Source: Rhodanobacteraceae bacterium (GTDB lineage: Bacteria; Pseudomonadota; Gammaproteobacteria; Xanthomonadales; Rhodanobacteraceae). Taken from it: a DNA stretch of 64,000 bases. The stretch is from the NCBI GenBank assembly GCA_027019085.1, contig JALUXG010000039.1:62001-126000 (forward strand), in the 5' to 3' direction. A program made the translations under genes and the position numbers. Positions 1 to 64,000 of this stretch are shown here, in pieces. The number at the start of each line of letters is the position of its first letter. The first letter of the stretch is position 1. Under the pieces are notes generated by a model. It did not search any database. It was given only the letters and a program-made list of their open reading frames with translations, and had not been told where the DNA came from.

Positions 1-2697
1 AGCAACGCGTTGCTGGTGACGTCCGATGGCTTGTCGGCACGGGTGGGTTCGCTGTCGGCGGACCTGGAGCGCTTCATGCCCTGGCGCACGACGGACGGTC
101 GGCAGATCGAGCCCAAGGGATCGCCGGAACTGGCGACGTTGATCGAGGGCGTGTTCGAAAAGCATCGGTTCCTTCAACTGCTGCGCCGATTCACGGTGTT
201 TGGCGAATCAAGTAGTGGGCTGGTCAAGATTGTGGCTGGTTATCACCAGTACCACGCGGTGCGAAAGGCAGTGGCGTCAACGCTCCGTGCTAGTCAGTCT
301 GATTGGCAGGCGGAGGATCCGGCCGAATACGGTTTGCCCGGCGTCGACAGCCAGCCGGCGGGTGATCGCAAGGCCGGTGTGATCTGGCATACGCAGGGCT
401 CCGGGAAGAGCCTGTTGATGGCCTTCTACGCGGGCATGCTGGTGGCCGAGCCGCGCATGGCCAACCCCACGCTGGTGGTCCTCACCGATCGCAATGATCT
501 GGATGATCAGCTCTTTACCACCTTTGCCATGTGCAAGGACCTGATCCGGCAGACGCCGGTGCAGGCCGAGGACCGGGAGCATCTGCGCAGCTTGCTCAAC
601 CGTGCGTCCGGTGGCGTGATCTTCACCACCCTGCAGAAGTTTTCGCCTCAGCCCGGAGAGACCGAATTTCCGGTGCTGACGGAGCGCTCCAACGTGATCG
701 TCATCGCCGACGAAGCGCATCGCAGCCAGTACGGGTTCAAGGCCAAGGTGGCGGGCAAGACCGGCGAGATCGGCTACGGGTTTGCCAAGTACCTGCGAGA
801 TGCGCTGCCGCACGCGTCGTTCATCGGCTTCACCGGCACGCCGATTGAAGCGAGCGACGTCAACACGCCGGCCGTGTTCGGCCATTACATCGACATCTAC
901 GACATCAGCCGGGCGGTGGAAGACGGCGCCACGGTGCCAATCTATTACGAATCCCGTTTGGCGCGCATCCAGCTGGACGAGGATGAGAAACCGCGCATCG
1001 ATGCCGAGATCGAAGCGTTGCTGGAGGATGACGACGAGGCCAGCGCCGAGCGCACCAAGCAGAAGTGGAGCACCGTCGAGACCCTGGTAGGCAGCCCCAG
1101 GCGTTTGGCCCTGGTGGCCGCCGATCTGGTGCAGCATTTCGAGGACCGCGTGGCGGCGCTCGACGGCAAGGCCATGGTGGTGTGCATGAGCCGGCGCATC
1201 TGCGTGGCCTTGTACGACGAGATCATCAAGCTGCGCCCGGACTGGCACAGCGATGACGACAACGCCGGCAGCCTCAAGGTCGTGATGACGGGCGCGGCTT
1301 CCGATCCGGCGGCGTGGCAGCCGCATATCGGCGGCTCGACCAGTCCTGGGGCGCGCCGCGATCTGCTGGCCAAGCGCGCCCGCGATCCAGGTGATCCGCT
1401 GCGGATGGTGATTGTTCGCGATATGTGGTTGACCGGTTTCGATGCGCCGAGCATGCACACGATGTACATCGACAAGCCCATGCGCGGGCATGGTCTGATG
1501 CAGGCGATCGCGCGCGTGAACCGTGTGTTCCGCGACAAGCCGGCAGGGTTGATCGTCGACTACATCGGCATCGCGCAGAACCTGAAATCCGCACTGGCGC
1601 AGTACTCAAAACCTGATCAGGACAAGACCGGCATCGATGAAGCCGAGGCCGTGGCGGTCATGCTGGAGAAGTACGAGATCGTGCGCGACATGTTCGCCGC
1701 ACAGGGAAGTGCAAGTGTCGCGGGAGGCAGGATGCCGGGAGCGACCCACGGTTTCGACTACCGCAGCGCGTTGGGTGGCACACCGGGCGAACGGTTGGCG
1801 ATGATGGCGGGCGCTATCGAGTGGATTCTCGATAAGCAGCAGCAGTGGGCGGCTGCGGAGAAGACCAAGGAAGCCAAGAAGCAGGCGCAGCGGCGCTTCG
1901 CGGATGGCGTGCTGGCCTTGTCCAAGGCGTTTGCCCTGGCGGCCAGTTCGGATGAAGCGAAGGGTATCCGCGAAGAAGTCGGTTTCTTTCAGGCGATCCG
2001 CGCTGCGCTCGTCAAAACGGCTGCCGGATCAGGCACGGCGCAGAAAGACCGTGAACTGGCGATCCAACAGATCGTCAGTCGCGCGGTGGTCTCCACCGAG
2101 ATTGTCGACATCCTGGCGGCGGCTGGCATCCAGTCACCGGACATCTCCATTCTGTCGGACGAATTCCTGGCCGAAGTCCAGCAGATGGAGAAGAAGAACT
2201 TGGGGCTTGAGGCGCTGCGCAAGCTGCTCAACGACAGCATCCGATCCCGCACCCGGACCAACGTGGTCGAAACGCGTGCCTTCTCCCAGCGGCTGGAGGA
2301 TGCCATTGCGCGCTATCACGCCAACGCCATCACCACGGCCGAAGTCTTGCAGGAACTGATCAACCTCGCCAAAGACATTCGTGCCGCTCGAACACGTGGT
2401 GAGGAGCAAGGCCTTTCCGAGGACGAAGTGGCGTTTTACGACGCGCTGGCCGAGAACGGCTCCGCTGTGGAGGTCATGGGCGATGACAAACTGCGCGTGA
2501 TTGCCCACGAGTTGCTGGTCAGCCTGCGCGAGAACGTCTCGGTGGACTGGGCGCATCGCGAATCGGCCCGGGCCAGACTTCGGGTTCTGGTCAAACGCAT
2601 CCTGCGCAAGTACGGGTATCCACCCGATCTGCAGGACGAAGCGGTGCAAACCGTGTTGCAGCAGGCCGAGGCGTTGTCGTCGAGCTGGGTGGCTTGA
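1..2697 (+). CDS. hsdR: Type I restriction enzyme R subunit, 5' end outside the window
   Basis: This is the ATP-dependent translocase and cleavage subunit of a type I restriction-modification complex. The reading frame is open from base 1 and the start lies upstream, so the N-terminal PD-(D/E)xK nuclease domain is missing here. Counting from the TTG at 10, a Walker A (TQGSGKS, about residues 128-134), motif Ia ([10 protein letters not shown]), a DEAH box (234-237), TGTP (275-278) and the motif V/VI block ([10 protein letters not shown] then QAIARVNR) are present in superfamily 2 order. The C-terminal helical region that contacts the methylase core follows. The hsdM and hsdS genes are not in the window and, if present, lie upstream. 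The frame is intact to a TGA, so the visible part is not decayed. Confidence 0.95.
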
Positions 2698-2830
2698 CAG
2701 CACTCACTTCGATACTTCGGTCAAGTGCGAAGCCTGAAAAGGGTATTCGTAAGATGAAATCCAGGTTGTGATGCACTTCGAGTGCCCGCCAGATGTTCTT
2801 GAATAATCCTACGTCGAGAGTGACTGACTG

Positions 2831-2842
2831 AGTGAAATTTCA
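2831..2842 (+). promoter_or_regulatory. Palindrome at the start of the DUF3883 gene
   Basis: A perfect 10-base palindrome TGAAATTTCA (2833-2842) preceded by AG overlaps the ATG of the DUF3883 gene. Its half-site AGTGAAATT is the same as that in the inverted repeat upstream of the Fic gene at 4037-4069. It could be an operator or chance in an AT-rich gap. The gap itself (2698-2841) shows no other clear feature. Confidence 0.3.
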
Positions 2843-3684
2843 TGCCAACTAAGCCTTGGACTCGCGAGGAAGTCGAAGCAGCAGTGGCCGACTACCGGCG
2901 CATGCTCATTCAGGAACTGAGCGGCCAGAAGTACAGCAAGACCGAGCATCGACGTGCGCTGCAGAAGCTGCTGAATGATCGTTCGGATGGCTCCATCGAG
3001 CGCAAGCACCAGAACATCAGCGCCATCCTGATTGCGATGAACTGTCCGTACATTGCGGGCTACAAGCCGTTGGGCAACTACCAGGCGCTGCTGCATGAGG
3101 TCGTGGTGGCGCAGATTGCCGATGATCCGTTGTTCGATCAGGCGGCACTGCATGCTGCGACGCAGCCTGCGCTGGCGCCGAGTGGGATCGATTTTGGCTA
3201 TTGGCTGGAGGATCCGCCGAAGCGTTCATGGGTGAGTGATCCGGCGGTAGCCAAATCCCCGTCATTTCTGCCAGTACAGCGCGACTACGTGGCGCAGGAA
3301 GCGCGTAATCGGACCTTGGGAAAAGCCGGCGAGGAACTGGTGCTGGCCTATGAGCGTGATCGTCTGGAACGACTGGGCCATGAGGCGCTGGCCGGCAAGG
3401 TCGAACATGTGTCCGAGACACTTGGCGACGGCACGGGGTACGACATTCTTTCCTTTGAACCGAACGGTCGCGAGCGTTTCATCGAGGTCAAGACCACGGC
3501 GTTCGCCAAAGCCACGCCGTTCTACGTCAGTCGCAACGAGGTCGACTTCTCCGAGCGGATGAAGCGGCAATATCACCTGTATCGCGTGTTCGAGTTCCGC
3601 GCGCAGCCGCGCATGTTCATGCTGCGCGGGAACATGCGCAAAAAGCTGAAGCTGGATGCAGCGAGCTATCGCGCGACAGTGTGA
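2842..3684 (+). CDS. DUF3883 domain protein, nuclease-like, next to hsdR
   Basis: This 280-residue protein has a C-terminal DUF3883 domain (about residues 150-260), a family with a restriction-endonuclease-like fold. The likely active-site residues are visible: a GKAGEE helix near 160-165, Asp201 in GYDILSF, and Glu215 and Lys217 in IEVKTT, which is the D...ExK pattern. The N-terminal half (1-120) looks like a small helical domain of the kind often found in these proteins (KHQNISAIL followed by GYKPLGNYQ). It starts 144 bases after hsdR in the same direction. The family is common in defence loci, so an accessory nuclease role is likely but not shown. No signal peptide or membrane segment is present. 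Confidence 0.8.
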   Translation: MPTKPWTREEVEAAVADYRRMLIQELSGQKYSKTEHRRALQKLLNDRSDGSIERKHQNISAILIAMNCPYIAGYKPLGNYQALLHEVVVAQIADDPLFDQAALHAATQPALAPSGIDFGYWLEDPPKRSWVSDPAVAKSPSFLPVQRDYVAQEARNRTLGKAGEELVLAYERDRLERLGHEALAGKVEHVSETLGDGTGYDILSFEPNGRERFIEVKTTAFAKATPFYVSRNEVDFSERMKRQYHLYRVFEFRAQPRMFMLRGNMRKKLKLDAASYRATV

Positions 3685-3764
3685 ATCTTTCTGGTGGCAA
3701 CATGGTGCCGTGAACAACACTGCTGGTGCATGGAGCCACATCCATACTTCCCACATCGGGGACG

Positions 3765-3932
3765 GAGGAAATTCATCCGCTCTGGATCCGCAAGGGGCTG
3801 TATCGCGAGCGCTACGCCGTGCCTGAGGATCCGTATCACGTGGCGCTGCGTTTCGGTCTGGAACGTATTCATGTCTATCTGCGCAGCCGCCGGCAGGAGG
3901 GTTCGCTTACGCGCGTGGTCGTCGGGGGACGA
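3765..3932 (+). pseudogene. DUF3800 protein remnant
   Basis: In one frame the region encodes a stretch like the C-terminal half of DUF3800 proteins, which often occur as mobile or defence cargo: WIRKGLYRERY, then DPYHVALRFGLERIHVYL, then TRVVVGGR. The family normally has conserved acidic residues upstream and a C-terminal region (ADKK...SGLQLADL type), and neither is found here. No start codon with a ribosome binding site precedes it. I read it as a truncated relic. The remainder of the gap 3685-4088 holds only this relic and the operator described next. Confidence 0.6.
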
Positions 3933-4017
3933 CATACCTTTCGCCGGACAGCCTGTGAGGCAACGTCTGGAATAGGGGTGGGCGCACGCTCGACTGCCTT
4001 GGGCATTGCGGTTTTAT

Positions 4018-4069
4018 TAATTTCAGATAAAAGCCTAAGTGAAATTAACGACTGCCACTAATTTCACTT
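4018..4069. promoter_or_regulatory. Inverted-repeat operator upstream of fic
   Basis: Two perfect 11-base arms, AAGTGAAATTA (4037-4047) and TAATTTCACTT (4059-4069), are separated by 11 bases. A third half-site, TAATTTCA, lies at 4018-4025. The repeat ends 19 bases before the Fic start at 4089. The Fic protein carries a C-terminal winged-helix-like region, so autoregulation is plausible. Confidence 0.65.
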
Positions 4070-4088
4070 GCTCGCCGAGGGAAACGCC

Positions 4089-5243
4089 ATGCACCGCCAG
4101 TCGCCGGGAACGTACCGCACCGTGCCAACGGCGGATGAGCCGTTTCGCGCCTTTGTACCGGCGCCGTTGCCGCCGGATCCGCCGCTGGCATGGTCGCCTG
4201 CGATGCGGCGTCGTTTCGACGACGCGCTGGTGGCCCTGGGGCGGCTGGATGCGGTGTCGGCGTTGTTGCTCAATGCGGCGTTGGTGCTGAACAGCTTCGT
4301 GCGCAAGGAGGCGGTGCTGTCCTCGCAGATCGAGGGCATGCAGTCCTCGCTGGCGGATTTGCTGCTGTACGAGATCGACGAGCAGCCCAGCGTGCCGATG
4401 GAGGACGCGCATGAGGTCAGCCGGTATGTCGCTGCGCTGGAACATGGTCTGGCGCGCTTGCGTGGCGGTTTTCCGCTCAGCGTGCGTCTGATCAGCGAGA
4501 TGCATGCGGTGTTGATGGATCACCCGCAGGGGCGGTGCAAGACGCCAGGCGAGTTCCGCCGCAGCCAGGTGTGGATCGGCGGGACGCGGCCGGGCAACGC
4601 GGTGTTCGTGCCGCCGCCGCCGGATGCCGTGTCCGATTGCCTGGGCGACCTGGAGCGCTTTCTCAATGATCTGCCGGAGGCGACACCGCCGTTGCTGAAA
4701 GCGGCCTTGGCGCATGTGCAGTTCGAGACCATCCATCCGTTCCTGGACGGCAACGGGCGCATCGGGCGGCTGATGATTGTGCTGCAACTGGTGCACGATG
4801 GCTTGCTGAGCGAACCGCTGTTGTACCCCAGCCTGTTCTTCAAGAAGCACCGCGCGCTCTACTACGAGCTGCTGAATGCCGTGCGTGTGCACGGCGACTG
4901 GGAACGCTGGCTGGAGTACTTCGCCGAAGGTGTCGAGAAGAGTGCCACGCAGGCCGTGGCCACGGCGCAGCATCTGCTGGCGCTGGTCAACAAAGACCGG
5001 AACCGCATCGCCACGTTGGGCCGTGGAGCGGCATCGGCGCTGGCCGTGTTGCAGGCGCTGCAGCGCCAGCCTGTGACCACGGCGCCTGCGCTGGTCAGGG
5101 ACACCGGGCTGGCCATGGCCACGGTGAACCGGATGCTGGTGCAATTGATCGACCCGGGGATCGTGGCGGAGCTGACCCAGCGGCAGCGCAACCGGATCTT
5201 CAGTTACCGCGCGTACGTGGATGTGCTCAATGCCGAGCTTTGA
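4089..5243 (+). CDS. Fic family protein, class II (N-terminal inhibitory motif)
   Basis: This 384-residue protein is a probable Fic AMP-transferase that modifies target proteins using ATP. The catalytic motif HPFLDGNGRIGR is at residues 216-227, with all key residues (His216, Asp220, Asn222, Arg224, Arg227). An inhibitory helix motif S-x-x-x-E-G (SSQIEG, residues 78-83) lies N-terminal to the Fic core, which defines class II self-inhibited enzymes. The last about 70 residues (RGAASALAVLQALQ onward) look like a winged helix-turn-helix. I chose the ATG at 4089 because GAGGGA sits 6 bases upstream; a TTG at 4068 is in frame but lies in the operator. The next two genes run in the same direction and may form an operon with it. 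Confidence 0.9.
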   Translation: MHRQSPGTYRTVPTADEPFRAFVPAPLPPDPPLAWSPAMRRRFDDALVALGRLDAVSALLLNAALVLNSFVRKEAVLSSQIEGMQSSLADLLLYEIDEQPSVPMEDAHEVSRYVAALEHGLARLRGGFPLSVRLISEMHAVLMDHPQGRCKTPGEFRRSQVWIGGTRPGNAVFVPPPPDAVSDCLGDLERFLNDLPEATPPLLKAALAHVQFETIHPFLDGNGRIGRLMIVLQLVHDGLLSEPLLYPSLFFKKHRALYYELLNAVRVHGDWERWLEYFAEGVEKSATQAVATAQHLLALVNKDRNRIATLGRGAASALAVLQALQRQPVTTAPALVRDTGLAMATVNRMLVQLIDPGIVAELTQRQRNRIFSYRAYVDVLNAEL

Positions 5244-5310
5244 TCGCTACCGTGACGTTCACCGAAAGGAAGAATCGCGAAAAGGGATTGGAGGCAATTA
5301 ATCGTTCGCC

Positions 5311-5727
5311 ATGGAAAAGCATCTGGAGTATTTTCTGATATGCAACTGGAACCAGACCGCACTGAGCCAGGATTTTCTGATCCACGAAAAAGACGAGCCG
5401 GTGGGTCAGCAATACGCGACTGTCGCGGGTCCCATCGAGATCCGCGCTGTCAGCCGTGGCCGCAAGCGTCTACTGGTGGTGGAGCTCAAGCGAGATCGTG
5501 CCACGAACGTGGTCGTGGGGCAGACCTTGCGCAACATGGGATACGTCAAAGAGCAGATTACCGAGCTCGATCAGATGGTGGAGGATGCGATTATCGCGTC
5601 GGTGGATGATCTAAAATTGCGCTGGGCGCTGTCGGCGGTCCAGCGCGTCGGGTTTTACCGCTATCAGGTCGACTTCAAGTTGGTGAAGGCGGGAACAGCT
5701 GCAGGCCCAGGCCCATCGGTACTCTGA
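5311..5727 (+). CDS. Small NucS-like (DUF91) nuclease-fold protein
   Basis: This 138-residue protein matches the C-terminal nuclease domain of the NucS/DUF91 family. It has the VVELKR core (Glu58, Lys60) followed by a VVVGQTLRNMGYVK segment with Gln71, and a FYRYQVDFKLV strand near the end. The Asp normally seen in the IDL strand is replaced by Glu43 (PIEIRAV), so catalytic competence is uncertain. It lacks the N-terminal DNA-binding domain of full NucS mismatch nucleases. An in-frame TAA lies just upstream of the ATG, which fixes the start. The best GGAGG is 15 bases away, so translation may depend on upstream translation. It follows the Fic gene by 67 bases and is one base from the next Fic gene. 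Confidence 0.75.
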   Translation: MEKHLEYFLICNWNQTALSQDFLIHEKDEPVGQQYATVAGPIEIRAVSRGRKRLLVVELKRDRATNVVVGQTLRNMGYVKEQITELDQMVEDAIIASVDDLKLRWALSAVQRVGFYRYQVDFKLVKAGTAAGPGPSVL

Positions 5728-5728
5728 C

Positions 5729-6346
5729 ATGAACAGCCGGTACGACGCTGGAAGGGATCAAGGGGGATTCGAACCGGGTTCGAACGACCAGGTCTTGCGC
5801 AACAAGTTGGGCGTCACCGACCCTGACGAGATGGACGAGGTCGAGCTGGGTTTGCTGGAACAGCTCTACCAGGCCGTGCTGGTGGCGGATTTTCCCGATC
5901 GAACATTGCGCGTTGTCGATATCAAAACCTGGCACCGACGCTGGCTGGGTAATGTGTACGACTGGGCCGGCGCAGGGCGCTCGGTCAACATGGGTAAGGG
6001 AGACTTCCAGTTTGCCGCTGCCGCGCAGATTCCACGTTTGCTGACGGTGTTCGAGCGCGACTGCCTGGTGCGCTACACGCCTTGCCATGATCTCGGCGAG
6101 CCGGCGTTGACCGAGGCGGTGGCCGTGACCCATGTGGAATTCATCCTGATCCACCCCTTTCGCGAGGGTAACGGTCGCCTGTCGCGCCTCCTGGCCGATG
6201 TCATGATGGTGCAGGCGGGACATGAGCCGCTGGACTACAGCGCGTGGGACGCGGACAAGCCAGCGTATTTTGGGGCGATCCATGCCGGCATGGCCGGAGA
6301 CTATGCGCCGATGCGGCGACTGGTTGAAACTGCGCTGGCGGACTGA
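5729..6346 (+). CDS. Fic/DOC family protein, standalone
   Basis: This 205-residue Fic-domain protein carries the motif HPFREGNGRLSR at residues 142-153 with the catalytic His142 and the Glu in place of Asp, within the family norm. The flap region (VYDWAGAGRSVNMGKG, about 77-91) precedes it. No S/T-x-x-x-E-G/N inhibitory motif is visible in its own sequence, so, unlike the Fic protein at 4089-5243, it would need a separate inhibitor. The ATG lies one base after the stop of the NucS-like gene with no good ribosome binding site, which suggests translational coupling. It converges with a 61-codon gene whose stop is only 14 bases away and which may encode the inhibitor. The target protein is unknown. 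Confidence 0.88.
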   Translation: MNSRYDAGRDQGGFEPGSNDQVLRNKLGVTDPDEMDEVELGLLEQLYQAVLVADFPDRTLRVVDIKTWHRRWLGNVYDWAGAGRSVNMGKGDFQFAAAAQIPRLLTVFERDCLVRYTPCHDLGEPALTEAVAVTHVEFILIHPFREGNGRLSRLLADVMMVQAGHEPLDYSAWDADKPAYFGAIHAGMAGDYAPMRRLVETALAD

Positions 6347-6360
6347 GCGCGGCTCGCGCG

Positions 6361-6546
6361 TCAGCTCGCGAGTGCGACTTTGCGTCGCTTGGGATTCTTG
6401 CTGCGCAGGGTGTTCTCGATCTGGCGGATGCTCTTGCCCGTCTCGATGGCGGTGGAACTGGCCACCGCACGGATAATGGCCTGCTGACTCGGCGCTTTGG
6501 CAGTGCGGCGCGGCTTGATTGCAGCGGTTGGCTTGGCTGGCTTCAT
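6361..6546 (-). CDS. 61-residue basic protein, candidate Fic inhibitor
   Basis: This is a short basic protein of 61 residues with a Lys/Pro/Ala-rich N-terminus (MKPAKPTAAIKPRR) and a helical second half (QQAIIRAVASSTAIETGKSI). I do not recognise the family. Within the helix, S31-T-A-I-E35-T-G resembles the S/T-x-x-x-E-G/N inhibitory motif of Fic antitoxins such as VbhA, but the residue after Glu is Thr rather than Gly or Asn. It lies tail-to-tail with the fic gene ending at 6346. A perfect TATAAT ends 7 bases before the ATG, so the transcript probably starts at or next to the ATG (leaderless). A second ATG three codons upstream overlaps that element. The antitoxin role is inference. Confidence 0.6.
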   Translation of the reverse strand: MKPAKPTAAIKPRRTAKAPSQQAIIRAVASSTAIETGKSIRQIENTLRSKNPKRRKVALAS

Positions 6547-6553
6547 GCTATTC

Positions 6554-6559
6554 ATTATA
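6554..6559 (-). promoter_or_regulatory. -10 element giving a probable leaderless transcript
   Basis: On the minus strand the hexamer TATAAT sits 7 bases before the ATG at 6546. No convincing -35 element is seen at 16-18 bases. There is no room for a Shine-Dalgarno sequence downstream of the expected start point. Confidence 0.55.
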
Positions 6560-6785
6560 CCGGATTGCATCGGCTGATTTGTCTGGAAATCGACTGTTTG
6601 ATGGTCTGGGTACGGAGGAAGAATGGTGCCAGGGACATGTTGCCCACATGCAATCAACCCGAACGCCCCACAACCGGCCACACCTGCGCGATGCCGGGAC
6701 GCTAGACTGTGGCGGTGAATCTGCTGGACATCTTCGGCAACGACACCGTGAGCCTGGTGCCGGCTTGGTCGGTTGAGGCGTGGAC

Positions 6786-7260
6786 ATGATGGAATTCCCC
6801 GTTGCACCGGACGAGGCCCGCCCTTGCGGCAGCGGTCGTCAATATGGGCGCTGCTGCATGCAGCGTGACCTGCAGGCCATCGTGCAGCAGCGAAATGAGG
6901 CGGCGCACGATGACTTCCACGGCCTGTCGCCCGTGCAGATGCATGCCTTGTTGTATGCACCGTTCGACTCGCCGCGCTGGCTGGAATTTCCCGCGGTGCT
7001 GCCGGAGGCGCCAGAGGCGCCGATCGCGCAGCTGTTCGACATGCTGTGCCAGGCGCTGGAGGCTGGGGAGCTGAAGGCTACGCCCAAGGGCAACTTGCCG
7101 CGTGCCTTCAGCCAGCAGGCGCATCATGCCTTCGCCGAAGCCTCGCCTTACAGCATGGACCGGCCTATCGGCAAGGTGAGCAGTGAAGAGGATTTCGAGG
7201 CGCTGCATGTCACCCGTCTGGTCGCGCAGCAGGCGACGAAGGCGTGGTTTCGAAAACGCC
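6786..7260 (+). pseudogene. SEC-C motif protein, truncated
   Basis: The N-terminus carries the zinc-binding SEC-C signature (PCGSGRQYGRCC, residues about 12-23), followed by helices typical of the short SEC-C proteins that accompany mobile regions (LSPVQMHALLYAPFDSP, then EDFEALHVTRLVAQQ). Around 7240-7260 the family-like sequence ends. The frame then continues only as the antisense of the XRE gene and neighbouring DNA, giving an Arg/Cys-rich nonsense tail to 7652. I read it as a gene that has lost its 3' part. The ATG at 6786 has a weak GAGG upstream. Confidence 0.6.
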
Positions 7261-7386
7261 GGTGCTGGATCAGGCGGTGCGGTTTCACGTGCCGTCGATG
7301 CCTCGGTAGGGCCCGGCTGCACGGGACGTGTTGCGAGCCATGTAGGGATGCGCACCACGCATGGCAGCAAGGGTCTGTGGTGCGCG

Positions 7387-7728
7387 TCAGCCTGCTTTGC
7401 GATGTGTTTTTTTCGCCGGTGTCAGGGCGATGTGCAGCTTGCAGCCCACCGCGTCGGCATAGCGTCGCAGTGTGGCCAGTGAGGGGGCGTGCCTGCGGTT
7501 CCCCGCGCTGGATTCCAGGCGGCCCACGGATGCCTGGGCAATGCCCATGCGTTGGGCGACATCGGCTTGCGTCAGGCCGGCCGTGTGGCGCGCACGCACC
7601 AGTTCGGCCATGGCTTCGAATTCGTCGGCCAGGGCGTCGTAGGCATCCTTGAATGCGGGATCCCGGGCCCAGCGCTTGCGCGTGGTCTCGATGTCTACAG
7701 GTACTGGCTTGTAGGCTTCGCGGGTCAT
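7387..7728 (-). CDS. XRE family antitoxin-like regulator (orphan)
   Basis: This 113-residue protein has an N-terminal helical extension (DPAFKDAYDALADEFE) and an XRE helix-turn-helix around residues 45-100 (GLTQADVAQRMGIAQASVGRLE). This layout is typical of HigA-like antitoxins. GAGAGGTG precedes the ATG. No RelE/HigB-type toxin is adjacent: upstream on the same strand lies doc, and downstream is the SEC-C relic. It is therefore either an orphan antitoxin, a regulator acting elsewhere, or the survivor of a lost pair. Confidence 0.82.
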   Translation of the reverse strand: MTREAYKPVPVDIETTRKRWARDPAFKDAYDALADEFEAMAELVRARHTAGLTQADVAQRMGIAQASVGRLESSAGNRRHAPSLATLRRYADAVGCKLHIALTPAKKTHRKAG

Positions 7729-7792
7729 GTCATCACCTCTCGTTGCCGTGCGCGCGCCTTGGACTGTGGTGACGGTCGCGCAGCGCAGGGCT

Positions 7793-8224
7793 TCATCGAT
7801 CGCCGTAGCCGGCCTCGGGTTCGTGGATACGCTGGTCCGTTTTCAGGCGCAGGTGGTCACGAATCCACTCGGCAAAGGCATCCTCGCTCAATGAGCCTTC
7901 GGCCAGGGCGATGTATTGTGGATACAGTTCCAGATCGTCCGCTTCAAGCGTGGCGCCATTGAGCAGCAGGAAGGTTTCGCAGGCGACGGCGGCGGTGCGC
8001 TTGTTGCCGTCGATGAACGGGTGGTTGCGCGACAGGCCGAAGGCCAGGCTGGCGGCGAGATCGGCCAGATCGGGTGGCGGGTTGCCGTAGGCGTGGCGCT
8101 GCTGCGGGCGGGCCAGAGCGGAGTCGAGCAGGTTGTCGTCGCGTACGCCGGGGTTGCCGCCATGCTCGGCAAGCTGGCGCTCGTGGATAGCCAGGGCCAG
8201 GAGTTTTTCAATCCAGATGATCAT
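7793..8224 (-). CDS. doc: Doc-type toxin (death-on-curing, Fic fold)
   Basis: This 143-residue protein has the Doc version of the Fic motif, HPFIDGNKRTA, at about residues 68-78. Its GNKRT sequence replaces GNGR, the hallmark of Doc kinases that phosphorylate EF-Tu in the characterised P1 system. I chose the ATG at 8224 (MIIWIEKLL) because it begins 8 bases after the stop of the AbrB-type gene and matches the usual Doc N-terminus; the longer frame upstream is only read-through of that gene in another phase. It forms a two-gene toxin-antitoxin operon with the upstream AbrB/MazE-type gene. Confidence 0.9.
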   Translation of the reverse strand: MIIWIEKLLALAIHERQLAEHGGNPGVRDDNLLDSALARPQQRHAYGNPPPDLADLAASLAFGLSRNHPFIDGNKRTAAVACETFLLLNGATLEADDLELYPQYIALAEGSLSEDAFAEWIRDHLRLKTDQRIHEPEAGYGDR

Positions 8225-8232
8225 GGCTGTCC

Positions 8233-8454
8233 TTACTGAGCCAGCTTGTGCAGCAGCGTGCGCCGCTTGCGCATGATTTCCTCTGCCACGTCCATTTGCG
8301 CGGCGAGCGTGGGGTCGTAGGCGGTCAGGCGCAGGCCGTCGGGGGTTTCCACGGCATACAGTGCGTCGCCCTTCTTCAGGCGCAGGCGGGTGAGCAGTTC
8401 GCGGGGCAGGATGACGCCGGAGGAGTTGCCGATGGTGGTGATCTTGAGTTTCAT
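8233..8454 (-). CDS. AbrB/MazE-type antitoxin of the Doc pair
   Basis: This 73-residue protein has a swapped-hairpin AbrB/MazE DNA-binding domain at residues 1-48 (ITTIGNSSGVILPRELL, then LKKGDALYAVETPDG). The C-terminal tail (DVAEEIMRKRRTLLHKLA) is the probable toxin-neutralising segment. AGGAA lies 6 bases before the ATG. The gene directly precedes doc. The classic Doc partner is Phd; AbrB-Doc pairs are known in bacteria but less studied. A 16-base palindrome upstream is the likely autoregulatory operator. Confidence 0.9.
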   Translation of the reverse strand: MKLKITTIGNSSGVILPRELLTRLRLKKGDALYAVETPDGLRLTAYDPTLAAQMDVAEEIMRKRRTLLHKLAQ

Positions 8455-8473
8455 GGAAGGTTCCTACGAAGGT

Positions 8474-8489
8474 TATAACGTACGTTATA
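8474..8489. promoter_or_regulatory. 16-bp palindromic operator of the AbrB-Doc operon
   Basis: TATAACGTACGTTATA is a perfect palindrome located 20 bases upstream of the antitoxin start at 8454. Its TATAAC half resembles a -10 hexamer on the minus strand, so binding by the antitoxin would block the promoter. Confidence 0.7.
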
Positions 8490-8615
8490 CGCTTCCCGGC
8501 GTGGTGCGGCAAGGGCAGGCGGGGCGGAGAGGGAGTAGGATTTGGGGCAGGCAGGTGCATGATGCAGGCCGGTCATGGTATCGGTGCTAGGCATGTCATG
8601 GCGATGTATTTATAT

Positions 8616-8669
8616 CGTCATTCAAGACGAAATAAGCGTATATTCAGGTTGTATTCGTCATAATTGACG
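8616..8669. promoter_or_regulatory. Two operator-like inverted repeats upstream of hipBA
   Basis: Two 14-base sites, CGTCATTCAAGACG (8616-8629) and CGTCATAATTGACG (8656-8669), start 40 bases apart, close to four helical turns. The second has 5-base perfect arms and abuts the start of the XRE gene at 8674. A TATATT (8639-8644) between them could be the -10. Tandem spaced operators are usual for HipB-type repressors. Confidence 0.6.
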
Positions 8670-8673
8670 AGGA

Positions 8674-9024
8674 ATGAAGATCACCACGCATACGACAGAT
8701 CATGCGCTCCTGCAGGAGCTGGGTGAACGCCTGGCCAGCGAGCGCCTGGGGCGGGACCTGACCCAGGCGCAGCTGGCAGAACAGGCCGGCATTTCCAAGC
8801 GCACGCTGGAGCGCCTGGAAGCCGGCGCGGTGGCTTCGCAGTTGTCTTCCTTGTTGCGTGTGCTGCGCGCACTGGGGCTGCTGGAACGGCTCGATCTGCT
8901 GCTTCCGGAATCGCGCCCGGGACCGGTCCTTCAGCTCAGGGGCGGGGGGCGTGTGCGCCAGCGCGCCTCCGGCAGGCAGGCGGCCGACACTCGGTCGCCT
9001 GTATCGTGGAGCTGGGAACGGTGA
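8674..9024 (+). CDS. hipB: HipB-like XRE antitoxin
   Basis: This 116-residue protein has an XRE helix-turn-helix at about residues 12-72 (DLTQAQLAEQAGISKRTLERLE). The rest is a basic, poorly structured tail. It is a DNA-binding repressor and the presumed antitoxin of the following HipA. GAGGA sits directly before the ATG. The 3' end overlaps hipA by the GTGA arrangement at 9021-9024, so the two are translationally coupled. Tandem operators lie immediately upstream. Confidence 0.85.
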   Translation: MKITTHTTDHALLQELGERLASERLGRDLTQAQLAEQAGISKRTLERLEAGAVASQLSSLLRVLRALGLLERLDLLLPESRPGPVLQLRGGGRVRQRASGRQAADTRSPVSWSWER

Positions 9025-10319
9025 GCGTCGCCGAAGTGCGCCTGTGGGGCCGCGCCATCGGCGCGGTATCGCTGGATGAGGGCCAGTCCACGGCGGCCTT
9101 CCAGTACCTGCCCGAATTCGTTGCCAGCGGCATCGAGCCGGCGCCGCTCATGATGCCGCTGGCGCACCGCGTGTACCGCTTCCCCGAGCTGCCGGTGGCC
9201 AGTTTCCATGGCCTGCCGGGCCTCCTGGCCGATGCGCTGCCGGACCGTTTCGGCAATGCGCTGATCGATCAGTGGCTGGCGCAGCAGGGTCGCACGCCGG
9301 AGAGCTTCAACGCCGTAGAGCGCCTGTGCTACATCGGTACGCGGGCCATGGGCGCGCTGTCATTCCGGCCGGTGCTGGGACCGCGCAGGATATCCAGCCG
9401 CGTGGATCTGGATGCGCTGGTCGAACTGGCATCGGAGGTGCTTGCCCATCGCCAGGGTTTCACGGTCAGCCTGGAATCGCGCAAGCGCGAGAAGGCGATG
9501 CGCGACATCTTGCGCGTGGGGACATCCGCCGGCGGTGCGCGGGCCAAGGCGATCATCGCCTGGAATCCGGACACCAACGAGGTGCGTTCGGGGCAGGTCG
9601 ATGCGGGGCCCGGTTTTGGCTACTGGCTGTTGAAGTTCGATGGCGTGTCCGGCAACCGCGACCGCGAGCTGGACGACCCCCAGGGCTACGGCGCGATCGA
9701 GTACGCCTATGCCTTGATGGCGCAATCGGCCGGCATCGCCATGAGCGAGTGCCGGCTGCTGGAGGAAGGCGGACGGCGCCACTTCATGACCCGGCGTTTC
9801 GACCGCGCCGAAGACGGCAGACGGCTGCATCTGCAATCGCTCGGCGCACTGGCGCATTTCGACTACAACCGGGCCGGAGCGTATGGCTATGAACAGGCCC
9901 TGCAGGTGATGCGCCGGCTCGACCTGCCCATGAGCGCACTGGAAGAACTCTTCCGCCGCATGCTGTTCAACGTGGTCGCGCGCAACCAGGACGACCACGT
10001 CAAGAACATCGCCTTCCTCATGGACCGCGAAGGCCGCTGGTCGCTGGCGCCGGCCTACGACCTGACCTACAGCCACAACCCGCAAGGCCGCTGGACCGCG
10101 CAACACCAGATGAGCATCCACGGCAAGCGCGATCACTTCACCCTGGCCGATTTCCACGCCTGCGCCCAGGCGGCCATGCTCAAACGCGGGCGTGACAAGG
10201 CCCTGCTCGAGCAGGTGATCATGGCGGTCCGGCGCTGGCCGGAGTTCGCCGCGCAGGCAGGCATGGACGATGCGCTCGCCATGCAAATCGGCACGATGCA
10301 CCGGTTGCAGTTCGTCTGA
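9021..10319 (+). CDS. hipA: HipA-like serine/threonine kinase toxin
   Basis: This protein (432 residues from the GTG at 9021) is a HipA-fold kinase. It has the N-terminal couple_hipA region (SVAEVRLWGRAIGAVSL), the Gly-rich nucleotide loop (VGTSAGGARAKA), the catalytic segment RNQDDHVKN and the metal-binding LAPAYDLTYS. In E. coli, HipA phosphorylates glutamyl-tRNA synthetase; the target here is unknown. The GTG at 9021 overlaps the hipB stop and has GGAGCTGGGAA upstream; a GTG at 9006 is also possible. All catalytic residues are visible, so the enzyme should be active. Confidence 0.92.
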   Translation: MSVAEVRLWGRAIGAVSLDEGQSTAAFQYLPEFVASGIEPAPLMMPLAHRVYRFPELPVASFHGLPGLLADALPDRFGNALIDQWLAQQGRTPESFNAVERLCYIGTRAMGALSFRPVLGPRRISSRVDLDALVELASEVLAHRQGFTVSLESRKREKAMRDILRVGTSAGGARAKAIIAWNPDTNEVRSGQVDAGPGFGYWLLKFDGVSGNRDRELDDPQGYGAIEYAYALMAQSAGIAMSECRLLEEGGRRHFMTRRFDRAEDGRRLHLQSLGALAHFDYNRAGAYGYEQALQVMRRLDLPMSALEELFRRMLFNVVARNQDDHVKNIAFLMDREGRWSLAPAYDLTYSHNPQGRWTAQHQMSIHGKRDHFTLADFHACAQAAMLKRGRDKALLEQVIMAVRRWPEFAAQAGMDDALAMQIGTMHRLQFV

Positions 10320-10577
10320 GGGCGCATCGTCATCAGGCAGGCCCGGCAGGGCAAACCGGCGACGGCAGACAAAATGAGAACCCTGTCACGAATTGGCTGA
10401 TCTGGGCGGTTTTTGCGTGGATTGTGATGCATTTGGCATGCGGCATGCACGTTTCCGGCAAAGGACGCATGGTAGGCAAATTCATGGGCGTGCAGGAAAA
10501 ACTGGCGAAATCTCCATATGGCCTGGATTCCTTGCCCTTGAACGCCAAGGCGTTGAGGCCGTTGTGGAGGAATCATT

Positions 10578-12116
10578 GTGCGTAGGGCGGGTTTGTGGTG
10601 GCTGGTACTGACGCTGTGGGTCATCCATGTGACCCTGGCTGCCAGGGCCGATGCCAGTACGGCCATCGGGCCGGAGCTGGCGGCAATGGCCGTGCAGGCG
10701 CTGGCGGCGGCTGCCGCGCTGACGCGCTGGCGTCGCAGCGCGGGCGAGGCGCGCTGGATGTGGTTGTTGCTGGCCGTGGTCGTGTTGTTGCAAATGACCT
10801 GGGGGGCATTCAACGTGCTGGCGGGTCTTGCAACCGGTGAGACAGCCAGTGTGCTGGGTTCCCTGGCGGTGTTTTCCTCAGCGCTGTACCTGGTCCCGGC
10901 CATGTTCCTGATCGCCCGTACCTTCGATGCCGCCTTGCCGCGCGCAGTGCGGGTGCTCGATGCACTGCTGTCGGTCTGCGTCATCGGCATTCTGTATCTG
11001 TTGATTCACCACGTGCTGGTGGCACCGCCGGACGAGGTGAAGGCCAATATTGCATTGCTGGTTCATCATGCCGATGCCGTGAACCTGACCCTGGCATTGC
11101 TGGCGACGGTCCGTTTGATCGGTGCCGAAACGGCCCTTCGCAGGCATATGTATGTCTGTTTCACCGCGTTTCTCTGGCTCAATCTGATTGCCGCGGCGGT
11201 CTACAACAGGCTGGAGCTGTCCGGACTGCCCTGGTGGGCCGGCACAATGCTGGATGTCCCGTTCGTGGTGCTGGCGGGTCTGGCCCTGGTCGCGCCCTGC
11301 CGTTGGCTGCGGCACTGGCGCAGTTCGTATCGGACTATCGAGATCGTGGATGGTTTTGCGCCGATCGTGCTGTCGGTGGGCGTGCTGACACTGGGATTCA
11401 GCATTTCGCGCCTGCATTTTGCTGCAGGGCTGCTGGTGGCCATCGCGGCCATGCTGTTCTACGGCATGCGCGTGGCGTTCATCCAGAGTCGTGACCATTT
11501 CCTGCGTGACAAGGTGGCCATCAGCAACCGGCGCCTGCAGGAACAGTTGGGCATCGACCCGATGACCGGCATTGCCAACCGGATCACGCTGGACGCGCGA
11601 CTGCCGAGCCTGCTTGAAGCCGCCCGGACCAGCCATTCGCCGTGCGCGGTGATGATGATCGACATCGATCACTTCAAGCAGTACAACGACCACTTCGGGC
11701 ATCTTGCCGGCGACACCTGCCTGCTGCAGGTGGTCAGCGCCATGCGTGGCGCCCTGCTGCGTGCCGGGGACCTTCTGGCGCGTTACGGTGGCGAGGAATT
11801 CGCGGTGGTGCTGCCCGATACCACCGGTCGCGCCGCGATGAAGGTGGCCCAGCGACTGGTCCACGCGGTCGCTGCGCTGGACCTGGCGCATCCGGAAAGT
11901 CCGTATGGCCGGGTGACGGTGAGCATCGGCGTGGCCGCCTGCACGAACTGCAATGGTGCACAGAGCATCGAGATGCTGGATGCCGCCGACCGTGCGCTGT
12001 ATCGCGTCAAGCGCAACGGCCGCAATGCATGCAGCCTGCTGGACATGGACGACCCCGAATCGGCTTATGCGCAGGCGCCAGCAGCTGATCGTGACAGCGA
12101 ACCGCTGCCGGGCTGA
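10578..12116 (+). CDS. Membrane-bound diguanylate cyclase (GGDEF)
   Basis: This 512-residue protein makes cyclic di-GMP from two GTP. About residues 1-300 contain eight or nine hydrophobic segments with short loops, an integral membrane sensor without a recognised name. A GGDEF domain follows (about 335-490) with active site GGEEF near residue 404. The product-inhibition site RxxD (RAGD) lies exactly five residues before it, so feedback control is expected. The GTG start has GGAGG 7 bases upstream. The 258-base gap before it shows no clear element. It converges with gcvP and marks the return to ordinary chromosomal genes. Confidence 0.9.
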   Translation: MRRAGLWWLVLTLWVIHVTLAARADASTAIGPELAAMAVQALAAAAALTRWRRSAGEARWMWLLLAVVVLLQMTWGAFNVLAGLATGETASVLGSLAVFSSALYLVPAMFLIARTFDAALPRAVRVLDALLSVCVIGILYLLIHHVLVAPPDEVKANIALLVHHADAVNLTLALLATVRLIGAETALRRHMYVCFTAFLWLNLIAAAVYNRLELSGLPWWAGTMLDVPFVVLAGLALVAPCRWLRHWRSSYRTIEIVDGFAPIVLSVGVLTLGFSISRLHFAAGLLVAIAAMLFYGMRVAFIQSRDHFLRDKVAISNRRLQEQLGIDPMTGIANRITLDARLPSLLEAARTSHSPCAVMMIDIDHFKQYNDHFGHLAGDTCLLQVVSAMRGALLRAGDLLARYGGEEFAVVLPDTTGRAAMKVAQRLVHAVAALDLAHPESPYGRVTVSIGVAACTNCNGAQSIEMLDAADRALYRVKRNGRNACSLLDMDDPESAYAQAPAADRDSEPLPG

Positions 12117-12212
12117 CGGAGGCTGCAGCCGGTGCCGGATCCTTCGGTGATCGGGCACCGGCGTGCTGCGGCGAAGCCGCGTGACCGACGAACGTGGTAC
12201 GCGGATCGGGTG

Positions 12213-15137
<2,925 letters not shown>

Positions 15138-15198
15138 GGAGGCGGTCCGGAAAGGTTGCGTAGGAATGGGCACCCGCTATCGGATGTCAGACACGCCC

Positions 15199-15390
15199 CT
15201 CTGTCCTTTTGCCTGAGAGTTTCGAAGCGCTTGACGCTTCCTGCCCCTTCGGCGCCGGATCGAACCGGTCTCTCCAGAGTGTGTGCGGCAGCGGCCGGGA
15301 AGCGGGCCGTTGCCGCGCCGGTGGTACGGGAGCCTGAGCGATTACGGGCATTGCGCCTTCGGCAGCGGGTCGCCCCGCTTCTCCCACCGG
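15199..15390 (-). ncRNA. Tandem glycine riboswitch
   Basis: Read on the minus strand, two glycine aptamers lie head to tail in the gcvP leader. Aptamer 1 (15390-15319) has GGTGGGAG at its base, the conserved CCGAAGG core and CTCAGG before the closing ACCACC. Aptamer 2 (15279-15199) has GGAGAG, CGCCGAAGGGGCA and CTCTCAGGCAAAAGGACAG, almost at consensus. The linker is about 40 bases. Tandem glycine aptamers before gcv genes normally switch the gene on when glycine is high. About 60 bases remain to the gcvP start for the expression platform. Confidence 0.93.
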
Positions 15391-15402
15391 TTTCGCCTGC
15401 CG

Positions 15403-15408
15403 ATTATA
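15403..15408 (-). promoter_or_regulatory. -10 element of the riboswitch-gcvP transcript
   Basis: TATAAT on the minus strand ends about 12 bases before the first riboswitch stem. No good -35 is visible at 16-18 bases. Confidence 0.5.
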
Positions 15409-15485
15409 CAGGGCGCGAAGGCAAAAACCCGTCCGGAGTGTGGACAGGTTCATGCGCCGGGCGGCATCATGGGGTTTGCGTTCGA

Positions 15486-15941
15486 GTGAGCCCAGAACCC
15501 TTGCCTGCACCGTTCGCCCTTGCCGGACTCGACCACGTGGTGCTGCGCGTGCAGGACCTGGACGGCATGCGGCGTTTCTACTGCGAGGCGCTCGGTTGCA
15601 TCGAGGAGCGCACGCGGGAGGATCTCGGGCTGGTGCAGCTGCGCGCCGGCGACAGCCTGATCGACCTGGTCGACGTGCAGGGCGCCATTGGTCGAAAGGG
15701 TGGGGCTCCGGCAGGCGCGCAGGGTCGCAACATGGACCACTTCTGCCTGCGCATCGAACCCTATGACGAGTCCGCGATTGCAAGCCACCTCGCGGCCCAC
15801 GGTGCACGCATCGGCGACTCCGGCACGCGCTACGGGGCGCAGGGCGACGGCCCCTCGCTGTATGTCTACGACCCGGAAGGCAACATGCTGGAGCTGAAGG
15901 CGGGCGTGCCCGCGGCGCAGCGGCCTGGATGCACGCCCTGA
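15486..15941 (+). CDS. VOC family (glyoxalase/dioxygenase fold) protein
   Basis: This 151-residue single-domain vicinal-oxygen-chelate protein begins with LDHVVLRVQDLDGMRRFY, contains MDHFCLRIEPYD mid-chain and ends with VYDPEGNMLELKAG. The metal-ligand positions (His in LDHVV and MDHF, Glu in NMLELK) are present. The family includes glyoxalase I-like, fosfomycin/bleomycin resistance and dioxygenase enzymes, and the substrate cannot be told from sequence. The GTG at 15486 is the first start that preserves the domain; its ribosome binding site is weak, so the exact start is uncertain. It is divergent from the gcvP riboswitch. Confidence 0.85.
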   Translation: MSPEPLPAPFALAGLDHVVLRVQDLDGMRRFYCEALGCIEERTREDLGLVQLRAGDSLIDLVDVQGAIGRKGGAPAGAQGRNMDHFCLRIEPYDESAIASHLAAHGARIGDSGTRYGAQGDGPSLYVYDPEGNMLELKAGVPAAQRPGCTP

Positions 15942-15961
15942 TGCTGGTCGCAGATACTGAA

Positions 15962-15984
15962 AACCCCGCGGCATGCGCGGGGTT
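15962..15984 (-). terminator. Terminator, probably of tRNA-Leu
   Basis: AACCCCGCG and CGCGGGGTT form a perfect 9-bp stem with a 5-base loop. On the minus strand the stem is followed by TTTTC, as in an intrinsic terminator, which fits the tRNA-Leu transcript. It may also stop the VOC gene from the other side. Confidence 0.75.
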
Positions 15985-16031
15985 GTCAGGGCGGTTACGG
16001 GACTGGATTCAGCGTCGCGTTACCTTCAAAC

Positions 16032-16116
<85 letters not shown>

Positions 16117-16240
16117 AGGTTGCGGGCAGCTGCCATGGGCGCTGCGGAGCCGCGTAAGATAGGCACCAGCCCTCCGATTGTCAATATCCCGCCCCGTTTT
16201 TCCCGATGAACGGGGTCTGTTTTCATCGCAAGGACCAGAT

Positions 16241-18652
16241 GTGACCAAGAACAAGTCCCGCAACGTGCCTGGCCGCCCAGGCGGTTCCCCAGGCGTGCCC
16301 GCCGACCCCAAGGCCGAACGCGAGGCACAGCGGTACGCGCGTCCGATACCCAGCCGCGAGGCGATCCTGCAGTTGCTGGAGGATCGCGGCGAGCTGATGC
16401 GCGAAGAGGCCATCGCCGAGGCACTCGGCCTGTTCGAGGAACCGGACATCCTCGCCCTCGACAAGCGACTGGGCGCCATGGTCCGCGACGGCCAGCTGTT
16501 GCGCACGCGGCGTGAGGGATACGGTGTCGCACGCAAGCTCGATCTGGTTCCAGGGGAGGTGCTCGCCAATGCCGACGGCTACGGTTTCCTGCGGCCGGAC
16601 GACGGCAGTCCCGATCTCTATCTTTCACCGTTCGAGATGCGCAAGGTGCTGCATGGTGACCGCGTACTGGCGAGCATCATCAGCGTTGATCGCCGCGGTC
16701 GGCGCAAGGGTGCCATTGCCGAGGTGCTGGACCGGCGTTTCTCGCGCATCGTCGGTCGCGTGGTCACCGAGCACGGCGTCACCGTGGTGGTGCCCGACGA
16801 CGACCGCGTGCACCAGGACGTGCTGATTCCGCCCGACCGTATCAACAATGCGCGGCCCGGGCAGGTGGTGATCGCCGAGATCAACGAGCCGCCCAACAGC
16901 AAGCGAGGCCCGATCGGCACCATCGTCAGCGTGCTTGGCGACCGCCTCAAGCCGTCGCTGCTGGTGGAAGTGGCCATCGCCCAGCACGATCTGCCGCACG
17001 TGTGGCCGTCCGCGGTGGTGAGCGAGGTCGAGGCCATGCCGGTGAAGGTCGGCAAGGGCGATCTGGACGGACGCACGGACCTGCGCGACCTGCCGCTGGT
17101 GACCATCGATGGCGAGGACTCTCGCGATTTCGATGATGCGGTGTATGCCGAGCCCCGGCGAAGCGGCGGCTGGCGGCTGGTGGTGGCGATTGCCGACGTG
17201 GCGCATTACACGCGCCCGGACACGGCGCTGGATGCCGAGGCGCTCGAGCGCAGCACCTCGACCTACTTCCCCGGTTACGTGGTGCCGATGCTGCCCGAGG
17301 CGCTTTCCAACGGCCTGTGTTCGCTGAACCCGGACGTCGACCGCCTGTGCCTGGTCTGCGACATGAGCATCGACGCCGCCGGCACGGTCACCCGTTCGCG
17401 CTTCTATGCCGGCGTGATGCGCTCGCACGCACGGCTGACCTACGGCGAGGTCTGGCAGGCCATCGGCGAGAAGGATCCGGCCACGCGCAAGCGACTGGCT
17501 GCGCACATGCCGGTGCTCGATCACCTGCATGGCCTGTACAAGGTGCTCGACCGCGCGCGCCGGCAGCGCGGGGCGATCGAATTTGACACTGCCGAGGCCA
17601 GGTTCCGACTGGATGCCGGCGGCGAGGTCAACCAGGTCGAGGTCACCCCGCGCAACGACGCGCACAAGCTGATCGAGGAATGCATGATCGCGGCCAACGT
17701 GCAGGCGGCGAAGTTCCTGGAGCGCAGAAAGATCCCGGCGCTGTTCCGCGTGCATGCGCCGCCGCCGGCAGACAAGTACGAGGACCTCAACGAATTCCTG
17801 CGTCAGTACAAGCTGAAGCTGCCGCCGCTGGAGAAGCTGCATCCGGGCGACTACGACCGCCTGCTGAAGAAGGTGCGCGACAAGCCCGAGTTCGAACTGA
17901 TCCAGTCGGTGCTGCTGCGCTCGATGAGCATGGCGGTGTACCTGCCGCAGAACCACGGCCACTTCGGCCTCGCACTGGACGCCTACACCCACTTCACTTC
18001 GCCGATCCGCCGCTACCCGGATCTGCTGGTGCATCGCGCGATCCATTACGCGCTGGCGCGGGGCAAGCCTGCGCAATACGTGTACTCGCAAGCGCAGATG
18101 ACCACCATGGCCGCGCACTGCTCGCAACGCGAGCGGCGTGCCGAGGAAGCCGAACGCGATGTCGATGAGCGCCTGAAGTGCGCGTGGATGGAAAAACATG
18201 TCGGCGATGCCTTCGACGGCCATGTCACCGGGGTGACCTCGTTCGGCCTGTTCGTGGACCTGGACGGCCATGGCGTGTCCGGACTGGTGCACGTGAGCCA
18301 GCTGACCAACGACTACTACCACTTCGATGCCGAAAAGCGCCTGCTCAAGGGCGAGCGCAGCGGCCGCGTGTTCCGGCTCGGCGACGCCGTGCGCGTGCAG
18401 GTGCTGCGCGCCAGCATGGAGGATCGCAAGATCGACTTCCGGCTGATCGGTGAAAAGGAAACCGGCAAAGGCAATGACTCCAGGCGCGACACCGGGGCAG
18501 GCGCGATGCCCGCCCGCGGCAAGCGTAGGCAGGAAAAGGCGACGTCGGAAGCTGCCGCGCGCGATAAAGCCAGTCACCGGGCAAAGGGCAGATCCGGCAA
18601 GCAAGCGCAGGGACGCAAATCGTCTGGCGGGCGCGGGAGCCGCAAGCGATGA
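16241..18652 (+). CDS. rnr: Ribonuclease R
   Basis: This 803-residue processive 3'-5' exoribonuclease degrades structured RNA. In order it has an N-terminal helix-turn-helix region (about 35-100), cold-shock domains, the RNB catalytic domain with the metal-binding motif DGEDSRDFDDAVY near residue 290, an S1 domain (about 650-735) and a strongly basic tail rich in Lys, Arg and Gly (745-803). I chose the GTG at 16241 because AAGGA lies 7 bases upstream; the open frame reaches further back to 16178. It overlaps rlmB by ATGA, as in many gammaproteobacteria. Confidence 0.96.
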   Translation: MTKNKSRNVPGRPGGSPGVPADPKAEREAQRYARPIPSREAILQLLEDRGELMREEAIAEALGLFEEPDILALDKRLGAMVRDGQLLRTRREGYGVARKLDLVPGEVLANADGYGFLRPDDGSPDLYLSPFEMRKVLHGDRVLASIISVDRRGRRKGAIAEVLDRRFSRIVGRVVTEHGVTVVVPDDDRVHQDVLIPPDRINNARPGQVVIAEINEPPNSKRGPIGTIVSVLGDRLKPSLLVEVAIAQHDLPHVWPSAVVSEVEAMPVKVGKGDLDGRTDLRDLPLVTIDGEDSRDFDDAVYAEPRRSGGWRLVVAIADVAHYTRPDTALDAEALERSTSTYFPGYVVPMLPEALSNGLCSLNPDVDRLCLVCDMSIDAAGTVTRSRFYAGVMRSHARLTYGEVWQAIGEKDPATRKRLAAHMPVLDHLHGLYKVLDRARRQRGAIEFDTAEARFRLDAGGEVNQVEVTPRNDAHKLIEECMIAANVQAAKFLERRKIPALFRVHAPPPADKYEDLNEFLRQYKLKLPPLEKLHPGDYDRLLKKVRDKPEFELIQSVLLRSMSMAVYLPQNHGHFGLALDAYTHFTSPIRRYPDLLVHRAIHYALARGKPAQYVYSQAQMTTMAAHCSQRERRAEEAERDVDERLKCAWMEKHVGDAFDGHVTGVTSFGLFVDLDGHGVSGLVHVSQLTNDYYHFDAEKRLLKGERSGRVFRLGDAVRVQVLRASMEDRKIDFRLIGEKETGKGNDSRRDTGAGAMPARGKRRQEKATSEAAARDKASHRAKGRSGKQAQGRKSSGGRGSRKR

Positions 18653-19392
18653 GCAAGGGCACCTGGATAGTGGGCATCAATCCGGTCGAGGCCGCGCTCG
18701 AGCATGATGGCGAGCGCGTGCTTGAGTTACGCGTGGAGCGCGAGGCGCGCAATCCGCGGGTGCGGGAACTGGTGATCCGCGCGCGTGCGCGCGGCGTTGC
18801 GGTCAGCGAATGCGCCCGCGATAAGCTCGAGCGGATTGCCGATGGCGCACGTCACCAGGGCGTGGCCGCCCGTTACGCGGCGCCCGATACGCGCGGTGAG
18901 CAGGACCTTCCGCAACTGGCGCAGGAGGCCGGAGGCCAGGCCCTGTTCCTGGTGCTCGACGGCGTGACCGATCCGCACAATCTCGGCGCCTGCCTGCGCA
19001 GTGCGGCCGCGGCCGGCGCGACGGCGGTGATCGTGCCAAAAGATCGTGCCGCCGGCATCACCCCGGTCGTGCGCCGAGCCTCGGCCGGGGGGGTCGACCG
19101 GGTGCCGCTGGTGACGGTCGGCAACCTGGCGCGTGCCCTGCGGTCGCTGAAGGATGCGGGCGTCTGGCTGACCGGGCTGGCGGGCGAGGGCAGCAGCGAT
19201 CTGTATGCGCTGGACCTGACCGGTCCGGTCGCTCTGGTGCTGGGCGGGGAAGGCGAGGGTCTGCGGCGACTCACGCGCGAGACCTGTGACTATCTGGCGC
19301 GCATTCCGATGCCGGGTGAGATGGAAAGCCTGAATGTGTCTGTAAGCGCCGGCATCGCACTTTTCGAGGCATTGCGCCAGCGTCGCACCTGA
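18649..19392 (+). CDS. rlmB: 23S rRNA (guanosine-2251-2'-O)-methyltransferase
   Basis: This 247-residue SpoU/TrmH-family methyltransferase acts on 23S rRNA Gm2251. An N-terminal substrate-binding domain (about 1-75) precedes the knotted SAM-binding domain, with LVLDGVTDPHNLGACLRSA (motif 1), ALVLGGEGEGLRRL (motif 2) and PMPGEMESLNVSVSAGIALFE split across the final motif 3. Its ATG overlaps the rnr stop by four bases, so the two are co-translated. Confidence 0.95.
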   Translation: MSKGTWIVGINPVEAALEHDGERVLELRVEREARNPRVRELVIRARARGVAVSECARDKLERIADGARHQGVAARYAAPDTRGEQDLPQLAQEAGGQALFLVLDGVTDPHNLGACLRSAAAAGATAVIVPKDRAAGITPVVRRASAGGVDRVPLVTVGNLARALRSLKDAGVWLTGLAGEGSSDLYALDLTGPVALVLGGEGEGLRRLTRETCDYLARIPMPGEMESLNVSVSAGIALFEALRQRRT

Positions 19393-19583
19393 TCCGGAAC
19401 GCGAAAGCCAGCGTGCCATCGGCAGCGGCGTGTGCTGCCATCGCTGTTGCCGCCGTTCACAGCACGATGCCGGGTCCTGCACCGCGTCTGAATGCCAACC
19501 GTGCATGCGACTGGCTGGGGCTTGGCGCGGGCCCCCGTACATCGCATGATGGGCACCACGAACCGTGCGCAAGGAATACCGGC

Positions 19584-19877
19584 ATGACCCTCAATTTCTT
19601 TCCCTGGTATGTCTGGGCCGGACTGATCGGCGTGGTGCTGGTCCTGCTGGCCTATTTTCTCCTGCAGGCCCGCAAGTTGCACGGCAACGGCACGACCTAC
19701 CAGCTGATGAATGCCCTGGGCGCACTGGGCGTGCTGCTGTCGCTGACATTCGGCAAATTCAACCTGTCGGCCTTCCTGCTGGAGTTGGCGTGGTTGCTGA
19801 TCAGCATCTACGGCATCGTGTTCGGCGTGCGCAGCCGCAAGGCCTCGCGCGACTCGCATCGCGACGAGCCCTGGTAG
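19584..19877 (+). CDS. CBU_0592 family membrane protein
   Basis: This 97-residue protein has three hydrophobic segments (about 6-25, 42-60 and 65-82) with YQLMNALGALGVLLSL and LLELAWLLISIYGI, features of the CBU_0592-type small membrane proteins. Its function is unknown. AAGGA lies 8 bases before the ATG; the longer open frame upstream lacks this signal and is not family-like. It converges with phoU, leaving 9 bases between stops. Confidence 0.8.
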   Translation: MTLNFFPWYVWAGLIGVVLVLLAYFLLQARKLHGNGTTYQLMNALGALGVLLSLTFGKFNLSAFLLELAWLLISIYGIVFGVRSRKASRDSHRDEPW

Positions 19878-19886
19878 CGGAAGCGT

Positions 19887-20597
19887 TCAATCCCTGGGGG
19901 CGGCGTCCGGGTCGCTGGCTTTCTCGCGCGGCGCCTGCAGCGGTTCGCCCTTGACCACGAACCAGACATTTTCGGCGATATTGGTGGCATGGTCGCCAAT
20001 GCGCTCGATGTTCTTGGCCATGAACAGCAGGTGCGTGCACGAGGAAATGCTGCGCGGGTCTTCCATCATGTAGGTGAGCAGTTCACGGAACAGCGCGTTG
20101 TAGGCCTCATCCACATGCACGTCGTCACGCCAGACCTGATGGGCGCTCTCGGCGTCGTCGTTGCGGTAGGCCGTCAGCACCTTGCGCACTGCATTCGCGG
20201 CCAGTTGGGACAAATGCTTGAGCCCGTGCGCGGGGGCGACCGGCGCCACCATCGACAGCGGGATCGACCGTTTGGCCACGTTGGCGGCGTAATCGCCGAT
20301 GCGCTCGATGTCCGAGGCCACGCGCAAGGCGGAAAACACGGCGCGAAGGTCGCTGGCCAGGGGCGAGCGCAAGGCCAGCAGGCGCACCACGCCGTGGCTG
20401 ATCTCGTGTTCCATGGCATCGATGGCGTCGTCGTTGTCCACGACCCGCTGCGCGGCACGTTCGTCGCGGCGTTCGACTACGTCGATGGCCGCTTCCAGCT
20501 GGGCCACGGCCAGTTCGCCCATGCGCACGATTTCATCGCGCAGGCGCTCCAGCTCCTTGTCGTAGCTCTTGATGATGTGGTCGGCAGTAGTGTTCAT
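19887..20597 (-). CDS. phoU: Phosphate signalling protein PhoU
   Basis: This 236-residue helical protein has two PhoU repeats: an N-terminal one with MGELAVAQLEAAIDVVE and DAIDAMEHEI, and a second one with the metal-binding-type segment KNIERIGDHATNIAE near residue 200. PhoU links the Pst transporter to the PhoR/PhoB system and represses the Pho response when phosphate is ample. It is the last gene of the pstSCAB-phoU operon, 31 bases after pstB. Confidence 0.96.
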   Translation of the reverse strand: MNTTADHIIKSYDKELERLRDEIVRMGELAVAQLEAAIDVVERRDERAAQRVVDNDDAIDAMEHEISHGVVRLLALRSPLASDLRAVFSALRVASDIERIGDYAANVAKRSIPLSMVAPVAPAHGLKHLSQLAANAVRKVLTAYRNDDAESAHQVWRDDVHVDEAYNALFRELLTYMMEDPRSISSCTHLLFMAKNIERIGDHATNIAENVWFVVKGEPLQAPREKASDPDAAPRD

Positions 20598-20628
20598 GGC
20601 AGGGTCTCGTGGATGCAGGTCCAGGGAT

Positions 20629-21435
20629 TCAGCCGAAGCGGCCGGTGATGTAGTCCTCGGTCTGCTTCTTGTCCGGTTTGGTGAAGATCTTCTCGGCGTT
20701 GCCGAACTCGATCAGTTCACCCATGTACATGAAGGCCGTGTAGTCGGAAACGCGCGCCGCCTGCTGCATGTTGTGGGTGACGATGACGATGGTGTAGGTC
20801 TTTTTCAGTTCTTCGACCAGCTGTTCAATGCGGCTGGTGGCGATGGGGTCGAGCGCCGAGGTGGGCTCATCGAGCAGCAGCACCTCCGGCCGCAGGGCAA
20901 TGCCACGGGCGATGCACAGGCGTTGCTGCTGGCCACCGGACAGGCCCAGCGCGCTTTGTTTCAACTTGTCCTTGACCTCGTCCCACAGTGCCGCCTGGTG
21001 CAGCGCTTCCTCGACACGCTCGTCCATCTGCCTGCGCTTGAGCCTTTCATGGTGACGGATGCCGTAGGCGACGTTCTCGTAGATCGTCATCGGGAACGGT
21101 ACCGGTTTCTGGAACACCATGCCGACCTTGGTGCGCAGGCGGTTCATGGAATAACCCGGATCGAGGACGTTTTCACCGTCCAGGGCGACCGAGCCTTCCG
21201 CGCGCAGTTTCGGGTACATGGCGTAGATGCGGTTGAACACGCGCAGCAGCGTGGACTTGCCGCAACCGGACGGGCCGATGATGGCGGTCACCTTGCGCTC
21301 CGGAATGTCCATGCTGATGGATTTGAGGGCATGGAAACGGTTGTAGTAGAAGTCCAGGTTGCGCACCTCGATCTTGGTGCGCACGCCGGTCGCGGTCACC
21401 GGCTGGGCCTGGGCCGGGGCGGCGAGGTCATTCAT
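20629..21435 (-). CDS. pstB: Phosphate ABC transporter ATP-binding protein
   Basis: This 268-residue ATPase of the high-affinity phosphate importer has Walker [10 protein letters not shown] (54-62), the signature LSGGQQQR (163-170) and Walker [13 protein letters not shown] (183-194). Its start overlaps the pstA end by 8 bases, so translation is coupled. An about 20-residue N-terminal Ala/Pro/Gln extension precedes the ABC domain, a common variation. Confidence 0.97.
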
Positions 21436-22297
21436 AGCTCACCTTCTTGCGGGCAAAGAAAAGACGTGTCAACAGGCTGAGCGTCAGGACGAACAGCGTG
21501 ATCAGCAAGGCGCCCGCCCAGGCAATGGCGTGCATGGCGGGGCTGGGGTCGTTGGTGTACTGGTAGATCGCAACCGGCAGGCTGGCGGTCTTGGCCAGCG
21601 GGCTGTAGGTCATGAAGTTGTTGCCGAAGGCGGTGAACAGCAGGGGGGCGGTCTCGCCGGCCAGGCGCGCCAGGGCCAGCAGCACGCCGGTGAGAATGCC
21701 CGAGGTGGCGGCGCGGATCAGCACCTGCACGGTCAGCTTCCACTGCGGTATCCCCAGGGAAAGAGCCGCCTCGCGCAGGGTGCCGGGGACCAGTTGCAGC
21801 ATCTCGTCGGTCGTGCGCACGATCACCGGCAGGCCGATCAGGGCCAGCGCGATGGATCCGGCCAGTCCGGAGAAGGATACGGCGCCGTTGGTCATGTTCG
21901 ACATCGGCACGACGATGATCACGTAGACGAACAGGCCGAGCACGATCGATGGTGCGGAAAGCAGGATGTCGTTGAGGAAACGGATAGTCGCGCCCAGCTT
22001 GCTGCGGGTGGCGTATTCGGCGAGGTAGGTACCGGCCATCACCCCGATCGGTGCACAGATGAGCAGCGCCAGCAGATCCATGCCCACCGAACCGACAATG
22101 GCATTGGCCAAGCCGCCGTCGGAGCCGTAGGCGGTGATTTTCGTGAACAGGTTCAGGTTCAGTGCGCTGAAACCATTCTTCAGCGTCACCCACAGGATCC
22201 AGGCCAGGAAAACCAGTCCGATCACGGTGGCGATGCCGCCCAGCAGCATCGCCAGGATGTTGGCTGCGCTGCGCCGGGTGTAGATGTTGATGGCCAT
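21428..22297 (-). CDS. pstA: Phosphate ABC transporter permease PstA
   Basis: This 289-residue inner-membrane permease has six predicted membrane segments. The binding-protein-dependent transport loop that contacts PstB is visible as [20 protein letters not shown]. It pairs with PstC to form the phosphate channel. Its start shares one base with the pstC stop. Confidence 0.96.
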
Positions 22298-23268
22298 CAG
22301 CTTCCCTCCCGTCGTTCAAGCCGGCGCAGCATCAGGCGCGCGATGAGCAGCACCACAAAGGTCACCACGAACAGCAGGAAACCCAGGGCAATCAGCGCGG
22401 ACCGGTGCAGGCCCACAGCTTCATTGAATTCATTGGCGATCGAGGACGCAATCGAGGTGCCCGGCATCAGCAGCGAGCTGGTGATGTTGTAGGAGTTGCC
22501 CAGTACGAAGGTGACGGCCATGGTCTCGCCCAGGGCGCGCCCGAGGCCCAGGAAGATGCCGCCGATGACTGCCGAGCGGGTGTAGGGCAGGACGATGTCC
22601 CAGACCACTTCCCAGGTGGTCGAGCCCAGTGCATAGGCCGATTCCTTCAGGCGTGCGGGCACGGTGCGGAACACCTCGCGCATGACCGAAGCGATGAACG
22701 GCAGGATCATCACCGCCAGCACGATGCCGGCCGTGAGGATGCCCAGGCCCAGCGGCGGCCCCTGGAACAGGGCGCCGACCACGGGAAGCTTGCCCAGCGT
22801 GCTGCTGAGGTAGGGTTCGACCGTGGACATGAAGGGAACGAACACGAACAGTCCCCACATGCCGTAGATGATCGAGGGGATGGCCGCCAGCAGTTCGATG
22901 GCGGTGGCGACCGGACCGCGCATCCACGAGGGCGCGATCTCGGTCAGGAAAAGGGCGATGCCGAAACTGACCGGCACGGCCAGCACGATGGCGATGATCG
23001 CGGTGACCAGGGTGCCGAAGATCGGCGCCAGCGCGCCGTAGGTGTCGGTCACCGGGTTCCAGTCGCTGCGCGTCAGGAAGTTGAATCCGTCCTTGAGCAG
23101 GACCTCGCGACCGCCCCACAGCGTGGACAGCGCGGCGCCGAGCAGGGCAGCCAGCACCAGCAGGGCGCAGAACAGCAGGACGCGCCGGAAAAGCGCATCG
23201 TGCCGGGCATCGCGACGCGAGCGCCGGTCGGTGTCGCGGGTGGCAGGTTTGGTGCTGCTTGCAGTCAT
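22297..23268 (-). CDS. pstC: Phosphate ABC transporter permease PstC
   Basis: This 323-residue permease partner of PstA has a basic cytoplasmic N-terminus (RDTDRRSRRDARHD), a first membrane segment near 30-50, the periplasmic loop and the EAA-type motif KESAYALGSTTWEVVWDIVL. I chose the ATG at 23268 as the family-typical start; the frame is open further upstream but carries no signal. It lies 112 bases after pstS. Confidence 0.95.
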   Translation of the reverse strand: MTASSTKPATRDTDRRSRRDARHDALFRRVLLFCALLVLAALLGAALSTLWGGREVLLKDGFNFLTRSDWNPVTDTYGALAPIFGTLVTAIIAIVLAVPVSFGIALFLTEIAPSWMRGPVATAIELLAAIPSIIYGMWGLFVFVPFMSTVEPYLSSTLGKLPVVGALFQGPPLGLGILTAGIVLAVMILPFIASVMREVFRTVPARLKESAYALGSTTWEVVWDIVLPYTRSAVIGGIFLGLGRALGETMAVTFVLGNSYNITSSLLMPGTSIASSIANEFNEAVGLHRSALIALGFLLFVVTFVVLLIARLMLRRLERREGS

Positions 23269-23380
23269 GCCGGGGACGTTTCCGCAGTGGTCATTGAAAC
23301 GGTACGGCGCGCGCAACCACCCTGGCTGCGCGCGCCGCGACTCCGATGAGACGCCGGGACCATGTCCCGAGTCATGGAGT

Positions 23381-24397
23381 TTACAGCTTGAACTGGGTCT
23401 TCCAGTACTCTTCGATCTGCTGGACCAGGCTCGGCGGCAGCGGCACGTAGTCCAGCGAGCGGGCTGCATCCTGTCCATGCTCATAGGACCACTTGAAGAA
23501 GTCCAGCACCACCTTGCTGTGTTCGAGGTTCTTCGGCTTCTTGTACATGATCACCCACGAGGTGGCGGTGATCGGCCAGGCATTCTCGCCCGGGGCGTTG
23601 GTGATCAGCAGCTCGAAGTTCTTGGCATGCTTCCAGTCGGCCGTGGCAGCCGCGGCCTGGAACGACTTGGTGTTCGGACGGACGACCTTGCCGGCGGCGT
23701 TCTTCATCAGCGCATAGCCGATGTGGTTCTTCAGCGCGTAGGCGTACTCGACGTAGCCGATCGAGTTCTTCAGCTGCTTGACGTAGGCCGAGACACCCTC
23801 GTTGCCCTTGCCGCCGATACCGGCCGGCCAGTTCACTGCGGTGCCCTGTCCGACCTTGGCCTTCCACGCGGGGCTGACCTGGTTCAGGTAATGGGTGAAG
23901 TTGTAGGTGGTGCCCGAACCGTCCGAACGGTGCACGACGTAGATCTTCGCGTCCGGCAGCTTCACGCCAGGGTTCAGGCGGGTGATGGCCGGGTCGTTCC
24001 ACATGCTGATCTGGCCCATGAAGATTTTCGCCAGGGTCGGACCGTCGAGAACCAGCTTGCCGGGGGCAATGCCCGGGATGTTGTAGGCAGGCACGATGCC
24101 GCCGATGACGTCCGGGAACTGGCCGAGGCCGAACTTGGCCAGGGTCTGCTGATCGAGCGGTTTGTCGGACGCGCCGAAATCGACGGTGCCGGCCTTGATC
24201 TGGGCGATGCCGCCGCCCGAACCGATGGACTGGTAGTTGACCTGGTTGCCGGTCTTCTCGGCGTAGGCCGCCGACCACTTGGACACAACGGGGTAAACGA
24301 AGCTGGAGCCGGCGCCGGTGACGTCGGTGGCCATGGCAGCAACGCTGAACAGCGACGCGGCTGCAAGAATGGCGATGCGTGATTTGAATGTGAACAC
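23381..24397 (-). CDS. pstS: Phosphate-binding periplasmic protein PstS
   Basis: This 338-residue protein captures phosphate in the periplasm and delivers it to PstCA. A Sec signal peptide (residues 1-23, cleavage after AMA) precedes DVTGAGSSFVYPVVSKW and QSIGSGGGIAQI, the PstS phosphate-binding segments; HRSDGSGTT supplies further ligands. The GTG at 24397 has GAGGAG 6 bases upstream. A Pho box lies upstream at 24481-24498. It is the first and probably most abundant product of the operon. Confidence 0.97.
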   Translation of the reverse strand: MFTFKSRIAILAAASLFSVAAMATDVTGAGSSFVYPVVSKWSAAYAEKTGNQVNYQSIGSGGGIAQIKAGTVDFGASDKPLDQQTLAKFGLGQFPDVIGGIVPAYNIPGIAPGKLVLDGPTLAKIFMGQISMWNDPAITRLNPGVKLPDAKIYVVHRSDGSGTTYNFTHYLNQVSPAWKAKVGQGTAVNWPAGIGGKGNEGVSAYVKQLKNSIGYVEYAYALKNHIGYALMKNAAGKVVRPNTKSFQAAAATADWKHAKNFELLITNAPGENAWPITATSWVIMYKKPKNLEHSKVVLDFFKWSYEHGQDAARSLDYVPLPPSLVQQIEEYWKTQFKL

Positions 24398-24480
24398 GGT
24401 AACTCCTCGGGTTTCGGTCTCAGGCGATGCCCGCCTCGGTGTGTTGTAGGCGGTGGGCATTGCAATGAAATGAGATTGGT

Positions 24481-24498
24481 GTTGCAGCTCTGTGACAG
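24481..24498 (-). promoter_or_regulatory. Pho box upstream of pstS
   Basis: On the minus strand CTGTCAC-AGAG-CTGCAAC matches the PhoB box layout of two 7-base repeats (consensus CTGTCAT) spaced by 4 bases. A third weaker repeat, ATCTCAT, follows after another 4 bases. The distance to the pstS start is 83 bases. Confidence 0.75.
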
Positions 24499-24575
24499 CC
24501 TTGCGCGGATGCTGCAGAAGGGGGCGAGGAAGAAATTACAAGGCCATGAATAAAAAAGAAATTTTGATATCGGCG

Positions 24576-24866
24576 CTACAGGCCGTCATCGGCGATGTGC
24601 GAGGGTCCCTTGCCCGCCGTCTTCTCGTAGACGCCTTTGCCGACCTTGCGGTACTGGGTGAAGCCGTGCTTTTCCAGGTGACCTTCGGAGGTGCGGTGGC
24701 TGTTGCCGGCCACCACGTTCGGGGCGCTGATGCGCTGGCTTACCGGTGCGCCGCAATGCGGGCACACCTGCAATGGCTGATCGGAAAGCCGCTGCAGCGA
24801 TTCGAAGCCCGCACTGCAGCGTGGGCAGGAGCGTGACGTGGCGGCAATGTATTCGTAGATGGGCAT
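24576..24866 (-). CDS. FmdB family zinc ribbon protein
   Basis: This 96-residue protein begins MPIYEYIAA, the FmdB family start, and has two CxxC pairs (CPRC near 14-17 and CPHC near 35-38) forming a zinc ribbon, with LQRLSDQPLQVCPHCG typical of the family. A hydrophilic C-terminal tail follows. The family is named from a putative regulator of formamidase genes, but the role in most bacteria is unknown. It lies upstream of pstS on the same strand, 28 bases after rnt. Confidence 0.85.
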   Translation of the reverse strand: MPIYEYIAATSRSCPRCSAGFESLQRLSDQPLQVCPHCGAPVSQRISAPNVVAGNSHRTSEGHLEKHGFTQYRKVGKGVYEKTAGKGPSHIADDGL

Positions 24867-24893
24867 GGCGTGTGTCAGCCAGCAGTGTGGTGC

Positions 24894-25574
24894 TCAGGAC
24901 CCGGCTGGGTTTGTTCTGATCATCCCCAGGTCAACGGCATCGTGCTGCCGGTCATGCAATTCCTTCCATCGGTTGACGATCGAGCAGAACAGTTGCGCCG
25001 TGCGTTCGGCGTCGTACAGGGCCGAATGCGCCTGGTTGGCATCGAACTCGAAGCCGGCGGCCTGCACGGCGCGGCTCAGGACGGTCTGGCCATGGGCCAG
25101 TCCGCCCAGCGTGGCGGTGTCAAAGCAACTGAAGGGGTGGAACGGGTTGCGCTTGTGCTGGCAGCGCGCCACGGCGGCGTTCAGGAACCCGAGGTCGAAG
25201 GCGGCGTTGTGGCCGACCAGCACCGCACGCTGGCAATCCTGTTCGCGCATGGCTGCGCGAACCGGCTTGAAGACCTTGTCCAGGGCCTCGCGCTCACTGA
25301 TGGCCGCGCGCAGCGGATGGTCGGGGTCGATGCCGGTGATTTCCAGTGCGCGTGGATCGAGGTTGGCGCCTTCGAACGGCTTGACGCGGGCCAGTATCGG
25401 GGCGTCGAAACCGATGCGGCCGGATGTGTCCATGCGCGTGATGGCCACCGCGATCTCCAGCAACGCGTCGCGCTGGGGGTCGAATCCACCCGTTTCCACA
25501 TCCACCACCACAGGCAGGAAGCCGCGGAAACGTTCGGCCATGCGTTGTGCCGGCTGGGTGCGGGAAGTTGCCAT
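24894..25574 (-). CDS. rnt: Ribonuclease T
   Basis: This 226-residue DEDDh 3'-5' exoribonuclease trims tRNA and other stable RNA 3' ends and removes the terminal AMP of the tRNA CCA end. Exo I is [11 protein letters not shown], Exo II is [11 protein letters not shown] and Exo III is [11 protein letters not shown], so all catalytic acidic residues and the His are present. I chose the ATG at 25574 (MATSRTQ) because it gives the usual length; the frame is open further upstream without family match. It is probably co-transcribed with the fmdB-like gene. Confidence 0.95.
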
Positions 25575-25602
25575 GCGCGCAGCATACCAGCCTGGCCGGA
25601 GT

Positions 25603-26112
25603 TCACCGTGCCCGGCTGACGCGCACGCTCTGGTCCACACCGTCCACGTCGAGCATCCAGCTGCCGAAAAAACCCTTGTGCAGGGTGACCGCGGGATCCT
25701 TCATGCTGTGGAACATCATGTCGCTGCCGCCGACCACCTGCCAGCGCTGGCCATTGGCGAGGGTGAAGACCGTGTCCGCGCTCCAGCCGCGGAACGTGCC
25801 CACGATGTGGCTGTGGATGACATTGGAGTCCGCGTGGCCTGCTCCCTCATGCGGGGTGCTTGCGGCGGCATTGGATGGCGTGGCGACGCGGCCCGCATGG
25901 GTGCGCAACCAGTCATTGAGAGCCTTCAGTTGCGCAGGGCTGAGTCGATCCAGCCCGGCGCGGGTGAAGTCGGTGTAGGACATGCGTTGCTGCAGAGGGG
26001 TGTAGGTGGTCGGGCCGTTGCCACGCTGGGCAGCGATGGCGGGTGCAGTGACGGCCAGCATCAGGGCAGACAGTGCGGACAGGATGACGCGACGGGCGAG
26101 CTGGAGCTTCAT
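25603..26112 (-). CDS. Secreted protein of unknown function
   Basis: This 169-residue protein has a Sec signal peptide (1-28, ending APAIA). The mature part contains [25 protein letters not shown], a helix-turn-helix segment seen in many small secreted xanthomonad proteins, and a C-terminal beta-rich half ([15 protein letters not shown], then [14 protein letters not shown]). I do not recognise a named family. The ATG at 26112 has GGGAA upstream. It is divergent from the porin gene, and the Pho box at 26244 lies between them, so it may be phosphate-regulated too. Confidence 0.75.
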
Positions 26113-26243
26113 GGCGAAATTCCCGGATAAAGGTGGGACTGCAAGGGACAGGAACGAAGTCTCGATCTTCCCATGCTGGCGCGCAACGATGACGGGATCA
26201 TGGCAGTCCCATCTGCCGTGATGACGGGGCATGCACGCATGCC

Positions 26244-26261
26244 GTGTCATCAATCGGTCAC
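26244..26261 (+). promoter_or_regulatory. Pho box upstream of the porin
   Basis: GTGTCAT-CAAT-CGGTCAC has the 7-4-7 layout of a PhoB box, with 6 of 7 and 5 of 7 matches to CTGTCAT. A TAAAAC that could be a -10 follows at 26280. It lies 143 bases before the porin start, in a divergent promoter region with the secreted-protein gene. Confidence 0.65.
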
Positions 26262-26403
26262 ATAAAACCAACACGAACGTAAAACTGGACGGTCATGCTG
26301 GCCGCCGTCACGGGTTGTTAACAAACCGTTGATGCACACCTGACCAGGGGTTGCATGACCGTCCGGCATGCACCGCACACATCGAACGTTCGAGGAGTTC
26401 ACC

Positions 26404-27450
26404 ATGCGCAGCAAACTCGTTGCCGTAGCCGTCGCTGTCGCCCTTGGCGCGGCTAGCGTCTCTGCCTACGCCGCCCCCGGCGACACCACCGTCGGCGGCA
26501 AGATGTACTTCGATTTCACCCACATCGACCAGAAGAACAGCGACACCGGCACGACCAACAAGACCGGCACCGGCATCGACGTCAAGCGTTTCTACTTCGG
26601 CGCGACGCACCAGTTCAACGACGTGTGGTCGGTCAACCTCACCACCGACTTCAAGTACGTGTCCAGCGACGGCGTGACCAACCTGTTCGTGAAGAAGGCT
26701 TACGTGCAGGGCAAGTTCAGCAAGGCGGCAGTGCTGCGCGTCGGTTCGGCCGACATGCCGTGGATCCCGTTCGTGGAGCATGCCTATGGCTTCCGTTACG
26801 TGGAATACACCATCACCGATCGCCTGCATTTCGCCAATTCGGCGGATTGGGGCCTGCACCTGGGCGGCAAGCTGGCTGGCGGCATGGTCAGCTACGAGAC
26901 CGCGGTCGTGAATGGCGGTGGCTACAAGAATCCCAGCCGCAGCAAGGGCGTGGATTTCGCCGGCCGCATCGCGGTGATGCCGGTTGACGGTCTGATCCTC
27001 GCCGGTGGCTACTACTCCGGCAAGCGCGGCAAGGATTTCCAGACCACACCGGCCTACCACACCGCCAACCGTGCCGACCTCATGGTGGCCTGGGTGAGCA
27101 AGCGGTTCCGTGTCGGTGGCGAGTATTTCACCGCCAAGAACTGGAACAACGTCACCTCGATGGCTGCCGACAAGGCCAACGGTTACTCGATCTGGGCCAG
27201 CGCCGGCATCACCGACGGCGTGACCGCCTTCGCGCGTTACGACAGCGCCAAGCTGAGCAAGAGCCTGGATCCGGCCAAGAAGAACACCTACTACAACGCG
27301 GGTGTCCAGTTCGTGGTGACCAAGGGCTTCAAGCTCGCCGCCGTGTACAAGCACGAGACGGGCAAGTACACCGCGATGCTGCCTGTCCCGGTGCATGTCG
27401 CCAACACCAAGACCAACGAGATCGGCGTCTGGGGTGAAGTGAAGTTCTGA
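26404..27450 (+). CDS. OprP/OprO-like porin, probably phosphate-selective
   Basis: This 348-residue outer-membrane beta-barrel has a Sec signal peptide (1-23, ending AYA). The mature protein alternates amphipathic strands and ends in Phe (GVWGEVKF), the C-terminal signature for BAM insertion. Segments such as GGKMYFDFTHIDQ, the DVKRFYFGATHQFNDVWSVNL region and YFTAKNWN resemble phosphate-selective porins O and P. Selectivity is inferred from family similarity and the upstream Pho box. GAGGAG lies before the ATG. A terminator follows at 27520. Confidence 0.88.
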   Translation: MRSKLVAVAVAVALGAASVSAYAAPGDTTVGGKMYFDFTHIDQKNSDTGTTNKTGTGIDVKRFYFGATHQFNDVWSVNLTTDFKYVSSDGVTNLFVKKAYVQGKFSKAAVLRVGSADMPWIPFVEHAYGFRYVEYTITDRLHFANSADWGLHLGGKLAGGMVSYETAVVNGGGYKNPSRSKGVDFAGRIAVMPVDGLILAGGYYSGKRGKDFQTTPAYHTANRADLMVAWVSKRFRVGGEYFTAKNWNNVTSMAADKANGYSIWASAGITDGVTAFARYDSAKLSKSLDPAKKNTYYNAGVQFVVTKGFKLAAVYKHETGKYTAMLPVPVHVANTKTNEIGVWGEVKF

Positions 27451-27519
27451 TTGTCACAAGACGGTCAACACAAGCGGGCAGGATGGCCCCGGATGCATGA
27501 TGGCCAGGGAGGGCCTGGA

Positions 27520-27543
27520 ACGGCGGGCACATGCCCGCCGTTT
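27520..27543. terminator. Hairpin terminator between porin and nth
   Basis: AACGGCGGGC and GCCCGCCGTT form a perfect 10-bp stem with loop ACAT, followed by TTTCGC on the plus strand. It sits between the convergent porin and nth genes and may work in both directions. Confidence 0.75.
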
Positions 27544-27549
27544 CGCTGT

Positions 27550-28191
27550 TCAGGCCTCGGCCCTGGTCTTGGGTTTGTAGCGACACAGGTCGGCAATGAC
27601 GCAGTGCGGACAGTCCGGCTTGCGTGCCTTGCACACGTAGCGTCCGTGCAGGATCAGCCAGTGGTGGGCATCTTTCCTGAATGGCTCGGGCACCACCTTC
27701 AGCAATTTCTTCTCGACCGCGTCCACGGTCTTGCCGGGCGCCAGCCCGGTGCGGTTGGACACGCGGAAGATATGCGTGTCCACGGCGATGGTGTGCTGGC
27801 CGAAGGCGGTGTTGAGCACCACATTGGCGGTCTTGCGGCCCACGCCCGGCAGGGCTTCCAGCGCGGCCCGGTCTTGCGGCACCTCGCCGGCATGCTTCTC
27901 GATCAGGATGCGGCAGGTGGCGATGACGTTTTTGGCCTTGGTGTTGTACAGGCCGATGCTGCTGATGTAGCGCTTGAGGCCCTCTTCGCCGAGCTTGAGG
28001 ATCGCCTGCGGCGTGCCGGCCTTGCGAAACAGCTTGCGCGTGGCCTTGTTCACGCCCACGTCGGTGGCTTGTGCCGACAGGATCACCGAGACCAGCAGCT
28101 GGAAGGGTGTTTCGTATTCCAGCTCGGTGGTCGGGTGTGGATCGATCTCCTGCAGACGCCGGAACAGTTCGGTGATCTGCGCGGCCTTCAC
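27550..28191 (-). CDS. nth: Endonuclease III
   Basis: This 213-residue DNA glycosylase/AP lyase removes oxidised pyrimidines in base excision repair. The helix-hairpin-helix [14 protein letters not shown] includes the catalytic Lys, with the catalytic Asp in [12 protein letters not shown]. The [4Fe-4S] cluster loop is C-x6-C-x2-C-x5-C ([17 protein letters not shown]). The ATG overlaps the rnfB-like stop by four bases. Confidence 0.97.
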
Positions 28192-28841
28192 GATTTGCGT
28201 CTCGCCTCGCGTTTGGCCCGGGCGCGGGCGATGGCTTCCTGCACCGCGCTGCGTGACAGCGGCTTGCGGGAGGTGTCTGCAGCGGGTGCTCGCGTTTCAT
28301 GCAGCGTCGCCTTGCGTGCGGCCAGCTGGGCCGCGCGTTCGGCACGCAGGCGCGACAGGCGCAGCTCGCGCTTGCGAAAGCGCCGGCGTGCATCGTGCGC
28401 ATGTGCGGCATCGATCTGTGCGCTGGGCATCGGCACGAGTGCGATGCAGTCGACTGGACAGGCCGGCACGCACAGTTCGCATCCGGTGCAATGATCGGCG
28501 ATGACCGTGTGCATCTGCTTGCCTGCGCCGACAATGGCATCGACCGGGCAGACCTGGATGCACTTGGTGCAGCCGATGCACTCGTCCTCGATCACGCGCG
28601 CCAGCATGCGCGGCTTCTCCACGCCGTGTTCCGGATCGAGCGGCTTGCCTTGCCGCCCAAGCAGCCTTGCCAGCGCGTCGATGCCGGCCTGACCGCCGGG
28701 CGGGCACTGGTTGATGTCCGCTTCGTCGGCGGCGATGGCTTCGGCATACGGCCGGCAGCCGTGGAAGCCGCACTGCTCGCACTGGGTCTGCGGCAGCAAT
28801 GCGTCGATACGGTCTGCAAGCGTGTCGGGATCGGCAGTCAT
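28188..28841 (-). CDS. RnfB-like ferredoxin, soluble form
   Basis: This 217-residue iron-sulfur protein is related to the RnfB subunit of the Rnf electron-transport complex. It has an N-terminal Fe-S domain ([16 protein letters not shown], then INQCPPGG) and two ferredoxin [4Fe-4S] motifs ([16 protein letters not shown] and [16 protein letters not shown]). A basic helical C-terminal tail of about 80 residues follows. The N-terminal membrane anchor of RnfB is absent and none of rnfACDGE is nearby. The overlap with nth suggests it may supply electrons for Fe-S cluster maintenance, but this is inference. Confidence 0.88.
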
Positions 28842-29021
28842 TGCGGTGGCTATCGATGTCGGTGGCGATGCATTGTCACCCAAACAGGCACGGCACGTCA
28901 GGGCGTGTCGGCTTGGCGCAGGCCAGGGGCCGAGCATCGCAGGTGACAGGGTAACGAAGCGGTGGAGTGGACCCTTGGGCATCCAGGCCCACGCCGGGCT
29001 GCCCCCGGCCACGCACGGCCG

Positions 29022-31079
29022 TCAGCGCACGGTGGCACCAGGCCTGGCCGCCGCGTCGACCTCGACCAGCTTGAGGTCGGCACCGCCCTCGCCGGCCGAC
29101 AGGATCATGCCCTCGGACAGGCCAAAGCGCATCTTGCGCGGCGCCAGGTTGGCGATGAAGACCACGTTCCTGCCGACCAGCTTTTCCGGTTCGGGGTAGG
29201 CGGCCTTGATGCCGGAGAAGATCTGCCGCGACCCCAGCTCGCCGGCGTCCAGCTCGAAGCGCAGCAGCTTGTCGGCACCTTCCACGTGCTCGCACACCGT
29301 CACCTTGCCCACCCGCAGGTCGAGCTTGGCGAAGTCGTCGATGCCGATGGTCGGTGTGGCGGGTTGAGTGGCAGTCGCCGGAGTCGCGGCGGGTGCCGGG
29401 GCGGCGTTCATGGATGATTTGGAGTCGTCGATCATGGCCTGGATCTTCTTCGGGTCAATGCGGGTCAACAGGGGCTGGAATGGCGCCAGGACATGGCCGG
29501 CAAGCGGCATGTCGACATCGCCGAACTGCGACGACGTGCTGGACAGAAAGGTCTCGGCGCGCGCCACGGTGGCCGGGATCACCGGCTTGAGCCAGGCGCT
29601 GAGCAGGCGGAAAAGGTTGATGGCCATCGAGGCGACCTGGTGCAGTTGCTCGCGCTGGCTTTCGTCCTTGGCCATTTTCCAGGGCGCCTTTTCGGCGATC
29701 CAGGCGTTGGTGTCGTCGGCCACGCCCATCACCAGGCGCATGGCATGCGCGTATTCGCGCTTCTCGAACAGCTCGGCACACGGTTGCAGGCGTGCCACGG
29801 CATCGTCGTAACGTTGCCTGAGTTCCGGTGCGATGGCATCGGTCAGGCGCCCGTCGAAGAACTTGTGCACGAAGCCCGCGCAGCGGCTGGCGATGTTGGC
29901 CCACTTGCCGACCAGGTGCGAGTTGACGCGTTCCTCGAACGCCTTGAAGTCCAGGTCCAGGTCGGCGAGCGTCGGTCCCAGCAGCGCGGCGAGGTAATAG
30001 CGCAGGTAGTCCGGATCCAGGTGCTCGAGATAGGTGCGCGCGTTGATGAAGGTGCCGCGCGACTTGGACATCTTGGCGCCGTTCACCGTCAGGAATCCGT
30101 GCACGTACACTGCACTGGGCGTGCGTAGTCCGGCACCGTGCAGCATGGCCGGCCAGAACAGCGTGTGGAAGTAGGTGATGTCCTTGCCGATGAAGTGCAC
30201 CATCTCGGTACCGGCTTCGGCCGCGGCATCGGCCTCGAGGAAAGCGTCGCGGTCCAGTCCCGCCTCGGCGGCGTATTCGCTGAAACTGGCCAGATAGCCC
30301 ACCGGCGCGTCCAGCCACACGTAGAAGAACTTGCCCGGCGCGTCCGGCAGCTCGAAGCCGAAGTAGGGCGCATCGCGCGAGATGTCCCAGCTGCGCAACC
30401 CGTCGCTGAACCACTCCTCGAGCTTGTTGACCACTTCCACCTGCAGGCCGCCGGCCTGGCGGCGCTCGGCCAGCCATTCGCGCAGCATCGGTTCGAAGTC
30501 GCCCAGGCGCACGAAATAATGCACCGACTCCTTTTCCACCGGGCGCGCACCGGAGATGACCGAGTAGGGCTCGATGAGGTCGGTCGGTGTGTAGGTCTTG
30601 CCACACACTTCACACGAATCGCCGTACTGGTCCCTGGCGTGGCAGTGCGGGCACTCGCCCTTGATGAACCGGTCCGGCAGGAACATGTCCTTGTCGGGAT
30701 CATAGAACTGGCGCACCGATTTGGATTCGATGTGACGGGTGTCGCGCAGCGCCTCGTAGATACGCACGGTCAGGGCCCGGTTGGCCTCGCCGTGGGTGCT
30801 CGAATAGTGGTCGTAGCCGATGTGGAAATCGCGGAAATCGGCCTGGTGCTGCGTGTTGCTGTCGGCAATCAGCTGCTCGGGCGTGATGCCCTCGCGCTGG
30901 GCGCGCAGCATGATCGGCGTGCCGTGGGCATCGTCGGCGCAGACGAAGTGCACCGTGTGCCCGGCCATGCGCATGGCGCGCGCCCACACATCGCCCTGCA
31001 CGTGCTCGACCATGTGCCCGATATGGATCGGGCCATTGGCGTAGGGCAGGGCGCAGGTGGCCAGGATGCGGCGGCTCAT
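29022..31079 (-). CDS. metG: Methionyl-tRNA synthetase
   Basis: This 685-residue class I enzyme charges tRNA-Met. HIGH is at residues 19-22, and KMSKSRGTF near residue 335 is the second signature. The zinc knuckle with two CxxC-type pairs (CPHC and CEVCG) marks the MetG1 type. A Pro/Ala linker leads to a C-terminal tRNA-binding domain (about 575-685, FAKLDLRVGKVTVCEHVEG) used for dimerisation. I chose the ATG at 31079; the frame is open eight codons upstream without signal. Confidence 0.97.
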   Translation of the reverse strand: MSRRILATCALPYANGPIHIGHMVEHVQGDVWARAMRMAGHTVHFVCADDAHGTPIMLRAQREGITPEQLIADSNTQHQADFRDFHIGYDHYSSTHGEANRALTVRIYEALRDTRHIESKSVRQFYDPDKDMFLPDRFIKGECPHCHARDQYGDSCEVCGKTYTPTDLIEPYSVISGARPVEKESVHYFVRLGDFEPMLREWLAERRQAGGLQVEVVNKLEEWFSDGLRSWDISRDAPYFGFELPDAPGKFFYVWLDAPVGYLASFSEYAAEAGLDRDAFLEADAAAEAGTEMVHFIGKDITYFHTLFWPAMLHGAGLRTPSAVYVHGFLTVNGAKMSKSRGTFINARTYLEHLDPDYLRYYLAALLGPTLADLDLDFKAFEERVNSHLVGKWANIASRCAGFVHKFFDGRLTDAIAPELRQRYDDAVARLQPCAELFEKREYAHAMRLVMGVADDTNAWIAEKAPWKMAKDESQREQLHQVASMAINLFRLLSAWLKPVIPATVARAETFLSSTSSQFGDVDMPLAGHVLAPFQPLLTRIDPKKIQAMIDDSKSSMNAAPAPAATPATATQPATPTIGIDDFAKLDLRVGKVTVCEHVEGADKLLRFELDAGELGSRQIFSGIKAAYPEPEKLVGRNVVFIANLAPRKMRFGLSEGMILSAGEGGADLKLVEVDAAARPGATVR

Positions 31080-31221
31080 GCAAATTTCCGGATGGCGGGA
31101 CAAGCCCCCGATTATGGCAGGGAGCCCTTGCCACGGGCCAGCACGGCGCGCGGTGCAGCCCCATGCGAAACGGGCCCGGGACGCATGAACGCCCCGGGCC
31201 CGAGCTGGGTCACGGACCGGT

Positions 31222-31791
31222 TCAGTGTCGCATGCCGTTGTCCGGCTCCGCGTTCATGCCATGCGTGGTTGCGCTGGCTGCGGGTGCCGGCATGGCGGTG
31301 GTTACCGCCGCCGCAGGCTTGGCTTCGACAGGTGCCGGGGCCGGGGCATGGTAGCGATGCCAGACCTGGGTGCGGCCCAGCCACGAGAAGCCGATGTATC
31401 CGCGGACCTTGAGCTTTTCGCCGCCGTCGATCACCTGCATCTTGGCCTTGTAGATCTTGCCGGTCTTCGGGTCCAGGATGCGGCCACCTTCCCAGGTATC
31501 GCCGTCGCGGGTGAGGCCCCAGACGAAGGTCATGCCTTCCACCGGCTTGTTGTGGCGCTCGCCATCACACTTGGAGCAGATGGGGTGCGGTCCGGTATCG
31601 GACTTGAGCACCTTGAGGATCTTGCCTTCCAGCACCCCATTCGATTCGGTGATCTGGACGATGGCCTTGGCCTGGCCGGTCTTGTCGTCGATGGTCTTCC
31701 AGGTGCCGACCGGCGACAGGTCGGCGGCCAGGGCCGGGATGCTGAGCAGCAGCAGGCAGGCAGTGACGAGCATGGGGCGAATGGACAACAT
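31222..31791 (-). CDS. DUF2147 secreted protein
   Basis: This 189-residue protein has a Sec signal peptide (1-22, ending ALA) and a DUF2147 domain (about 25-145): VGTWKTIDDKTGQAKAIV, ITESNGVLEGKI, GGRILDPKTGKIYKAKM and VRGYIGFSWLGRTQVWHR. The Cys-x2-Cys pair in ICSKCDGERHN is typical. A low-complexity Ala/Pro tail follows. The family is a lipocalin-like barrel of unknown role in the periplasm. It is divergent from apbC. Confidence 0.88.
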   Translation of the reverse strand: MLSIRPMLVTACLLLLSIPALAADLSPVGTWKTIDDKTGQAKAIVQITESNGVLEGKILKVLKSDTGPHPICSKCDGERHNKPVEGMTFVWGLTRDGDTWEGGRILDPKTGKIYKAKMQVIDGGEKLKVRGYIGFSWLGRTQVWHRYHAPAPAPVEAKPAAAVTTAMPAPAASATTHGMNAEPDNGMRH

Positions 31792-31928
31792 GGCGACTCC
31801 TCCCGTACGTGGACGTATGGACTGCGAGCCTGCCCACCTGTTCTGTCCGCGTCAAGTGTCGTGGCAGGCAGGGTGCCTTGACGACTCCGGCATAATGGTC
31901 GCTGTGCTGCAGCAATGGTGATCCAGGC

Positions 31929-33026
31929 ATGAGCCTTCCCGATACAGACCAGGTCCGACGGATCCTGGATGCGGTGATCGATCCGCATACCGACGCCGCG
32001 TATGGCCATGACCTTCGTGCCGTCGGCATCGACGGTGCGCGGGTGTCGGTGGACCTGCAACTGGGGTACCCGGGATCGGGCGTCCGCGAGACACAGGTAC
32101 GGTCGATTCGCGAGGCGCTGGAGGCCGATGACGCCATCGAACAGGCGACGGTGTCGATCACCAGCCGCATCCATGCCCATCAGGTGCAGGGCAAGCTGGC
32201 CCCGTTGCCGGGGGTGAAGAACATCCTGGCCGTGGCATCCGGCAAAGGTGGCGTGGGCAAGTCCACGGTGGCCGCGAACCTGGCACTTGCACTGGCCGCG
32301 GAGGGTGCCAGCGCCGGGGTGCTCGATGCCGACATCTACGGCCCCAGCCAACCGCGCATGCTGGGTGTGGACGGCCGCCCGGATTCCCCCGACGGCAAAT
32401 CCATCACGCCCAAGCGCGCGCATGGACTGCAGATGATGTCGATCGGCTTGCTGGTGGGCGAGGATACCCCGATGATCTGGCGTGGTCCGATGGTCACCCA
32501 GGCGCTTACCCAGTTGCTGCAGGACACGCGCTGGGAAGATCTGGATTATCTGGTCATCGACCTGCCGCCGGGGACCGGGGACATCCAGCTGACCCTGGCG
32601 CAGAAAGTACCTGTGTCCGCTGCACTGATCGTCACCACGCCTCAGGACATCGCATTGCTCGATGCTCGCAAGGCACTGAAGATGTTCGAGAAAGTGGATA
32701 TTCCGGTACTTGGTGTGGTGGAAAACATGGCCACCCACATCTGCTCGCAATGCGGCCATGAGGAGCATGTGTTCGGCGAGGGTGGCGCGGCGCGCATGAG
32801 CGAGCAGTACGACGTGCCGGTGCTGGGCAGCCTGCCGCTGGATATCCGCATCCGCGAGCAGGCCGACGGTGGTAATCCGACCGTGGCGGCGATGCCCGAT
32901 TCCGATCTGGCGATGCGTTACCGTGCGATAGCCCGCCACCTGGCCGGGCGTCTGTCACGTCGCCCGCGCAACAAGTCGCTCGGACTGGGCGCGGTTCGGG
33001 TCGAGAACGCCCCGTCGCCAGGCTGA
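31929..33026 (+). CDS. apbC: Mrp/NBP35-type iron-sulfur cluster carrier ATPase
   Basis: This 365-residue protein binds and transfers Fe-S clusters to apo-enzymes. An N-terminal MIP18/DUF59 domain (1-90) is followed by the deviant Walker [12 protein letters not shown] (near 104-114), Walker B-like [12 protein letters not shown] and a Cys-x2-Cys (ICSQC) for bridging the cluster between two subunits. It is also called mrp. It lies between metG and dcd, as in other gammaproteobacteria. Confidence 0.95.
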
Positions 33027-33108
33027 TGGCTGGCGAAGCGATCCGCGAGCGGGTATGTTCGCCGCTTCCACGCCACCGTCCAGCAACATCACCGGAGCAC
33101 GCGCCGCC

Positions 33109-33675
33109 GTGAGCATCAAGTCCGACAAATGGATCCGCCGCATGGCCGAGCACGAAGGCATGATCGAGCCGTTCGAACCCGGCCAGGTCAAGCAGAACGG
33201 CGGGCAAAGGATCGTTTCCTACGGCACGTCCAGCTACGGTTACGACGTGCGCTGTGCCGACGAATTCAAGATCTTCACCAACATCAATTCCAGCATCGTC
33301 GACCCCAAGGCCTTCGATGCCCGCAGCTTCGTGGATATCCAGGCTGACGAATGCATCATTCCACCCAACTCGTTCGCCCTGGCGCGCACGGTGGAATACT
33401 TTCGCATCCCCCGCCAGGTGCTGACGGTCTGCCTGGGCAAAAGCACCTATGCCCGTTGCGGGATCATCGTCAATGTCACGCCGCTGGAACCGGAATGGGA
33501 AGGCCACGTGACCCTGGAATTCTCCAACACCACGCCCTTGCCGGCGCGCATCTACGCCAACGAGGGCGTGGCGCAGATGCTGTTCCTGGAGTCGGACGAG
33601 GAGTGCGAGACCAGCTACCGCGACAGGGGAGGCAAGTACCAGGGACAGCGTGGCGTGACCTTGCCGCGCACCTGA
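33109..33675 (+). CDS. dcd: dCTP deaminase
   Basis: This 188-residue enzyme converts dCTP to dUTP as the main source for dTMP synthesis. [11 protein letters not shown], the catalytic [28 protein letters not shown] region with its Arg and Glu, and [14 protein letters not shown] at the C-terminus are all family-typical. I chose the GTG at 33109 ([12 protein letters not shown]), with GGAG 11 bases upstream; an open frame extends back to 33055 with no family match. Confidence 0.96.
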
Positions 33676-33731
33676 GTCGCGCTAGACTGTCAGCCGCCTG
33701 ATCCAGGCACCCGCATTCCGGAGATTTTCCC

Positions 33732-34226
33732 ATGTACCGCATCCCCCGCTTTTCGTCCCATTTCCTGCTGCTGGCGGTGGCAGCGGCCGCCTTGCTGCTT
33801 GGCGCCTGTTCCAGTGGAGTTCGGAGCGAGGCAGCCAACCGCAAGCTCGAACACAAGTTCGGTCTTACAGTCGAATCCTACAAGAACGACCAGTTCCTGC
33901 TGGACGGTGCCGTCCTGACCCCGGTGGATCTGAGTTCGCATTTTGCCTACCTGCGCGACCAGCACCGCATGCCAGGCACCGTCCTTCTGATGCGAAGCGA
34001 GGATGCGGCAGTGCGCAAGAGCCACCTGCAGGCGATGGCCCGGCTCTCGATCGATTACGGGTTCGCGCTGTATTACGACAAGGACGGCAAGCTGCGCCGC
34101 ATCGAAGTGACCGACAAGAAGGATCTGCCCAAGCTGCGCGACAGCACGAAAAAATCCGATATGCCCGACCGCATGAAAGGCACGACGGCGCGCGGCGTGA
34201 ACCAGTTCCCGTCCACCGGAAACTGA
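33732..34226 (+). CDS. Putative lipoprotein of unknown function
   Basis: This 164-residue protein has a lipoprotein signal peptide with lipobox LLGAC and the lipidated Cys near residue 25. The mature part is charged and rich in Lys and Asp, with [20 protein letters not shown] and [20 protein letters not shown]. No known family is recognised. It sits between dcd and rimO on the same strand. Confidence 0.72.
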
Positions 34227-34294
34227 CGCGCGAGCCGGCGGCAAGCCGAAGCGGGTACAATGGCCGGCTTGTTCCGGTCCACGCGCAGGCCTTC

Positions 34295-35653
34295 ATGTCC
34301 GCACAGCCACCCAAAATCGGTTTTGTCAGCCTGGGCTGCCCCAAGGCACTGGTCGATTCCGAACGCATTCTCACCCAGTTGCGGGTGGAGGGCTACGAGG
34401 TCGTGCCCAGCTACCAGGCGGCTGATGCGGTGGTCGTCAATACCTGCGGGTTCATCGACGCCGCGGTTCAGGAGTCGCTCGATGCCATCGGCGAGGCGCT
34501 GCACGAGAACGGCAAGGTCATCGTTACCGGTTGCCTGGGCAAGCGCGCCGGCCTGATCCGCGAGGCCTATCCCGAGGTGCTGGCCATCAGTGGCCCGCAG
34601 GACTACGGCAGCGTCATGGATGCGGTGCATGCCGCCTTGCCGCCGCGGCGTGACCCGTTCGTCGACCTGCTTCCGGATACCGGTGTCAAGCTCACGCCCA
34701 GGCACTACGCGTACCTGAAAATCGCCGAGGGCTGCAATCATCGCTGCAGCTTCTGCATCATCCCCTCGATGCGTGGCCGGCTGGTCAGCCGACCCGTCGA
34801 CGAGGTGCTCGGCGAGGCCGAGCGGCTGGTGCGCGGCGGGGTGAAGGAGTTGCTGGTGATCAGCCAGGACACCAGCGCCTATGGCGTGGACCTGCGCTAT
34901 GCCGAGCGGCCCTGGCGTGATCGAAGCTATCGCACGCGCATGACCGAACTGTGCGAGGGCCTGGGTGAACTCGGCGTATGGGTGCGCCTGCATTATGTCT
35001 ACCCGTACCCGCATGTGGACGAGTTGATGCCCCTGATGGCGGGGGGGCGGATCCTGCCGTACCTGGATATACCGTTCCAGCACGCCAGTCCGCGCATCCT
35101 CAAGCTCATGAAGCGACCGGGAAACATCGAACGCACGCTCGACAGGATCCGCTCCTGGCGCCGCGAAGTGCCCGACCTGACCCTGCGCAGTACCTTCATC
35201 GTCGGGTTTCCCGGCGAGACCGACGCCGAATTCGAGGAACTGCTCGATTTCCTGCGTGAAGCGCAACTGGACCGTGTCGGTGCCTTCGCCTATTCGCCGG
35301 TCGATGGCGCCACGGCCAACGCGCTGCCCGATCCGGTGGACGAGGACCTGAAGGAAGACCGGCTGGAGCGTTTCATGCAGGTGCAGGCGGAAATTTCGGC
35401 GCAGCGCCTGCAGCGACGTGTCGGCCAGACCCTCACCGTGCTGGTGGACGAGGTCGACGCGGATGGCGCGCGGGCGCGTTCGGCCTCCGATGCGCCTGAA
35501 ATCGACGGCATGGTGCTCGTTGCCGACGGACAGGGCCTTCGCCCGGGCCAGCTGGTGCGGGTACGTGTGCATGCCGCGGACGCTCACGACCTGACGGCGC
35601 GGTTGGCGACCGGGGAGAGCCGCGTTCACGGCGGTCACGATGCGCTACAGTAA
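34295..35653 (+). CDS. rimO: Ribosomal protein S12 methylthiotransferase
   Basis: This 452-residue radical-SAM enzyme methylthiolates Asp of ribosomal protein S12. The N-terminal UPF0004 domain has three cluster cysteines (SLGCPK, NTCGFID and TGCLGKR), the radical-SAM triad is CNHRCSFC near residue 150, and a C-terminal TRAM domain is present. The 16-residue block [16 protein letters not shown] marks RimO rather than MiaB. Confidence 0.97.
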
Positions 35654-35659
35654 ACGGCC

Positions 35660-36178
35660 ATGGACGTGGATCTTTCCGACATGAAGCCACCGCATGTTCC
35701 CGCGAGGTTCCGGGCAGGCGGACACCTGCCCCGTCTGCTGTGGATGCTGATGCTCCTGCTGCTGTCGGTGGGGGCGCAGGCGCAAAGTCCGTTGCAGCAC
35801 CTGACCGCAGGCGACCGGGCCGAAATTGCCGTCTATCGTCTCGATACCGATGTGCTGGCACGCCTTCAGGCGGTGGTGGCCGAGAGTCACAGCCTGCATA
35901 TCCGCAAATCGTCGCTGGACATGCGGCGCGTGCATTCGATCGACGACATGGCGCGGCAGCTTGCGGCGGTCGATCCACGCATTACCCCGTTGCTGGTACG
36001 CCACGGGTTCAGTCCGCATCAGTTCGTGGTTGCCAACCTGGCGCTGGTGGCCACGGCGATCTCGGTGAGTGCGAAGCGGCAGGCCCCGGGACGCTTTGCC
36101 GACACGCCGAACATGCGCTTCTACGAACGGCACGAGGCGCAGGTCCAGCGCCTGCTGCAAAGCGCCTCCCGGCCCTGA
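35660..36178 (+). CDS. Secreted protein of unknown function
   Basis: This 172-residue protein has an N-terminal hydrophobic segment (about 27-42, RLLWMLMLLLLSVGAQAQ) that looks like a Sec signal peptide. The mature part is helical, with AVYRLDTDVLARLQAVVAES and ANLALVATAISVSAKRQAPG. The start could be the ATG at 35660 or at 35681. It lies 6 bases after rimO and may be co-transcribed with it. It converges with greB. Confidence 0.65.
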   Translation: MDVDLSDMKPPHVPARFRAGGHLPRLLWMLMLLLLSVGAQAQSPLQHLTAGDRAEIAVYRLDTDVLARLQAVVAESHSLHIRKSSLDMRRVHSIDDMARQLAAVDPRITPLLVRHGFSPHQFVVANLALVATAISVSAKRQAPGRFADTPNMRFYERHEAQVQRLLQSASRP

Positions 36179-36206
36179 TTTCCTCGACACCACCTGCGGC
36201 AGGTGT

Positions 36207-36731
36207 TCAGGAATAGTCCTCGTCACCCGGCGCCGGGTAGCGAACATCGCGCACTTCACACTGTAGCGTGCCGCCAGGCAGGTCGGCACTGAACACGTCG
36301 TCCTTGCGCTTGCCCAGGGCGGCGCGGGCCAATGGGGCATCGATGCTGATGTGGCCCTGGCGTGCATCGGTTTCGTCGGGTCCGACGATCCGGTAGTGCA
36401 GAATCTGTCCGGTGGCGATGTTTTCCAGCTCGATCCAGGCTCCGAAGAAGATGGCCTGCCGGTCCTGCGGTGCTCCGTCCGCCACGCGCAGCACGGGGAT
36501 GCGCTTGCCGAGATAGCGCACGCGCCGGTCGATCTCGGCCAGCTGTTTCTTGCGATAGGTGTATTCGGCGTTCTCCGAACGGTCGCCTTCCGCAGCAGCC
36601 GCCGCCAGCGCACGCACCACTTCCGGTCGGCGGCGATGCCACAGTTCGTCCAGTTCGGCCTTGAGCCGCGCAAGGCCTGCGCGGGTGATGATCGCGGTCG
36701 AGCGCGGTGGCGGCGGTCGCCAGCGGCTCAT
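36207..36731 (-). CDS. greB: Transcript cleavage factor GreB
   Basis: This 174-residue factor rescues backtracked RNA polymerase by stimulating cleavage of the nascent RNA. The N-terminal coiled coil (about 15-80, ending [20 protein letters not shown]) has the DRSENAEY tip with the acidic residues that enter the secondary channel. The C-terminal FKBP-like domain has [22 protein letters not shown]-type sequence. An additional N-terminal stretch with [10 protein letters not shown] is typical of xanthomonad GreB. Its ATG overlaps the stop of the upstream membrane/TPR gene by four bases. Confidence 0.94.
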
Positions 36732-37993
36732 GGGTCCGTCCCCTTTGGTGGTGCCTGCATGCCGAGGTCGGCGAGGAATCGCTCGATCTCGGGTTGGGCC
36801 GGGCGCTGCGGGTAGGCACGCAGCAGTTTGTGCGCAAGCACGCCGGCTTCGGCCCTGCGATCCAGGCGTTCGGCCAGCAGGCGTGCGGCGAGCAGGCCGT
36901 AGTGCGGGGCGCGGGGGTCGCGGGGCCAGGCATTGGGGAACCCGCGCGACAGTTTCAGGGCCAACTGGGTCATGCCCTGGTCGGACGCGGCATCGGCCAG
37001 GGTGGCCAGCACGTCGGGCTGGTCGGGCAGGAAGTGCGGATCCAGGTCGATGCATTCGCGCACCACGCCGAGCGCGCGGCGGCTGCACCCGTCGGCAAGC
37101 AGGCGTGCCAGATAGGCGTGGGCGGTATCGAGGAGGGCGCGGCGGTCATCGTGTCGACGCAGCAGTTCACGCTGGGCGGCGAACACGCGCAGCGGTGGGT
37201 CACGCTGGCGCAGGCGTTCGGTCAGCAAGACCCGTGCCGCCTGGTGCTTTCCCGCGGCATCGAGTCTTTCTGCCTGTTCCAGCAGGTGCTCGTCGGTATG
37301 CGTGCCACTCGCATCGGCCAGAGTGTCCGCCTCGGGCGTGAGGCCAAGCGAGTCGTGGTGGCGGTGCATCAGCATGCCGATCAGGTGGAATTGCAGCAGA
37401 TACAGGTAGACGACGCCGGCAAAGGTCAGGCTGCGCAGCAGCCACGGCGCGGAGCGCAGATAACTGTAGTACGTCATGGTTTCGGCAAACCCCGCCAGCA
37501 GCGGGAGCAGGTAGCCGGCACCGAAAGCCGAGATCGCCACGCCCCAGCGCAACGGATTGAGTGCCGCCAGCAGGTGATCCTCGAAGGCCAGCGACATGGC
37601 GATCGCCGGCACCACCAGCTGTATGGCCAGCACCAGGCCCCACAGGCCCGGTTCCAGGGTGATGGTCAACAGCAGCGCACCCACGCCCAGCATTTGCAGG
37701 GTCAGCAGGGACAACGCAGGGACGTATCCGCTGTACAGCGCCACTTCGGGTGGCTCGGCGAAACCGTTGGCCGTGCGCCGCAGGCACTCCATGGCATACA
37801 GGATCAGGCTGGCCCAGACCACCACGCCGCCGGCGATGTTGAAGGGAACCGGAAGCCAGTCGGTCAGTACATGCGCCAGCGAGAACGCGGCAAGCGAAGC
37901 CAGTGCCGCGCCTCGCAGCGGGTAACCGAGGCCGTCGAGCAGCCTGCGTCCCAGCGGCTGGTCGGCAGGTACGGTTTGTGCATCCCTGGACAT
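36728..37993 (-). CDS. Membrane protein with C-terminal TPR-like repeats
   Basis: This 421-residue protein has six or so membrane segments in residues 20-220 ([40 protein letters not shown] and others). A cytoplasmic helical repeat region follows (about 235-415) with TPR-like helix pairs ([35 protein letters not shown] and [10 protein letters not shown]-type linkers). I chose the ATG at 37993 (MSRDAQTV); the frame is open further upstream. No function is known. The four-base overlap with greB points to co-expression. Confidence 0.75.
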
Positions 37994-38158
37994 GGCCACC
38001 TGTTCGGCAAGGAGTCGGCACGAGCGTGCAGCCCGGACCAGAAAGGGTTCATGACGATTGTATCGGTGATCGCATGGGGATTTTGCAGGTCCGGCTCTTG
38101 AGTGCGCTCGTCGTGACCGGTACGGTGACGGGCTTTCACGTTCATGATCGAGAGTAGT

Positions 38159-39661
38159 ATGTCGTTGTTTCATTTTCGGCGAGTCATCCGTCGCATGGCC
38201 TGCGGTCTGACGGCAATCACGCTGGCGGGGTGTGCGGCTGGAGGCGTCAAGTCACCCGCGGACCCACCGCCGAAGCAGGTCGTGAACGAGCAGAAGATCA
38301 ATACCCTGTACAGCGAACTGGACCGGGCCAGCAGCAGTTACGCGGAGGCCCTGCGCAAGGCGCGCAGTGGCGACCGTTCCGGCTCGGCACATATCCTGGA
38401 TGCGGCGCTGGACCGCCTCAAGTCCGCGGCGGCCGAATGCGGCGACACGCCGGGCTGCGATCCGCAGCGATTCTTCTCGGTGTTCGACCACTTGCTGCGC
38501 CTGAAGGATGGCAGCTTTATCGCCGGCGACGAGGGCGACACCCTGCCCGACAATCCCGATGCCGGGGTGGCGGGCGATGCCGCCTCGCCAGTACTCCAGG
38601 CGCTGCCGCAGTCGCAGCGCAGCGTGACCCTGTTGCGCGGGCAGAAATTGTCCGACCTGATTGCGATGAACGGTCCGGTCAAGGCGGCACTCGAGGAATG
38701 GCTGACCTGGTTGCGCCCGAACCTGATGGATGCCTACGTCAATTACGAATACATGCGCTACGAGATGTGGCCGGCCTACCACAAGGCCGGCCTGCCCGAA
38801 GCCATCCTGTTCGGCATCCTGGCCAAGGAGTCGGGCGGCAAGGTGCATGCGGTTTCGCGCACGGGTGCGGCCGGGCCGCTGCAGTTCATGTACGCCACCG
38901 GCAGGCGCTTCGGCCTGGGTACCGTGGACGGGTTCGACCAGCGATTCGATCCGCGACTTTCCGCGCGCGCCAATGCGGCGTACATGGACGAACAGTTGAA
39001 GGTGTTCAACGACAACCTGGAACTGGTGCTGGCGGCCTACAACAGTGGCGAAGGGCGGGTGCGACGGCTCGTCGACGGACGTAACGGCATCAGTTTCTAC
39101 GATCCGAAGATCTACTTTTCGCTGCCGGCCGAAACGCGCGATTACGTGCCCATGGTGCTGGCAGCGGCCTGGCTGTTCCTTCATCCGCACCGCTACAACC
39201 TGAAATTTCCCCGTCTCGATGCCCGTCCCGGGACGATCACGCTGGAGCGGCCGGCATCGATCTCGGAGCTGGCGGTGTGCCTGGGCCAGGCAGGCGGAAT
39301 GCGTGATGGATGGTTTCGCGTCCTGCGCAACCTCAACCCTCGCCTGAATCCGCAAAAGGCCCAGCCCGGGGGTGCCACGCTCAAGGTGCCGCGTGTGCTC
39401 GAGCGTGCCTATGCCAGGCAATGCCGGACAGGCCACTGGCCGAAACTGGCGGCCGTGCTGCATGCTGCGAGTGATCCGACGATGCCGGCGTCCATGCGCT
39501 TTCGCCATTACCGCGTGCGACACGGAGATACCTTGAGCGGGATCGTGCGCAGGATGGGTTGCTCAAGCGTGCGCAAGGTGGCACGCATGAACCATCTGCG
39601 CGCACCGCGTTATGCCATTCGTGCCGGACACACGCTGAAGCTGCCCCACTGCGCACGCTGA
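38159..39661 (+). CDS. Membrane-bound lytic murein transglycosylase D-like lipoprotein
   Basis: This 500-residue enzyme cleaves peptidoglycan glycan strands. It begins with a lipoprotein signal (LAGCAAG). The SLT domain (about 195-330) has the catalytic Glu in GILAKESGGKVHAVSRTGAAG, and the motif AAYNSGEGRVRR. A LysM repeat is at the C-terminus (YRVRHGDTLSGIVRRMG). The order matches MltD, although E. coli MltD has two LysM repeats. The ATG at 38144 or 38159 could be used. Confidence 0.87.
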   Translation: MSLFHFRRVIRRMACGLTAITLAGCAAGGVKSPADPPPKQVVNEQKINTLYSELDRASSSYAEALRKARSGDRSGSAHILDAALDRLKSAAAECGDTPGCDPQRFFSVFDHLLRLKDGSFIAGDEGDTLPDNPDAGVAGDAASPVLQALPQSQRSVTLLRGQKLSDLIAMNGPVKAALEEWLTWLRPNLMDAYVNYEYMRYEMWPAYHKAGLPEAILFGILAKESGGKVHAVSRTGAAGPLQFMYATGRRFGLGTVDGFDQRFDPRLSARANAAYMDEQLKVFNDNLELVLAAYNSGEGRVRRLVDGRNGISFYDPKIYFSLPAETRDYVPMVLAAAWLFLHPHRYNLKFPRLDARPGTITLERPASISELAVCLGQAGGMRDGWFRVLRNLNPRLNPQKAQPGGATLKVPRVLERAYARQCRTGHWPKLAAVLHAASDPTMPASMRFRHYRVRHGDTLSGIVRRMGCSSVRKVARMNHLRAPRYAIRAGHTLKLPHCAR

Positions 39662-39728
39662 AATCCGGCATGGCTCGCTCCGGACGGACTCCGGTTGCCA
39701 GCGGGCGATGCGTACGTCGCCTCGGAGA

Positions 39729-40184
39729 TCAGGCCACGGCGTGGGAATGCGGGACCGTGCGCGACAGTGCGTCGTCGGCATCGGTGTGGAGGCGTTCCTT
39801 GAGCTGGCGAACGACACGCATGATCCGCCGGTGCAGGTCGTCAGCGCCGGGCGCCTGCATGACCCGTGTCTCGTGGTAGGCCACGGCGAGCCACAGGCCG
39901 ATGCCACGCATGCGTACCTGCGGATTGTCCGACCGGGCGCGTGCCAGGCCGATATCGGTGCCGGTGCCCCATTCGGCGGTTTCGTCCTCGGGCGGGGTGC
40001 CGTACATCCAGGGTGGATCGCAGCGGGCGGCAAGTTCCAGTTCGCGGGTGGTGATGCTGGCCACCTTGCGTTCCAGCGGGGTCGGCAGCGTATAGATGGC
40101 CTGTTCGATCTCGCGCAGTTGCCGGCCCAGTTTGAGGATCCGGGTCATCGCCAGAATGCGATGCACGACATGCAATGGTTTCAC
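39729..40184 (-). CDS. Conserved hypothetical protein
   Basis: This 151-residue mostly helical cytoplasmic protein contains MTRILKLGRQLREIEQAIYTL, an acidic loop (GTPPEDETAEWGTGTD) and C-terminal basic helices (RRIMRVVRQLKERLHTD). It is not recognised. I chose the GTG at 40184 because GGAGGG sits about 9 bases upstream. It lies downstream of psd on the same strand, 139 bases away. Confidence 0.65.
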   Translation of the reverse strand: MKPLHVVHRILAMTRILKLGRQLREIEQAIYTLPTPLERKVASITTRELELAARCDPPWMYGTPPEDETAEWGTGTDIGLARARSDNPQVRMRGIGLWLAVAYHETRVMQAPGADDLHRRIMRVVRQLKERLHTDADDALSRTVPHSHAVA

Positions 40185-40323
40185 TGTGGCTTCCCTCCGG
40201 TGGAACGCCCCCCAACGCCCCGTGGTCTGGACGATGAGCATAATCGATGGCCGCCGTTGAATACTATCCCGCAGCGTCACAAAGTGACATGCGGCGTCAC
40301 ATTCACCGGTTTCGTGAACGACG

Positions 40324-41178
40324 TCACGGATTGGCGCGATACTGCTGGCCCAGTCGCTGCCCCATCTGCACCGGCATGTGCGCGGTCAGGCCCGGCTCCA
40401 GTTCCATGCGGCCGTCCGGGACCAGGACGATCACGGTCGAGCCCATGTTGAAACGGCCCAATTCCTCGCCGCGGCGCAGATGGATGTCGCGCGTACGCGC
40501 ATCACGATCTACGATGCCCTTTGCATAGGGCGGAATCACCAGGCCATCCCACACGGTGGAAATGCTCGATACCAGCATGGCGCCGACCAGGATCACCGCA
40601 AACGGGCCGTGCTCGCCCTGGAAATGGCACACCAGTCGCTCGTTGCGCGCGAACAGGCGCGGGATGCCATCCACCGCGAATGGCGCCACGCTGAACAGGC
40701 GCCCGGGTACGTGGCGGGTGGACAGCAGGTCGCCGTCAAGCGGCATGTGCACGCGGTGATAGTCGCGTGGCGACAGGTAGATCGTGATGAACCGCCCGTG
40801 GCGATAGGGCACCGCCGCGTCGTCGCCGGCCAGCAGCTCGGCCACCGTGTACCTGCGGCCCTTGGCCTGGAAGATCGCCCCGTCTTCGATGATGCCGGCC
40901 TGGCTGATGCGACCGTCGGCCGGCGACACCAGGCTCAGCGGATCCGGATCGAGCGGTCGCGCACCGGCTTTCAGCGCACGCGTGAAAAAGGCATTGAAGT
41001 GGGCAAAGGACAGGGGGTTGGCATCGGCCGCCTGCGACATGTCCACGTCGTAGCCGGCGACGATCCGGCGGATCAGGAAATTCTTCCACGGCCTCCAGGT
41101 CCAGCGCGTGGCGCGGTACACCACGCGCGAGAGCAGTCGGTGGGGCAGCAGGTATTGCAGCGCGATCTTCGGCCTCAT
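40324..41178 (-). CDS. psd: Phosphatidylserine decarboxylase
   Basis: This 284-residue proenzyme makes phosphatidylethanolamine. Catalytic His and Asp regions are visible in SPADGRISQAG and LSPRDYHRVHMP, and the self-cleavage motif is MGST in FNMGSTVIVL, which creates the pyruvoyl group on Ser (E. coli has LGST). I chose the ATG at 41178 (MRPKIALQYLL). It is divergent from prmB with 76 bases between the starts. Confidence 0.95.
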   Translation of the reverse strand: MRPKIALQYLLPHRLLSRVVYRATRWTWRPWKNFLIRRIVAGYDVDMSQAADANPLSFAHFNAFFTRALKAGARPLDPDPLSLVSPADGRISQAGIIEDGAIFQAKGRRYTVAELLAGDDAAVPYRHGRFITIYLSPRDYHRVHMPLDGDLLSTRHVPGRLFSVAPFAVDGIPRLFARNERLVCHFQGEHGPFAVILVGAMLVSSISTVWDGLVIPPYAKGIVDRDARTRDIHLRRGEELGRFNMGSTVIVLVPDGRMELEPGLTAHMPVQMGQRLGQQYRANP

Positions 41179-41254
41179 GCGGCGAGTATAAGCGTCGGGC
41201 GCAGCGCGGGCATGCTTCGTATACTGGTACGCCTTTCGAGCCGGAACCTGAAGC

Positions 41255-42184
41255 GTGAGCGCCGAACTTGCCACCCTGATCGACTTCATCCGCTACGGCG
41301 CCAGCCGTTTTTCCGCTGCCGGTCTGACCTTCGGCCACGGCCAGGACAGTGCCCTGGACGAGGCAACCCAACTGGTGCTGGCGGCGGTGCACCTGCCACC
41401 GGACCTGCCGCCTGCGTACGGCCAGGCGCGACTGACCGCTACCGAACGCAAGCATGTGCTCGCCCTCATCGAGCGCCGGGTCGAGACCCGCGAACCGGTG
41501 GCCTACCTGGTGGGCGAGGCGTGGTTCGCCGGTCTCAGGTTCAGGTCCGATCATCGTGCACTGGTGCCGCGTTCGCCGCTGGCCGAATTGATCGTGCAGG
41601 GATTCAGTCCCTGGCTGGACGGGCGGTCGGAGCTGCGGGCCCTGGACCTGTGCACCGGTTCGGGCTGCATCGGCATCGCGATGGCCGTGCATCACCCGCA
41701 ATGGCAGGTGGATCTTTCCGACATCAGCGAGGATGCCCTGTCGCTGGCGCGCGAGAACATGGCTTTCCAGCACCTCGAGGAGGGCCGTGTGCGTGCCGTG
41801 CACTCGGACCTGTTCGATGGCCTCAAGGCCGAGCGCTATGACCTGATCGTGTCCAATCCCCCGTACGTTTCGCGCGAGGAATACCAGTCCCTGCCGGACG
41901 AATACGGGCACGAACCGTCCCTGGGCCTGGTGTCGGGCGAGGACGGGCTGGATTTCTGCCTGCGTCTGCTCGACGAGGCCTCGGAGCACCTGGCCGAGGA
42001 CGGCCTGTTGTTCGTCGAGGTCGGCAACAGCGAGCATGCCCTGGTGGCCTGTCTGCCCCATGTGCCGTTCGTGTGGGTCGAATTCCAGCAGGGTCCGATG
42101 GGGGTCTTCGTCCTGCAGCGTGACGACCTGATCGAGCATGCCGATGACATTCGTGCGGCCCGCCTACAGCACCTGCAGTCATAA
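41255..42184 (+). CDS. prmB: 50S ribosomal protein L3 glutamine methyltransferase
   Basis: This 309-residue SAM-dependent methyltransferase modifies Gln of ribosomal protein L3. An N-terminal helical domain (1-90) precedes the Rossmann fold with [16 protein letters not shown] (motif I) and the catalytic NPPY in [15 protein letters not shown] near residue 205. The GTG start has GGAA 9 bases upstream. It lies upstream of aroC, as in many gammaproteobacteria. Confidence 0.95.
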
Positions 42185-42293
42185 GCGGGGCTTGCAAGCA
42201 TGCGCGGAACCGCCGACGCTTGGGGCCCGCGCTCGGCAGGCCGTTGCGCGTAACAACCCACAGCGCCCCGGCGCTCGCCACATCGGGACACCC

Positions 42294-43382
42294 ATGTCCA
42301 GCAACACCTTCGGCAAAGTCTTCAGCGTGACCACCTTCGGCGAAAGCCACGGGCCGGCCATCGGTTGCGTGGTCGACGGCTGTCCGCCAGGTCTTGCCAT
42401 CGATCCGTCCGAGTTTGCACACGATCTTTCGCGACGCGCCACCGGACGTTCGCGCTTTACCTCGCAACGCCGTGAAGCGGACGAAGTCGAGATCCTGTCC
42501 GGGGTCTACGAGGGCAGGACCACGGGGACGCCGATTGCCCTGCTTGTCCGCAATACCGATGCACGCTCGAAGGATTACAGCGAGATCGCACGTACCTTCC
42601 GGCCCGGACATGCCGACTACACCTATTGGCACAAATACGGTGTGCGCGACCCGCGCGGCGGCGGTCGCAGTTCCGCGCGCGAGACCACCATGCGTGTGGC
42701 TGCCGCAGTAATCGCCAAGAAGTGGCTGGCCGAACGTCATGGCGTGCGCGTGCGCGGGCATGTGTCGGCGATTGGCAGCCTGGTACCGCAAGCCTTCGAC
42801 TGGGACGCGGTCGAGGCCAATCCGTTCTTCTGGCCCGATGCCGGCATGGTGCCGGAACTGGAACGCTACATCACGGCCCTGCGCAAGGATGGCGATTCGG
42901 TCGGTGCACGGGTCGACGTGATTGCCGAGGGCGTGCCGCCGGGCTGGGGCGAGCCGGTGTACGGCAAGCTCGACGCCGACCTGGCTGCGGCCTTGATGAG
43001 CATCAATGCCGTCAAGGGCGTGGAAATCGGGGACGGTTTTGCCGCTGTCGCGCGACGGGGCAGCCAGCACCGTGACGAGATCACCGCGCAAGGCTTTGCC
43101 TCCAACCACGCCGGAGGGATACTCGGTGGCATTTCCAGCGGGCAGGCGGTGCGCGCATCGATCGCGCTGAAGCCGACCTCCAGCATTCTCATCCCGGGCC
43201 GCAGCCTGGACCTGGATGGCCAGCCGACCGAAGTGGTGACCAAGGGTCGCCACGATCCGTGCGTCGGCATCCGCGCCACGCCCATTGCCGAGGCGATGGT
43301 GGCGCTGGTGCTGATGGACCACGCACTGCGCCATCGTGCGCAATGCGGCGATGTCGCGGCGGTGAAACCGCGTGTGGAATGA
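42294..43382 (+). CDS. aroC: Chorismate synthase
   Basis: This 362-residue FMN-dependent enzyme makes chorismate, the last step of the shikimate pathway. Three signatures are visible: [14 protein letters not shown] near the N-terminus, [12 protein letters not shown] (about 125-136) and [13 protein letters not shown]-like RATPIAEAM near the end. I chose the ATG at 42294 ([10 protein letters not shown]). It supplies the trp genes found further along. Confidence 0.97.
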
Positions 43383-43433
43383 GCCGGCCTACCTGTCACC
43401 AATCCTGAAGCATTGCCCGGAGAATCGAGCACC

Positions 43434-44462
43434 ATGAGTCGCAAGAGTACCTACAACGTTGCCATGGCGGGAGCCACCGGCGCGGTCGGTGAAACCCTGC
43501 TGTCGATACTCGCCGAGCGCGAATTCCCGGTCGGCGAGCTGGTCCCGCTGGGCAGCGAACGTTCGGCCGGCAGCAGGATCGATTTCGCCGGCAAGCAGGT
43601 GATGGTGCGCAATCTGGCCGAATATGATTTCGCCGGCATCGACATCGCATTCTTCTCGGCTGGCGGCGCGGTCAGCCGCGAACACGCGCCGCGTGCCGCA
43701 GCTGCGGGCGCGGTGGTGATCGACAACACTTCCGAGTACCGCAACGATCCCGACATACCGCTGGTGGTCAGCGAGGTCAATCCGCATGCCATTGCCGAAT
43801 ACGAACGGCGTCGCATCATCGCCAACCCGAACTGTTCGACCATGCAGATGCTGGTGGCATTGGCGCCGATCCATCGCGCGGTCGGCATCGAGCGCATCAA
43901 CGTGGCGACCTACCAGTCGGTATCCGGGGCAGGTCGTTCCGGGATGGAGGAGTTGGGCAGGCAGACGGCAGCCCTGCTCAATTTCCAGGAGGCAAAGCCG
44001 GACAAGTTCACCAGGCAGATCGCGTTCAACGTGATCCCGCACATCGACGTCTTCATGGACAACGGATACACCCGCGAGGAAATGAAGATGGTCTGGGAAA
44101 CCCGCAAGATCCTGGAGGACGCCTCGATCCAGGTGAACCCGACCGCCGTGCGCGTGCCGGTGTTCTACGGGCATGCCGAGGCGGTGCATATTGAAACCCG
44201 CGACCGGATCACACGCGACCAGGCACTGGATCTGTTGCGTGATGCCCCGGGCATGGTACTGATGGACGAACGGCGTGACGGTGGCTACCCGACCCCGGTC
44301 GGCGATGCCGCCGGCAAGGATCCGGTTTTCGTGGGGCGCATTCGCGAGGACATTTCCCACCCCAACGGGCTGGACCTTTGGGTGGTCGCAGACAATATTC
44401 GCAAGGGCGCGGCGCTCAACGCCGTACAGATAGCGGAAATTCTTGTCGAGGAGTACCTGTGA
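43434..44462 (+). CDS. asd: Aspartate-semialdehyde dehydrogenase
   Basis: This 342-residue enzyme uses NADPH to reduce aspartyl phosphate on the path to lysine, threonine, methionine and diaminopimelate. The NADP-binding GATGAVGETLLSIL is at residues 10-23. The catalytic Cys is in NPNCSTMQM near residue 133, and the acid/base His lies in a later segment. It shares its last base with the start of the next gene. Confidence 0.97.
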   Translation: MSRKSTYNVAMAGATGAVGETLLSILAEREFPVGELVPLGSERSAGSRIDFAGKQVMVRNLAEYDFAGIDIAFFSAGGAVSREHAPRAAAAGAVVIDNTSEYRNDPDIPLVVSEVNPHAIAEYERRRIIANPNCSTMQMLVALAPIHRAVGIERINVATYQSVSGAGRSGMEELGRQTAALLNFQEAKPDKFTRQIAFNVIPHIDVFMDNGYTREEMKMVWETRKILEDASIQVNPTAVRVPVFYGHAEAVHIETRDRITRDQALDLLRDAPGMVLMDERRDGGYPTPVGDAAGKDPVFVGRIREDISHPNGLDLWVVADNIRKGAALNAVQIAEILVEEYL

Positions 44463-44782
44463 TGAATACAGCCAGAGCCTGGATGGGGCTTGTGCCGGCA
44501 CTGCTGATGGCCGTTGCGGTTCAGGCGCAGACGCCGGCCGGCAGTACCGCGGACATGCGCCAGCAGGTGCAGCAGGCGCGCAAGGCGCTGGGCAGCCAGG
44601 AATCGAGGGTCAAGGCCCTGAAGGCCCAGATCCACGAGCTCAAGGCCCGCAACGCCAGTGAACAGGCACAAGTGAGTTTGCGCGACCGCGAAATCGCACG
44701 GCTGAAGGCGGAGCTGGCACGCAGGCAGCACGCCTCCGGTCATGCACCGGCGGGCGCAGCCAGCGCACCGCATGAACACTGA
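44462..44782 (+). CDS. Small exported coiled-coil protein
   Basis: This 106-residue protein has a Sec signal peptide (1-22, ending VQAQ). Its mature part is a single amphipathic helix predicted to form a coiled coil (MRQQVQQARKALGSQESR, KAQIHELKARN and REIARLKAELARR). A Gly/Ala/His-rich tail follows. It begins at the asd stop, where the TGA and ATG share one base, and precedes fimV. A structural periplasmic role is possible; no family is recognised. Confidence 0.72.
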   Translation: MNTARAWMGLVPALLMAVAVQAQTPAGSTADMRQQVQQARKALGSQESRVKALKAQIHELKARNASEQAQVSLRDREIARLKAELARRQHASGHAPAGAASAPHEH

Positions 44783-44926
44783 CATTGCACCGATGCGTGT
44801 CGCGGGTCCGTGATGCGGTCCTCTGGGTGGAGAAAATCCCATTTGTGAACTAAAGTTACGGAATTGTTGTAAAGTCGCGTCGAGATTGTTTGCGCGTCTG
44901 GTGACGCCGTACACGGGGAGCCCTCG

Positions 44927-47401
44927 ATGAACCGGTCTTTGAAGCTGTCCATTCTGGCGGCACTGGCTTTGAGCAGCATTCAGGCCATGGCGCTTGGCCT
45001 GGGCCAGATTCGCGTCAAGTCAGCCTTGAACAAGCCCTTGGTTGCGGAAATTCCGTTGCAGCTCGATTACCCGGGCGAAGCCAACCAGCTTGCAGTGACG
45101 CTGGCGTCCACCCAGGAGTTCGCCCGCGCCGGCCTTGATCGCGCGAGCCTGACCGTGCCCCTTGAATTCAAGGTGACGACCAATGCTGCCGGGCAGAAGG
45201 TCATACGCATCACCAGCAAGGAGCCGGTGCGCGAATCCTTCCTCGATTTCCTGGTCAAGGTCGAATGGCCGCAGGGCCAGTTGCTGCGCGAATACACGGT
45301 GTTGCTGGATCCACCCGGCATGGTCGCTACCTCACGGCTGCAGGGTGCGGTCGCGCCCGCCAAGGCTCCTGCACCTGCCCCTGCACCGGCAAGGCCGGTG
45401 ATGACGCCCAAACCCGCCCCGGCCGCCAAAGCGACTCCGGCGCCAGCCCCTGCAGCGCCAGCCGCCGCGGCACCGGCACGCAAGGCACCGAAGCCGGTCG
45501 CGACCACCCGGGCGCCGGCCCCGGCACCATCGGTAGCCGCGACGCCGTCAGCGGCTGTCGGCAGCGGTCAGTACGGGCCGGTTGCGCGTGGTCAGTCGTT
45601 GTGGGGGATTGCCCGCAAGGTGCGCAGTGCCGACGTCAGCGTCAACCAGATGATGGTGGCCCTGAAGGCCGCCAACCCGGACGCCTTCTACAAGGACAAC
45701 ATCAATGCCTTGCGCAGTGGTGCCGTGTTGCGCATACCGACCCGCGACCAGCTGCAGGCCACCAGCAAGGCGGCGGCCACGGCCCAGGTGCTGCGTCAGG
45801 ACCGCGACTGGCAGGCCGTGGCGCCGCGTCGTCCGGCCATGGTGGGGCGTGCCGGAGCAGGCACAACAAACAAGGGCGCAGCGAGGCGGACGGCTGCCGC
45901 AACTGCAACCGGCTCAGGTTCCAATGCCGCATCCGGGGACCATCTGCGCCTGGTGCCACCCAGCCACGGGGGCGAAAGCACCGGTGCGCGGGCAGGCGTG
46001 GCCAATGGCAGCAGCAAGGTCATGGTGCGCAAGCTGAGCGACGAACTGGCACGCACCAGGGAGTCCCTTTCGAGTACACAGCAGCAGACGGCGGATCTTG
46101 AAGCCAGGTTGAAGAGTCTGCGTGACATCCAGGACAAGAACGATCGCCTGTTGAGCCTGAAGAACGCCGAGATCGCCGAGCTGCAGCGCAAGCTGGCCCA
46201 GGCCAATCGCCCTGCGGCGGCAGCTTCCACCGCCATGCCAGCCACCCATGGCAGCATGGCCAGGACGGCTTCCACGGTACCGGCTGCGTCCGCGGCAAGC
46301 GTAACGGCTGCAGCGGTGGCGGCTACGGTCGCGAAGCCGGCTGCGGGCTCGAGCGCGGCTGCCATCCAGCAGCCGGTCAAGCCAGTCAAGTCGGCCAAGC
46401 CAACTGCGGCGACGCAGGTTGCACGCCAGGCCGGGCAGCAGCCCTGGTACACCACGCTGTGGGCCAAGGCGGGCGCTCTCGTGGTACTGCTTCTTGCACT
46501 CCTGGGCCTGCTGCTGCGCGGGCGTGGTGGCAAGAAGTCTCCCACCGGTGCATCCGGTTCGTCATTGGCCGACCAGTTCGGCGACTCCCCGTTTGGCGAC
46601 CTGCCGGGGCAGACGCAGGACGACGAGGAGCAGGATGCCCTGTTGCACCATCTGGCCGAGCATCCGGACGACATCGAATCGCATCTGGAACTGGTCAGCC
46701 TGTACTATGCCCGGCGCGACGTAGAGCGATTCGAGGCGGCGGCCGAGGCCATGCATGCCCATGTCGACGACGAGAGCCTGCCGGAATGGCAGGACGTGTT
46801 GACCATGGGCGAGGAACTGAGCCCGGACTACCCGCTGTTTGCCGGCGTCGCGCATGCCTACGATCCGCAGATCCCCGATGAGGAATCTGCATCGCCGCAT
46901 GCCGAGTCCGGACCCGAAGTGGAGGAGGACGCATCGAAGGCGAGTACCAGCGAAGCTGCCTTCGAGCTGCCGCAGTCCCAGGGTGCCTATGACGCACCCA
47001 GCGAGGAAGACTACGACGCACTGCCTCCGTTGCCGGATGAAGAGGACTCGGTGGTGCCTGCGGAGGATCTGGCGGCGCTGGAGGAGTTCGGTCACGGCGA
47101 GGACGATGAGGACCTGGTCGCAGTGCCTCCCGATGTGCCGAAGCAGGATCAGGACGATGCAGGTTCAGTTCACGGCATGGATGACGATCTGGATCTGGCG
47201 GCGGACGATGGTGAGGATGCCGCCCCCGAAACTCCGCGCGGCCTGGGTGTTGATGCAGTCGATACCAAGATTGATCTTGCCCGGGCTTACATCGACATGG
47301 GCGACCCCGAAGGGGCGCGCGCCATGCTCGAGGAGGCCCTGGCTGAAGGCAGCGATGCACAGCGCGAAGTGGCGCAGAAACTGCTCGACGAACTCGACTG
47401 A
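44927..47401 (+). CDS. fimV: FimV/HubP-like pilus assembly and polar landmark protein
   Basis: This 824-residue protein organises the cell pole and type IV pilus machinery. A signal peptide (1-22) and the N-terminal FimV domain (LGQIRVKSALNKPLVAEIPL) are followed by an Ala/Pro linker (about 145-200), a LysM-type peptidoglycan-binding module (205-265), a coiled coil (370-430), one transmembrane segment (about 512-534) and a long acidic cytoplasmic region. The C-terminal conserved motif (about 775-824) ends with DTKIDLARAYIDMGDPEGAR. The order matches P. aeruginosa FimV. Confidence 0.92.
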   Translation: MNRSLKLSILAALALSSIQAMALGLGQIRVKSALNKPLVAEIPLQLDYPGEANQLAVTLASTQEFARAGLDRASLTVPLEFKVTTNAAGQKVIRITSKEPVRESFLDFLVKVEWPQGQLLREYTVLLDPPGMVATSRLQGAVAPAKAPAPAPAPARPVMTPKPAPAAKATPAPAPAAPAAAAPARKAPKPVATTRAPAPAPSVAATPSAAVGSGQYGPVARGQSLWGIARKVRSADVSVNQMMVALKAANPDAFYKDNINALRSGAVLRIPTRDQLQATSKAAATAQVLRQDRDWQAVAPRRPAMVGRAGAGTTNKGAARRTAAATATGSGSNAASGDHLRLVPPSHGGESTGARAGVANGSSKVMVRKLSDELARTRESLSSTQQQTADLEARLKSLRDIQDKNDRLLSLKNAEIAELQRKLAQANRPAAAASTAMPATHGSMARTASTVPAASAASVTAAAVAATVAKPAAGSSAAAIQQPVKPVKSAKPTAATQVARQAGQQPWYTTLWAKAGALVVLLLALLGLLLRGRGGKKSPTGASGSSLADQFGDSPFGDLPGQTQDDEEQDALLHHLAEHPDDIESHLELVSLYYARRDVERFEAAAEAMHAHVDDESLPEWQDVLTMGEELSPDYPLFAGVAHAYDPQIPDEESASPHAESGPEVEEDASKASTSEAAFELPQSQGAYDAPSEEDYDALPPLPDEEDSVVPAEDLAALEEFGHGEDDEDLVAVPPDVPKQDQDDAGSVHGMDDDLDLAADDGEDAAPETPRGLGVDAVDTKIDLARAYIDMGDPEGARAMLEEALAEGSDAQREVAQKLLDELD

Positions 47402-47492
47402 TACCAGCTCAGGCCAGCTTTCGACGCCGGTCCGGACATCTCCGGTCGGGCGTCGTTGTATCCTCGCCCGCTGATTCTTCCGGCATCCTGTC

Positions 47493-48260
47493 ATGCGCAT
47501 CGCCCTGGGCATCGAATACGACGGCACCGATTTCATGGGCTGGCAGCGGCTCAGCCACGGACCGAGCGTGCAGGCCTCGGTGGAACGGGCGCTCTCGACG
47601 GTGGCCGACACACCCATCCGGGTCACCTGCGCAGGGCGCACCGATGCCGGTGTGCATGCGCGTTGCCAGGTGGTGCATTTCGATACCGGGGTCGAACGCC
47701 CGCTGCGTGGCTGGATACTGGGCACCTGTGCCAATTTGCCGGACAGCATCGCCGTGCTGTGGGCGCAGCCGGTGGCGGATGACTTCCATGCCCGGCACAG
47801 TGCGCGCGGACGACGTTACCGGTACAGCATCCTCAATCGTGCGGTCCGTCCCGCACTGGACGCGCGCTATGTGACCTGGGAGCGCCAGCCGCTGGATGTC
47901 CAAGACATGCATGCGGCATCACAGGTGCTGGTCGGCGAGCATGACTTCAGTGCCTTTCGTGCCATCGCCTGCCAGGCCCGGCATGCGCGCCGCGAAGTGC
48001 GGCGGATCAGCGTCACCCGGGACGCAGAACGGGTGCAGGTGGATATCGAGGCCAATGCCTTCCTGCACCACATGGTGCGCAATATCGTCGGCTCGCTGCT
48101 GCTGGTCGGGCGCGGCGAACAGACCCGGGACTGGATTGCGGAGTTGCTTGCAGGGCGCGATCGCGACCAGGCAGGGCCGACGGCGCCGGCATCAGGCCTG
48201 AGTTTTCTCGGACCGCGCTATGCTGCGGACTGGGGCTTGCCCGATCAGGTGAGCCTGTGA
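47493..48260 (+). CDS. truA: tRNA pseudouridine(38-40) synthase
   Basis: This 255-residue enzyme modifies U38-U40 in the tRNA anticodon arm. The catalytic Asp is in [16 protein letters not shown] (near residue 53). [18 protein letters not shown] and [11 protein letters not shown] are also family marks. It follows fimV, as in other pseudomonads and xanthomonads. Confidence 0.96.
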
Positions 48261-48288
48261 AACGTCATGGCACCGGAGAACGATCCCC

Positions 48289-48924
48289 ATGCATCGCACA
48301 CGCGTGAAATTTTGCGGCATGACCCGGGTGGAAGATGCCATGCGGGCCGCGGCACTGGGTGTGGATGCCATCGGCATGGTGTTCACCGCCCGCAGTCGGC
48401 GATGCCTGGCCATCGAGCGTGCGCGGGCCATCCGCGAGGCCCTTCCGCCATTTGTCGATACCGTGGCCCTGTTCATGGATGACGATGCCGGATGGATTGG
48501 CGCCGTGATCGAGGCGGTACGGCCGCACTTGCTGCAATTCCACGGTAGTGAATCACCGCAGGCATGCGCGATGCATGGCATCCCGTACCTGAAGGCTTTC
48601 GCGATGGGTGAAGGCAGGCATGGACTCGAACGTGTCGATGACTATGCGCAGGCTGCTGCCTGGCTGCTTGACGGACACGCCGTGGGCGAAGCGGGTGGCA
48701 TCGGACAGGTCTTCGACTGGAGCCTGGTGCCGGTGGCCACAAAACGGCCCTGGGTGCTTGCCGGTGGCCTGCATGCGGACAACGTCGGTCAGGCCATTGC
48801 GCAGGCGCGCCCATGGGCCGTGGATGTGGCCAGCGGCATCGAGTCGTCCCCCGGCGTCAAGGATCCTCGTGCGATGCGCGCCTTTATCGACGCGGTGCGT
48901 GCGGCGGATGCACAGTTTGCTTGA
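48289..48924 (+). CDS. trpF: Phosphoribosylanthranilate isomerase
   Basis: This 211-residue TIM-barrel enzyme performs the third step of tryptophan synthesis. The catalytic Cys is in VKFCGMTRVEDA (position 7) with the general-acid Asp near FMDDDAG. LQFHGSESPQACA and VAVKRPWVLAGGLHADN-like WVLAGGLHADNV mark phosphate binding. It is separated from trpB by three other genes. Confidence 0.96.
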   Translation: MHRTRVKFCGMTRVEDAMRAAALGVDAIGMVFTARSRRCLAIERARAIREALPPFVDTVALFMDDDAGWIGAVIEAVRPHLLQFHGSESPQACAMHGIPYLKAFAMGEGRHGLERVDDYAQAAAWLLDGHAVGEAGGIGQVFDWSLVPVATKRPWVLAGGLHADNVGQAIAQARPWAVDVASGIESSPGVKDPRAMRAFIDAVRAADAQFA

Positions 48925-48999
48925 GAGTCGGTGCCGAACGCCTGCGCAGATGCATTGCACGGCAGGCATGGTGTCCACCAGCAGCGGAGAGTCAATGGC

Positions 49000-49695
49000 A
49001 TGAAGACCCTGGGCCTGCTTGGCGGCATGAGCTGGGTGTCCACGCTCGGCTACTACAGCGCGATCAACCAGGGCGTCAGCGAGGCCCTTGGCGGACTTCA
49101 CTCGGCGCGCCTGGTGCTTTACAGCGTGGATTTCCATGACATCGAGCACCTGCAGCGTACCGGTGACTGGGATGGCTCGGGCGAACAGCTCGCGCAGGCT
49201 GCGCGCTCACTGGAACGGGCGGGGGCCGAGGGACTGGTCCTTTGCACCAACACCATGCACCGGGTCGCCGATGCCATCGAGCGTGCCGTGGACATGCCCT
49301 TGCTGCACATCGCCGATGCAGCCGGCCGGCGGTTGCAGGCAGCTGGCATCGGACGCGTCGGCTTGCTCGGCACCCGCTACACCATGGAACAGGATTTCTA
49401 TGCCGCGCGACTCGCCGACCGGTTCGGCATCGAGGTGCTGGTGCCTCCCGGGAACGAGCGCGAGCAGCTGGATCGCATCATCTTCGCCGAGCTGTGCCGG
49501 GGACAAGTGCTTGCGGACTCGCGGGCATGCTGCCTGGGTATCATGGATGCGCTGGGGCGGCGTGGCGCCCAGGCGATGCTGCTGGCCTGTACCGAGATCG
49601 GCCTGCTGGTCGAGCCGTCCCATACCTCGCTGCCCCTGTACGATACGGCCCGCATTCATGCGGCGCGCGCCGTGGAGTGGGCGTTGCAGGGCTGA
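49000..49695 (+). CDS. Aspartate/glutamate racemase family protein
   Basis: This 231-residue protein of the cofactor-independent Asp/Glu racemase family has both catalytic cysteines in context: VLCTNTMHR near residue 84 and LLACTEIGLL near residue 196. The start MKTLGLLGGMSWVST is typical of the YgeA-like branch. Substrate is unknown; it could act on D-aspartate or D-glutamate or other amino acids. CGGAGAG lies about 9 bases before the ATG. Confidence 0.9.
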   Translation: MKTLGLLGGMSWVSTLGYYSAINQGVSEALGGLHSARLVLYSVDFHDIEHLQRTGDWDGSGEQLAQAARSLERAGAEGLVLCTNTMHRVADAIERAVDMPLLHIADAAGRRLQAAGIGRVGLLGTRYTMEQDFYAARLADRFGIEVLVPPGNEREQLDRIIFAELCRGQVLADSRACCLGIMDALGRRGAQAMLLACTEIGLLVEPSHTSLPLYDTARIHAARAVEWALQG

Positions 49696-49804
49696 TCGGC
49701 GTTTGAGCGAAGCTGTGCCCGGTAGTGCTCCATGAGCGCCGGGTCCGGTGCCTTCTGCGTCCAACGCAAGGGTGCAATGCGTGTTCGCGGGCCTGGCTGC
49801 ACGC

Positions 49805-50698
49805 TCAGGTTCCGTTGCCGTCCTCGAGCTCCTTGCGCAGCCAGGTGGCAAGCGCGCCGACGCGCGCATCGGTGCCACCGCGCACTGTGCACAGGATCCA
49901 TGTTCCACCCGTGTCGACAAAGCCCCAGGGTGCACACAGGCGTCCCGCCGACAGATCGGCGGCGACCAGCGGCTGGGGAGCTATGGCGATGCCGAGCCCG
50001 GCCACGGCCGCTTCCAGCAGGTAGTACAGATGCTCGAAGGCCTGCCCGGGCTGCAAGTCCGAGGGGTTGATGCCCACGGCCCGGGCCCAGGCCGGCCAGG
50101 CCTCCGGTCGCGACAAAGTATGCAGCAGGGGCAGGTCGACAAGTCGCTGCGGGGGTGCGTTGTCCAGACCCATGCCCGCGACCACGGCCGGCGCCATCAC
50201 CGGACCGATGCGCTCGTTGCCGAGTTCGTGCACGGTCCAGCTCGGGGGCCAGGGTGGCGTGGCAATGAACAGTCCCGCGTCCAGTCCGGACAGCGCATCG
50301 TCGGGCGGTTGCTCATGCGCAGCCAGGTGCAGGTCCAGCCCCGGGATGTCCTGTCGCAGGCGTTCGAGGCGGGGAATCATCCAGCGGGCAAGCAGGCTGC
50401 CCGGGCAGCCGAGGACCCGGGTTCGGTCCTGACCCGCGCGTAATCGCCTGCGCGCCGAGCGCAGCATGTCGAGCGCCTCGATGGCGGTTGCCTGCAGCCG
50501 TTCGCCGGCTTCGGTCATGACCAGGCCACGACCGTGTCGCTGGAACAGCACGCAGCCCAGATCCTCCTCGAGCAGGCGCAGCTGTCGGCTCACCGCGCCG
50601 TGGGTGACGTGCAGGCTGCGTGCTGCATCACTCACACTTCCGCACCGGGCGATGGCCTCGAAAGCCTTGATCGCATTGAGCGGCGGCAGTTTGTCCAT
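49805..50698 (-). CDS. LysR family regulator, GcvA/TrpI-like
   Basis: This 297-residue regulator has a winged helix-turn-helix at residues 1-65 (PPLNAIKAFEAIARCGSVSD, LHVTHGAVSRQLRLLEEDL) and a C-terminal periplasmic-binding-like effector domain. The THGAVSRQLRLLEEDLG helix is like that of TrpI, the LysR activator of trpBA in Pseudomonas. It lies between trpF and trpBA and points away from trpBA. A role in trp control is inference. In TrpI-type systems the regulator is directly divergent from trpB; here a GGDEF gene intervenes. Confidence 0.85.
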   Translation of the reverse strand: MDKLPPLNAIKAFEAIARCGSVSDAARSLHVTHGAVSRQLRLLEEDLGCVLFQRHGRGLVMTEAGERLQATAIEALDMLRSARRRLRAGQDRTRVLGCPGSLLARWMIPRLERLRQDIPGLDLHLAAHEQPPDDALSGLDAGLFIATPPWPPSWTVHELGNERIGPVMAPAVVAGMGLDNAPPQRLVDLPLLHTLSRPEAWPAWARAVGINPSDLQPGQAFEHLYYLLEAAVAGLGIAIAPQPLVAADLSAGRLCAPWGFVDTGGTWILCTVRGGTDARVGALATWLRKELEDGNGT

Positions 50699-51008
50699 GG
50701 ATCTAGGCTATCAGTAAATCTGACAGGTTTGCATCGTGGTGAGGTACCCAGCGAGCGCTGGTATTGCACGGGTATCGCAAACCTGGTGGCGCTTGGTTCA
50801 GGACTACACCCGCCTGCATCGCCCGGCCTGGAGCGGATGCCAGCTTGCCAGGGGCACTCTCCCGACGTGCTTCCCGGAAGCAGCCAGTGAAGGCGGCGCA
50901 GTCGGATTCGGTTCGATGCCGGGGGATGGTCCGGTTTTTTCCGGGCCGTATCATGCAAAAATCCATGTACCTGTCCGCCACGTCGGCAGGGCTTGTGCAG
51001 GAGATGGA
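50699..51008. other. Divergent promoter region with an inverted repeat
   Basis: This 310-base gap lies between the LysR gene and the GGDEF gene. It contains an 8-base inverted repeat AGGTTTGC (50725-50732) and GCAAACCT (50777-50784), with a smaller CCAGCG/CGCTGG repeat (50748-50761) inside. These could be a LysR binding region. Coding upstream of 51009 cannot be excluded because the frame stays open from 50736, but the sequence is not domain-like. Confidence 0.45.
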
Positions 51009-52415
51009 TTGTTGACGCCGCAAGACAGAACCTCCGCAAACGTGCCCCGGGTATTGCGTGAACTGCATGTGCCGATTCCCGAAATCATCGACATGCTGGT
51101 GGATGCCATCTGTGTCGTGGACGAGGAAGGGCGATTTGTTTACGTCAGTGCCGCCTTCGAGCGCATTTTCGGGTACACGCCGCGGGAGGTCGTGGGACGC
51201 GGCATGATCGACCTGGTGCACCCGGATGATCGTGCGAGGACGCTGGAAAGTGCACGCGCGGTGATGGCAGGAAAGCCCAATACGCATTTCGAGAACCGCT
51301 ACATGCGCAAGGACGGCACCATCGTGCACATCATGTGGTCGGCACGCTGGTCGGCGCGCGACCGTTTGCGCATTGCCGTGGCGCGTGACGTCACCGAGCG
51401 CAAGCGTGCAGAAGCGAGGCAGGCGTCACTTTACGACATCGCGCAGGCAGCGCATTCGGCGGACAGCATTTCCGAGCTGTACCGGCGAATCCACGAGATC
51501 ATCGGTCGACTTTTGCCGGCCGGCAATTTCTATGTCGCCTTGTGCGATGACGAGCGGGCTGCGGTGTACTTTCCCTATCACGTCGATCGCCACGACAAGA
51601 GGCCCCGGCCGCAATCGATGGATGCCGACTTACTGACCACCCGGGTGATACGCACGGGCAAAGCCGTGCTGGCCACGCCCGGGACGCGTGCCGCGACGGG
51701 CCATGGTTGCGGCCATGCAGCGTTGTACTGGCTGGGCGTACCGCTGGAGACAAGCGACGGCGTCATCGGAATGCTGGCGGTGCAGAGCTATGACCCGGAT
51801 GTCCGCATCGGCGAGGCCGACATGGAGTGGCTGCAATTCGCATCCGGGCAGGTGGCCGCCGCCATCGCCCGCAAGCAGATGGAGGAAAAGTTGCGCCACA
51901 GCGCACTGCACGATCCCCTTACCGGCTTGCCCAACAGGCTGTTGCTGCAGCAGCACCTGCAGGCGGCGCAGGGCCTGTCCGCTCCCGGGTCGGGCAGTAT
52001 CGCCCTGATTTATCTGGACCTTGATGATTTCAAGCATGTCAACGACACCCTGGGGCATGCCACTGGCGACGAACTGCTGCGCTGCGTGGCGCAGCGGCTG
52101 GTCGAGAGCGTGCGAAGTACCGATACGGTCACCCGCATGGGTGGGGACGAATTCGTGATACTTCTGACCGAGATGTCGACCCCGGCCTGTGTTGCCGCCG
52201 TGGCGGCCAAGGTGCTTGCCGCCATTTCCCGTCCGTTCCGTTTGGCCGGCAGGGAGGTATGCATCACGGCAAGCCTGGGCAGCATAGAGGACACGTCCGC
52301 TGAGCTTGACCTTGAGCGAATGCTCACGTGCGCCGACCAGGCGATGTATCGCGCGAAGGGGGAGGGCGGCAACCGGGCCTGCATGGCGTCAGCGGATACC
52401 GATGCCCGACGTTGA
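51009..52415 (+). CDS. PAS-GAF-GGDEF diguanylate cyclase
   Basis: This 468-residue cytoplasmic sensor makes cyclic di-GMP. A PAS domain (about 20-130, [32 protein letters not shown]) is followed by a GAF domain (about 145-290) and a GGDEF domain (about 310-460) with an active GGDEF (RMGGDEF) and an I-site RxxD (RSTD) five residues before it. The start is uncertain: TTG at 51009 or 51012 with AGGAGAT just upstream is the best choice. It sits between the LysR gene and trpB on the trp side. Confidence 0.87.
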
Positions 52416-52604
52416 GGGCGACCACGGGTACACGCTGGGGACGCAGCTCGTGGGCATCGGCATGGCGACCGTCCGGCGGACACTCCAGGCGTTCCGGATC
52501 GCGTGACACGGAGTCGTTGCCTCCGGGCCCGCATGTCGTTGTCTTGAGAAAAACTGACAGCCATGTTCGATCTTTTCGCTTTTCCGTGCACGGGTGTGTC
52601 AGTA

Positions 52605-52627
52605 GTCTGGCGGGGTTGCAGCCAGAC
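52605..52627 (+). other. Hairpin just before trpB
   Basis: GTCTGGC (52605-52611) and GCCAGAC (52621-52627) form a perfect 7-bp stem with a 9-base loop, ending 12 bases before the trpB ATG. No Shine-Dalgarno sequence is visible in that spacer. It could be an operator, a translation control element or chance. Confidence 0.4.
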
Positions 52628-52639
52628 GATCGATCACAC

Positions 52640-53860
52640 ATGAAACCGAGCCTCAGCATTGACGACTATCACGCCTGGCCGGATGAGCGGGGCCGATTTG
52701 GCCCCTACGGCGGCATGTTCGTGGCCGAAACGCTCATGGCGCCGCTCGCCGAGCTGCGGGACGCCTACCTGCACCTGCGCGAAGATGCGGCGTTCATGGC
52801 CGAACTCGATCGCGATCTGGCGCACTACGTGGGCCGGCCCAGCCCGCTGTATCTCGCCGAGCGGCTCTCGCGCGAAGTTGGCGGCGCGCGCATCGTGTTC
52901 AAGCGTGAGGACCTCAACCACACCGGTGCGCACAAGATCAACAACACCGTGGGCCAGGCGCTGCTGGCCCGGCACATGGGCAAGCCGCGCGTGATCGCCG
53001 AGACCGGCGCCGGCCAGCACGGCGTGGCCACCGCTACGGTGGCCGCGCGCCTGGGCCTGAAATGCGTGGTCTACATGGGCGCCACCGACATCGAGCGGCA
53101 GAAGATCAACGTCTACCGCATGAAGCTGCTGGGCGCCGAGGTGGTGCCGGTGACCTCCGGCTCGAAGACCCTCAAGGATGCGCTCAACGAGGCGTTGCGC
53201 GACTGGGTCACCAACGTGGACGACACCTTTTACATCATCGGTACCGTGGCCGGTCCGCACCCGTATCCGATGATGGTGCGCGACTTCAACGCCGTGGTCG
53301 GTCGCGAGGCGCGCGCGCAGGTGCTGGAGCAGTTCGGCCGCCTGCCGGACGCCATCACTGCCTGCGTCGGCGGCGGTTCCAATGCCATGGGCATCTTCCA
53401 TGCCTTCCTCAACGACCGCGAGGTGCGCCTGGTGGGTGCCGAAGCGGCGGGCGAGGGCCTGGCCAGCGGGCACCATGCGGCGTCGCTGGCGGCCGGTCGG
53501 CCGGGCGTGCTGCACGGCAATCGCACCTACGTGCTGTGCGACGACGATGGCCAGATCACCGAGACGCATTCGATATCGGCTGGCCTGGACTATCCGGGCG
53601 TCGGCCCCGAGCATGCCTTCCTCAAGGACTCAGGGCGTGCCCAATACCTCGGCGTCGACGATGACGAGGCAATGGAGGCTTTCCACCGCCTGTGCCTCAC
53701 CGAAGGCATCCTGCCGGCGCTGGAATCCAGCCATGCCGTGGCTCAGGCCATCAAGCTGGCGCAGGCATTGCCCAGGGACGGCCTGGTGCTGTGCAATCTT
53801 TCCGGTCGAGGCGACAAGGACGTGCACACTATCGCCGCCAGGGAGGGGATCGAGCTGTGA
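52640..53860 (+). CDS. trpB: Tryptophan synthase beta subunit
   Basis: This 406-residue PLP enzyme condenses indole and serine. The PLP lysine is in [22 protein letters not shown] and the phosphate-binding GGGSNAMG are present, and the N-terminal [12 protein letters not shown] is family-typical. It overlaps trpA by the GTGA at 53857-53860. The ATG at 52640 has no strong ribosome binding site. Confidence 0.97.
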
Positions 53861-54669
53861 ATGACACAAGCCAAAACCGCCTGGACCGACGTTTCGCAGC
53901 CCTGAAGTCCGCCGGACGCACCGGCCTGATCCCCTTCGTCACGGCCGGTGATCCGGCGCCTGAACTGACGGTGCCGGTGATGCATGCCCTGGTCGCCGCC
54001 GGCGCCGACGTGATCGAACTGGGCATGCCTTTCTCCGACCCGATGGCCGACGGTCCGGTGATCCAGCACGCCAGTGAGCGTGCGCTGGCTCACGGCGTCA
54101 CGGTGCAGCGGGTGCTGCAATGGGTGCGCGCATTTCGCGATACTGACGCCGACACCCCCGTGGTGCTGATGGGCTATCTCAATCCGGTTGAGATCATGGG
54201 CGAGAAAGATTTCGCGCATGCCGCCGCGCAGGCCGGGGTGGACGGGGTGCTGCTGGTCGATTGCCCGGTCGAGGAAGACGAAACCGTCGCCCCATTGCGC
54301 GCCGCCGGGCTGAAACGCATCCTGCTGACCGCACCGACAACCGCACAGGAACGGCTGGACAGGGCCTGCGAGTTGGCGGAAGGATTCCTGTACTATGTGT
54401 CGTTCGCGGGGGTGACAGGAGCGGGCCGGCTGGCCGTGGACACCATGGCCGATCGGGTGGCTGGCATCCGTCGGCGATCGCAGGCACCAGTCGCGGTCGG
54501 GTTCGGTGTCCGCGATGCCGGGAGCGCACGGGCCATCGCGGCCTTTGCCGATGCCGTGGTGATCGGCAGTGCGCTGGTCGAACGGCTGGACGGTGCGGGC
54601 GATGCAACCGAGGCCGCTGCACGCGTGCAGTCGTTCCTGGCCCCGATTCGCGCTGCGCTGGAGCGGTAG
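53857..54669 (+). CDS. trpA: Tryptophan synthase alpha subunit
   Basis: This 270-residue TIM-barrel enzyme cleaves indole-3-glycerol phosphate and channels indole to Trp[11 protein letters not shown] and the catalytic Glu in [19 protein letters not shown] are present, with the catalytic Asp in LLVDCPVEE and [14 protein letters not shown] for loop 6. The GTG at 53857 overlaps the trpB stop, so the two are translationally coupled. Confidence 0.97.
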
Positions 54670-54725
54670 CCGCCACGGCCGGCGACTTGATTCATACGGG
54701 CAGGCAGACCCGGGAGAGTGACACG

Positions 54726-55592
54726 ATGAACTGGCTGCAAAAACTCATGACGCCGCGTATCCGCACCGAGTCCAGCAACGGCAAGAGCAAGGTGCCGGAA
54801 GGGATCTGGGAAAAGTGCAAGGGATGCAGCGCGGTACTGTACCGGCCGGAGCTGGAACGCCAGTTGATGGTCTGTCCCAAATGCGGTCACCATCACGCCA
54901 TCGCTGCGCGCCAGCGCTTGCAGGCACTGTTTGACGATGCAAGCAGCGCGGAACTGTTTGCCGGCCTGGAGTCGGTCGACCCGCTCCGTTTCCGCGATTC
55001 GAAGAAATACCGCGACCGTCTCCTCGCTGCGCAAAAGGCCACCGGCGAGAAAGACGCGCTTGTCGTGATGCGCGGGCTGCTCAAGTCCCGCCCCCTGGTC
55101 GTGGCAGCGTTCGAGTTCCGCTACATGGGCGGGTCGATGGGTTCGGTGGTGGGCGAGAAATTCACCCGCGCCGCCGAGCGCGCACTCGCCGAGCGCATTC
55201 CTTTCGTGAGTTTTTCCTCCAGCGGCGGAGCACGCATGCAGGAAGGACTGTTCTCGCTGATGCAGATGGCCAAGACATCGGCGGCGCTGGCGCGTCTGCG
55301 CGATGCCGGCATCCCCTATGTTTCGGTGCTCACAGATCCCACCACCGGAGGGGTTTCGGCCAGTTTTGCCATGCTCGGGGATCTCAACATCGCCGAACCG
55401 AAGGCCCTGATCGGTTTTGCCGGCCCTCGCGTCATCGAGCAGACGGTGCGCGAGACCCTGCCGGAAGGCTTCCAGCGGTCCGAATTCCTGCTTGAGCACG
55501 GTGCCATCGACATGATCGTCGACCGGCGGGAAATGCGCGACAGGCTGGCCGACCTGCTGGCCCTGCTGACCCGGGCCGAGCGTGTGGCCTAG
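54726..55592 (+). CDS. accD: Acetyl-CoA carboxylase carboxyltransferase beta subunit
   Basis: This 288-residue subunit of the carboxyltransferase that makes malonyl-CoA has an N-terminal four-Cys zinc ribbon (CKGC near 30-33, CPKC near 51-54) and the crotonase-fold carboxyltransferase domain with [19 protein letters not shown] and [16 protein letters not shown]. Linkage to trpBA is conserved in many proteobacteria. folC, the usual next gene, is absent. Confidence 0.97.
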
Positions 55593-55988
55593 GCTTCTGG
55601 CCCGTGGCATTCTGGCCCGCTGCATGAAGGGACGACAGGTTTGTGTTGTTTGCAGGCGAGCACCCGACCGATGAGCTGCGCGCGTCCCACGCCGGCAGTA
55701 CGCCACATGCCGGCGTCCGGTGCATGTGGAGCGACCCGACACAATTGCGCATGGCCTCTTGAGCGTGGCGGCCACTGGTGGTACCTATAACCTATGGCTA
55801 GGTGGCAGGTCGCGGCCTGCCGATGCATCAGTGCGCGATTACGGCATGCGCAACGTGATCGGCACGGGCCGGGGGCAAGGTATCCAGGGGATGGCAATGC
55901 AGGCATGGGCATGCACTGAACGGTGGCACGACCACGCGTTGCGCGCGGATGGCGCGGCGCGGTGCCGCCCCGTGTCCGGAGATTGGCC
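55593..55988. other. 396-base gap after accD, no clear gene
   Basis: This stretch separates accD from the AraC gene. It contains a GGCAGG/CCTGCC inverted repeat near 55803-55820 and a CTATAACCTATG that could hold a -10. A 90-codon open frame at 55720-55992 has no family-like features or start signal and overlaps the AraC gene start. I see nothing else. Confidence 0.5.
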
Positions 55989-57008
55989 ATGAATACCATG
56001 TCGCCCAGTCGCGAATGGCACATGGACCTTCGCGCCCCGGACCTGCATGCCCTGGGCAGCCTGATGCGGGTGTGCAGCATGGCGGTGACGCCCCTGGCAC
56101 AAGCCCCGATGCATGCCGTACTGGCATCCGACGAGATGGATGATGCCGTCCTCTGCAGCAGCCGTTGCGAGTTCCCGGTACGGACACGGTTTCGACTCCC
56201 TGGCGATCACAACCTGATCGCATTCATGCATGAGGCGGGCGAAGGCAGCTGGGTCGGCGGCGAGCCACTGGCTTCGGGCATGTTGCTGCTCGGGATGCCG
56301 GGCATCCCGTGCGAGATGCGTCTCGGGGCCGGTACCTGCTGGAGCATCGTGCTGCTGAAGGGGCATGATCTCAGAATCGAACTATCGCGCCTCGGGTATT
56401 ACGCGCAAAGCGTGTCACGCCGCATCCAGCGCATCGTGCCCGGGGAGGACGCGGAGAGTGCCGAGCGCATGCGCAGCTTGTTCGAATGCATCCGCCTGCG
56501 TTATCTCGAACAAAGGCGTGACATCAATATCAAGGGCCTGCTGGATCGCCTGCGCGAAAACCTGATGCCCGATCTGGTCTCGCTGTTCCCGGCACTTCCG
56601 GACAACGCACGTACACGGCACTCCCATTACCTGGTGCTGCGCAGGGTGGAGAATTTCATCGCAGCCAATCTCCGCCGTGAGCTTCGCGTGCACGACCTGT
56701 GTGAAGCCGGCTCGACCAGCGAGCGCAACCTGCGATACATCTTCAGTGATTTTGTCGGCATCTCGCCCAACCACTACCTGGCCACGCTGCGCCTGTGCGA
56801 GGCCCGCCGACTGCTGAGCGAGGCCACGCCGGGGCAGCACACCGTACGCGCCATTGCGATGGAATGCGGACTGTGGGATCTGTCCCGGTTTGCCGAGAAC
56901 TACCGACAGATGTTCGGCGAATTGCCCAGCGATACCCTGAACGAACCAAGGCGTACGCCCAGGGAACGCCATGCGCCCTACCTGTCGCCGGGTGTGCAGT
57001 ACACCTGA
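55989..57008 (+). CDS. AraC family transcriptional regulator
   Basis: This 339-residue regulator has an N-terminal ligand-binding-type domain (about 25-160) and a C-terminal AraC/XylS double helix-turn-helix (about 225-325), with LCEAGSTSERNLRYIFSDFVG and the second helix pair HTVRAIAMECGLWDLSRFAENYRQMFGELP. The ligand is unknown. The ATG at 55989 has GGAGA 6 bases upstream. Neighbours give no target; accD and an unknown gene flank it. Confidence 0.87.
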   Translation: MNTMSPSREWHMDLRAPDLHALGSLMRVCSMAVTPLAQAPMHAVLASDEMDDAVLCSSRCEFPVRTRFRLPGDHNLIAFMHEAGEGSWVGGEPLASGMLLLGMPGIPCEMRLGAGTCWSIVLLKGHDLRIELSRLGYYAQSVSRRIQRIVPGEDAESAERMRSLFECIRLRYLEQRRDINIKGLLDRLRENLMPDLVSLFPALPDNARTRHSHYLVLRRVENFIAANLRRELRVHDLCEAGSTSERNLRYIFSDFVGISPNHYLATLRLCEARRLLSEATPGQHTVRAIAMECGLWDLSRFAENYRQMFGELPSDTLNEPRRTPRERHAPYLSPGVQYT

Positions 57009-57038
57009 GCGCGGCGGCGCGACGGCATCGGTTCCGGG

Positions 57039-58130
57039 TCAGGATGCGGCCTGGTGGTCTGCTTTGGAGAAGCTGCGGCGCAGGCGGGAGAGCACCGTGG
57101 CTGCCGAAGCATCGCCGGTGGGTGCCTCCGCCCCATCGATGGCCACGTAGCCGGCCACGTAATAGGCATTGATGAAGCCGGCGACATCCTCGACCGGCGA
57201 TTTGGCCGCAGTGGCGATCTCGTCGACGGTACCGGCCTGTTTCATCATGGCGGTGGCGATCCGGAAATGACGCGGAAACTCGCGTTCAATCTGCGGCCAG
57301 CGGGTCAGTTTCCAGGCGGCCTCCGGGTCCAGGTGTGGCGCCAGCCGGCCATCGCTGGCACACAGGGCGGCATACCACAGCAAGCGCACCAGCGGCTGTT
57401 CCGGGCCGACATGCGAAACCTTCGGATCGTCGGCATCGACGGGTTCAAGACGCGAGGCGGGCAGCTCAAGCAACGCCTGCAGCGGCTTGAGCTGCGGCGC
57501 TGCGCGATACTGCCCCCTGGCCGGATCGATATGCAGTCCGAGGCCTGCCGAAGCATCCTCGACCAGCACGGAAACATCGAGATCGCCAGCCAGCAACATG
57601 GATGCAACGGTGGCCGGTTCAGCGGCAGGGGCCTGCTTCACTTCCCTTGCAGTCTCCGGCGTCGCGGGTGCGGGATGGGGTACCGGTTCGGAAGTTTCCG
57701 CCGTGGCGCGTGCGTGCGCGGGATGATGTGCCGTGACCAGTTCCGGTGCGGGGGAAGAGGCTCCGTCGTGTGGTGTTGACTTTCCGTGCCCTGGCGACGG
57801 TGCGGGCGCTGCTTGCGTGTCGAGCCCCTGCACCTGGCGCAGCATGTCGACCAGTGCCTCGCCGTCCAGCGGCTTGCGCAGCAGAAGCTCGCAGTCGCGC
57901 ATGGACGCTTCCTGGGTATAGGCCGCGCAACGGCGTCCCTCGGCCAGGGCGCGTACCCAGTCCATGTGCCCCCAGACGCTGTCCACGTCGATGATCAGCA
58001 GGTCGCTGTTGCTTCCTTCAGACAGGCTCCATTGGCCCAGTTTCGGAGATTCCAGCGTCTGGATGGCCAATCGGGCGTCCGCCTCGTCCAGTCCCGACAA
58101 GGCCAGCGTGAAAAAAGTCTTCAATGACAC
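57039..58130 (-). CDS. Unknown protein with receiver-like N-terminus
   Basis: This 363-residue protein is unrecognised. Residues 1-110 resemble a receiver or Rossmann-like fold (LLIIDVDSVWGHMDWVRAL, then CELLLRKPLDGEALVDML), followed by an Ala/Pro/His linker (115-185). A C-terminal globular domain (190-363) has ASMLLAGDLDVSVLVEDASAG, RLLWYAALCASDGRL and a helix-turn-helix-like AGTVDEIATAAKSPVEDVAG. The start could be the GTG at 58130 or a TTG at 58124 placed 5 bases after AGGGGGAG. It is divergent from gltX. Confidence 0.7.
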   Translation of the reverse strand: MSLKTFFTLALSGLDEADARLAIQTLESPKLGQWSLSEGSNSDLLIIDVDSVWGHMDWVRALAEGRRCAAYTQEASMRDCELLLRKPLDGEALVDMLRQVQGLDTQAAPAPSPGHGKSTPHDGASSPAPELVTAHHPAHARATAETSEPVPHPAPATPETAREVKQAPAAEPATVASMLLAGDLDVSVLVEDASAGLGLHIDPARGQYRAAPQLKPLQALLELPASRLEPVDADDPKVSHVGPEQPLVRLLWYAALCASDGRLAPHLDPEAAWKLTRWPQIEREFPRHFRIATAMMKQAGTVDEIATAAKSPVEDVAGFINAYYVAGYVAIDGAEAPTGDASAATVLSRLRRSFSKADHQAAS

Positions 58131-58309
58131 TCCCCCTGCGACGGCCGTCCACGTGCAGCGGCCTGTAAACCGTGCGCACATTGTCGCCTTATTTCGGCTC
58201 GGGTCAATGGCGGGGCTGTCTGTTCACCCGCAACAATCCGTTGTGCCAGGTCCTGGCGGGGCAAGGCTCTGGTATCCTGAACGGCTTGGTCCATCACCAC
58301 ATTCCGAGC

Positions 58310-59716
58310 ATGAACGTGCGTACACGATTTGCCCCGAGTCCGACCGGTTACCTGCATGTCGGTGGTGCCAGGACAGCCCTTTACTGCTGGCTGGAGGCAC
58401 GTCATCACGGCGGCTCGTTCGTGTTGCGCATCGAGGATACCGACCGCGAGCGCTCCACCGAGGCGGCAGTGCAGGCGATCCTCGACGGCATGCGCTGGCT
58501 GGGCCTGGAAGCCGATGAAGGACCGGTCTACCAGACCGCGCGCCTGGAACGCTATCGCCAGGTCGCCGGGCAGCTGCTCGAAGCGGGCAAGGCGTACTAC
58601 GCCTACGAGAGCCGCGAGGAAATCGAGGCCATGCGCGCGCAGGCCATGGCCAGAGGGGATAAACCGCGCTACAACGGCTACTACCGCGACCGCAACGAAC
58701 CGTATCGCGACGATCCCAATCGCGTGATCCGCTTCAAAAATCCCACCTCGGGTTCCGTCGTGTTCGATGACAAGGTCAAGGGTCGCATCGAATGGTCGAA
58801 CGCCGAGCTGGATGATTTCGTGCTTTTCCGATCGGACGGTTTTCCGACCTACAACTTTGCCGTGGTGGTCGATGACATCGACATGGGCATCACCGAGGTC
58901 ATTCGCGGCGATGACCATGTCAACAACACGCCGCGGCAGATCAATGTCTATCGGGCGCTGGGCGCAACGGTGCCGACCTTTGCCCATCTGCCGATGATTC
59001 TCGGTGCGGACGGACAAAAGCTGTCCAAGCGCCACGGTGCGGTGGGCGTCATGCAATACCGCGAGGACGGCTACCTGCCGCAGGCGTTGCTCAATTACCT
59101 GGTGCGCCTTGGCTGGTCGCACGGTGACCAGGAGCTGTTCAGCATCGAGGAGATGATCGCGCTGTTCGACGTCGCCGATGTCAACGCAGCGGCAGCGCGT
59201 TTCGACCTCGCCAAGCTCGGCTGGCTCAACCAGCAGTACCTCAAGCAGGGCGATCCGTCACGCATCGGCGAAGAGCTGGCCTGGCATCTGGCGCGGATCG
59301 GCATCGATCCGTCGTCGGGGCCGGCTCCGGCCGATGTGGTCGTGGCCCTGTGCGACCGTGTGCAGACACTGCGGGACATGGCCGATCGCGCACGCATCTG
59401 GTACCAGCCGATTGCGTCCTGGGACGAGAAGGCGGTTCGCAAGCACCTGCATGCGCAAACCGCGCCGTTGGTGCTGCAAGCCATGCTGGCAGGACTGCAG
59501 GCCCTTGCCGAGTGGACGCCCGCAAGTATCCATGGCGTGGTCGAGCAGGTGGCCGGAACCCTGCAGCTGGGCATGGGCAAGGTGGCGCAGCCCTTGCGTG
59601 TGGCCATCACCGGCACCCAGGTCTCGCCCTCGATCGATCACACCGTGTACCTGGCCGGCAGGGATGAAGCCCTGCGTCGCATTGCCCATGCGCTCGAACT
59701 GGCGGGTGCGGACTGA
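58310..59716 (+). CDS. gltX: Glutamyl-tRNA synthetase
   Basis: This 468-residue class I enzyme charges tRNA-Glu. The first signature is [15 protein letters not shown] at residues 5-19 (HVGG replaces HIGH), and the second is KLSKRHG near residue 240. The family anticodon-binding C-terminal domain is present. I chose the ATG at 58310 (MNVRTRFAP); upstream open frame has no family match. HipA of E. coli phosphorylates this enzyme, so it is a possible target of the HipA at 9021 (inference). Confidence 0.97.
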
Positions 59717-59737
59717 TCATGTACTGCGGCACGCAAT

Positions 59738-60028
59738 ATGGGTGAACTGTTGCAACGGATCCTCAAGGGTGTGGACCTCGGTGCGCCGGGAGCGACCGCG
59801 CAGATCTTCCACAACCTGATGCTTGTGATCCCCTGGGTGCCGTTGCTCTGGTTCACGCTGTTCAGTGCCGTGCTCGGCATCGCGGTGGGCTGGTGGCGGG
59901 GCCGGCCATGGCTGGGCTTGTGGACGAGCCTGGTGATCGGCCCGGTGGCCTTGATCATCCTGATGGCCCTGCCGTCCCGGCGCCCCACGCAGGGTACGGA
60001 CCGGGAAGGGCCGCCTCACGAGCAGTGA
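59738..60028 (+). CDS. Small inner-membrane protein
   Basis: This 96-residue protein has two hydrophobic segments (about 27-48 and 58-80: LVIPWVPLLWFTLFSAVLGI, LGLWTSLVIGPVALIILMAL) separated by a short WRGRPW loop and a charged tail. No family is recognised. It lies 21 bases after gltX and 33 bases before zur on the same strand, so it is probably in the same operon. Confidence 0.65.
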   Translation: MGELLQRILKGVDLGAPGATAQIFHNLMLVIPWVPLLWFTLFSAVLGIAVGWWRGRPWLGLWTSLVIGPVALIILMALPSRRPTQGTDREGPPHEQ

Positions 60029-60061
60029 TACCATGCACCCGGGGCTTCCGGCACGCATGGC

Positions 60062-60541
60062 ATGAACGTGTTCTCGCACAAACCGCATCACCATGACCAC
60101 GATGCCGAGCAGTTCGTGGCCAAGGTTGTGCGCGCCAGCCGCGAACGCGGCCTGCGGTTGACCCCGTTGCGCCGTGAAGTGCTGGAGCTGGTCGCGGCCT
60201 CGGCCAAGCCGGTCAAGGCCTATGACCTTCTCGACAGCCTGCGCGAGCACCACGGCAACGCGGCGCCGCCGACGGTCTACCGGGCACTGGACTTCCTGCT
60301 TGAACACGGGTTCATCCACAAGCTCGAATCCATCAATGCCTACGTGCATTGCCCGCACCCGGCCCAGTCCCACCAGGTCCCGTTCCTCATCTGTGACCGC
60401 TGCAACAGCGCCTTCGAGGTCTGCGACGAGCGCGTGGCCGAACTGATTGCGGCCCAGGCCCGGGCACTCGGCTTCACGCCGCAGGACCAGACCCTCGAAG
60501 TGCACGGTCTGTGCCGGGACTGCCAGTCCGGTCGGAAGTAG
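60062..60541 (+). CDS. zur: Zinc uptake regulator Zur (Fur family)
   Basis: This 159-residue zinc-responsive repressor has a winged helix at about 20-90 (RLTPLRREVLELVAASAKPV, PPTVYRALDFLLEHGFIHKLE) and a metal-binding C-terminal domain. The structural zinc site cysteines are CDRC (about 117-120) and CRDC (about 152-155), the pattern of Zur rather than Fur. An His-rich N-terminus (KPHHHDHD) is unusual. A Zur box lies downstream at 60597. Confidence 0.92.
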   Translation: MNVFSHKPHHHDHDAEQFVAKVVRASRERGLRLTPLRREVLELVAASAKPVKAYDLLDSLREHHGNAAPPTVYRALDFLLEHGFIHKLESINAYVHCPHPAQSHQVPFLICDRCNSAFEVCDERVAELIAAQARALGFTPQDQTLEVHGLCRDCQSGRK

Positions 60542-60596
60542 CGAGATGTGCCTGGTGCGGCCTTGCAGGGACGGGTGCCTGCTTGCCTGCAGGTTT

Positions 60597-60609
60597 GTTA
60601 TACTGTAAC
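60597..60609. promoter_or_regulatory. Zur box before the MerC-like gene
   Basis: GTTATACTGTAAC matches the Zur consensus GTTATANTATAAC except for one base, within a larger TTGTTA...TAACAA inverted repeat (60595-60611). TATACT inside it looks like a -10, so Zur binding would block transcription of the next gene. It lies 52 bases before the MerC-like start. Confidence 0.8.
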
Positions 60610-60661
60610 AATTCCACCGCGGCCGTTCCTTCGCCGCGCCTGTTGCATGAGAGCCTGTCCG

Positions 60662-61108
60662 ATGTCCGTACGATCCGATGTGGTGATGGAAACCCCGGCC
60701 CCGCCGGTCCGGCGCTGGTGGTCGCTGGCCGACCGTCTGGGGGCCACTGCGTCGTTCCTTTGCGCCATCCACTGCGCCTTGTTGCCCTTCGTGATCGCCG
60801 CCCTTCCGCTGCTGGGCCTGGAATTTCTTGCCGATCACACCTTCGAGCGGGTGTTCGTGCTGTTTGCCGCGGCACTGGCCACCACCACCCTGGTCACCGG
60901 CTATCGTCGGCACGCCTATCGCCTGCCGTTGTATCTGGCTGTCCCGGGCCTGGCATTGCTGGTGCTCGGGGTGACGGCAGTGGATCTGGACACGCAGGTG
61001 GTCCTGCACAGCATCATGGTGACCTGTGGCGGGTTGCTGGTCGCCAGCGGCCATGCCGTCAATCTTCGCCTGACCCATCGCTGCGGCGGGGTTTGCAGGA
61101 CATCCTGA
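60662..61108 (+). CDS. MerC domain membrane protein, Zur-controlled
   Basis: This 148-residue protein has four membrane segments and the MerC pattern, with the metal-binding Cys-x-x-His-Cys motif CAIHCALLPFVIAALPLL in the first helix (about 33-52) and a C-terminal Cys cluster (HRCGGVC). MerC proteins import metal ions; here the Zur box upstream points to zinc, or to a role in zinc starvation, rather than mercury. No merR or merA is nearby. I chose the ATG at 60662; the open frame reaches back through the Zur box without a start signal. Confidence 0.85.
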   Translation: MSVRSDVVMETPAPPVRRWWSLADRLGATASFLCAIHCALLPFVIAALPLLGLEFLADHTFERVFVLFAAALATTTLVTGYRRHAYRLPLYLAVPGLALLVLGVTAVDLDTQVVLHSIMVTCGGLLVASGHAVNLRLTHRCGGVCRTS

Positions 61109-61194
61109 ATGCCCTGCGCCGAAGGGCTGGGCAGCGATGGGCGCATGGCACTACCATGGACCCGTTCCCGTCATGCCAGATGCAAGGAGAAATC

Positions 61195-61332
61195 ATGGGC
61201 AAGGGTGACATGCGTACCCGCAAGGGCAAGATCTATCGCGGTTCCCACGGCCGGACCCGCCCCGGCAAGAAAGTGGCCGCTGCCCCGGCTTCGCCGAAGA
61301 AGCCGGGACGCAAGACAGCACGCGGCAAGTGA
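61195..61332 (+). CDS. 30S ribosomal protein THX family
   Basis: This 45-residue basic protein begins MGKGDMRTRKGKIYRGSHG, the THX family signature, and ends in a Lys/Pro/Ala-rich tail. In Thermus the Thx peptide sits in the head of the 30S subunit. AAGGAGA lies 5 bases before the ATG. Its length and the match are convincing despite small size. Confidence 0.9.
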   Translation: MGKGDMRTRKGKIYRGSHGRTRPGKKVAAAPASPKKPGRKTARGK

Positions 61333-61347
61333 TGGCTCGAAACAGAC

Positions 61348-61383
61348 ATACAGGAAACCCCGCTGCGGCGGGGTTTCCTGTAT
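61348..61383. terminator. Terminator after the THX gene
   Basis: A perfect 16-bp stem (61348-61363 with 61368-61383, loop TGCG) is rich in GC at its centre (CCCCGC/GCGGGG). It is the longest perfect hairpin in the window. No T tract follows on the plus strand beyond TTTCC within the stem, so it may act in both directions. Confidence 0.7.
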
Positions 61384-61447
61384 CCGGCGGAACTGCTCCG
61401 GCGGCAGGATAGAACGCGCATGGTGCGCTCGTCTGCGATGACAGGCC

Positions 61448-63073
61448 ATGAACGAAGCTGAGACCCTCGACTACGTCGTCATCGGTTCGGGATTTGGCGG
61501 CAGCGTGTGTGCGCTGCGTCTGAGCGAGAAGGGATACCGGGTTGCCGTGCTGGAAGCCGGTCGTCGCTGGAATGCCGATGACTTCCCGCAGAGCAACTGG
61601 TCGCTGCGACGCTGGATTTGGCGACCGGGTCTTGGGCTGCGCGGCTTCTTCAACATCCGTTTCTTTCGTCATGTCACGGTCCTGCACGGTCAGGCCGTGG
61701 GCGGCGGCTCGATTACCTATGCCGGGACCTTGCTGGTGCCTCCGGATACCGTGTGGTCGCAGGGCAGCTGGGCGGGACTGGAGGACTGGGTCACGCTGAT
61801 GCCCGGGCATTTCCGCACCGCGCAGCGCATGCTCGGCGTCGGCACCAACCGCAGACCGGGCGAGGCCGACCGCCGGCTCGCGCGCATGGCCGCTGCCGCG
61901 GGCTTCGGCGACCGTTACCGCCTGACCGAAGTCGGTGTGTATTTCGGCGATCCGGACACGCCTCCCGGCGCGGTCCACCACGATCCCTATTTCGACGGCG
62001 AGGGCCCTCCGCGTCGTACCTGTATCGCTTGCGGCGGCTGCATGATGGGCTGTCGCCACGGCGCCAAGAACACGCTGGACCTCAATTACCTGCACCTGGC
62101 CGAACGGCGTGGTGTACAGGTCATGGCGGAAACCAGGGTGAGCGCGATCCGTCCCCGGGGAGCCGATGATGGTTCGCAGGGCTATCGGATCAAGGCCGTC
62201 CATCGCGGAAGAAAGCTGCACCTGCAAGCCCGTGGCGTGGTGCTGGCGGCCGGATCCCTGGGCACCCAGGAGCTGCTGCTGCGCATGCGCGAGGACGGTT
62301 CGCTGCCGTGCCTGTCACCGCGTGTCGGTTGCGATGTGCGCACCAACGCCGAATCGCTGATCGGCGTGCGCTATCCCGGAACCAAGGTCGACCTGTCTCG
62401 CGGGGTAGCCATCGGTTCGGGCGTCCATCTCGATGACGGACGCACGCACATCGAAGCCACGCGCTATCCGCGCGGTGCGGATGCCATGGGCCTGTTGCTG
62501 ACCGTGATGGTTCGCGGTGACACCCACTGGCGGCGCATCGGGCGCTGGGTGGCCACGCTGGCCGGTCAGCTGGTTCGCCACCCGTGGCGCACCCTGCGCA
62601 GCGTGCAGCCATTCGGTTTCGCCCGCGAGACCATCATTTTCCTGTGCATGCAGACGCAGGACGCGACCTTGCGCATGCGCCTGGCGAGACGCGTCTGGTG
62701 GCCGTTCCGCAAGCGTCTGGTCACCGAGGGGGCGAAGGTACCCACCTGCATTCCCGAGGCCAACGCCTTTGCCGAGGCCGGGGCACGGCTTACGGGGGGT
62801 GTCGCCGGCACCAGTATCGGCGAGATCATGTTCGATGTGCCGATGACCGCCCACCTGATGGGAGGTGCCGTCATGGGGGCCGATCCGGACAAGGGCGTGT
62901 GCGACAGTCGCTGCCGCGTATTCGGTTACCGCAATCTGTACGTGTGCGACGGTTCGGTGCTTTCCTCCAACCTGGGCGTCAATCCCAGCCTTGCCATCAC
63001 GGCCCTGGCCGAGCATGCGATGAGCCATGTGCCGCCACGTGAGGGCGTCCCGGTCAGTTCGCGGGATGGGTGA
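61448..63073 (+). CDS. GMC family oxidoreductase with a Cys cluster
   Basis: This 541-residue FAD enzyme has the dinucleotide motif [20 protein letters not shown] at residues 11-30 and the GMC C-terminal region with [20 protein letters not shown] and ITALAEHA. It is similar to the cholesterol oxidase branch. A four-Cys cluster, Cys192-x2-Cys195-x2-Cys198-x3-Cys202 ([11 protein letters not shown]), is inserted before the substrate region and could hold an Fe-S centre, as in some GMC enzymes. Substrate is unknown. Its last 20 bases overlap hutI on the other strand. Confidence 0.88.
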
Positions 63074-64000
63074 CCGGCCGGCCTCCGGCGTAGACCTGCT
63101 GCACCAGGTCACCGCCGATCCAGTAGACCAGCTCGGCGGGCGTGCGCACCTTCCACAGCACCAGGTCGGCGCGCTGGCCGGGCACCAGCGTGCCGCGGTC
63201 TGCAAGACCCAGGGCGCGTGCTGCATGTGCGGTGATGCCGCGCAGTGCCTCGTCGGGCGTCAGGCGGAACAGGGTGCAGGCCATGTTCGCCGCCAGCCGC
63301 AGCGAGCGCACAGGCGCGGAGCCGGGGTTGAGATCGGTGGCCACGGCCATCGGGACACCGTGCCTGCGCAGTGCATCGATTGGCGGACGTCGTGTTTCGC
63401 GCAGGGCGTAGAAGGCTCCCGGCAGCAACACGGCAACGGTGCCGGCACTTGCCATGGCGCGTACGCCGCGTTCGCTCAGATATTCCAGGTGATCGGCTGA
63501 CAGGCCGCCGTATTGTGCGGTGAGCGCGGCACCGTCCTGGTCGGACAATTGTTCGGCATGCAGTTTCACCGGCAGGCCCAGCGTGCGCGCCTTCGCGAAC
63601 AGAAGCTGCACCTGTTCGCGGGAAAAACCGATGGTGTCGCAAAACGCGTCCACGGCATCGACCAGGCCTTCCCCGGCCAGGGTTGGCAGCATGTCCTCGC
63701 ATACGTGGCGGACATAGCCGTCGGCATCACCGGCAAATTGGGGCGGCAGCGCGTGCAGGCCGAGGAAGCTGGTGCGCACGGTGATGCCGAGATGCTCGCC
63801 TATGCGTCGAGCCACTCTCAACATGCGCCGTTCGCCAGGCAGGTCCAGGCCGTACCCGGACTTGATCTCCAGCGTGGTCACGCCGTCGTCGAGCAGATCG
63901 CGTGCGCGCGGCAGGGCCTGGGACAGCAGGGCATCCTCGTCGGCGGCGCGGGTGGCGTGCACGGTGGAGAGAATGCCACCGCCGGCCCGCGCGATGTCGG
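63054..64000 (-). CDS. hutI: Imidazolonepropionase, 5' end outside the window
   Basis: This metal-dependent amidohydrolase opens 4-imidazolone-5-propionate in histidine degradation. The 3' part is visible; the start lies beyond 64000. The frame remains open to the window end (GGGILSTV, then [25 protein letters not shown] with metal His, and [14 protein letters not shown] with metal Asp). The end overlaps the GMC oxidoreductase gene by 20 bases, a convergent arrangement. Confidence 0.95.

Follow-up and report, generated by a model that had tools for sequence, protein, structure and literature searches.

The small gene that runs tail to tail with fic in the window (the whole 64,000-nt stretch of DNA analyzed here) is, as judged from its sequence and arrangement, a new member of the AntY type, and very probably encodes an antidote that counters the neighboring Fic toxin. 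Overall, we consider it highly likely that the gene supplies the antitoxin in a class I Fic toxin–antitoxin pair of the FicY-AntY type, a reading that includes inhibition through Glu35 and the Fic residue R153 and a separate leaderless promoter. The system is ordinary in kind and well supported. The additions are a conserved leaderless-type promoter and an association with type I restriction, for neither of which we found a paper on this family in open PubMed Central. The single experimental example, FicY-AntY, stands for a coherent group present in many genera, on plasmids, and in viral contigs, for which Pfam, NCBIfam, and PHROGs (26 members scanned) and PADLOC (three scanned) hold no family model.

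Table 1. Coordinates of the antitoxin gene, fic, and their neighbors (window positions)
Feature	Position	Strand	Details
hsdR, 3′ part	1..2697	(+)	HSDR_N, SWI2_SNF2, T1RH-like_C; ORF begins before the window, contig C39:61437
PDC-S36 protein with NOV_C domain	2842..3684	(+)	
Second Fic protein, SoFic-like	4068..5243	(+)	ProtAdlyltaseSoFic E 5.6e-45, under the model cut-off; Fic_N + Fic
PDC-S02 type protein, C-terminal part, directly upstream of fic	5311..5727	(+)	E 2.5e-52, profile positions 181-307 of 308
Class I Fic toxin, 205 aa	5729..6346	(+)	HPFREGNGRLSR intact, without own inhibitory motif
Fic motif HPFREGNGRLSR, H142 to R153	6152..6187	(+)	Conserved in aligned Fics
AntY-type Fic antitoxin gene	6361..6546	(-)	ATG to TGA, 61 aa, motif S31-T-A-I-E35-T
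Predicted helix, codons 21-36	6439..6486	(-)	pLDDT ~94-95; S31 and E35 at C-terminal end
TATAAT, presumed -10 box (leader of zero or one nucleotide expected)	6554..6559	(-)	7 nt before ATG

The small protein and the Fic protein beside it

The 61-aa product, MKPAKPTAAIKPRRTAKAPSQQAIIRAVASSTAIETGKSIRQIENTLRSKNPKRRKVALAS, was re-read from its open reading frame and carries the motif S31-T-A-I-E35-T36, as a preliminary description of this DNA had said. The same description placed the motif close to the S/T-x-x-x-E-G/N helix of Fic antitoxins. This holds for the serine and the glutamate and fails at the G/N position, where the window protein has T. An alignment of homologs, proposed at that time as a check on the two residues, bears out their conservation: among distinct intact pairs, Glu35 is kept in 35/35 and Ser31 in 34/35 (the exception, L022, has Asn). 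The residue after Glu is T in 31 of these 35, G in three (L023, L024, L026), and H in one. In the 26-member alignment of small proteins, Met1 and Glu35 are the sole invariant positions.

AlphaFold2, run on 25 sequences, predicts a first helix (residues 21-36) that stops just past Glu35 and thus has Ser31 and Glu35 at its end, a second helix at residues 40-49, and two loose termini. We presume the first of these modeled helices to be the inhibitory one. Between the window and Rhodanobacter, changes in the small gene favor synonymous sites (dN 0.22, dS 0.56), and dN was below dS in all five tested pairs of small genes. The protein is identical in genome G021 (listed as same family) and Rhodanobacter sp. 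FW104-R8, so that the bacterium of the window, whose contig C39 is part of a 2.8 Mb assembly, probably belongs to the family of Rhodanobacter.

The product of fic matches Pfam Fic (E 1.3e-15) and, over residues 1-203, model PDLC04839 of PADLOC, which is for PDC-S04 (E 9e-86), and which we take to be a single-gene candidate there. With HxFx[DE]GNGRxxR intact and no [ST]xxxE[GN] helix of its own, it is a class I Fic (FicT), and H142, N148, G149, R150, and R153 are invariant in 26/26 aligned Fics. The earlier statement that this Fic has no inhibitory motif of its own is supported both by its sequence, in which [ST]xxxE[GN] is absent, and by its model (mean pLDDT 88.8), in which the first predicted helix begins only at residue 32 and the last ends at 204. 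The nearest sequence, T30-D-P-D-E-M, was dropped as a candidate inhibitory helix, as it coincides with the beginning of the first predicted helix and is without G/N.

The Fic model is closest to EcFicT (5jff, the EcFicT-EcFicA complex), Bartonella FIC domains, and VbhT (3shg), and, when the Fic profile is compared with PDB sequences, Fic-1-AntF (PDB 8wt0) matches best. The latter pair, from Pseudomonas bijieensis, resembles that of the window in combining a class I Fic with an S-xxx-E antitoxin, and differs in that antF lies immediately upstream of fic-1. According to PMC13327609, E28 and S24 of AntF contact R146 of Fic-1, the equivalent of R153 here. Because R146 pairs with E28, we presume by analogy that R153 of the Fic motif is the partner of Glu35.

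Conserved pairing and probable kinship to AntY

Relatives were collected in two ways, through the Fic and through the small protein, and both partners were then examined at each locus. Fics close to that of the window (profile score over 250 bits) were assigned to its clade. A convergent homolog of the small gene was found at all 63 clade Fic loci (35/35 after de-duplication) and at none of the 65 Fic loci outside the clade. The 35 distinct loci include four (L001, L002, L029, L034) that were first fetched through the small protein. Each of these has a near copy (similarity at least 0.975) among the Fic-fetched loci, hence a recount of only the loci fetched through Fic, which gave 43/43 (36/36 distinct). 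Two loci with fic pieces only (L010 and L011) were counted in neither group.

It is important to note that 26 of the clade loci supplied the small-protein profile, so that finding those again is circular, and that the six-frame motif counts are independent of it. A convergent [ST][ST]xx[IV]E motif occurs at 32/35 clade loci versus 0/52 distinct loci outside. The strict [ST]xxxE[GN] consensus is present in a convergent ORF at only 4/35 clade loci because most members carry T after Glu, and the loose pattern [ST]xxxE says little by itself (convergent at 33/35 clade and 4/52 outside loci; upstream within the clade at 12/35). An upstream same-strand ORF with [ST]xxxE[GN] accompanies 27 of the 52 distinct Fics outside the clade, and a convergent ORF with this motif or with [ST][ST]xx[IV]E accompanies none of them.

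In a set of 369 genomes of the class, fic was detected (E ≤ 1e-30) in 15 and the antitoxin in 27, with all 15 within the 27. One of the 12 genomes with the antitoxin and without fic at this threshold, G215, has a contig that ends inside fic. In the sampled data, the antitoxin occurs alone and the toxin never occurs without the antitoxin, as expected of a type II toxin–antitoxin system. At 11 loci, the antitoxin is kept beside a fragmentary fic, and two of these (L058, L103) simply run off the contig. The Glu was lost in one of 49 antitoxins (35 with intact fic and 14 without), namely from E to A in L053. This homolog (L053:1106-2030, motif SSTAIATG) is at a locus without a fic match; the expected place of fic is taken by an ORF that by eye resembles a zeta-toxin type kinase, with hsdS nearby. 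At L010:3956-4380, a Fic with a large internal deletion adjoins an antitoxin homolog.

Plasmid records were found by the small protein in 10 cases and by Fic in 877, and eight places were opened. A Fic tree was calculated after five of the 52 outside Fics had been dropped (short or with a stop). It places two outside Fics with long branches and no matching antitoxin (L121 and L130) inside the clade, which leaves a single origin of the convergent group unsupported; as the tree is midpoint-rooted, "outside the subgroup" is a safe term and "ancestral" is not.

The closest published system is that of Y. pseudotuberculosis YPIII, in which the small ORF antY follows ficY and converges on it (Lu et al. 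2020, PMC7479194; the paper has "divergently" once, and "convergent" and "convergently" in two other sentences). The same source reports the AntY motif as S22TAIET27, apparently independent promoters for ficY and antY, and in vitro inhibition by AntY of FicY AMPylation of ParE, which depends on dose and is complete at a FicY:AntY ratio of 1:3. Both the published pair and that of the window comprise a class I fic and a convergent downstream small ORF with STAIET, which begins at residue 22 in AntY and at residue 31 in the window. Of our members, 24 carry STAIET, six of them at residue 22 (L013, L028, L029, L069, L093, L101). The kinship to FicY/AntY rests on the published motif, residue numbers, and gene arrangement. 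The excerpts of PMC7479194 considered here say nothing about leaderless transcripts, neighboring restriction genes, or how widespread the family is, and within open PubMed Central we found no other paper with FicY and AntY together. The preliminary description was right that the gene is convergent to fic (the stops are 14 nt apart), whereas its view of convergence as a departure from known class I antitoxins is outdated, given the publication of AntY in 2020 (PMC7479194), and convergence is therefore rejected as a novel feature.

The better known pairs VbhT-VbhA and EcFicT-EcFicA (YhfG) share the inhibitory Glu within [ST]xxxE[GN] of the small partner (PMC3667792, PMC5033356, PMC8401265). Unlike in the window pair, the antitoxin gene is upstream, and the antitoxin family is not shared at the profile level. 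Ye_FicTA of Y. enterocolitica, which two of these papers name, could be closer. Earlier searches for Fic antitoxins looked at the gene just upstream of fic (PMC3667792); with the search limited in this way, the AntY-type group is missed and its Fics look unpaired. PF18495 (VbhA) was matched in 7/200 genomes and PF10832 (YhfG / EcFicA) in 1/185. The genome of the window itself has, on another contig (C53:113979-114053), a weak match to VbhA (PF18495, 24.6 bits, below the cut-off) that is possibly a second Fic antitoxin, of the upstream type.

Three other readings of the small gene have to be weighed. A spurious ORF would be in keeping with its 61 aa and with the databases: Pfam, NCBIfam, and PHROGs returned no family for the window protein (scattered matches of one or two of the 26 scanned members, at E 0.008 or worse, are taken as chance), and PADLOC returned no model for the three members scanned. 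A PDB profile search gave a single match at E 0.4 that was judged to be chance, a fold search with the model gave no significant match (best E 2.9), and no phage record was matched. The spurious-ORF reading is refuted by conservation, and we give it virtually no credence. The protein is conserved beside every one of the 35 distinct clade Fics and also in a MAG labeled Thermodesulfovibrionia (Nitrospirota), and plasmid records annotate homologs as CDS, hypothetical protein. The convergent transcript could instead, or in addition, act as antisense RNA on the fic mRNA, as might be expected from tail-to-tail genes that overlap at their 3′ ends in many relatives, and from the lack of any terminator-like site between window positions 5200 and 6900. 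However, constraint acts at the protein level (the dN and dS values above), Glu is invariant, and the coding parts in the window do not overlap, all of which makes this alternative very improbable. Finally, the small protein may be an antitoxin of the VbhA or YhfG family, its gene having simply been inverted. The motif register is the same, and Glu aligns with Glu in the comparison with a VbhA-like profile. Yet none of 26 small proteins matched PF18495 or PF10832 at E 1, the window protein has no Pfam or NCBIfam match, and profile comparison gave a probability of 10% with the VbhA-like set (six rows) and nil (0.3%, hhalign) with the YhfG-like set (12 rows), while the two sets, drawn from upstream ORFs rather than from PF18495/PF10832 matches, match one another at 90%. 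We regard simple inversion as quite unlikely.

A presumed -10 element close to the start codon

The TATAAT previously noted 7 nt before the ATG is indeed there, and a leaderless-type -10 is common to 13 relatives. Transcription by sigma-70 polymerase usually begins 6-8 nt past the -10, so that with this spacing the message is expected to open with the A of the ATG or with the base preceding it. From the position of the element, the antitoxin message in the branch of the window is probably essentially without a leader. A further in-frame ATG begins inside the TATAAT, three codons upstream of the ATG of the small gene.

For counting, a close -10 was defined as at least 5/6 bases of TATAAT at a gap of 4-9 from the ATG, and members were grouped from the Fic tree into 11 outside a well-supported main subgroup of 24 rows and 22 of the 24 inside it (L030 and L094 are missing from the test). 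Outside the main subgroup, a close -10 is present in 11/11 members, 5-7 nt from the ATG, with TG before it in 5/11. The controls gave 3/92 for neighbor ORFs (Fisher 1.8e-12) and 1/35 for fic starts, where the start was taken as the first ATG and may differ from the true start. Shuffling of the upstream regions of the 11-member group gave a mean of 1.0 and a maximum of 6 over 5000 rounds. Inside the main subgroup, the close -10 is limited to 3/22, namely the window, the Rhodanobacter-type L002, and L013.

The tree-based grouping is a cleaner test than an earlier grouping by hand (with L001 and L002 placed by hand), which gave 16/19 in the first group and 4/23 in the rest. At that stage, L094 was dropped as a near-duplicate, and L030 (GTG start) and L041, L056, L061, L063, and L064 (start not set) were not entered. 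At least two members of the first group that lack a close -10 (L039, L054) are also without an intact fic. Outside these counts, the TATAAT of L010 ends by eye 5 nt before the antitoxin ATG, a further leaderless-type case.

The alternative is an ordinary leader that begins at an unseen upstream promoter, with the TATAAT being accidental. The window site lacks a consensus -35 (a full TTGACA-TATAAT promoter was found 0 times; shuffles mean 0.6), and the window belongs to the main subgroup, in which 15/22 members have a -10 at 20-36 nt upstream and 11/22 have a Shine-Dalgarno-like tetramer. Two observations speak against such a leader: the close -10 of every member outside the subgroup, where the Shine-Dalgarno-like tetramer occurs in 0/11, and the rarity of the close -10 in the controls. 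Moreover, the -10 and its spacing are preserved in the Rhodanobacter-type relative, the Fic of which is 79% identical to that of the window. We consider the ordinary leader unlikely, while leaving it appreciable weight.

Leaderless toxin–antitoxin transcripts have been described for 32/37 pairs in M. tuberculosis (PMC3898074), as has the leaderless regulator paaR2 in E. coli O157 (PMC8630535). If the promoter reading is true, the present case would join them as a Gram-negative type II pair in which the antitoxin is conserved as a leaderless gene. The family appears to hold both leaderless and leadered solutions, and the switch between them is open to comparative study.

Proposed mechanism and the restriction island

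The Fic protein, which we infer to be toxic, would be held inactive by the first helix of the antitoxin (residues 21-36), which would put Ser31 and Glu35 into the Fic active site. Glu35 would pair with R153, the second of the arginines in the Fic motif, and prevent productive ATP binding, and AMPylation of the target would be blocked; the target is probably topoisomerase IV (ParE), or perhaps gyrase (GyrB). The toxin and antitoxin genes would each have a promoter of their own and be read toward one another, with fic probably read together with the upstream hsd/defense genes, and the antitoxin transcribed alone from the close -10.

The gene order on the contig is hsdM-hsdS-HATPase gene-hsdR, with hsdM (N6_Mtase) and hsdS (Methylase_S) upstream of the window, followed by the PDC-S36 gene, the SoFic-like Fic, the C-terminal part of PDC-S02, and fic. 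The PDC-S02 type product (5311-5727) looks as if it derived from that candidate defense protein, or from a relative, by truncation or splitting. N6_Mtase (hsdM) was found on the same contig at a distance of no more than 12 kb in 10/27 genomes with the family versus 0/20 with other Fics (Fisher one-sided 0.0016, rows related). It should be noted that the 12-kb limit was set after the distances, read by eye, were known; at 15 kb, the counts are 11/27 versus 1/20. The 27 genomes comprise 20 that bear fic and seven of the 12 with the antitoxin only, and in several the gene is near a contig end, which hides its neighbors. In addition, PF02384 (N6_Mtase) is not confined to HsdM, and the search for PF01420 covered only the 27 genomes.

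Because hsd genes are repeatedly close, a role in phage defense is testable. One could imagine that the AntY-type pair is part of type I restriction islands as their guard: Fic would be read with the hsd/defense genes and the antitoxin from an opposing leaderless promoter with no need for a Shine-Dalgarno sequence, and a phage or anti-restriction protein that shuts host promoters or normal initiation would shift the balance, so that Fic is released. We think this rather improbable.

A site-specific integrase gene is located directly upstream of fic or its remnants at five enterobacterial plasmid loci (L028, L029, L032, L033, L034). On the far side of the antitoxin gene in the window, a Doc-type death-on-curing toxin and a putative partner antidote are encoded on the minus strand (7793-8560, DOC_P1 E 2.6e-14, and 8233-8454, doc_partner E 1.4e-22, respectively). 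The long ORF at this module starts farther upstream than the Doc match does and overlaps with the partner gene, and the module is adjoined by a gene for an Xre-type helix-turn-helix protein (7387-7728, minus strand, HTH_3 E 7e-8). Further along (8674-10319, plus strand), an HTH gene is followed by what by eye is a HipA-like gene, and a second HipA gene (contig C39:54056-55366, HipA_C E 3e-55) precedes the hsd operon, so that several toxin–antitoxin modules are clustered around the restriction island of the window.
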